NCBI GenBank assembly: GCA_026988125.1
Contig: JALSLU010000151.1
Coordinates: 1 to 33,510 of the forward strand
From: Sulfurospirillum sp.
GTDB taxonomy: Bacteria; Campylobacterota; Campylobacteria; Campylobacterales; Sulfurospirillaceae
Direction: 5' to 3'
DNA length: 33,510 nt
The translations under genes were made by a program, and so were the position numbers. The notes beneath the pieces are model-generated. The model was not told the origin of the DNA and searched no databases. It worked only from the letters and a program-made list of their open reading frames with translations. Shown here one piece after another: positions 1 to 33,510 of the stretch; the stretch's first letter is position 1; each line of letters opens with the position of its first letter.

Positions 1-156
1 AAAAATTTTTTAGAAGAATTAAAAAAACTGCCAAAAGATATTTTGGGAAAAATTCCAATAGAGTACAAAAATACTCAATTGTTAAATCAGGTTTATCTAT
101 CGGTATATAAAAACAATAAATTTCAACTAGTAGATAAAAATTATGATAAAAATTAA
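1..156 (+). CDS. C-terminal fragment of an unidentified protein
   Basis: An open frame enters from the left edge and runs 51 codons to a TAA. The visible tail is hydrophilic, lysine- and asparagine-rich, and ends in NYDKN. It has no membrane segment and no motif I recognise. Its last 14 bases overlap the start of the downstream sensor kinase, so the two are probably translationally coupled and belong to one operon. A periplasmic binding protein or other sensor partner would fit such a position, but this is only a guess from context. Confidence 0.6.
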   Translation, partial: KNFLEELKKLPKDILGKIPIEYKNTQLLNQVYLSVYKNNKFQLVDKNYDKN

Positions 157-1738
157 AAACAATATTAACAATATTTTAGAAAAAATAGATTTTTCAAATA
201 AAACAAAAATTCTTATCGCCATTATAGCTTTTGGAATGATGATGATAGGCTTTTTAATGCTTATCTCTATATTTGCACTAAAATTTGATTATGAAACCCT
301 TTACAAAAAGAGGACTATACCTCAAGTTGGGTTGGAAGATATAAAAGATATTTACACAGTAAATATATATGACACTCTATATGACATAAAAGAAAAAAAC
401 ATTAAACAACAAAATGCCATAGAGGTTTTAGAACTAGCTAGATCCATCATAAAGGCTCAATGGCAAAACTATAACAATGCAACAAATACTAAAATAGGTG
501 GTTTTACAGAGTTTGCAAGCAATTGGCTTAACTTCTTTTTACTCTCACAAAAACTTCCTACAAAAAACTACTATCAAAAAGGGATAAAGCACAAAATAGA
601 ACTAAAAATAAAAAATATCGATACTCAATTAGAAAAACTGATTGTCTATCTCACTAACAATAAACAAAAAGAGATTGAAAAAAAGATAAGTGATATTTTT
701 TTAGAAATAAGCTCTATAAATATATATCTCTCTAGCTTAATAACTTCTCATCTAAAAGATGCTATAGCTGAAAAAAATAGAAATGATAAAATTTTCAATA
801 CTAGCATATATATGCTTTTTTTACTGATCGGGTTGGTATTTTTTCTAAGTATTATTATATCTACCATAATTATAAATCACTTTAAAGAGTTGCATAACTC
901 ACTTGAGGATAAAGTTAAATTAAAAACAAAGGAGTTGATTGAGTTAAATGTATCTTTGGAAAAAAAGATTAAAAAAGAGGTTGAAAATAGCAGAAAAAAG
1001 GATCAAATCCTATTTGCTCAAGCAAGACTAGCAAGCCTAGGTGAGATGCTTCAAAACATAGCTCACCAATGGAGACAGCCACTTGGGGCATTAGTTATGA
1101 TTATACAAAGCTTTGAATCAAAATTTCTTGCTGGTAAACTAACTTATGATTTTGTAGAAACTAGAGTTGAAGATGCTAGAAAACTTGCAAAAAATATGAG
1201 TGAAACACTTGATGATTTTAGAACTTTTTTTGATCCAAATAAAACAAAAAGGAGATTTAAAATTAAAGATGTTATTGAAAAATCTATAGATTTATCCAAA
1301 TATCAACTAGAAAAAGCTGGAATTTTGGTTGATTATAGTTTAAGCAATGATTTTGAAATTTATGGTTTTGAAAATGAACTAACACATGTTTTACTCAACT
1401 TGATAAATAACTCCAAAGATGCTCTAAGCACAAAAGATATAAAGAACAAAATCATTAAAATAATAGTTAAAGATACCAAAGATCAAATGCTCATAAATGT
1501 CGTTGACAATGCCGGAGGCATAAAAGATGATATAATGCCAAAAGTTTTTGATCCATATTTTACTACAAAACATAAAAGTGTAGGTACTGGAATAGGGCTT
1601 TATATGTCAAAACAGATAATTGAAAAACATATGAATGGCAAAATAAGCTGTAAAAATATAAAACACAAAATGACAAACGAAAAAGAGCTATATGATTGTG
1701 CAATGTTTGTTATTGAAATCCCAAAGCAAAGAGGATAG
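143..1738 (+). CDS. Membrane sensor histidine kinase
   Basis: A 531-residue two-component kinase. Membrane segments near residues 21-46 and 222-246 enclose a roughly 175-residue extracytoplasmic sensor region, mostly helical and not assigned to a named family. A charged coiled coil (about 250-290) leads to the dimerisation/phosphotransfer domain, where the H-box IAHQWRQPL carries the phospho-accepting His308. The ATPase domain follows, with an N-box (NLINNSKDAL, about 418-427), a G1 box (DNAGGI) and a G2 box (GTGIGLYMSK). The HQWRQPL form of the H-box is common in Campylobacterota kinases. The gene overlaps the preceding gene by 14 bases and is followed at once by its probable response regulator. 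The signal is unknown; selA/selB downstream raise, but do not prove, a link to selenium or formate metabolism. Confidence 0.93.
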   Translation: MIKIKNNINNILEKIDFSNKTKILIAIIAFGMMMIGFLMLISIFALKFDYETLYKKRTIPQVGLEDIKDIYTVNIYDTLYDIKEKNIKQQNAIEVLELARSIIKAQWQNYNNATNTKIGGFTEFASNWLNFFLLSQKLPTKNYYQKGIKHKIELKIKNIDTQLEKLIVYLTNNKQKEIEKKISDIFLEISSINIYLSSLITSHLKDAIAEKNRNDKIFNTSIYMLFLLIGLVFFLSIIISTIIINHFKELHNSLEDKVKLKTKELIELNVSLEKKIKKEVENSRKKDQILFAQARLASLGEMLQNIAHQWRQPLGALVMIIQSFESKFLAGKLTYDFVETRVEDARKLAKNMSETLDDFRTFFDPNKTKRRFKIKDVIEKSIDLSKYQLEKAGILVDYSLSNDFEIYGFENELTHVLLNLINNSKDALSTKDIKNKIIKIIVKDTKDQMLINVVDNAGGIKDDIMPKVFDPYFTTKHKSVGTGIGLYMSKQIIEKHMNGKISCKNIKHKMTNEKELYDCAMFVIEIPKQRG

Positions 1739-1739
1739 T

Positions 1740-2408
1740 ATGAACAAAAGAGATTTTGATTTATTAAATGAATTTAATATACTCTATATAGAGGATGAGG
1801 AGGATTTGCTAAAACACACCACTTCTGTGTTGGAAGATTTTGCAAAAAATATCTACTCTGTTCAAACTACAAAAGAGGCACTAGAGATAATTCAAAGACA
1901 CCGTATAGATGTAATTATATCTGATATACTTTTAAAAAATGAAAATGGTATAGAGTTTTTAAAGTATCTAAAAGATGAATTGGACATAAAAATCCCTGCA
2001 ATTCTTACAACTGCACACACCGATACAGAACATCTACTTGAAGCTATAAAAATAAGAGTGGAAGACTACATAATAAAACCCATAAACATAAAAGAGCTTC
2101 TAAACTCACTTCACGATGTACTTATGCCAAAGATTCAACAAAAAGAGATAGAGCGCTCCTACAACATCATCAAGACAATCTCAGCAGTTACCGACGGAAA
2201 ACAAGTAGATCTTATACGATTTATCATAAAAAACTTAGATAGCCAAAACATTCTAAATTACTCATACAGTGAGATTATGGAGAGAGTCGATATAAGCAAA
2301 CCAACTGTTATAAAGCTTTTTAAATCTCTAAGCGATCAAGGAATTTTAACAAAGATTCAAAATGGAAAGTACTATTTTGATGAAACAAAACTACCAATGC
2401 CGGAGTAA
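1740..2408 (+). CDS. Response regulator, receiver plus winged-helix-like output
   Basis: The ATG at 1740 is chosen over an in-frame ATG at 1692 because it sits right after the kinase stop and behind a good AGAGGA ribosome site. The product has 222 residues. The receiver domain (about 1-125) shows the acidic pair in YIEDEE, the phospho-acceptor Asp62 in VIISDIL, Thr91 and Lys113 in YIIKP. The C-terminal 70 residues look like a winged helix (EIMERVDISKPTVIKLFKSL, then a short wing GKYYF), closer to MarR/Crp-like helices than to OmpR, NarL or NtrC outputs. It is probably the partner of the upstream kinase. Targets are unknown. selA starts two bases after its stop, so the regulator is likely co-transcribed with the selenocysteine genes. 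Confidence 0.88.
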   Translation: MNKRDFDLLNEFNILYIEDEEDLLKHTTSVLEDFAKNIYSVQTTKEALEIIQRHRIDVIISDILLKNENGIEFLKYLKDELDIKIPAILTTAHTDTEHLLEAIKIRVEDYIIKPINIKELLNSLHDVLMPKIQQKEIERSYNIIKTISAVTDGKQVDLIRFIIKNLDSQNILNYSYSEIMERVDISKPTVIKLFKSLSDQGILTKIQNGKYYFDETKLPMPE

Positions 2409-2410
2409 AA

Positions 2411-3745
2411 ATGAACCTACTAAGAGAGCTACCAAAGATAGATAAATTTATAAAGAGTAAAAAGTTTGAAGGGCTAAATCTAAACCTTATCTCAAAAATT
2501 GCAAAGCAAAAGATAGAAAATCTAAGAGAAAAAATTTTAAATAAAGAGATAGTAAGTTTTAGCATCGAAGAGATTGAAGATGATGTCAAAAACTCCTATG
2601 AAAAACTTTTTGAACCCTCGCTTATACCTCTTATAAACGCAACCGGTGTTATACTTCACACCAATATGGGAAGAAGTCTCATAGATAAAGAGCTACTAAA
2701 TAGAGCTTCAAAAGTTATAACAAACTACTCAAACTTGGAGTACAACCTAAAAGTGGGTTGCAGAGGCGAGAGGTATGAGCATGTGACGAACCACCTAAAA
2801 AATCTACTTGGGGTAGAGGATGTCTTGGTTGTAAACAACAACGCAAGTGCGGTTTTTTTGATCCTAAATACATTTGCAAAAGGCAAAGAGGCGGTTGTCT
2901 CAAGAGGTGAGTTAGTAGAGATTGGTGGAAGTTTTAGGATTCCTGAAGTCATGGCTCAAAGTGGAGCAATTTTAAGAGAGGTTGGAGCTACAAATAAAAC
3001 CAAAAAGAGCGACTATAAAAACGCTATAAATGAAAACACAGCAATGCTTATGAAGGTTCATAAGTCCAACTTTAGCATTGAGGGTTTTAGTGAGGAGACT
3101 AGCTACAAAGAGATAAAAGCACTTTGTAGTGAATTTGATCTGCTTGATTATTATGACTTAGGAAGTGGCTATATTCCTGAGCTTCCTTATAACCTTGGAG
3201 CAAATGAGCCATCTTTAAAAGATATTTTAAAAGATGATCCATCTTTGATAAGCTTTAGTGGAGATAAGCTATTTGGTAGTGTTCAAGCTGGTATAATTGC
3301 CGGAAAGAGTAAGCTAATAGAAAAACTCAAAAAAAACCAACTACTAAGGATGCTAAGAGTCGATAAGATAACTCTAAGCATACTAGAAGAGACTATAAAA
3401 TCCTACCTTAGAGAGGATTTTAAATCTATCCCAACTCTGTGGCTACTCTTTCAAAGCATAGAGGATTTGGAGGCTAGAGCAAAAAAGATAGCTCAAGAGA
3501 TAGGTAAAGATAAGTGTGAAGTCATAAAAACTCAAACCTTTATGGGCGGAGGAACCCTCCCAAGTAGAAAATTCCCTAGTGTAGGACTACATATAAAAGG
3601 AAAGGCAGTGAAATTAGAAAGAGAGTTTAGAAAAAATGGGCTTATAGGAAGAATTGAGGAGGATAAATTTTTAATAGATTTTAGAAGTATTCTTCCAGAG
3701 GTTGACGGAAGAATTGTTGAAATTATAGAAGAGATTTTAGTATGA
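2411..3745 (+). CDS. selA: L-seryl-tRNA(Sec) selenium transferase SelA
   Basis: A 444-residue PLP enzyme, typical length for bacterial SelA. It converts seryl-tRNA(Sec) to selenocysteinyl-tRNA(Sec) with selenophosphate, as a large cytoplasmic ring. Family marks include the N-terminal tRNA-binding helical region, NATGVILHTNMGRS (about 75-90), VNNNASAVFLIL, and SFSGDKLFGSVQAG, in which Lys286 should bind PLP. The C-terminal GGGTLPSRKFPS stretch is also typical. It follows the response regulator by two bases and overlaps selB by ATGA, so selA and selB are almost certainly translated together. Its substrate source (SelD) and tRNA (selC) are not in this window. Confidence 0.97.
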   Translation: MNLLRELPKIDKFIKSKKFEGLNLNLISKIAKQKIENLREKILNKEIVSFSIEEIEDDVKNSYEKLFEPSLIPLINATGVILHTNMGRSLIDKELLNRASKVITNYSNLEYNLKVGCRGERYEHVTNHLKNLLGVEDVLVVNNNASAVFLILNTFAKGKEAVVSRGELVEIGGSFRIPEVMAQSGAILREVGATNKTKKSDYKNAINENTAMLMKVHKSNFSIEGFSEETSYKEIKALCSEFDLLDYYDLGSGYIPELPYNLGANEPSLKDILKDDPSLISFSGDKLFGSVQAGIIAGKSKLIEKLKKNQLLRMLRVDKITLSILEETIKSYLREDFKSIPTLWLLFQSIEDLEARAKKIAQEIGKDKCEVIKTQTFMGGGTLPSRKFPSVGLHIKGKAVKLEREFRKNGLIGRIEEDKFLIDFRSILPEVDGRIVEIIEEILV

Positions 3746-5583
3746 GTAAACTTAAACACATCATAGTAGGAACCTCGGGGCATGTTGATCATGGAAAAAC
3801 TGCACTCATCGAAGCTCTAACTGGCTTTAGTGGAGATAGTTTAGAAGAGGAGAAAAGAAGAGGTATAACGATTGATCTTAGCTTTTCAAACCTAAGAGAC
3901 AGAGATAAAAATGTGGCTTTTATAGATGTACCGGGTCACGAAAAACTTTTGAAAAATATGATAGCCGGAGCCTTTGGTTTTGATGCTAGTATGGTTGTAG
4001 TGGATGCAAATGAGGGGATTATGCCTCAAACTCATGAGCACTTGGAGATTTTAAACCTGCTAAAAGTTAATTATATCATCGTAGCTCTTAGTAAGGCCGA
4101 TTTGGTTAGCAAAGAGAGGATTGAAGAGCAAAAACAAAGCATAAAAGAGTATTTTAAAAACTTTTCTAATTTGGAGTTAAAAAGCATAGTTCCTGTTAGT
4201 ATTTATGATAAAGACTCTATCGATAGATTAAAAAAGGAACTCTTTTCCATACCTGTCGTTCCAAAACCAAGTAACGGGCTTTTTAGATACTACATAGATC
4301 GCTCATTTAGTCTAGCTGGAGTTGGAACAGTTGTAACAGGAACGGTACTAGATGGAACTATAAAAGTTGGAGATAAAGTTTTTGCTCCTGAGCTTAACAA
4401 AGAGATGAACATTAGAAATCTTCAAGTCCATGAAGAGGATGTGGCTGAAGCTTATAGTTCTCAAAGGACTGCTATAAATCTGCAAAATCCAAAAGTAACT
4501 CTAAAAAAAGGAACTCTACTTTGCAAAAAGGGCTACATAAGAGGATTTGAGAGTGTTGATGTTTGGGTGGAGGGGATCTCTAACCACAAGATAAAACACA
4601 ACTCTACACTTATGCTTTTTGTAGGAACAAAGCAGGTAGAGACAAAAGTTTTACTCTATGGAAGTGAGGGTGAGATAACCTCTGGATTTGCAAGGCTTCA
4701 GTTTAAACAAAAAATCTTTTTAGTACACAATGAGCCGTTTATACTCTGTGCTAGCGGAAGGACCATAGGTGGAGGAAGAGTTTTAAACCCTATCAATGAC
4801 CCTATTAAGAAAAAGGTAAAGCTAGAGCTTCTAAAGGCTCTAAAGGAGGATGATTTTAAGAGTGCCTTTAGCATACTAGTTGGTATCCACAAGAGAGGTT
4901 TTGGACTAATCTCTTCAAATCAGAGGTTTGGATTAAATCATGACAAAGCCATAGAGATAGCAAAAGAGATAGATAATGTCTTTGTAGATGAAAAAGGGCT
5001 AGTTCTTTACCCAATTGAAATTAAAGACGAGCTAAGAGAAAAAATTGAAGCTATCTATAAAAAAAATGAGTATGCACTTCTGTCTTCAAACTCCTTGGCT
5101 CTTAAGATAAAATGGGCTAGTGAGTCGCTTTTAAAAGAGGTTTTGGAAGACTTGATTAAAGAAGGAAAGCTAGAGTATAAAGATGGTGTATATAAAAATC
5201 CAAACATTAATGTAGATAGAGTAGATAAAGTTATAGAAGATAAACTATATGCAATTTTACAAAATGAGGGCTTTACGCCAACTGCTCCATACAATCTCTA
5301 TGATGAGCTAGACATAGATAGAAAAATGGGAGATGATGCCCTAAAGAGATTGACAAAATCACAAAAAGTTGTAAGATTGGCACACAACCTTTTTGTTACT
5401 ACTCAAAACTTAACAAAAATAATCACAAGACTCAGAGAGATTATGAAAAATGAGGGTGGTGTAGATATAAATATATTTAGAAAATATTATGATATGAGCA
5501 GAAAGTACTTAGTTGCCTATCTTGATTATTTGGATAGTTATGATGATGTTAAAAAAGAGGGGATGAGGAGATACTTATTTTAG
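3742..5583 (+). CDS. selB: Selenocysteine-specific elongation factor SelB
   Basis: A 613-residue translation GTPase that delivers selenocysteinyl-tRNA to UGA codons carrying a SECIS hairpin. G motifs are clear: GTSGHVDHGKT (G1, about 10-20), RRGITIDL (G2), DVPGHE (G3) and SKAD (G4). The EF-Tu-like domains 2 and 3 follow (for example AGVGTVVTGTV), then about 230 residues of winged-helix repeats that in this family bind the SECIS RNA. The start overlaps the selA stop by four bases. A short gap and what looks like a new promoter separate it from the next gene, so selB probably ends the operon. No SECIS element or in-frame UGA gene was recognised nearby. Confidence 0.97.
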   Translation: MSKLKHIIVGTSGHVDHGKTALIEALTGFSGDSLEEEKRRGITIDLSFSNLRDRDKNVAFIDVPGHEKLLKNMIAGAFGFDASMVVVDANEGIMPQTHEHLEILNLLKVNYIIVALSKADLVSKERIEEQKQSIKEYFKNFSNLELKSIVPVSIYDKDSIDRLKKELFSIPVVPKPSNGLFRYYIDRSFSLAGVGTVVTGTVLDGTIKVGDKVFAPELNKEMNIRNLQVHEEDVAEAYSSQRTAINLQNPKVTLKKGTLLCKKGYIRGFESVDVWVEGISNHKIKHNSTLMLFVGTKQVETKVLLYGSEGEITSGFARLQFKQKIFLVHNEPFILCASGRTIGGGRVLNPINDPIKKKVKLELLKALKEDDFKSAFSILVGIHKRGFGLISSNQRFGLNHDKAIEIAKEIDNVFVDEKGLVLYPIEIKDELREKIEAIYKKNEYALLSSNSLALKIKWASESLLKEVLEDLIKEGKLEYKDGVYKNPNINVDRVDKVIEDKLYAILQNEGFTPTAPYNLYDELDIDRKMGDDALKRLTKSQKVVRLAHNLFVTTQNLTKIITRLREIMKNEGGVDINIFRKYYDMSRKYLVAYLDYLDSYDDVKKEGMRRYLF

Positions 5584-5651
5584 TGCCGTAATTTGTGTTT
5601 AAAAAATATTTGATAAAATAGTGTACAATTCAAAGAAAAAAGGTAAGACTT

Positions 5652-6374
5652 ATGAATTTAAATAAAATATATGTACTTGTACTTATAAGTGGGTTAGTTG
5701 GAGTTTCATTAAATGGAGCAACTAATGAACAGATAATTTCATACTTTAAGTCCAAAATTCCAGTTCCTACTGTTAAAGTAAAAGTAACATCAAGAACCAA
5801 AATAAAAGAGATAGAGGGTATGGATTATGTTACTTTGAGTCTAAGTAATGGAAAGAGAACTCAAAATGTGAGTATATTTACAAAGGGTGAACTTATCTTT
5901 CCAGATGTGATTTCCATAAAAAGTGGTAGCATCAAAGATAAGCTTGACAAACAAAAACTTATAAAAAATTTAGCAAAGGTTTATAAAAAACAAGATCCAA
6001 AAAATGTTATAGTTTTAGGAAATGATCCAAAAAAGGAAACTTTAGTAAAATTCACCGATCCAGAGTGCCCATTTTGCAGAAAAGAGGTTAACAACATAGA
6101 AAAAAAACTAGAAAAGTATAATTTAAAGTATATTTTTACTCCTGTTCATGATAAAAGCTCTTTAGAAAAATCTGTACTCATAGCAAAACAGGCAAATAGT
6201 GCCAAAACATTAGATGAAAAGGTAAAAATAATCAAAAAGTATTTTTCAGGAAATGTTGATAAAAAAGTTACCGATGAAGAGGTAAAAGAGATTGATAACC
6301 AAAGAAATAGATATTTTGCCGCTGGATTAAAAGGGGTTCCTTTTTATGTTAATGAGAAAGATTTACTGAAATAA
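5652..6374 (+). CDS. Secreted DsbC/thioredoxin-fold disulfide protein
   Basis: A 240-residue protein with a typical signal peptide (NKIYVLVLISGLVGVSLNGA, cleavage around residue 22), so a periplasmic location is expected. The thioredoxin-fold half starts near residue 125. The active site TDPECPFCRKEV has Cys139 and Cys142 as CPFC, and GVPFYV near residue 231 supplies the cis-proline loop. Layout matches DsbC/DsbG disulfide isomerases, but the N-terminal dimerisation domain is only loosely similar and CPFC differs from the CGYC of E. coli DsbC. The ribosome site is AAAAGG. The two-component pair starts 16 bases after its stop, so all three may be one operon and the pair may sense envelope thiol stress (inference). 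Confidence 0.82.
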   Translation: MNLNKIYVLVLISGLVGVSLNGATNEQIISYFKSKIPVPTVKVKVTSRTKIKEIEGMDYVTLSLSNGKRTQNVSIFTKGELIFPDVISIKSGSIKDKLDKQKLIKNLAKVYKKQDPKNVIVLGNDPKKETLVKFTDPECPFCRKEVNNIEKKLEKYNLKYIFTPVHDKSSLEKSVLIAKQANSAKTLDEKVKIIKKYFSGNVDKKVTDEEVKEIDNQRNRYFAAGLKGVPFYVNEKDLLK

Positions 6375-6390
6375 TTAATTAAAATTTTTT

Positions 6391-7068
6391 ATGTCAATAA
6401 AAATAATTATGATTGAGGATGACTGCGAACTGGCTCAATTGCTCTGTGATTTTTTAAAAAAATATGATTTGGTAGTTGAGAACTTTGATGATCCTTTTTT
6501 AGGTATCAGCTCGTTAAATCTCAAAGACTATGATCTGCTGATTCTTGACTTATCTCTTCCTGGCTTAGATGGTCTGGAAATATGTAAGGAAGTTAGACAA
6601 AAGAGTGATATACCCATTATAATCTCAAGTGCTAGAAGTGATGTAGATGATAAAATAAAAGGGCTTGAACTTGGGGCAGATGACTACTTGCCAAAACCAT
6701 ATGAACCCAAAGAGCTTTACGCTAGAATAATGAGCGTCTTAAGAAGATATAAAAAAAAGACTGAATATACACTAAAGCTGAATAAAGGGTTGGTTTATGA
6801 TGAACAAAATTGTAAAATATACCTAAATAACAAGCCTCTAGAGTTAACTAGAGCGGAATTTGAGGTTCTTCTGCATATGTTAAAAAAAGAGGGTTGCGTT
6901 ATTTCAAGAAGTGAATTAATCGGAAGTTCTCAATCTTTAAACGAAGAGAGTGCTAGCAGAAGTTTAGATGTCCTAATTAGCAGAATTAGAACTAAACTAG
7001 CAAAAAACTCTAAAAATAAAAGATTTATATACTCTATAAGGGGAGTTGGTTATAGGCTAGAAAATTGA
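6391..7068 (+). CDS. OmpR-family response regulator
   Basis: A 225-residue DNA-binding regulator. The receiver domain (1-118) has IEDD, the phospho-acceptor Asp53 in LLILDLSLPG, Ser79/Ser80 in the switch position and Lys102 in YLPKPYEP. The C-terminal winged helix (about 128-222) has the OmpR/PhoB pattern ELTRAEFEVLLHML, SRSLDVLISRIRTKL and the closing RGVGYRLEN. No good Shine-Dalgarno site precedes the ATG, which fits coupling to the upstream thiol-disulfide gene. The stop overlaps the TTG start of the kinase by four bases. It resembles the ArsR-type regulators of Helicobacter and Campylobacter (the two-component ArsR, not the metal repressor), but orthology is not shown. Confidence 0.93.
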   Translation: MSIKIIMIEDDCELAQLLCDFLKKYDLVVENFDDPFLGISSLNLKDYDLLILDLSLPGLDGLEICKEVRQKSDIPIIISSARSDVDDKIKGLELGADDYLPKPYEPKELYARIMSVLRRYKKKTEYTLKLNKGLVYDEQNCKIYLNNKPLELTRAEFEVLLHMLKKEGCVISRSELIGSSQSLNEESASRSLDVLISRIRTKLAKNSKNKRFIYSIRGVGYRLEN

Positions 7069-8255
7069 AATGGCACCACTCAATCATAACAAAAGTTTCT
7101 CTAATATTTTTAATAGCCCTTGTGGGCTTTAGTGCTATTTTATTTGTACTAAGATCTCATATAGTAGATATAGAAAAGCAAAATGTATATAATTTTACAA
7201 AATATATCTTGATAGCCTCTAATAACAAACCTAAAGATAGTTTAAAAAAATTTGGATACAACCTAGTAAAAGATGAAAAATTAAAAAATTTTTTGTTAAA
7301 TAGACAAAATACATACTCTCAACCAAATATTTTTAACTATGAACTGCCACTAAAATCACTAGACTATAAAAATAAGCTTTACATTATATTAAATAATCAA
7401 ACCATATACAAAACGCCTTATGAGAGAAAAATTTTTCCAAAAGTTCTTCTTCCTATAGCCACTTTTTTACTAATTTTATCTTTATATATAGCTGTTATAA
7501 AAAGTATAATTCCACTATATGATCTTAGAAAAAAGATCAAAGAGTTTGCCAATGGAAATTATGATATTGAGTGCAAAAGCAATAAAAAAGATGAAATAGC
7601 CATACTTGCAAATGATTTTGATAAAAGTATTAAAAAATTCAAAAAACTGAAAGATTCCAGGCAACTTTTCTTGAGAAATATTATGCATGAGTTAAAAACA
7701 CCTATCACTAAAGGAAAACTAGCCTGTGAAATGATTGAAAATTCTACATATAAAGAAGTTATCCAAAATTCTTTTAAAAGGCAGGAAAATCTCATAGAAG
7801 AGTTTAGTCGAATCGAGAAGCTTAATGCAAATGTATTACAATTAAATAAAAAAAATTACTCATTACAGGATATTTTAGATTTTTCGCTCGATATTACAAA
7901 CCACAATAAAAGACAAATCATTTTAAAAATAGAACATACCACCATAGAAGTAGATTTCGAGCTTTTTGGAGTTGCCCTAAAAAATTTAATAGACAATGGA
8001 ATCAACTATTCAAAAGATAAAAAAGTTGAAATAATTGCAAATGAAGATAAGATAATCATAAAAAACAGAGCAAATCCATTAGAGTTTTCATTAAACAAAT
8101 ATGAACAACCCTTTTTTTTAGAAGGCAATAAACAAAGAAGCTCGAGAGGATTAGGATTTGGGCTCTTTATAACACTAAATTTGCTTAAGCTACACAAAAT
8201 GAAATTAGAGTATAAACATAAAAACGGTACAAATATATTTTCAATAAATTTTTAA
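7065..8255 (+). CDS. ArsS-like sensor histidine kinase
   Basis: A 396-residue kinase starting at TTG within a TTGA overlap with its regulator. Membrane segments lie near residues 12-29 and 126-147, leaving a short extracytoplasmic sensor of about 95 residues. A HAMP-like linker precedes the H-box RNIMHELKTPITKGKL with His208, a form seen in ArsS-type kinases of the Campylobacterota. The ATPase domain has an N-box (NLIDNGINYS) and a G2 box (SRGLGFGLFIT). The G1 box is degenerate: the usual DxGxG position reads IKNRANPLEF, without the aspartate. This may be a family trait rather than loss of function. The signal may be acidity or envelope redox state (inference from family and from the adjacent DsbC-like gene). 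Confidence 0.9.
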   Translation: MKWHHSIITKVSLIFLIALVGFSAILFVLRSHIVDIEKQNVYNFTKYILIASNNKPKDSLKKFGYNLVKDEKLKNFLLNRQNTYSQPNIFNYELPLKSLDYKNKLYIILNNQTIYKTPYERKIFPKVLLPIATFLLILSLYIAVIKSIIPLYDLRKKIKEFANGNYDIECKSNKKDEIAILANDFDKSIKKFKKLKDSRQLFLRNIMHELKTPITKGKLACEMIENSTYKEVIQNSFKRQENLIEEFSRIEKLNANVLQLNKKNYSLQDILDFSLDITNHNKRQIILKIEHTTIEVDFELFGVALKNLIDNGINYSKDKKVEIIANEDKIIIKNRANPLEFSLNKYEQPFFLEGNKQRSSRGLGFGLFITLNLLKLHKMKLEYKHKNGTNIFSINF

Positions 8256-8547
8256 CTGACCTTGCACATTACCTAGATTATGCAACAGAAACCTCAAGAA
8301 AGCGTTTATGCTTGTGCCCAATACGGGTTTAATGTTACTTGAAGTTAAGTTTAGTATAATAATTTCAATTTAGAACTTCTTATGAACTTCTCAAAACCTG
8401 CCAAGATTTGGAAATCTCCGAGCGAGTATGTAGGTTTTTGCATACTGGTTTGCGAGTTTTCACACAAAAACTAAACTCAAAATTTTTATGTAGTAAAGAT
8501 GTATCTTTACATAGTAGTATCCTAATGAAGTTTTAAAAATTAAACAC
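8256..8547 (+). promoter_or_regulatory. Long hairpin-rich leader of the DEAD-box helicase gene
   Basis: This 292-bp gap holds no credible gene. A -10 box TATAAT at 8355-8360 (TTAGTATAAT) could start a leader of about 180 nt. Within it are AAAACCT/AGGTTTT (8393-8399 with 8432-8438), AGATTT-GG-AAATCT (8404-8417), AGTATG/CATACT (8425-8430 with 8441-8446), and GTAAAGAT-GT-ATCTTTAC (8493-8510). The AGGTTTT arm lies in the loop of AGTATG/CATACT, so those two stems compete. A longer-range AGTTTAGT/ACTAAACT pair (8348-8355 with 8470-8477) could enclose most of it. Long structured leaders are known on cold-shock helicase mRNAs; function here is inferred. Confidence 0.45.
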
Positions 8548-8559
8548 ATGGAAAATTAC

Positions 8560-10011
8560 ATGACACAAACATTTGAATCATTTGGACTGCACGAAGATAT
8601 ACTAAGAGCAGTAAAGGAAGCGGGATTCAAAGAGCCTAGCCCAGTACAAAAAGAGGCTATACCTCTGGTCTTAAAAGGATGCGACATAGTTGCTCAAGCT
8701 CAAACAGGAACAGGAAAAACTGCAGCTTTTGGATTGCCATCTATGAGCAAAATAGATCCTTCAAAAAATAGCGTAGAGATTTTAGTAATAACTCCTACTA
8801 GAGAGTTAGCAACACAAGTTAGTGATGAGCTTTATACTTTAGGAAGATTAAGAGGTATAAGAACTGTAACCATATATGGCGGTAGTTCATACTCAAGACA
8901 AATCTCCTTAGTAGAAAAAGGTGCCTCAGTGGTAGTAGCAACACCTGGAAGACTTTTAGACTTACTTAAAAATAATAGATTTAAAAATTTTAAACCAAGT
9001 ATCATTGTCTTGGATGAAGCTGATGAAATGCTAGATATGGGATTTTTAGATGATATCGAAAAGATTTTTTCATATATGCCAAAAGAGAGACAAACTTTAC
9101 TTTTCAGTGCTACGATGCCTGAGCCTATAAAAAAATTGGCAGGAAAAATTTTAAAAGAACCTAAATATGTAAGTGTAACTCCAAAAAACAATACAACCAA
9201 TATAGATATAGAGCAGCTCTACTATGTTATTAATGAGAGTGAAAGAGATAGTGCTATTATTAGACTTCTTGATGCCACCGATCCTACAAAAGCAATTGTG
9301 TTTTGTAGAACTAAAAAAGAGGTGGATAGACTATCAAATCAGCTAACTGCCGTTGGATATCTTGCAAAGGGACTTCATGGAGATATGGAGCAAAATCAAA
9401 GAGAGAGTGTTATAAAAGCGTTTAGAAGCTCTCAAATAGATATCTTAGTTGCAACAGATGTTGCAGCTCGTGGATTAAATGTAAGCGATATAAGCCATGT
9501 TTTTAACTTTCATATGCCTTTTGATCCAGATAGTTATGTTCATAGGATAGGAAGAACAGGTCGTGCTGGTAAAAAAGGAACTGCTATTACACTTTTAACT
9601 CCTATGGAATACCACTCAATGCAAAGAATTGCAAAAAAGGTTGGCACTTCATTAGAGCACAAATTTGTACCAACTTTAAGTGATGTCAATAAAAGTCGTC
9701 TAAAAAAATTGGCTAACGATATAGAAAATGCAAAATTAAATAATGATGCAGTAGAGCTACTTAATATACTCGAAGAAAATATGGATATAGCCCAAATTAC
9801 TCTTAAACTTATCTCACTTTTGATGGATAAAAATAGCATTAAAGGTCCAGACAAGATTGGTTTTGATAAAAAAACTCTAAACAGCATGCTCAAAAGATTG
9901 GCTGAAAAAGAAAAGAATAAAGGTAATAAACGCTATTCAAGAAACTCAAGAAGTAGACATAACAGCTCAAACAGAAATTCATCATCCCGTTCTAGCAATA
10001 GAAGAAGATAA
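8560..10011 (+). CDS. DEAD-box ATP-dependent RNA helicase
   Basis: About 483 residues if the ATG at 8560 is used; it has GGAAA just upstream, whereas the ATG at 8548 (four residues longer) has no ribosome site. All superfamily 2 motifs are present: Q motif (FESFGLHEDIL to SPVQ), motif I AQTGTGKTA, Ia TPTRELA, Ib TPGRLLD, II DEAD, III SAT, IV-V through ATDVAARGLN, and VI HRIGRTGR. The C-terminal tail is basic and rich in Arg, Ser and Asn, a likely RNA-binding tether. Proteins of this layout unwind structured RNA in ribosome assembly, mRNA decay and cold adaptation (CsdA/RhlE group). The long structured leader suggests temperature or autoregulatory control. Confidence 0.95.
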   Translation: MTQTFESFGLHEDILRAVKEAGFKEPSPVQKEAIPLVLKGCDIVAQAQTGTGKTAAFGLPSMSKIDPSKNSVEILVITPTRELATQVSDELYTLGRLRGIRTVTIYGGSSYSRQISLVEKGASVVVATPGRLLDLLKNNRFKNFKPSIIVLDEADEMLDMGFLDDIEKIFSYMPKERQTLLFSATMPEPIKKLAGKILKEPKYVSVTPKNNTTNIDIEQLYYVINESERDSAIIRLLDATDPTKAIVFCRTKKEVDRLSNQLTAVGYLAKGLHGDMEQNQRESVIKAFRSSQIDILVATDVAARGLNVSDISHVFNFHMPFDPDSYVHRIGRTGRAGKKGTAITLLTPMEYHSMQRIAKKVGTSLEHKFVPTLSDVNKSRLKKLANDIENAKLNNDAVELLNILEENMDIAQITLKLISLLMDKNSIKGPDKIGFDKKTLNSMLKRLAEKEKNKGNKRYSRNSRSRHNSSNRNSSSRSSNRRR

Positions 10012-10026
10012 TCTTACAAAAAATTC

Positions 10027-10079
10027 TTGACTTTTAAATCTATCCGAGTTATAATTTGAACATATGTTCAAATTATAAC
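10027..10079 (+). promoter_or_regulatory. Sigma-70 promoter overlapped by a perfect 32-bp palindrome
   Basis: TTGACT (10027-10032) and TATAAT (10050-10055) are separated by exactly 17 bp, the best promoter seen in the window. From 10048 to 10079 lies a perfect palindrome whose half is GTTATAATTTGAACAT. It covers the -10 box and the expected start point near 10062. The core TTGAACATATGTTCAA resembles operators of ArsR/SmtB-family repressors such as BigR/SqrR, which respond to metals or persulfides. A repressor bound here would block RNA polymerase. The cognate regulator is not identified in the window. Confidence 0.75.
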
Positions 10080-10098
10080 AAAAAAGATAGGAGTCAAA

Positions 10099-10464
10099 AT
10101 GAAACTAGTATTTCCCACAAACGAAAATCAAGGTTACTTAAGTAAAAGAGGTGCACACTTTGGTAAAGCAAAATTTTATACTGTAGTAACCATAGAAAAT
10201 GGAGATATAAAGGATGTTGAGGGTATTGAAAATCCTGGACATAAAAGTGGTAGTTGTGGCAATGCAGTTACCAATATACTAAGTTTAAAACCTGATGCTC
10301 TTATAGTAGGAGGCATTGGAGCTCGTCCTGCTGAAGGATTTGCAAATGCTGGATTAGATGTATACTTTGATAGTGAGAGTAAAACCATTAAAGAGAGTTT
10401 AAAAGCTTTTTTAGATGGTAAATTACAAAAACTTGAAGGCAAGGGAACCTGTAATCACAAATAA
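10099..10464 (+). CDS. NifX/NafY-like (dinitrogenase FeMo-cofactor family) protein
   Basis: A 121-residue single-domain protein with a strong AGGAG ribosome site. It has the RNase H-like fold pattern of the NifX/NifB-C/NafY and MTH1175 family: MKLVFPTNENQGYLSKRGAH start, a middle ENPGHKSGSCGN loop, then LIVGGIGARPAEGFANAGLDV. Family members bind iron-molybdenum cofactor or other Fe-S or metal clusters. Stand-alone forms occur widely outside nitrogen fixers, and no nif genes are seen here, so a nitrogenase role is not implied. Cysteines at about residue 52 (SGSCG) and near the C-terminus (GTCNHK) could bind a metal or cluster. It is transcribed alone from the palindrome-overlapped promoter just upstream, which suggests induction by a metal or sulfur signal. 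Confidence 0.82.
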   Translation: MKLVFPTNENQGYLSKRGAHFGKAKFYTVVTIENGDIKDVEGIENPGHKSGSCGNAVTNILSLKPDALIVGGIGARPAEGFANAGLDVYFDSESKTIKESLKAFLDGKLQKLEGKGTCNHK

Positions 10465-10490
10465 AACTTTAAAAGTTATATAAAAATAAT

Positions 10491-10563
10491 TTGCAATTAA
10501 TAATTAAAGTAGTATAATTTTGTAATGTTAGATAAAAAATATAAGTATTTTCTTAGAATACTT
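10491..10563 (+). promoter_or_regulatory. Probable cydABX promoter and leader hairpin
   Basis: TTGCAA (10491-10496) and TATAAT (10513-10518) are 16 bp apart, a plausible sigma-70 promoter for the bd oxidase operon. In the leader, AAGTATT (10543-10549) and AATACTT (10557-10563) form a perfect 7-bp inverted repeat with a 7-nt gap. It has no T-run and lies inside the expected transcript, so it could be an operator or an mRNA hairpin. The cydA ribosome site GAGGAG follows. Confidence 0.5.
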
Positions 10564-10590
10564 AAAATCTTACAATACGAGGAGTAAAAT

Positions 10591-12120
10591 ATGGAAAACA
10601 GCCTACTAGTAGAACTCTCAAGAGCACAGTTTGCTTTGACAGCTCTTTACCACTGGCTTTTTGTTCCACTTACACTTGGTCTTTCATTTATAGTGGCTAT
10701 AATGGAAACTATATATGTAAAAACTGGTAATGAAGAGTGGAAAAAAATCACAAAGTTTTGGATGACACTTTTTGCAATCAACTTTGCAATAGGTCTTGCA
10801 ACAGGAATAATCATGGAGTTTGAGTTTGGAACAAACTGGGCAAACTACTCATGGATAGTTGGAGATATATTTGGAGCTCCTCTAGCAATAGAAGGTATAA
10901 TGGCATTTTTCTTAGAATCAACATTTTTTGCAGTTATGTTTTTTGGCTGGAATAAAGTTTCAAAAAAGATACATCTCCTTTCAACATGGCTAGTAGCAGT
11001 TGGCTCAAACCTTTCAGCTCTTTGGATCTTAGTTGCAAATGGTTGGATGCAAAGTCCAGTTGGAATGAAATTTAACCCAGATACCGCAAGGTTTGAGATG
11101 GAAAAATTTTTTGATGTACTTTTCAATCCAGTAGCAGTTTCAAAGTTTTTACACACCATTAGTAGTGGGTATGTTATGGGATCACTATTTGTAATTGGTA
11201 TAAGTGCTTGGTTTTTATTAAAAGGGAAAGAAGTTATATTTGCAAAAAGAAGTATAATAGTAGCTGCTTCTTTTGGTTTACTAGCTTCAATCTTTTTAAT
11301 AGTAACTGGTGATGAGTCTGCTTATCAGGTTGCCCAAAAACAACCAGCAAAATTAGCAACAATGGAAGGTTTATATGATGGTGAAAAAAGAGCTGGAATC
11401 ATTGCCATTGGTCAGCTAAATCCTGATAAAAAAATTGGTGATAGAACTACAGATCCTTTTTTATGGAAACTAGAAGTTCCAAACGCACTCTCTCTTCTAG
11501 GATATAGACAAATAGATGCTTTTGTACCAGGAATAAATGATTTAGTTTTAGGAAATGAACGCTTAGAAATTGAGCCTGCTATTGTAAAAATAGAAAAAGG
11601 TAAACTAGCTTTAGAATCACTTAGGGGATACAAAGATGCAAAAAAAGTTGGCAATGAAGAGCTTGCAAACTCCTATTTGGAAAAATTTAGAACTTATGAA
11701 AAATATATGGGATATGGGTATCTAAAAAAGGCTGAAGAGATTATACCTCCTATAGGACTAACCTTTTATAGTTTCCACATAATGGTAGGCTTAGGCAGTT
11801 GGTTTTTATTGTTATTTATCTTAGTACTTTACTTCTCAATGATAGGTAAGATTGAAGAGAAAAGATTACTATTAAAATCAGCTCTATTAACAATACCTCT
11901 TGGGTATTTAGCTCATGAAAGCGGATGGATAGTTGCTGAAGTTGGTAGACAACCTTGGGCAATTCAAGATATGCTTCCAATTGGAGTTGCAACATCACAA
12001 CTAGATGCAACTGCTGTATCAATTACTATGAGTCTATTTGCTATTTTGTTTACCTCTTTGCTTATAGCAGAGATTAAGATAATGGTTACACAAATTAAAC
12101 TTGGTTTTAAGGAGCATTAA
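10591..12120 (+). CDS. cydA: Cytochrome bd quinol oxidase subunit I (CydA)
   Basis: A 509-residue multi-span inner-membrane subunit that oxidises quinol and carries the haems. His21 in YHWLFVPLTLG matches the N-terminal haem-ligand helix. FLHTISSGYVMG carries the second conserved His, and HIMVGLGSWF the conserved Met ligand region. GWIVAEVGRQPW is the family's signature in the quinol-side helix. The region between about 250 and 380 forms the periplasmic Q-loop and is nearly as long as in E. coli CydA (522 residues). The gene leads a cydA-cydB-cydX-cydD-cydC cluster and has its own promoter candidate. The enzyme gives high-affinity oxygen reduction and tolerance to sulfide and nitrosative stress in many bacteria. 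Confidence 0.97.
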   Translation: MENSLLVELSRAQFALTALYHWLFVPLTLGLSFIVAIMETIYVKTGNEEWKKITKFWMTLFAINFAIGLATGIIMEFEFGTNWANYSWIVGDIFGAPLAIEGIMAFFLESTFFAVMFFGWNKVSKKIHLLSTWLVAVGSNLSALWILVANGWMQSPVGMKFNPDTARFEMEKFFDVLFNPVAVSKFLHTISSGYVMGSLFVIGISAWFLLKGKEVIFAKRSIIVAASFGLLASIFLIVTGDESAYQVAQKQPAKLATMEGLYDGEKRAGIIAIGQLNPDKKIGDRTTDPFLWKLEVPNALSLLGYRQIDAFVPGINDLVLGNERLEIEPAIVKIEKGKLALESLRGYKDAKKVGNEELANSYLEKFRTYEKYMGYGYLKKAEEIIPPIGLTFYSFHIMVGLGSWFLLLFILVLYFSMIGKIEEKRLLLKSALLTIPLGYLAHESGWIVAEVGRQPWAIQDMLPIGVATSQLDATAVSITMSLFAILFTSLLIAEIKIMVTQIKLGFKEH

Positions 12121-13245
12121 ATGTTTGAAACTTTTTCTTTACTAACCTTACAACAGTACTGGTGGTTTTTGGTTGCAGTTTTAGGTGCTCTTTTTGTTCT
12201 TATGACTTTTGTACAGGGAGGTCAAACACTTTTATCTACTCTATCTTCAAGTGAAGAGGAGAAAGATATGCTAGTTGCATCACTTGGTAGAAAGTGGGAG
12301 TTAACCTTTACAGCTTTGGTTATGTTTGGAGGAGCTTTATTTGCTGCATTTCCACTATTTTACTCTATCAGTTTTGGTGGGGCATATTTTGTTTGGATGG
12401 CAATACTTTTTTGCTTTATCATCCAAGCCGTATCGTATGAATATAGAAAAAAACCAAACAATTTTCTAGGCAAAAAAACATATGAACTATTTTTGTTTAT
12501 AAATGGTAGTTTAGGGATAATACTCATTGGAGCAGCTTTAGGAACACTCTTTAGCGGTGGTAATTTTATAAAAAATGATATGAACCTAGCTCACTGGACT
12601 ATGGCAAGCAGAGGGCTAGAGGCCGTGCTAAATCCATTTAATGTTATATTTGGTTTAACACTTTTTTTCTTAGCTAGAGTTTTGGCTGAGCTTTACTTTT
12701 TAAACAACATTGACTCAAATAACATCATAGAAAAGACAAAAAAAGCACTTAAAAAAGATGGTGTTATATTTGTCATACTATATTTGGCATTAACCGGAAT
12801 GATTCTAAGTATGAGTGGTGTAGGGTATGATAAAAATGGATTTTTTATCCAAGAATACAAGTTTCTAAACAACTTTTTAGCCAACCCAATTCTTTTAGTT
12901 CTTTTCTTAGCAGGTACGCTACTAGTACTATACTCAATCTTTATCTCACTATTTAAAGATAGTGACAAAGGAATTTGGTTTGGTGGATTAGGAGCTGTAT
13001 TGGCTGTTATAAGCATACTATCTCTTTTGGGATTTAATAATACAGCTATCTATCCATCTCTAGCCGATATTCAAAGCTCACTTAGTATTGAAAATGCATC
13101 AGGTTCTAAATATACTTTAAGTGTTATGAGTTATGTATCTTTAGGTGTTCCATTTGTTTTGGGCTATATCTTTTTAGTATGGCGTTCTATGGATCAAGTT
13201 AAAATTACTTCTGAAGAGATTCAAGAAGATTCACACCACTACTAG
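12121..13245 (+). CDS. cydB: Cytochrome bd quinol oxidase subunit II (CydB)
   Basis: A 374-residue hydrophobic protein with about eight membrane segments, beginning directly after the cydA stop behind AAGGAG. It is the structural partner of CydA. The N-terminal YWWFLVAVLGALFVLMTFVQGGQTLL reads FVQGGQ where the E. coli type has FDMGVG, a variant I associate with the CioB-like and epsilonproteobacterial forms. The first helix-loop region, SFGGAYFVWMAILF and the final LGVPFVLGYIFLVWRSM are typical. The order cydA-cydB with a small downstream ORF fits a complete bd oxidase. Confidence 0.94.
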   Translation: MFETFSLLTLQQYWWFLVAVLGALFVLMTFVQGGQTLLSTLSSSEEEKDMLVASLGRKWELTFTALVMFGGALFAAFPLFYSISFGGAYFVWMAILFCFIIQAVSYEYRKKPNNFLGKKTYELFLFINGSLGIILIGAALGTLFSGGNFIKNDMNLAHWTMASRGLEAVLNPFNVIFGLTLFFLARVLAELYFLNNIDSNNIIEKTKKALKKDGVIFVILYLALTGMILSMSGVGYDKNGFFIQEYKFLNNFLANPILLVLFLAGTLLVLYSIFISLFKDSDKGIWFGGLGAVLAVISILSLLGFNNTAIYPSLADIQSSLSIENASGSKYTLSVMSYVSLGVPFVLGYIFLVWRSMDQVKITSEEIQEDSHHY

Positions 13246-13254
13246 GAGAGTTTT

Positions 13255-13383
13255 ATGGAAGAGATTAGTTACACAGCAGGTATGATTTGGTTTACAATGT
13301 GGCCTGTTTTAATTTATGTTTCATACAGATTTATAAAGTTAAATATAGAACACTTTGAGAGAACCTACAATAAGCAGAATTAA
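13255..13383 (+). CDS. cydX: CydX-like small subunit of bd oxidase
   Basis: A 42-residue ORF that starts nine bases after the cydB stop behind an AGGAG site. One membrane helix (about residues 8-27, with MIWFTMWPVLIYVSY) is followed by a charged tail ending in NKQN. Size, position after cydB and single-helix layout match CydX/CydH-type accessory subunits that stabilise the oxidase. Sequence similarity to E. coli CydX (MWYFAWILG) is loose, so the name rests mainly on context. Its last 29 bases overlap the likely TTG start of cydD. Confidence 0.65.
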   Translation: MEEISYTAGMIWFTMWPVLIYVSYRFIKLNIEHFERTYNKQN

Positions 13384-15112
13384 AAATTTTCTTAAAAGCC
13401 AAGTAGAGGTTGATAAGAAAAATTTCTACCTGAGCACTCTTTTTGGGGTGCTCAGTGGCTTTTTAGTAATCTACCAAGCTTGGATTTTAGCCTCGATTTT
13501 AAATAGCGTCATATTTAAAAATGCCTCGCTAGATGAAATTAAAAATGAACTGCTCATCTTGATCGTAGTCTTTATTTTTAAAGCAATTTTAACACTGCTA
13601 TCAAACACTTTCGCACACAAATTTGCTTCAAACATAAAGATTAAATTAAGAGATAATCTACTCAGACATCTTCAAAAAGTAGGACCAATTTATCCCAATA
13701 AAAAGCATAGTGGCTCAGATGTAAATACACTCATAGATGCAGTCGAGTCCATAGAGAAGTACTATACACTCTATATGCCAAGTGTTGTATTTGTGGCTGT
13801 AATTCCCATAGCTATCTTGATTGTAGCTTTTCCGATTGATTGGATTTCAAGTCTTATTTTATTAGTAACTGCTCCTGTTATTGTATTTTTTATGATATTG
13901 ATTGGAAAAGGGGCACAAAAACTAAACCAAAAGCAGTGGAGACAACTCTCAAGACTTAGTAGCCACTTTATTGATGCCTTGCAAGGCTTGCCAACACTAA
14001 AGATTTTTAATGGTGCAAAAAAAGAGGCACTAATAATAAAAAGGCTAGCAAATGAGTATAAAGATAGGACAATGAGTGTTCTAAAAGTTGCTTTTTTGTC
14101 CTCTTTGTTGTTGGAGTTTTTCTCTTCTGTTGGGATTGCTATGGTTGCTGTTACTATTGGATTTAGACTTATGTATGGACAGATGGAGTTTATAGATGGA
14201 ATGTTTTTGCTTCTGATTGCTCCAGAGTTTTACATGTATATCAGAAATATGGGTAGTAGTTACCATGCAAGGATGGAGGGGATTGGGGCAGCTGAGCAGA
14301 TTTTGGAGTTGGTAGAGAAAAAGAGTCTAAACAATTTTGATAGCACAAATAAGACTAAATTAGAGATTGGCGATACTCTTGAGATAGAGTTTAGAGATGT
14401 TAAGTTTTCTTACGATAAAAATCAAGAGGCATTAAAAGGGATAAATTTAAAAATCAAGCCAAATCAAATGACAGTTTTCATAGGCAAAAGTGGCTCAGGA
14501 AAGAGTACTATTGCAAATCTTCTTTTGGGTTTTATAACACCTACAAGTGGAAAGATACTGATTAATGGCAAGAGCTTGAGTGAGTTTAGCTTAGAGGAGT
14601 GGAGACAAAAGGTTGCTTGGATGCCTCAGTTTGCCCACCTTTTTAAAGGAACCATAAAAGAGAACATAAAATTAGCAAAACAAGATGCAAGTGAGGAGGA
14701 GTTAAAAGAGGCTTCAAAGTTTGCAAATTGTGATGAGTTTATAAGTAGGCTTCCAAATGGGTATGATACACTCATAGGTGAAAAAGGAAGTGGTCTCTCA
14801 GGTGGTCAAAGACAAAGAGTGGCTCTTGCTAGAGCTTTTCTAAAAGAAGTTCCACTATTGGTACTAGATGAGCCAACAGCAAGCCTAGATAAAAAGAGTG
14901 AAGAGTTTATTGAAGCTGGCATAGAGAAACTCAAACAAAGCAGAACCATAGTAGCAATTGCTCACAGGCTTCATACCATAAAAATGGCTGAGCAAGTTGT
15001 GATTATTAATGATGGAAAGATTTTAGATAGCGGAAGTCATAGTGAGCTTATGAAGAGTAATGAGTTTTACAAAGAGCTTATAAAGAGGTATTATGAAAAA
15101 TTTACAATCTAA
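13355..15112 (+). CDS. cydD: CydD, ABC exporter half needed for bd oxidase assembly
   Basis: A 585-residue ABC transporter subunit, close to E. coli CydD (588). Six membrane helices fill residues 20-310, then the ATPase has Walker A GKSGSGKST, signature LSGGQRQRV, Walker B LLVLDEPTASLD and the switch His in IAHRLHT. CydDC exports cysteine and glutathione or handles haem, and is needed to mature bd oxidase. The start is uncertain: TTG at 13355 gives a normal N-terminus but overlaps the cydX-like ORF by 29 bases and lacks a clear ribosome site, so coupling to cydX is likely. No in-frame ATG gives a full first helix. Confidence 0.9.
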   Translation: MREPTISRIKNFLKSQVEVDKKNFYLSTLFGVLSGFLVIYQAWILASILNSVIFKNASLDEIKNELLILIVVFIFKAILTLLSNTFAHKFASNIKIKLRDNLLRHLQKVGPIYPNKKHSGSDVNTLIDAVESIEKYYTLYMPSVVFVAVIPIAILIVAFPIDWISSLILLVTAPVIVFFMILIGKGAQKLNQKQWRQLSRLSSHFIDALQGLPTLKIFNGAKKEALIIKRLANEYKDRTMSVLKVAFLSSLLLEFFSSVGIAMVAVTIGFRLMYGQMEFIDGMFLLLIAPEFYMYIRNMGSSYHARMEGIGAAEQILELVEKKSLNNFDSTNKTKLEIGDTLEIEFRDVKFSYDKNQEALKGINLKIKPNQMTVFIGKSGSGKSTIANLLLGFITPTSGKILINGKSLSEFSLEEWRQKVAWMPQFAHLFKGTIKENIKLAKQDASEEELKEASKFANCDEFISRLPNGYDTLIGEKGSGLSGGQRQRVALARAFLKEVPLLVLDEPTASLDKKSEEFIEAGIEKLKQSRTIVAIAHRLHTIKMAEQVVIINDGKILDSGSHSELMKSNEFYKELIKRYYEKFTI

Positions 15113-16751
15113 CAAACAGACCAATTTAGCTCTATTTCTTCGCTTAAGCAAGCTTTTTTTGCCTCATTGGAAGCTTATATCTGCTGGAGTTTTTCTCTCA
15201 CTCATTACGGTTTTGGCTAGTGTTAGTTTGCTATCGCTCTCAAGTTGGTTTTTAGCCTCTATGGCAGTAGCCGGAGTTGCAAAAACAACTATGAATTACT
15301 TTACTCCCTCGGCTGGCATTAGGATGTTTGCATTAACTAGAGCGGTCTCAAGATACCTCGAGAGGCTAATTAATCATAATGCAACCCTAAAGATACTTGT
15401 AGATTTGAGAGTTTGGTTTTATAGAAAAATTGAGCCACTAGCCCCAGCGGTTTTGCAAAAATATCATAGTGCAGACATATTTAGTAGAATAAAAGCCGAC
15501 ATAGACACCCTTGAGAATGTCTATGTAAGGATAATTGTCCCAACTCTTACAGCTTTGATTGCTGGAGGGTTGTTTGTCTATTTTGCATCCTTATATAGTG
15601 CTAAACTAGCTCTTATAGAGGCCTTAGGTTTAAGTTTGGGTGGATTTATAATTCCTTTTATATTGTTGAAGCTTAGTCAAAAGAGTGGCAGGGAGATCAT
15701 AAAAACATCTGCAAAACTAAGAGAATACACATTAGATAATATCCAAGGATTGGGCGAACTTTTAGTTTATGGAGCAATAGACAGACAAACTAAAAAGATA
15801 GATGAACAAAGTAAAAAACTAGCAAAACTACAAGAAAAAATGGCACTCTATAACTCCCTATCTCAAGCTTTTTTGATGATAGTTATAGGAGTTAGTGTTG
15901 TTTTGTCCTTGGCTATAGTCATACCTCTGGTTGAGCAAGAAAGTATGCCTGCAGTTAATGTAGCTATGTTGGCTATATTTGTGCTAGGAAGTTTTGAGGC
16001 AGTTTCGGGGATGTCTCAAGCTTTTAATCTTCTACCTCAAACTTTAATGGCAGGAAGAAGAGTTTTTGAATTAATTGATGCCAAACCAACGGTAGTAGAG
16101 CCAAAAAATCCAATCAAAAAGATAGATAGCTTTGATTTAGCCTTTAAAAGTGTAACATTTTCTTATGAAGACAGAGTGGTGTTGCAAAACTTCTCTTTTG
16201 AGCTAAAAGAGGGTGAAAAGATCGCCATAGTTGGAAGAAGTGGTAAAGGAAAGAGTACCATAGTAAATTTGATTGCTAGATTTTATGACTTTGCTAGTGG
16301 TGAAATAACCATAGGCAAGCACTCCATAAGAGAGTATGAGAGTGATTTTTTAAGAGAGCATATCTCAATAGCTACTCAAGAGAATCAAATCTTCAATAAA
16401 ACCATAAGAGACAATCTACTCCTAGCAAAAGAAAATGCAACAGATACAGAGCTCAAAGAGGTTTGTCAAGCAGCTCAAATATATGACTATATAAGCTCTC
16501 TCCCAAACGGGTTTGACACTTGGATGGACGAACTAGGAAGCAACTTTTCTGGTGGACAAAAAAGAAGACTAGTTGTAGCTAGAGCACTACTAAAACCTGC
16601 AAAAATTCTAATTTTGGATGAGCCAGCCGAAGGGCTAGATAAAGATGGAGAAAAGAGGATGCTAAGGGAGATATTTGATTATAAGAAATCAACTAGTATC
16701 TTAGTTATCTCTCACTCTAAGATAGAGGGTATAAGAGAACTTATAATTTAG
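15093..16751 (+). CDS. cydC: CydC, ABC exporter partner of CydD
   Basis: A 552-residue half-transporter overlapping cydD by 20 bases, with AGAGG ahead of its ATG. The membrane domain covers about residues 15-325, including LSSWFLASMAVAG typical of CydC. The ATPase has Walker A GRSGKGKST, signature FSGGQKRRL, Walker B ILILDEPAEGLD and the switch His in ISHSKIEG. It forms the heterodimer with CydD. Tight overlap shows the two are made together. Confidence 0.93.
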   Translation: MKNLQSNKQTNLALFLRLSKLFLPHWKLISAGVFLSLITVLASVSLLSLSSWFLASMAVAGVAKTTMNYFTPSAGIRMFALTRAVSRYLERLINHNATLKILVDLRVWFYRKIEPLAPAVLQKYHSADIFSRIKADIDTLENVYVRIIVPTLTALIAGGLFVYFASLYSAKLALIEALGLSLGGFIIPFILLKLSQKSGREIIKTSAKLREYTLDNIQGLGELLVYGAIDRQTKKIDEQSKKLAKLQEKMALYNSLSQAFLMIVIGVSVVLSLAIVIPLVEQESMPAVNVAMLAIFVLGSFEAVSGMSQAFNLLPQTLMAGRRVFELIDAKPTVVEPKNPIKKIDSFDLAFKSVTFSYEDRVVLQNFSFELKEGEKIAIVGRSGKGKSTIVNLIARFYDFASGEITIGKHSIREYESDFLREHISIATQENQIFNKTIRDNLLLAKENATDTELKEVCQAAQIYDYISSLPNGFDTWMDELGSNFSGGQKRRLVVARALLKPAKILILDEPAEGLDKDGEKRMLREIFDYKKSTSILVISHSKIEGIRELII

Positions 16752-16785
16752 ATGCAAATTATGCAGTTAATTGGAGAATTTTACA

Positions 16786-17037
16786 ATGAAATATAAGTAT
16801 GAATTAAACAAAAACAAATTAATCTCTTTTTTTGAAATATCTGGATCAGTACTAGCTATGATCTATGCTATTTTAATCGCTTCAAATACTGGTAATGAAA
16901 TACTTGGATTTAGTCTACTACTTATTTCAGCTCTTCTGTTTGCAGCTTGGGGTTATATGGATAAGCGGTGGGCTTTTTTTGCATTACAACTTTTTTATGT
17001 AATTTCTGCAATACTAGGATTAGTTAGATGGTGGTAA
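16786..17037 (+). CDS. Small three-helix membrane protein, PnuC-like tail
   Basis: The ATG at 16786 has GGAG at 16773-16776, which is better than the in-frame TTG at 16771 that overlaps that site. The product is 83 residues with three membrane segments (about 11-31, 34-51 and 57-80) and a short polar N-terminus. The last segment, ALQLFYVISAILGLVRWW, recalls the final helix of PnuC nicotinamide riboside transporters, but the protein is far shorter than PnuC (around 200 residues). It starts 34 bases after cydC and may be the last gene of the cyd operon. Function unknown. Confidence 0.65.
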   Translation: MKYKYELNKNKLISFFEISGSVLAMIYAILIASNTGNEILGFSLLLISALLFAAWGYMDKRWAFFALQLFYVISAILGLVRWW

Positions 17038-17065
17038 TCTCCAAGAACTAACTTTTCAAATTTTT

Positions 17066-17254
17066 ATATGGATACCTCTAAAAACCCTAGCATATCTTAG
17101 CACTGCATAGGAGTTTACAATCAAAGCACTCTTTTGAAGCTCTAGCCAAAGCTAAGGCAAAAAAGAGTAACGAAGAGTGTAAGCTCCTATGTAGTATCCT
17201 AAGGGAGGGATAAAAAAAGATGAGATATGCTAGGGTTTTTAGAGGTGCCCATAT
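17066..17254. repeat. Nested long inverted repeat between convergent genes
   Basis: The outer arms are a perfect 24-bp inverted repeat (17074-17097 with 17223-17246), extended outward to ATATGG/CCATAT with one mismatch and one wobble. Inside are CATAGGAGTTTACA (17106-17119) facing 17178-17191 with one G-U pair, and ACTCTTTT (17128-17135) facing AAAAGAGT (17161-17168). The tiers are separated by an asymmetric bulge of about 30 nt on the right. The element nearly fills the gap between the small membrane gene and nspC; its right arm ends one base before the nspC stop. No strong T-run follows either arm, so it is not a standard terminator. Confidence 0.85.
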
Positions 17255-17255
17255 T

Positions 17256-18377
17256 TCAATTTCTTCTTCTGTACTCCTCATAGCCAAGCTCCCTAACAAG
17301 CTCAACCCTTCCATCGCTCATAAGAAGCCTCAAGTCTGGAAGTTTTATGCCGTTGAAAGTTGTGTTTTTTACTATGGTGTAGTGGATTTGGTCTTTAAAA
17401 ACAACCACATCTCCAACTTTTAAGGGTGTATCAAAACTATAATCCCCCATTATATCTCCAGCCAAGCAGGTGTTGCCTGTTAGTCTATAGGTGAATTTTT
17501 TCTCATTTGGCATCCCAGCACCCCTAACCTCAGCTCTATAGGGCATAGCTAGAGTATCTGGCATATGGGCTTCGGCTGAGCTGTCTAAAATGGCGATTTT
17601 CATTCCATTGTCTATGATATCTAAAACTGTGGTATAAAGGTCCCCGCACTGCCAACCAACTGCCTCTCCCGGCTCTAGATAGACTTCAACCCCATATCTC
17701 TTCTTAAAATCTCTTACCAATTCTATAAGCTTTTTAACATCATAGCCCTGTTTGGTTATGTGATGACCTCCGCCAAAATTGACCCACTTCATTTTAGAAA
17801 TAAACTCTCCAAAATTTTTCTCAAAGCCTTCTAAAACCATCTCCAAAGCATCTGCGTCTTGCTCACAGAGTGCGTGAAAATGAAGCCCTTCAACCCCTTT
17901 GAGTTGATCTGGCTCAAAGTTTGCTCTTGTAACTCCAAGTCTACTGTAAACTCCACAAGGATTATACAAATCAACCGGACTACTTGAAACTTCAGGATTT
18001 ACTCTTATGCCAACACTTCCCTTTACTCTGCTTTTAAATTTTCTTAGCTGTTCAAATGAATTAAAAACTATATGGTGTGAGAGGTTTGAAATCTCTTCAA
18101 ACTCATCCTTCTTAAAAGCTGGTGAGTAGGTGTGAATCTCACCCTTTTGTTTACAAAAATACTCCTTAGCATACTTTGCTTCATGTAAACCACTACATGT
18201 GCAGCCATCCAAATACTCACTAACTATGCTAGCAACCCCACTAAAAGCAAACCCCTTTAGTGCCAACAAAACCTTTGCTCCACTCTCTTTTTTTACATGC
18301 TCCAAAAGCTCAAGGTTTTTTCTAAGTAGCCTCTCTTCGCATAAGTAGTATGGTGTTTTAAACTCTTTTAAACTCAA
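17256..18377 (-). CDS. nspC: Carboxynorspermidine/carboxyspermidine decarboxylase
   Basis: A 373-residue PLP decarboxylase of the alanine racemase/group IV fold. LALKGFA places Lys41 as the PLP lysine; NFGGGHHITK is the phosphate-binding glycine loop; CSGLHEAKYAK, GIRVNPEVSS and LEPGEAVGW are NspC marks. It decarboxylates carboxyspermidine or carboxynorspermidine, the last step of the SAM-independent spermidine route. In Campylobacter jejuni this pathway makes spermidine from putrescine and aspartate semialdehyde. The start overlaps the stop of the upstream short-chain dehydrogenase by four bases. The dehydrogenase of the same pathway lies two genes upstream. Confidence 0.95.
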   Translation of the reverse strand: MSLKEFKTPYYLCEERLLRKNLELLEHVKKESGAKVLLALKGFAFSGVASIVSEYLDGCTCSGLHEAKYAKEYFCKQKGEIHTYSPAFKKDEFEEISNLSHHIVFNSFEQLRKFKSRVKGSVGIRVNPEVSSSPVDLYNPCGVYSRLGVTRANFEPDQLKGVEGLHFHALCEQDADALEMVLEGFEKNFGEFISKMKWVNFGGGHHITKQGYDVKKLIELVRDFKKRYGVEVYLEPGEAVGWQCGDLYTTVLDIIDNGMKIAILDSSAEAHMPDTLAMPYRAEVRGAGMPNEKKFTYRLTGNTCLAGDIMGDYSFDTPLKVGDVVVFKDQIHYTIVKNTTFNGIKLPDLRLLMSDGRVELVRELGYEEYRRRN

Positions 18378-19192
18378 TCTACCCTCCCCAAGATATTATC
18401 TAACACCTTTGTTGGCAGTACTCTTTTGAAAAACCAAAAGAGCTTTGTTGGAGTTGTAACTCTATATCTGGCTTTTGGATTTTTAGCGCTAATAGATTTT
18501 AAAAGAGCATCATAGACTGCATCTTCATTTAGCTCAAAAGGAGTCTTGCTTTTGCTTTCTAATCTTTTTAGTGTATTTTTATATGCCTCTATGTGTGCTG
18601 ACTCTTCCCACTTTATATTTTGTAAAAACTTTTTTAGTGCATTGTCTCTAAACCTACTTTTTATAGGACCTGGTTCAATCAAAACTACATCAATCCCGCT
18701 TCCTTTTAGCTCTAGTCTCAAGGTGTCACAAATCCCCTCTATAGCATACTTGCTTGAGTTGTATGCCCCTCTATACTTCATAGACACAAATCCAAGAACA
18801 GAGGAGTTAAAAACAAGCCTTCCAAAGCCACTTTTTCTCATAATTGGAATGACCAAATTAGTTAACTCCACCCAGCCAAATACATTTGTCTCAAATTGCT
18901 CCCTTAAAACATCTCTACTTAAATCCTCTATGGCTCCTGGCTGTCCGTAGGCTCCATTGTTAAAAAGCACATCAATTTTACCACCGTCTCTGCTTTTTGC
19001 CCACTCAAACCCATCTTTTATGCTTTGTGAGGAGTTCAAGTCTAAAACATATGCTTCTAAACCCTCACTCTTCAATCGCTCTACATCTTTTTTCTCTCTA
19101 CATGTAGCTAGGACTTTATGACCCTCTTTGTGAAGCTCCTTTGCACAAAAATAGCCAATTCCACTAGAGCATCCTGTGATTAAAATAGTCAT
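18374..19192 (-). CDS. Short-chain dehydrogenase/reductase, YbbO-like
   Basis: A 272-residue classical SDR. The N-terminus has the cofactor motif TGCSSGIG (7-13 region), the usual NNAG reads FNNGAYG (77-83), serines 130-131 precede the active site, and Tyr144/Lys148 form YNSSK. LIEPGPIKSRF and the C-terminal RYRVTTPTK and RVLPTKVLDNIL closely follow E. coli YbbO, an NADP-dependent aldehyde reductase. It is overlapped by four bases on each side within the rdgB-polyamine operon. A role in disposing of aldehydes related to the pathway is possible but unproved. Confidence 0.88.
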   Translation of the reverse strand: MTILITGCSSGIGYFCAKELHKEGHKVLATCREKKDVERLKSEGLEAYVLDLNSSQSIKDGFEWAKSRDGGKIDVLFNNGAYGQPGAIEDLSRDVLREQFETNVFGWVELTNLVIPIMRKSGFGRLVFNSSVLGFVSMKYRGAYNSSKYAIEGICDTLRLELKGSGIDVVLIEPGPIKSRFRDNALKKFLQNIKWEESAHIEAYKNTLKRLESKSKTPFELNEDAVYDALLKSISAKNPKARYRVTTPTKLFWFFKRVLPTKVLDNILGRVD

Positions 19193-20403
19193 TTTACTTC
19201 AAAACTCTCACTAGGCTCCATCTCTATAATTTCCCAAGGGAGCCCCTGCTTGTTTAGCTCCTCCATAAAAGGCTTTGCATCAAACTGCTCCATGTTAAAA
19301 ACTCCCTTGCCACTCCACTTGCCCTCAAGTATGAGCTTTGAGCCAATCATCGCTGGAACTCCTGTTGTGTAGCTTACTGCTTGAGCTTTTGTCTCTTTGT
19401 AGCAAGCCTCATGGTCACAAACATTGTAGATATAAACCTTTTTTGCTTTACCGTCTTTTAGTCCACTTATAACGCAACCTATGTTTGTTTTTCCCTTTGT
19501 GCGGGGACCTAGAGTTGCTGGGTCTGGAAGGAGTGTTTTTAAAAACTCAATTGGAACAATCTTTGTCCCATTATGCTCAACTGGTTCAATTCCAAGCATC
19601 CCGACATTTTCTAAACACTTCATATGAGTAAGATAGCTCTCTCCAAAGGTCATAAAAAACCTAATCCTCTTTAGCCCCTTTATATTTTTTACTAAACTCT
19701 CCATCTCTTCATGGTAAAGAAGGTAGCTATCTTTTGGACCAACCTTAGGATAGTTCCAAACCATCTTTATCTCCATAGGCTCAGTCTCTATCCATTTACC
19801 ATCTTCCCAATACCTCCCCTTTGCACTCACCTCTCTTAGGTTTATCTCGGGGTTAAAGTTTGTAGCAAAAGCGTATCCGTGATCTCCTGCATTACAATCT
19901 AGGATATCTATGTAGTTAATCTCATCAAAAAGATACTGCTGGGCATAGGCACAAAAGACATTTGTAACTCCTGGGTCAAACCCACTCCCAAGAAGCGCCA
20001 TAACTCCTGCTTTTTTAAAATCTTCATCCCTTTGCCACTGTAACTTGTACTCAAACTTAGCCTCATCCGGATGCTCATAGTTTGCGGTATCTACATAATG
20101 AACCTTGCAAGCCGAACATGCATCCATAATTGTTAAATCCTGATAGGGCAAAGCTACATTTAAAACCAAATCTGGCTCAACCCTCCCTATAAGCTCTACT
20201 AGCTCCTCTACATTGTCAGCATCTACTTTTGCTGTATCAATCTTTATGCCAAGCTCATCTTCTATCTCTTTGGCAATCAAATCACATTTTGATTTAGTTC
20301 TACTTGCTAAAGTTATGCTTGTAAACACTTCGCTATTCATAGCACACTTTTTTGTTGCAACTCTACTAACTCCACCTGCTCCGATTATCAAAATTTTACT
20401 CAT
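19189..20403 (-). CDS. Carboxynorspermidine/carboxyspermidine dehydrogenase (synthase)
   Basis: A 404-residue saccharopine-dehydrogenase-like enzyme. The Rossmann motif [15 protein letters not shown] opens the protein; [21 protein letters not shown] and [20 protein letters not shown] mark the carboxynorspermidine synthase group rather than lysine saccharopine enzymes. It condenses aspartate semialdehyde with putrescine (or diaminopropane) and reduces the Schiff base with NADPH. The decarboxylase lies in the same operon. Overlap with rdgB upstream is four bases (ATGA type). Confidence 0.94.
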
Positions 20404-20993
20404 TTATTTAGCCCCTTTAACAGAATTTTAGCTAACCTTAATGCCTTTGAGCGATGAGATAGCTCCTTTTTTATGCTTTCACTCAACTCACCTAAAGTTT
20501 TATCGTATCCTAAAGGCACAAAGATTGGGTCATACCCAAATCCATTGTTGCCTCTTTTTTCGTCTATAACACTCCCATGCATCCAGCCATGAACGCTTTG
20601 CTCTCTTCCTTTGTAAATTATCGCCAAAGCTGCGGTGTAGTATGCTGGTGAACTCTTAAGGCCTAGCTTTTTTAGATTTTCAATCAGCTTTTGCAGATTC
20701 TCTTCAGAAGTTGCACCAGCTCCGGCATATCTTGCGCTAAAAACTCCAGGCTCACCGCCTAGTGCTTCAACACTTATGCCGCTGTCATCACTTAAAACTA
20801 TAGCATCTTTGTCATTCAAGGCATCATAGACTGCTCTAGCTTTTAAAAGAGCATTGCCTTTAAAGGTGCTAGCATCCTCTACTATCTCAAAAGGCTCAAT
20901 CAACTCTCCATAGCTATAAACCTCAAAGTCATCCATTAGCTCTTTTAGCTCTTTTAGTTTGCCTTTATTTGAACTAGCTAGTACAATTTTCAT
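20400..20993 (-). CDS. rdgB: XTP/dITP pyrophosphatase (RdgB/HAM1)
   Basis: A 197-residue house-cleaning nucleotide hydrolase that removes dITP and XTP. Motifs: [11 protein letters not shown] at the start (nucleotide-binding loop), [25 protein letters not shown] in the middle, NGFGYDPIF and SHRSKAL near the end. It leads the four-gene minus-strand operon, with ribosome site AGAGG seven or so bases before its ATG. The only gap upstream is the hairpin-rich region at 21000-21295, where its promoter must lie; TAAAAT on the minus strand near 21020 is a weak -10 candidate. Confidence 0.95.
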
Positions 20994-21053
20994 AATTCAC
21001 ACCTCTTTTGGGGGTATTTTATCATTTTTTTAGTAAAAAAGCAGTAACTGTAT

Positions 21054-21229
21054 CGGTAAGTACCAGATAAGTTTTGGTGAGGAAAAAGCACTCAATCCGC
21101 AAGGACGCAAGAGGCAGTGATTTTAGAAATTTCTTGCCTCCGTAAGGCAAAATGCACCTTAGCTGATAAAAAGTACGCAATATCAGTTAAAAAGCAAATG
21201 TAAGCCTGAGGAGAGGGTACTTGCATTTG
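21054..21229 (+). ncRNA. Candidate structured RNA, family unknown
   Basis: The 302-bp gap 20994-21295 has no gene but many pairings: GGTG/CACC (21076-21079 with 21155-21158) enclosing CACT/AGTG (21089-21092 with 21116-21119) and TCC-GCAA-GGA (21096-21105, a GNRA loop on the plus strand); TTGCCT/AGGCAA (21134-21150) competing with GAGGCA/TGCCTC; CTGATA/TATCAG (21163-21186); CAAATGTAAG/CTTGCATTTG (21195-21229). The 5' segment 21055-21064 can also pair with 21216-21224 to close the domain. GGACGCAA after a GNRA hairpin recalls c-di-GMP-I riboswitches, but other invariant parts are missing. Strand, promoter and function are unproved. Confidence 0.45.
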
Positions 21230-21295
21230 TATTTTATAGGTATTCGAAAGTATCGAGTATAAATATTATAAAACTTAGAAGCTACTTTTAGATAC

Positions 21296-21772
21296 TCAAA
21301 TTTTTATAGATTTTATTTTTTTTACTACTGAAGCTATAAAACTCATATTGATACCTAAAATTTTATCCTTTACTTTTGATTGTCTGTTTTGTTTCAAATA
21401 GTCAAAAACATCTTTATTGCCAAATATTGCAGCATAAACCATCGCATTGTCTGTAATTTTGGCTCCATTTTCAACAAGAAGTTGAACTATTTTTAAGTTA
21501 CCTTTAAAGCATACCCCTTCAAGAGGGGTTTGCCCCCTCGAATTTACTCTATCTAAATCAGCACCATTTAAAATCAACATTTTGGATGTCTTATAGTGTC
21601 CGTTATATGTTGATAACATCAATAGCGAATCATTTTTAAATGTCGATAGATTAACACTTAAGCCATGCTTTATCATCTTTTCAAGCTCAACACAATTTCC
21701 CTCTCTAGCAAAGTCTAGTGCTATCTCTTGAAGTTCTGAGTATCTTTGCTCTTCCTCTTTTGAAATTTCCAT
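21296..21772 (-). CDS. Ankyrin-repeat protein, catalase partner
   Basis: A 158-residue protein with ankyrin repeats over about residues 30-135 (NDSLLMLSTYNGHYKTSKMLILNGADLD, then RGQTPLEGVCFKGNLKIVQLLVENGAKI pattern). It has no signal peptide and starts one base after the catalase stop, so the pair is co-transcribed. In Campylobacter jejuni the equivalent gene Cj1386 binds haemin and helps load catalase KatA, and in Helicobacter pylori the neighbour KapA affects catalase. The same role is likely here by synteny and fold. Haem-contact residues cannot be assigned from sequence alone. Confidence 0.9.
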   Translation of the reverse strand: MEISKEEEQRYSELQEIALDFAREGNCVELEKMIKHGLSVNLSTFKNDSLLMLSTYNGHYKTSKMLILNGADLDRVNSRGQTPLEGVCFKGNLKIVQLLVENGAKITDNAMVYAAIFGNKDVFDYLKQNRQSKVKDKILGINMSFIASVVKKIKSIKI

Positions 21773-21773
21773 T

Positions 21774-23201
21774 TTACTTCAATGCCTCTTTAACACCGCT
21801 AGCATAGTCATTAGAGATTTGTTCAAACAAAGAGAGTTGCCTTTGAATTATCTCTTCGGGAACCCCTTGCATTGCTTCAGCAATGTTTGAAAAGAGTTGT
21901 TCTTTTTGAACTTCACTCATAAGGTTAAACAAATCTCTTGCTTGATAAAAGTGATCATTGTCTATATTTCTATCATATCTATAAGCATCTCCTTCAAGTG
22001 CTAAAGCTGGCTCCATATATCTTGGGTCCTCTTTTGGTCCCCCAAAACTATTTGGCTCATATATAAGATTTGCCATTTTGTCAATATCTTCAAAATTCAT
22101 TGCCCCATCTTTATGGTATGTATTTACCTCGACTAAAGGTCTATTGATAGGTAGAGCTTCATAATGTGTTCCTACTCTATATCTTTGAGCATCAGGGTAT
22201 GCAAAGCCTCTTGCTAAAAGCATTCTATCAGGCGATAAACCAATGCCTGGAACTAAGTTTGATGGAGAAAAAGAGGCTTGCTCTACTTCATTAAAGTAGT
22301 TGTTTGGATTTCTATTAAGCTCTAAAACGCCAACATCTATAAGAGGATAATCTTTTTGTGACCAAACTTTTGTCAAATCAAATGGATTGTCTTTATGTTT
22401 TTTAGCCTCATCTTCACTCATGACTTGAATCTTTAAATCCCACCTAGGAAAGTTTTTATTTTCAATAGCCTCAAACAGATCTTTTTGTGAACTTTCTCTA
22501 TCTTTTGCTATAACCATAGAAGCCTCTTCGTTGGTCATATTTTTAATACCTTGTTGAGTTTTAAAATGAAATTTAACCCAAGTCCTTTTATTTTCATCAT
22601 TTATAAATGAATAGGTATGAGATCCGAAACCATGCATATGCCTATAACTATAAGGCAAACCTCTATCAGAAAAAAGTATGGTTATTTGGTGTAAACTCTC
22701 AGGAGTTAGTGACCAAAAATCCCACATTGCAGTTGGATTTCTCATATTTGTTCTTGGATCTCTTTTTTGAGTATGTGCAAAATCTGGAAATTTATAAGGA
22801 TCTGCTACAAAAAAGATCGGGGTATTGTTTCCAACTAAATCCCAATTTCCCTCTTGAGTGTAAAATTTTACTGCAAAACCCCTTACATCTCTCTCTGCAT
22901 CCGCAGCTCCCCTCTCACCAGCAACTGTTGAGAATCTTAAAAATAGTGGTGTTTTTTTACCAACTTCACTAAACATTTCTGCTTTTGTATATTTGGTGAT
23001 GTCGTTAGTAATAATCAAAACCCCATGAGCTCCAGAACCTTTGGCATGCATTGTTCTCTCAGGGATTCTCTCTCTGTTTTGATGAGCTAATTTTTCCAAC
23101 AAGTAGTAATCTTGCATAAGCAATGGTCCTCTTTTTCCTGCTGTCAACGCGTCTTGGTTGTTTCCTACCGGCTCTCCAGATGTAGTAGTCAATGTTTTCA
23201 T
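21774..23201 (-). CDS. katA: Haem catalase KatA
   Basis: A 475-residue monofunctional small-subunit (clade 3) catalase that dismutates hydrogen peroxide. His52 in [12 protein letters not shown] is the distal catalytic His, the [12 protein letters not shown] stretch is conserved, and the distal Asn lies in the [11 protein letters not shown] region. [14 protein letters not shown] holds the proximal haem-ligand Tyr. No signal peptide, so probably cytoplasmic. The ribosome site AAGGAT precedes the ATG. Upstream, TTATGAT near 23222-23229 (minus strand) is only half of a PerR-like box, so PerR control is possible but weakly supported. The ankyrin gene follows by one base. Confidence 0.97.
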
Positions 23202-23388
23202 AATTTATCCTTTTAAATACTTATCATAATGGTACAAGAATATAACTTAAAAGCAAATTATTTTTAAATAGTATATTTTTGTATTTAATATATTTTAGTT
23301 TATTTATTGTTGAACTTAGGAATTTTTTATCAATTAAATTATGGCACCGCTAAAGTTGTTAAATCAGCATTACATAATAGAATTTTTT

Positions 23389-23553
23389 AACCCAAATTAT
23401 GAAATAGGATTTGCTAAAGTAGTGCTTATAGCCTAGTTTAGGGTGTTTGTAAAAAATTTGAGCTTAACAAAAGGCTAGGCGATGATTTTTTACAAATGCC
23501 ATAGGCTAGGTGATAAGTGCTAATTTAGTGAATCCTATTGCATAATTTGGGTT
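23389..23553 (+). repeat. 165-bp imperfect hairpin element, likely RNA on plus strand
   Basis: Two 69-nt arms (23389-23457 and 23485-23553) flank a 27-nt loop. The arms differ at 13 positions. Read as plus-strand RNA, nine differences are G-U wobbles, often in tandem, and four are G-A mismatches; none is an A-C or pyrimidine mismatch. On the minus strand the same sites would be A-C and U-C clashes. This strand bias suggests a transcribed RNA on the plus strand, opposite to katA and the peroxiredoxin gene. No ORF and no convincing promoter were found. A decayed miniature transposable element is the main alternative. Confidence 0.75.
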
Positions 23554-23680
23554 TAAGTGCAAACTATTGCAAAATAAAATTAAAAAGAGCAATTGTCCAA
23601 GATAATTATCTTAAAAAAAACAAGTAGTAAAAAAGTTAGACTAAATAAGGAGTATTTCTAAAATGAGGTAGAAATGAAGT
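23554..23680. other. AT-rich spacer with a 14-bp palindrome
   Basis: This is the rest of the 507-bp gap between katA and the peroxiredoxin gene. It has no ORF of note. AAGATAATTATCTT at 23599-23612 is a perfect palindrome flanked by eight A residues; its GATAATTATC core is the kind of site a Fur/PerR-type dimer could use, but it lies about 400 bp from the katA start. The part of the gap at 23202-23388 contains the katA promoter region and nothing else I can name. Confidence 0.3.
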
Positions 23681-23699
23681 TAGGGGCATCAAGCCCCTA
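23681..23699 (-). terminator. Probable terminator of the peroxiredoxin gene
   Basis: TAGGGGC-ATCAA-GCCCCTA is a perfect 7-bp GC-rich stem nine bases past the peroxiredoxin stop. On the minus strand the following bases are only moderately T-rich (TAACTTCATTTCT); on the plus strand a run of six T follows (TATGATATTTTTT), so it could stop transcription from either side, including any RNA from the 23389 element. Confidence 0.7.
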
Positions 23700-23708
23700 T
23701 GATATTTT

Positions 23709-24305
23709 TTAAAGCTCTTCAGCATGCTTTGCTAAGTACTCAGCAACCCCTTGTGAGTCAGCTTTCATACCTTCATCACCCTTTTGCCATCCCGCAGGGC
23801 AAACTTCTCCATGCTCATCAGTAAACTGCTGTGCATCAATCATTCTTAGCATTTCATCAACATTTCTACCAAGTGGCAAATCATTTATAACCGCATGTCT
23901 AATGATTCCTTTGTTATCAATTAAGAATGAACCTCTAAGTGCTACGGCATTATTTAAAAGAACATCGTAAGAACGAGCTATATCCTTTGTCAAATCCGCA
24001 ACTAATGGGAAATTAATTCTTCCGATTCCACCTTTTTCTACTGGGGTCTCTCTCCATGCAAAGTGAGAAAATTGTGAGTCTACCGAAACACCAATAACAT
24101 TCACCCCGCGCTTTTGAAACTCGTCATATCTGTGAGAAAAAGCTATAATCTCTGATGGACAAACAAATGTAAAATCAAGTGGATAAAAGAAAACTACTGT
24201 TCCTTTTTCTCCATAATTCTCACTTAGAGTAAAATTCTCAACAATCTGACCATCCGCTAAAACTGCAGTTGCAGTAAAATCTGGAGCTGGGTTTGTAACT
24301 AACAT
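23709..24305 (-). CDS. 2-Cys peroxiredoxin (AhpC/Prx1 type)
   Basis: A 198-residue typical 2-Cys peroxiredoxin that reduces hydrogen peroxide and organic peroxides. Peroxidatic Cys49 lies in PLDFTFVCPSE and resolving Cys169 in HGEVCPAGW. WRETP and the GGIG insert are present, and the C-terminal extension has YLAKH in place of the usual YF motif, features linked to sensitivity to over-oxidation. Ribosome site AAAGGAT. It is called AhpC or TsaA in relatives; which reductant it uses is not shown, as no ahpF is nearby. It is monocistronic, with a hairpin terminator after it. Confidence 0.95.
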   Translation of the reverse strand: MLVTNPAPDFTATAVLADGQIVENFTLSENYGEKGTVVFFYPLDFTFVCPSEIIAFSHRYDEFQKRGVNVIGVSVDSQFSHFAWRETPVEKGGIGRINFPLVADLTKDIARSYDVLLNNAVALRGSFLIDNKGIIRHAVINDLPLGRNVDEMLRMIDAQQFTDEHGEVCPAGWQKGDEGMKADSQGVAEYLAKHAEEL

Positions 24306-24342
24306 ACATTATCCTTTAATTAGTAAATTTTATTAACAAGGA

Positions 24343-24366
24343 ATTATACACAATAAAACATTATAA
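24343..24366 (-). promoter_or_regulatory. Candidate peroxiredoxin promoter
   Basis: On the minus strand a TATAAT box (24343-24348) lies about 37 bases before the gene's ATG, preceded by a TTATAAT sequence near 24361-24366. The second could be half of a PerR/Fur-type box, but the other half is poor. No clear -35 box is seen, as is usual for housekeeping promoters in Campylobacterota. Confidence 0.4.
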
Positions 24367-24399
24367 TTAGTTTAAACCAACTATTTGATGTCACTTTCT

Positions 24400-26379
24400 T
24401 CATGTTTTAAACTCATCCAATTTGTTTTTTAAATTTTCAGTCATTTTGCTCATATGCTCTGCAGCATTTGCAATCTCTTCTACGCTTCTAGCATTCTGTG
24501 CTGAATATTCGTTGATTTTAGAAATTTGCTCTGCAATCTCATTAATATCTCTTTGAGTTGTCTCATAACCCTTTGTAGCCACAGTTGATGTTACAGTTGC
24601 AGCTATATTTATAACTTCTGCCATAGACTCAATATTTTCTTCTACTTCAGTTGTTGATTCACTTAAAAGCTCAATCCTTTTAGAGTTTTTATTCATCTGC
24701 TCACTAGCATCCATTATGGACTGTACTATAACATTAATCGTAGCATTAATTTCAACCAAACTTTTTTGTGTTCTCTCAGCCAATTTTCTAACCTCATCGG
24801 CAACAACTGCAAACCCTCTTCCATGCTCCCCTGCTCTAGCTGCTTCAATTGCAGCATTGAGTGCTAAAAGATTTGTTTGATCTGCAATATCGCTTATAAC
24901 CGTAAGAACCTCTTTAACCTGCTCAGCATCACTACTTAACTGCTGAATTTTATGTGCCAATTCTACCTCAACTGAGGCACTATCTTGAATCTCATTTGTA
25001 AGTTGAATTATCTTTTCATTTGTCTCTTTCATTTTATTATTTACTTTTTCCAATTCAGCTTTTGCTTTTTTAGCATCTTCAACTGAATTTACAAGTTTTT
25101 GTTGTATCTCATTTGCTTTTTGATTTGCTGACTCAGTTGCACTTGAGCTATCCTCTACAAGTTTGCCTACTTCAAGAGAGGTCGAAGAAAGCTCATGTGC
25201 TATAGAGGAGTTTTCATTAGATAGATGCTTAGCCTCACTAATTATATCTCTAACCTTGTCTATGAAGTTATTTACCTCTACACTTGCATGTGCTATCTCG
25301 TCATCTCCGACGACTTCCAATTTTCTAGTTAAATCACCATCTCCGCTAGAGAGATTTTTTGTTCTTCTTATAAGGCTATTTAGCGGATCTGCAATAAATT
25401 TTTTTGATACCAGCCAAGTTATAATCATTATTACAAGTGTTATAATGACTGATGCTATGATTAAATTTTTTTGTAAAATATCATTTGCCTTAGTAAAGTC
25501 TTTTAACTCTGCTTCAGCTACAATTATCCAATTCCATTTTGGATAATATTTAAAAGAAACCTCTTTTTTGACTCCATTTTCTTTATACTCAATATAGCCA
25601 TTTCTCTTTTGTAAAATTTGCTCACCGATTGAATCCTCAACATGCTTTCTTGCTTTTGTTTTATGAATTATATACTTTTTAGTTTTTGTGCTTATTGTGT
25701 AAAAAAATCCATGCTCACCTATTTTCATGCTATTTATCTTTTTTTCTAAAGCTTCTAAGCCTTTGGTAAAGTCATACCCTATAAAAAGTATACCTATGAT
25801 ATTTTCATCGGTATCTAAAATTGGAGAGTAGACAGTTACATAATCTTTCCCAAATAATCTTGCATTACCTATGTAGGTTTTTTTATTCATTATCGGCTCA
25901 TATGCAGGACTCTTTTTACCCAAATAAGTTCCCATAGCCCTGGAGCCATCCTCTTTCAATAAAGAGGTAGAAACCCTTACAAAATCATCACCATCTCTTG
26001 CAAAAACTGTTGCTATATCCCCAGTAAGCTTTTTGAATCTCTCAACTTCACCAAATCTATTGTTTATCTGTTTTCCTCCACTTGTCAACAAAGGAGTTTC
26101 AACACCATTGACATCTATCTTCACCTCTGGATCAATATAGAAACTTTTAAAATTTTCTTTAAATACACTATAAAGCTTTATAACACTATTTTCAAGAGCA
26201 CTATTGTAAGTATCAATAGTGTGAATCATTCTAATAACACCATTTTCTAAATCTTTATGTGCCTCTTTTTCAATATAATTGCTCAAGTAGTTACCAATGT
26301 AGGTAATAAGTCCCACCATCGATAGAACTACAACCAAAACTTGTATTATCGTAACTTTCTTTGCTATTGACTTAAACAT
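24400..26379 (-). CDS. Methyl-accepting chemotaxis protein with Cache sensor
   Basis: A 659-residue chemoreceptor. Membrane segments at about 9-31 and 305-327 enclose a roughly 270-residue periplasmic sensor of the Cache_3/Cache_2 type ([36 protein letters not shown] and [14 protein letters not shown] are typical of the Cache half). A HAMP domain follows ([24 protein letters not shown]), then the long coiled-coil signalling domain whose tip is [23 protein letters not shown], the CheA/CheW contact. There is no C-terminal CheR-docking pentapeptide. The ligand is unknown; Cache receptors often bind small acids or amino acids. Ribosome site AAGGAGA. Confidence 0.95.
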
Positions 26380-26389
26380 CCATTCTCCT

Positions 26390-26404
26390 TATCTAAATTA
26401 GATA
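26390..26404 (-). promoter_or_regulatory. Palindrome at the chemoreceptor start
   Basis: TATCTAAATTAGATA, a 7-bp inverted repeat around one base, lies directly upstream of the AAGGAGA ribosome site of the chemoreceptor gene. Just beyond it (minus strand) TTGTATC occurs twice. It may be an operator or an mRNA hairpin limiting translation. The rest of the 215-bp gap to the ferredoxin gene is AT-rich with no other feature I can name. Confidence 0.35.
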
Positions 26405-26594
26405 CAAAATGATACAACATAAATTTTAATTAAAAATAAAATGTCTATTTATTTTTAAAAGTGAGTACTTTTATTTAAGAAAAAGCATAATAGTTTATTT
26501 GTTAGATATTTTTTAATATATCTTTAATTTAGTTTTGATATAGTTTCTAACACAGATAACCCAAACAGAGGTTAATTTTTTTCAAGGAGATAAA

Positions 26595-26849
26595 ATGGCA
26601 GTAAAGATTACTGATATTTGTATAAGTTGTGGAGCTTGCATAGATGAGTGTCCTGTTGAAGCTATAGTGGATGAGGATGATAATCCAACAGGAGAGGATA
26701 TATACTATGTTTACGCAGATAAGTGTGTAGAGTGTATTGGTCATCATGATACTCCAGCTTGTGCAGAGGCATGTCCAACTGAAGGATGTATAGTTTGGGA
26801 TAACCCTAAAACTGAAGGTGCTGTTGATGGAGAGCCTTGCGTAGAGTAA
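26595..26849 (+). CDS. 2[4Fe-4S] ferredoxin, Alvin type
   Basis: An 84-residue low-potential electron carrier. The first cluster motif is CISCGACIDECP (Cys9, 12, 15, 19). The second is CVEC then an eight-residue insert IGHHDTPA before CAEACP (Cys44, 47, 56, 60). The insert and the C-terminal extension of about 24 residues match the Allochromatium vinosum-type ferredoxin group. Ribosome site AAGGAG. It is transcribed alone and closed by a strong terminator. Likely partners in Campylobacterota include pyruvate or 2-oxoglutarate oxidoreductases and hydrogenases, none of which are in the window. Confidence 0.95.
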   Translation: MAVKITDICISCGACIDECPVEAIVDEDDNPTGEDIYYVYADKCVECIGHHDTPACAEACPTEGCIVWDNPKTEGAVDGEPCVE

Positions 26850-26864
26850 CCACATAATCTATAT

Positions 26865-26900
26865 ACCCAAAAGAAGATGCTACCTCTTTTGGGTTCTTTC
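26865..26900 (+). terminator. Intrinsic terminator after the ferredoxin gene
   Basis: ACCCAAAAGA and TCTTTTGGGT form a perfect 10-bp stem with a 10-nt loop, starting 16 bases after the ferredoxin stop, followed by the T-rich tail TCTTTCT. Confidence 0.9.
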
Positions 26901-26949
26901 TACTTTCTAAAGGGTACTTCTGCACTAATTTTATAATTTAGTAGATTTT

Positions 26950-26969
26950 AAAACTTTTTTTGGTATACT
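26950..26969 (+). promoter_or_regulatory. Probable ndk promoter
   Basis: TATACT (26964-26969) follows a seven-T tract and a GG, with no -35 box. This T-tract plus -10 layout is the usual housekeeping promoter form in Campylobacter and Helicobacter. Confidence 0.55.
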
Positions 26970-27003
26970 CCTGCGTTCTAACCTTTTTTTAAGGACACTT
27001 CTA

Positions 27004-27027
27004 ATGGCCCTTAATTTAATTGGTTAA
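27004..27027 (+). CDS. Possible 7-residue leader peptide ahead of ndk
   Basis: An ATG with AAGGA eight bases upstream opens a tiny frame MALNLIG ending in TAA, 25 bases before ndk. The same segment can fold through ACACTT (26995-27000) with AAGTGT (27026-27031) and an inner CTAAT/ATTGG extension. The good ribosome site makes translation possible. It could influence ndk expression, or be chance. Confidence 0.3.
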   Translation: MALNLIG

Positions 27028-27052
27028 GTGTTAAAAACTAGGAGAAATAGAT

Positions 27053-27466
27053 ATGGAACAAACATTATCGATAATAAAGCCAGATGCTGTAGCTAAAAAT
27101 GTAATAGGAAAAATAGTTGATAGATTTGAGTCCAATGGACTTAAAATTGCAGCAATGAAGAAACTTCAGTTAAGTGAAACAGATGCTCAAAAATTTTATG
27201 CAGTTCATGCAGAGCGTCCATTTTTTGGAGAGTTAGTAGAGTTTATGACTAGTGGACCAGTTGTAGTTATGGTTTTAGAGGGAGAAAATGCTGTAGCAAA
27301 GAATCGTGAATTAATGGGTGCTACAAATCCTAAAGATGCAGCACCAGGAACAATCAGAGCAGATTTTGCTCAAAGCATTGATGCAAATGCAGTTCATGGT
27401 AGTGATTCTTTAGAAAATGCCAAGATAGAGATAGACTTCTTTTTTGCAAGAAGAGAGATTCAGTAG
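27053..27466 (+). CDS. ndk: Nucleoside diphosphate kinase
   Basis: A 137-residue enzyme that passes phosphate between nucleoside di- and triphosphates through a phospho-histidine. The N-terminus [16 protein letters not shown], the [14 protein letters not shown] region, [15 protein letters not shown] and the active-site NAVHGSDS with His115 are all canonical, and length is normal. AGGAG lies upstream. The gene is followed after nine bases by yceD, so it may head the yceD-rpmF-plsX-fabH group. Confidence 0.98.
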
Positions 27467-27475
27467 TAAATTTGA

Positions 27476-27826
27476 ATGCTTTTATCTTTTAAAAAAATTC
27501 CCTCATCAGGAATAAATTTTAAATTAAACTGTGAGGATGTAGAGTTTTTTGGATCTGTAAGCAAAGCATCTAAAGATTTAGTTCGCTGCCTAGGAAACAT
27601 AAGGGGCAAGATTGTGTGCCCTTGCGATAGATGTGCGGATGATTTTGTATATGAGATAGATGAAAAAGTTGACCTTTTTATAAGTGATGGTATGTATAAT
27701 AGAAACTTTTTAGAGGTTATAGAGTTTTTTGATGGTTCAATAGATTTTGATACCATATTAAAAAGTGAGATAGAGCTTATTAAAAGTGACTACCACTACT
27801 GCCCAAAGTGTGCAGACAATAAATAA
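27476..27826 (+). CDS. YceD/DUF177 family protein
   Basis: A 116-residue protein of the DUF177 family, nearly always found just before rpmF. It has GKIVCPCDRCADDF (about 42-55) and a C-terminal YCPKC, pairs of cysteines that could bind zinc. In E. coli, YceD is linked to 23S rRNA metabolism; plant and cyanobacterial relatives act in 23S rRNA accumulation. Placement upstream of rpmF, plsX and fabH is the conserved bacterial arrangement. Start is ATG at 27476 with no strong ribosome site. Confidence 0.87.
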   Translation: MLLSFKKIPSSGINFKLNCEDVEFFGSVSKASKDLVRCLGNIRGKIVCPCDRCADDFVYEIDEKVDLFISDGMYNRNFLEVIEFFDGSIDFDTILKSEIELIKSDYHYCPKCADNK

Positions 27827-27852
27827 TTTAAATATTAAATAAGGAGATAATT

Positions 27853-28005
27853 ATGGCGGTACCAAAGAGACGCGTTAGTAAAACAAGAGCAGCAAAGAGA
27901 AGAACACATTATAAGTTGACTCTTCCAACACCAGTAAAAGACGCTGATGGAACATGGAGAATGCCTCATCATATAAACAAAACTACAGGTGAATATAAAA
28001 ACTAA
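27853..28005 (+). CDS. rpmF: 50S ribosomal protein L32
   Basis: A 50-residue ORF opening [20 protein letters not shown], the standard L32 start, followed by a short C-terminus ([16 protein letters not shown]). It lacks the four zinc-binding cysteines present in some L32 forms, as in Campylobacter. Strong AAGGAG ribosome site; the plsX ATG begins with the next base after its stop. It is a component of the large ribosomal subunit. Confidence 0.97.
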
Positions 28006-28998
28006 ATGATTAATATTGCCATAGATGCAATGGGGGGTGATTTTGGTCCTCAACCTATATGTGAGGGAACTATAAAAGCCCTAAAAGAGAGGGGCAATTT
28101 TAGTGTTTCTTTAGTAGGGAGGGTTGAAGAGATAAGGTTACTCATCCCAAAATCTTTACATAAAAGAGTAACATTTGTAGAAGCAAGTGATGTTCTTAGT
28201 ATGAGTGACAGTGCCACAGATGCATTAAAAAGAAGAGACACCTCCATATATAAAGCGGTAGAGCTAGTAAGAAACAAAGAAGCTGATGCTGTTGTTTCAG
28301 TTGGTCATAGTGGAGCTACTATGAGCTTAGCTACTTTGAGGATAGGAAGGCTTAGTGGCATATTAAGACCAGCAATTGCAACACTTATGCCTAGACCGCA
28401 CAATAGGCCATCGTTAGTTCTAGATGTTGGTGCAAATGTTGATTGTAAAAGTGAGCACTTAGTACAGTTTGCCATTATGGGTGAAGCCTATGTAAAAGAT
28501 GTTTTGGGAATCGAAAAACCTAGAGTAGGACTCCTATCTAATGGTGAGGAGAAGAGCAAAGGCAACGAAACAACAAAATGTGCGTATGAAAAGCTTCAGT
28601 CACTTGATAGTTTTATAGGAAACATTGAAGGAAATAATATATTTGATGGAAGCGTGGATGTAATAGTGTGTGATGGTTTTGTTGGAAACATTCTTCTAAA
28701 AACAAGTGAAGGTGTAGCAGAATCCATAACAAAAATAATAAAATCAAATGTTAGAAAATCCCCAATAGCCATAGCTGGTGCACTTCTTATGAGAAGAGTT
28801 TTTAAAAGCCTCAAAAAACAGGTTGATTACGCGGAGTATGGTGGTGCTCCTCTTTTGGGTATAGATGGTTGTGCTATAATAGGACATGGCAAAAGTAACC
28901 CAAAAGCGGTAAAAAATGCAATCTTTCAAGCAATAAACTTTTCAAACTCAAACATCAATAAAGACATTGTTTCAGAGCTATCTAAAATGAAAGCATAA
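28006..28998 (+). CDS. plsX: Phosphate acyltransferase PlsX
   Basis: A 330-residue soluble enzyme that turns acyl-ACP into acyl-phosphate, the first step toward phosphatidic acid by the PlsX/PlsY route. Typical marks: [13 protein letters not shown] at the start, [44 protein letters not shown] and [16 protein letters not shown], then [12 protein letters not shown] near the end. It starts directly after the rpmF stop and is followed by fabH after 12 bases. Confidence 0.97.
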
Positions 28999-29010
28999 AG
29001 GATTAGAATT

Positions 29011-30003
29011 TTGTATGCATCATTTAAATCAATCGGTAGTTATGTTCCACAGGGTACTCTTACAAACAAAGACTTGGAAAAAATGGTTGATACCTCAGAT
29101 GAGTGGATAACCAAAAGAACTGGGATTAAAGAGAGAAGAATTGCTAGAGATGATGAAGCAGCAAGTGATTTGGGAGTAAAAGCTGCAAAAATAGCTATAA
29201 AAAGAGCTGGAATAACCTCAAATCAAGTAGATATGGTGATTTGCGCAACACTTAGTCCTGATTATTTAACAATGCCCTCTACTGCTGCAATGATATCTAA
29301 AAAGTTGGGTATTAAAAATGTGATGGCATTTGACATAAGTGCTGCTTGTACTGGTTTTATATATTTAGTATCTATAGCAAAGGTATTTATAGAGTCAGGA
29401 AATTTTAAAAATATACTCATAGTAGGTGCAGAAAAATTAAGTAGCATTGTTGACTACACTGATAGAGGAACATGCATACTTTTTGGAGATGGTGCGGGAG
29501 CTGCTATCATAAGTAGCACTGATAATATTGATGAGGCTATCATAGATGTTCATGCAAGTGCCGATGGTAATTTTGGTGATCTGTTGATAACACCTGGCTG
29601 TGGCTCTAAAAATCCAATTAGAGAGGAAAATGTAAAAGAGAAACTTCAGTATATGAAAATGGCAGGCAATGAGGTTTTTAAAGTTGCTGTAAAAACATTA
29701 ACAAATGATGTTATAGATATATTGAAAAAAAATAATATCTCTGCTAATGAAGTTGATATATTCATCCCTCATCAAGCAAACTACCGAATTATTGAAGCAG
29801 TTAGAATGAAACTTAATTTTCCATTAGAAAAAACAGCATTTACAATTGCTAAATATGGCAATACCTCCTCTGCTTCCATACCTATGGCAATGAATGATAT
29901 GTATGAAGAAGGAAAAATCAAAAAGGGAGACTTGATGCTATTAGATGCATTTGGTGGTGGATTTACTTGGGGAAGTGCCTTAATAAAGTTTGCTGGAAAT
30001 TAA
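29011..30003 (+). CDS. fabH: Beta-ketoacyl-ACP synthase III (FabH)
   Basis: A 330-residue condensing enzyme that starts fatty-acid synthesis from acetyl-CoA and malonyl-ACP. The triad is Cys113 (DISAACTGF), His254 (IPHQANYR) and Asn284 (YGNTSSAS). [16 protein letters not shown] is the usual N-terminal signature. The start is TTG at 29011 with AAGGAT upstream, since it gives the normal [14 protein letters not shown]-terminus and no ATG fits. Part of the rpmF-plsX-fabH group. Confidence 0.97.
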
Positions 30004-30025
30004 CTTTTTATTTAAAATACAGGAG

Positions 30026-30057
30026 TATACTTTTATCCTAAAAATATTTTAAGGATA
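30026..30057 (+). promoter_or_regulatory. Possible promoter and ribosome-site-burying palindrome before moxR
   Basis: A TATACT (30026-30031) could be a -10 box for the Bat operon. It is followed at 30034-30057 by a 24-bp palindrome, perfect except for one central A-A pair, with ends TATCCT and AGGATA. The right arm contains AAGGA, the ribosome site of moxR eight bases before its ATG. Folded RNA would hide that site. The same hairpin and the T-run behind it could also end fabH transcription. Confidence 0.5.
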
Positions 30058-30063
30058 GTTTTT

Positions 30064-31014
30064 ATGGATAAAAAGTTGCTAGAATTAAAAAACGAAATCT
30101 CAAAAATTGTAGTAGGAAATGAAAAAACTATAGACTCTTTGATGATTGCTCTAATTTGTGAAGGGCATGTTCTACTTGAAGGGGTTCCTGGTCTAGCAAA
30201 GACTACACTTATAAATACTTTAGCAAAAGCATTAGGTTTAGAGTTTGGTAGGGTTCAATTTACTCCTGATTTGCTTCCAAGCGACATAATAGGAGCTCAA
30301 ATTTACAATCCCAAAGAGTCTAAATTTGAAATTAAAAAGGGTCCAGTTTTTGTAAATCTTCTCTTAGCAGATGAAATTAACAGGGCACCAGCAAAAGTTC
30401 AATCTGCACTTTTAGAAGCGATGCAAGAGAGGCAGATAACCATAGCCGATATAACACATAAACTTCCTGATCCTTTTTTTGTTTTAGCAACACAAAACCC
30501 GTTGGAATCTGAGGGAACATACTCACTACCTGAAGCTCAACTAGATAGATTTATGATGAAGTTAAATTTAACATACTCTACCAAAGAGGAAGAGTTAGAG
30601 ATTATAAGAAGAATCTCCTTTAAAAGAGATATAAAAATTAACAATATTTTAAGCTCTCAAGATCTGAATAATTTAAAAAATAGCTTAAATGCCATACATA
30701 TAGATCCAGAAGTTGAAAAATATATCATAGATATAGTTTTTGCTTCAAGGTACCCAACGCAGTATGATGGTCTCGAAGAAATTTCCAACCTCATTAGATT
30801 TGGAGCTAGCCCAAGGGGAAGCATAGATCTTCATAGAGCAAGCAGAGCTAATGCTCTTTTAAATGAGAGAGATTATGTGACACCTGTTGATGTTGTTTTT
30901 GTCTTGAAAGAGATACTAAGACATAGAATTATCTTAAGCTATGAGGCTGAAGCTGAGGATATTGATAGCGATAAAATTTTAGATAAAATTATTGAAGTTT
31001 TACCTATGCCATGA
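30064..31014 (+). CDS. MoxR-family AAA+ ATPase
   Basis: A 316-residue chaperone-like ATPase. Walker A is GVPGLAKTTL (about 40-49), Walker B LLADEINRAP (about 101-110), followed by the pore-2-like QERQITI, the sensor 1 ATQNP and a sensor 2 region near SPRGSIDLHRAS. MoxR proteins remodel partners that carry von Willebrand A domains. It leads a MoxR-DUF58-BatA-BatB operon; the next gene begins inside its stop codon (ATGA). Confidence 0.95.
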   Translation: MDKKLLELKNEISKIVVGNEKTIDSLMIALICEGHVLLEGVPGLAKTTLINTLAKALGLEFGRVQFTPDLLPSDIIGAQIYNPKESKFEIKKGPVFVNLLLADEINRAPAKVQSALLEAMQERQITIADITHKLPDPFFVLATQNPLESEGTYSLPEAQLDRFMMKLNLTYSTKEEELEIIRRISFKRDIKINNILSSQDLNNLKNSLNAIHIDPEVEKYIIDIVFASRYPTQYDGLEEISNLIRFGASPRGSIDLHRASRANALLNERDYVTPVDVVFVLKEILRHRIILSYEAEAEDIDSDKILDKIIEVLPMP

Positions 31015-31796
31015 TGGATGTAAAAAAAATAATAGCCAAATCAAAAAAATATATTCATGGTGATTTGCTAGGAGAGCATAACTCAAAAATTATAGGTGAT
31101 GGGTATGATTTTGCAAAAATTAGACCCTATGAATATGGAGAACATATACGAAGGGTTGATCCTTTCGCCACTGCAAAAAGTGGTGAACTTTTTTTAAGAA
31201 CTTTTTATGAAAGTAGAGAGATAAATATAGAAGTTGTAGCACTTATGAGCGCAACTCTACACTTTGGTTCTAAAGTTTTAAAACAGACTGCCTTGGCAAC
31301 TTTGGCATACGATATAGGAATAAGTTCTTTGAAAAATTCAGATAGATTTGGTCTTTCACTCTTTAGTAACAATCTAAACTACAGACTCAATGGAACAAAA
31401 AAAGAGGGAAAAATTTTAGATGGAATTGAAAAAATTTTAAATTTCAAAACTTTAAAAAGCGTAGTTAACTATGATAATCTTCACCACTATCTTATTTCAG
31501 GTATAAATAAACGCTCTTATGTGTTTTTAATAGGAGATTTTTTTGATATACCAAAACTAAAGGGTGTAGGCAAAAAACATGAAGTAATTGTTATAAAACT
31601 CAGAGATAGATTTGAGCTTAATCCCCAGCCCATAGGTAAAGTGGGGGTTATAGATCCTCTGACTTTAAAAAAAGATACCTTTATTTTTAATTCCAATTTT
31701 GTTGAAACTTATAAAAAAGATTTAAAATTGCATGATTTAAAGCTAAAAGAGTATTTAAAAGGGTGTGGTATAAGGATGATTGAGTGGAAAATTTAA
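31011..31796 (+). CDS. DUF58 domain protein of the Bat operon
   Basis: A 261-residue cytoplasmic protein. GDGYDFAKIRPYEYGEHIRRVDPFATAKSG pattern (about 25-60) is the DUF58 signature (usual R-x-Y-x-x-G-D-x-x-R-x-I-D-W). The rest has a von Willebrand A-like fold but without a canonical DxSxS metal site: the first strand reads INIEVVALMSATL. It overlaps moxR by four bases and the next gene by 13. DUF58 genes pair with MoxR in most bacteria, probably as a substrate or adaptor. Confidence 0.9.
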   Translation: MMDVKKIIAKSKKYIHGDLLGEHNSKIIGDGYDFAKIRPYEYGEHIRRVDPFATAKSGELFLRTFYESREINIEVVALMSATLHFGSKVLKQTALATLAYDIGISSLKNSDRFGLSLFSNNLNYRLNGTKKEGKILDGIEKILNFKTLKSVVNYDNLHHYLISGINKRSYVFLIGDFFDIPKLKGVGKKHEVIVIKLRDRFELNPQPIGKVGVIDPLTLKKDTFIFNSNFVETYKKDLKLHDLKLKEYLKGCGIRMIEWKI

Positions 31797-32134
31797 GAGA
31801 TATTAAGGGAATCTTATCTATTTCTGATTATTCTTTACTAGTTTTTATCACTATAGTTTTAATTTTTTTGATCATTTTATGGTCATTTTTAAAATTTATA
31901 AAGTTTAAAAAAAGAACTCTCACCAAAGAAGAGATAGCAAAAATGGAGCTAAGAAAATTGAATTTTGAAAATTCTAAAGAGTGTTCATATGTAGTTTCTA
32001 AGTACTTACCAGTACTTTTAAAAAATGAAGATTTAACATTTTTAAATAGGTACAAATACAAAAAAAATGTGGAAAATTTTAGCGATGAAGATTTAAAAAA
32101 ATTAAAATTTTTTTTGGAAAAGATAGATGTTTGA
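31784..32134 (+). CDS. Small membrane-anchored protein of the Bat operon
   Basis: A 116-residue protein starting at GTG inside the end of the DUF58 gene. One membrane helix (about 16-38, LLVFITIVLIFLIILWSFL) is followed by a basic, lysine-rich cytoplasmic domain. In many Bat operons a DUF4381-like protein of this layout sits between DUF58 and BatA, so it may be a divergent member. Similarity is too weak to name. It overlaps the following gene by eight bases, confirming it is translated in the operon. Confidence 0.75.
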   Translation: MENLRDIKGILSISDYSLLVFITIVLIFLIILWSFLKFIKFKKRTLTKEEIAKMELRKLNFENSKECSYVVSKYLPVLLKNEDLTFLNRYKYKKNVENFSDEDLKKLKFFLEKIDV

Positions 32135-33032
32135 GTTTGAGTATCCAACTGTTTTTTCACTCTTTTTTATATTTTTAATATGTCACTTTATTTGCAAACC
32201 AAAAAAGCTATATATCTATATGCCTGTGGTCTTTAATTTAAAAAATCATGCAAATAGAAGTCTTTTTATTGAGCTTTTAAAATGGTTTAGTATTTTTTGT
32301 CTAATCAGTGCTCTTGCTAGCCCTATACTAAAAAGGGAAAGAACCAACACAAAACCAGCTCACGCAATAATGCAACTGCTAGACTTAAGTGACTCAATGA
32401 GTCAAGGAAGAATTCCGCTCACAAATGGCAATATAGTTGTCAATAAACTTAGCGTAGCCAAAGAGATAGCAAGTAGATATATCAAAGAGAGAAAAAATGA
32501 TCATATAGGCATAATAGTCTTTGGAGATTTTGCCTATGTTGCAACGCCACTAAGCTTTGACTATGAGTCTACAGCAAAAATTTTAGAAAACTTAAGAAGA
32601 GGAGTAGCAGGAAGTAGAACCTCTTTGTATGATGCACTCTTTTTAAGTGCAAGATTACTAAAAAAATCTCCAGCTAAACAAAGAGTTGTAATTTTACTCA
32701 CAGATGGATTTGACACAGCCAGTAAAGTACCTTACGATATAGCCAAAAAAGCTATTTTAGATGCAAAGATCAAAGTATATAGCATAGGAATTGGAAGATA
32801 TGGTGATTTTGACGAAGCTATCTTAAGAGATATAGCAACAAGCACAAATGGTAAATTTTACAGAGCAAATAGTGCAGATATGTTAGATCAAGTCTACAAA
32901 GAGATAGACAAACTTCAAAAAGATGAGTTAAGAGGAAGGGTTCAATTTAATAAGGAGTATCTTTATACCTATCCACTTATGCTAGCTTTTATCTCCTTAT
33001 TTGCTTGGCTCTACCTTAGAGGAGACGAATAG
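32127..33032 (+). CDS. BatA-like von Willebrand A membrane protein
   Basis: A 301-residue protein with two N-terminal membrane segments (about 9-22 and 51-65), a von Willebrand A domain in the middle and a final membrane helix (about 281-296, LMLAFISLFAWLYL). The metal-binding DxSxS site is LLDLSDSMS (about 86-94), and VILLTDGFD supplies the later aspartate. This is the BatA layout. In Bacteroides and other bacteria Bat proteins are linked to oxygen tolerance and envelope stress. The next gene begins directly after its stop. Confidence 0.92.
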   Translation: MFEFEYPTVFSLFFIFLICHFICKPKKLYIYMPVVFNLKNHANRSLFIELLKWFSIFCLISALASPILKRERTNTKPAHAIMQLLDLSDSMSQGRIPLTNGNIVVNKLSVAKEIASRYIKERKNDHIGIIVFGDFAYVATPLSFDYESTAKILENLRRGVAGSRTSLYDALFLSARLLKKSPAKQRVVILLTDGFDTASKVPYDIAKKAILDAKIKVYSIGIGRYGDFDEAILRDIATSTNGKFYRANSADMLDQVYKEIDKLQKDELRGRVQFNKEYLYTYPLMLAFISLFAWLYLRGDE

Positions 33033-33510
33033 ATGAGTTTTGAGTATCCTTATGTTTTAGTTTTGCTGATTTTGCCTATTGTTTTAATATTCCTCAGAAA
33101 AAAAAGTAAATTTTACACTTTAGAGAACTTTTTTTCTAAAGAGGTACTACAAAAAATCTCAATAGGTCACCAAAGCTCAAAAAGAAGATTTTTTTTAGGC
33201 GTCATTGCACTTATTATGATCATTTTTGCGCTAGCTAAACCAGTTTTAAAAGAGCCAAACTCAAAAGATGAAACTACATATGAGAGTTATAATTTAGTTG
33301 TTTTATTAGATATATCAAAATCAATGCAGGCCAATGATATCTTTCCAAATAGATTAAAATTTGCCAAAAAAGCACTTTTTGATCTAATGGATAGACTCAA
33401 AGGGGCAAAAATTGCAACTATAGCCTTTACAAAAGATGCCTTTTTGGTAAATCCTTTTAGTGATGATAAACAGAGCATTAAATTTCTCATAAAAAATTTA
33501 AATCCAAACT
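33033..33510 (+). CDS. BatB-like von Willebrand A protein, 5' part
   Basis: The frame opens at the ATG right after the batA-like stop and is cut by the window edge after 159 codons. It repeats the BatA layout: MSFEYPYVLVLLILPIVLIFL as first helix, a second helix at about 56-69 (FFLGVIALIMIIFALAKP), then a von Willebrand A domain with the metal site VVLLDISKSM (about 89-98) and RLKFAKKALFDLM. Two adjacent VWA genes of this sort are the usual BatA/BatB pair; they probably arose by duplication. Confidence 0.93.
   Translation, partial: MSFEYPYVLVLLILPIVLIFLRKKSKFYTLENFFSKEVLQKISIGHQSSKRRFFLGVIALIMIIFALAKPVLKEPNSKDETTYESYNLVVLLDISKSMQANDIFPNRLKFAKKALFDLMDRLKGAKIATIAFTKDAFLVNPFSDDKQSIKFLIKNLNPN

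Follow-up and report, generated by a model that had tools for sequence, protein, structure and literature searches.

A strand-biased palindromic MITE family of Campylobacterota and its copy between a catalase and a peroxiredoxin gene in Sulfurospirillum sp.

Known palindromic repeats and the copy in the window

MITEs, i.e., non-autonomous transposable elements, are generally seen as dead passengers with drifting interiors, the sequence between their ends usually not being conserved. Other palindromic repeats are scattered over bacterial genomes as well: ERIC and RUP are imperfect palindromes of approximately 100–130 bp in intergenic regions, the REPIN/REP palindromes are multicopy, intergenic and moved in trans by RAYT transposases, and the attC sites of integrons are imperfect hairpins with one favored folded strand. 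The REPs have a length of 20–40 bp (PMC3733652). The Correia elements (CREE/NEMIS) of Neisseria are short palindromic MITEs with a directed conserved core, a duplication of the target TA and no protein of their own, occurring in size classes of 153–157, 104–108 and 69–73 bp (PMC2649163). The CREE hairpin is present as RNA in transcripts and is bound or cut by RNase III (PMC2649163).

CREE are the nearest functional analogue of the element described here, which occurs in forms of 157–168, 74 and 64 bp and is likewise palindromic with a directed core, a target duplication and no protein. However, it carries the ends CCC...GGG and duplicates a 5-bp AT-rich target instead of showing Correia ends and TA, it belongs to another phylum with a probable IS1380 partner, and it shows an order-wide strand-biased conservation of wobbles, which the cited passages do not describe for CREE (PMC2649163). 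Its terminal inverted repeat (TIR) type and its 5-bp target-site duplication (TSD) are those of IS1380 elements of the same order, but its interior hairpin, which is conserved in hosts of different families, does not belong to the examined IS1380 elements. From the REPIN/REP palindromes it differs by the 5-bp duplications and the IS1380-like ends. One strand is favored for folding as in attC sites, but the copies are scattered and have 5-bp target duplications and CCC/GGG ends. As are ERIC and RUP, it is a scattered intergenic imperfect palindrome, but it has no Rfam match, and its ends and target duplication set it apart from these repeats as commonly described.

The window, i.e., the whole analyzed stretch of 33,510 nucleotides from Sulfurospirillum sp. 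(contig JALSLU010000151.1), contains one copy with the following features:

21774–23201, minus strand: catalase gene (katA/HPII-like), 475 aa, neighbor only (NCBIfam HPII model, below its cut-off, E 6e-132)
23386–23390, no strand: target-site duplication TTTAA, left copy, 5 bp, identical to 23552–23556
23391–23551, plus strand: MITE, full-length copy, 161 bp, CCC...GGG, homologous to the plus strand of the family model (covariance model CM R1 168 bits, E 1.2e-33, the window copy being among the sequences that build this model)
23391–23409, plus strand: left terminal inverted repeat CCCAAATTATGAAATAGGA, differing at one position from ...TGCAATAGGA of the family (TIR pattern matches; IS1380 elements with the same kind of end)
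23391–23458, plus strand: left arm of the long hairpin (MFE structure; covariation in alignment A1)
23462–23480, plus strand: apical stem-loop, conserved in the family and damaged in the window copy, TTAAC-AAAAGGCTAGG versus TTAACCAAAAGGTTAGG in the family (alignment A1)
23484–23551, plus strand: right arm of the long hairpin (MFE structure; covariation in alignment A1)
23533–23551, read on the minus strand: right terminal inverted repeat CCCAAATTATGCAATAGGA, an exact match to the TIR pattern
23552–23556, no strand: target-site duplication TTTAA, right copy
23709–24305, minus strand: peroxiredoxin gene, 198 aa, neighbor only (NCBIfam peroxiredoxin models)

The hairpin of the window is one copy of a MITE. 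An earlier note on this DNA had placed a hairpin at 23389–23553; the hairpin exists, but the element proper spans 23391–23551 and the outer AA/TT bases belong to the TTTAA direct repeat. The strand singled out by the note, the plus strand, does run opposite to both neighboring genes, catalase and peroxiredoxin both being encoded on the minus strand. Alignment of the two 68-nt arms resulted in 10 G-T and 4 G-A differences, and A-C, T-C, G-G, C-C, A-A or T-T differences were absent from this alignment of the window copy. This bears out the claim that the arm differences in 23391–23551 are solely G-U and G-A on the plus strand with zero A-C, whereas the count given with it (9 G-U and 4 G-A in 69-nt arms) is one site lower, depending on where the arms are cut.

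As RNA, the plus strand of 23380–23562 folds with an MFE of -87.4 kcal/mol compared to -37.9 kcal/mol on average for shuffled sequences (z -13; none of them was as stable), and the minus strand of the same segment with -61.2 kcal/mol (z -9.8). Scored on the minus strand, the window copy reaches 102 bits with CM R1. This copy is ageing: its left terminal repeat has a changed base and its apical stem has lost a base, a single C missing from the window row only in alignment A1. Within the central loop (window 23459–23483), the apical stem is flanked in most lineages by a purine-rich internal loop (UGA / GAU), in which tandem sheared G-A pairs may form and which may be a candidate protein-binding motif. 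A role as terminator was rejected, the T-run after the apical stem being present in some lineages only (e.g., not in G197) and not a trait of the family. Nothing convincing as a promoter of its own was found inside the element.

Copies, ends and the probable mobilizer

The own genome of the window copy (1.87 Mb, 176 contigs) contains about 40–50 copies; full or shortened ones lie in at least 41 places, the covariance model recovering 41 distinct places at E ≤ 0.001. A plain DNA search also recovers these homologues, with full-length copies being 86–97% identical next to many shortened ones. The copy count that the earlier note had proposed for the host genome thereby reveals a multicopy element and not a single-locus RNA. 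The TIR has a length of approximately 19 bp (CCCAAATTATGCAATAGGA), and its pattern has about 85 matches in this genome compared to 0 for the reversed control. Among 87 full-length copies from 30 genomes, an exact 5-bp direct repeat is present at the element boundary in 53 (8.5 expected), while a boundary shifted by 1–2 bases leaves 5-bp repeats in only 0–1 copies and the alternative lengths of 3, 4, 6 and 7 bp are at or near chance. A larger set shows the exact 5-bp TSD in 79 of 127 full-length copies. The 5-bp targets are AT-rich, mostly TTTAA, TTAAA and TTTAT. Terminal inverted repeats with a target duplication of fixed length, as well as dispersed full-length forms that are uniform (157–168 nt) and without coding capacity, are properties by which MITEs are recognized, and the element has them. 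Short derivatives of 64–76 nt carry the 5-bp TSD in 12 of 15 cases; as most of the interior is missing from them, the ends are enough for movement and the interior is not strictly required.

Nearly all copies are intergenic, with 7 of 127 full-length copies overlapping a long ORF, and the four arrangements of the neighboring genes are similarly frequent (35, 30, 24 and 24), i.e., there is no preferred orientation. At 8 of 302 loci a second short repeat, TTTAGAGGTGCCCTT, lies near or inside element copies (L018, L025 inside a copy, L029, L032, L034, L035, L061 and L136) and possibly marks the terminus of a different insertion sequence or MITE. The smallest derivative seen is a 37-bp form (L056:2492–2528), scarcely more than two terminal repeats head to head, and in L127:1505–1783 two elements of the hairpin family directly adjoin, as might follow from the insertion of one next to or within its neighbor.

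The earlier note had proposed an RNA of about 165 nt dedicated to the katA/peroxiredoxin locus and tied to oxidative stress. The very stable plus-strand fold and the strand bias would be in line with a regulatory RNA specific to this region. However, the element is present in at least 41 copies with unrelated neighbors, its resident copies are without strand-biased constraint (see below) and the apical stem of the window copy is damaged. In relatives, the orthologues identified for katA and peroxiredoxin lie apart and are not adjacent, and the katA upstream stretch read in G001, where katA is 88% identical and the upstream region different, does not contain the element. As the orthologues are unlinked and katA of G001 lacks the element upstream, the katA/peroxiredoxin site is incidental for the element. 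Many scattered copies with target-site duplications were the very finding that the note had named as speaking against its proposal; together with the unlinked orthologues and the missing preference for a neighbor orientation they contradict the dedicated RNA, which is regarded as extremely improbable.

Among 299 genomes of the same order, searches with the family model (17 sequences, 162 positions, 72 pairs) recovered relatives in 36, distributed over 16 genera and many families, the matches having nearly always the full model length. Copy numbers from this survey are lower bounds, since nine candidates were scored per genome and many of the genomes are fragmented MAGs. With 150 candidates scored, the complete genomes G074 and G226 showed 31 and 24 matches, some of which are the two strands of one copy. 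The pattern of the conserved loop matched, among named genome records, only Sulfurovum, Nitratifractor, Sulfurimonas and other Campylobacterota MAGs, and plasmid and phage records did not contain a match to the element. In G004, more than 20 contigs break inside the apical loop of an element variant (ends L047–L052, L069–L074, L077–L079, L081 and L082), which suggests that young copies are present in high number and stopped the assembler. G103, of another family, contains a copy (L161) close in sequence to the window type (23391–23551), which suggests a recent horizontal transfer or a contamination of that MAG.

Ends of the same kind are found on IS1380 elements. G226 encodes four nearly identical 1.66-kb IS1380 copies, with frames of 464 aa in three and of 399 aa plus a shifted remainder in one; they have the ends CCCAAATCCGTAAATAG on both sides and the TSDs TTAAA, ATCAT, TTTAT and ATTAT (all 5 bp), and the transposase matches the IS1380 equivalog (NF033539, 335 bits, cut-off 180). 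The IS1380-like elements of G109 and G290 end in CCCAGATTTTGCAATAG and CCTGGATTATGCAATAG, respectively. In G109, the end CCCAGATTTTGCAATAGAG, of the same kind, borders a longer element with a truncated transposase (Pfam DDE_Tnp_1_4 match); in G290, an IS1380-like gene lies near the end CCTGGATTATGCAATAGGA, two bases from CCCGAATTATGCAATAGGA, a form present among the copies of the own genome. Ends common to a MITE and an autonomous element are thus represented by the IS1380 copies of G226 and G109 and by the end of the relative in G290, and an IS1380-family transposase resides in an element with a like TIR and TSD length. These elements were reached via G109 and a search with PF13701, while the first end pattern did not reveal an autonomous element with exact MITE ends at transposon spacing in G226 and G167, as the IS1380 ends there differ from this pattern at two positions. 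A transposase-like gene of 595 codons is nested inside the IS1380 remnant of G109 (L180).

The IS1380 transposase was not found with PF13701 in 11 of 14 element-bearing genomes searched, among them the own genome and the element-rich G074, G042 and G127, loss or assembly collapse being possible reasons; across the 299 genomes the element and PF13701 are only loosely associated. As the transposase was not found in the own genome, the link to IS1380 rests on the like ends and the duplication length and not on co-occurrence. Judged by these ends and duplications, an IS1380 transposase very probably moves the element.

Strand bias and the level of selection

The homologous plus strand is the more stable one in every one of the 127 full-length copies (30 genomes), with a mean of -81.3 versus -54.4 kcal/mol. 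As the model used for the initial strand assignment includes the structure itself, the count was repeated using two short sequence tags only. Tag and model agreed for 121 of 127 copies with 5 ties, and the 122 tag-assigned copies contained 944 G-T versus 133 A-C mismatches, numbers inflated by common ancestry, with G-T enriched in 28 of 29 genomes. To account for this ancestry, 34 representatives of <85% identity were selected and changes were counted on an approximate tree. Between lineages, Watson-Crick pairs changed to G-U 117 times and to A-C 28 times (105–119 wobble-making versus 24–28 A-C changes in four tie resolutions), next to 217 double Watson-Crick changes. In the 17-sequence alignment 30 of the 72 pairs changed on both sides, and this covariation exceeds 500 of 500 shuffles and all slid structures. 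The compensatory changes are thus above the controls, as expected for a structured RNA. A search of Rfam 15 did not yield a family above the gathering cut-off and relaxed thresholds only gave weak microRNA hairpin matches, in agreement with the earlier statement that no known RNA family is recognizable; a published description of the element was not found in literature searches on MITEs in this phylum.

The 217 double changes could also arise by gene conversion between the arms in cruciform DNA, resulting in compensatory changes with folding unselected. However, such conversion treats both strands alike and cannot place G-T consistently on one homologous strand throughout 30 genomes, making this explanation improbable. 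It is with good confidence that folding of the plus strand is regarded as being under selection.

A different picture emerges for changes private to single copies within genomes, where G-U (46) and A-C (35) do not deviate from equality (p = 0.27) and which differ from the between-lineage ratio of 117:28 (p = 1.9e-4); upon exclusion of G243, whose cluster spans diverged lineages, the ratio is 37:35. As the bias is present between lineages and absent from private changes, selection for the folded plus strand acts at the level of the propagating lineage rather than of each resident copy. The strand is not what keeps resident copies in place, since the private changes are unbiased, the copies are intergenic and the neighbor arrangements are similarly frequent. 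The plus-strand element under selection proposed earlier accordingly stands in so far as the bias is family-wide and arose many times independently, but not with regard to constraint on resident copies. The same private changes speak against a mutational bias, by which one strand that is exposed (e.g., deaminated) would gather C>T changes. C>T changes on the plus strand do yield G-U pairs, but among the wobble-making changes A>G (58–65) outnumbers C>T (31–36) and private changes are unbiased, rendering this origin very improbable.

The folded strand and its meaning

The favored strand might also work as single-stranded DNA, i.e., as a folded intermediate or recognition form in replication or transposition comparable to attC sites and IS200/IS605 ends. 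Folding as single-stranded DNA favors the plus strand as well (-43 versus -31 kcal/mol), the copies show no orientation bias towards transcription, and G-T and G-A are comparatively well tolerated DNA mismatches. However, a DDE mechanism on double-stranded DNA is indicated by the 5-bp duplications of the target and by the ends resembling those of IS1380, and the hairpin has many tandem wobbles, which penalize DNA hairpins more than RNA hairpins. A function as single-stranded DNA is considered rather unlikely, and it appears reasonably probable that the folded plus strand is RNA instead.

In the explanation put forward for these data, which as a whole is held to be highly probable, a MITE is mobilized, now or once, in trans by IS1380-family transposases and needs its plus-strand fold for long mobility. 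The insertion took place at TTTAA, in the stretch separating the peroxiredoxin and catalase genes, and duplicated these 5 bp. IS1380-family transposases would mobilize the element in trans, or would have done so formerly, and long-lasting mobility would require the plus strand to fold, more likely as RNA than as single-stranded DNA. Wobble and G-A sites would allow the arms to diverge as DNA, avoiding an unstable perfect palindrome, while the hairpin of the plus strand survives; within the arms and beyond position 22, the longest Watson-Crick run without interruption has a median of 7 bp. Where the element sits in a transcript, RNase III could bind or cleave its RNA hairpin in analogy to the Correia elements, any such specific role being at best a doubtful suggestion. 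After insertion at a site, the copy would decay without selection on its strand. More tentatively, the element may represent an order-wide MITE family whose survival depends on one folded strand, RNA or single-stranded DNA, in its own propagation or control, i.e., a DNA transposon and, no less, a mobile structured RNA.

In contrast to usual MITEs, the interior, the apical loop and the strand-specific wobbles are kept across families of one order, while the resident copies drift. With this pattern, selection on the mobile lineage can be told apart from selection for a function in the host, and the role of palindromic MITE interiors becomes directly testable. The pattern also suggests a way in which a palindrome of 160 bp survives: the wobbles interrupt it as DNA, and the fold of one strand is retained. 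As the lineage, though not the window copy, has kept one strand foldable, the data suggest that the folded strand matters to the spread of the element.
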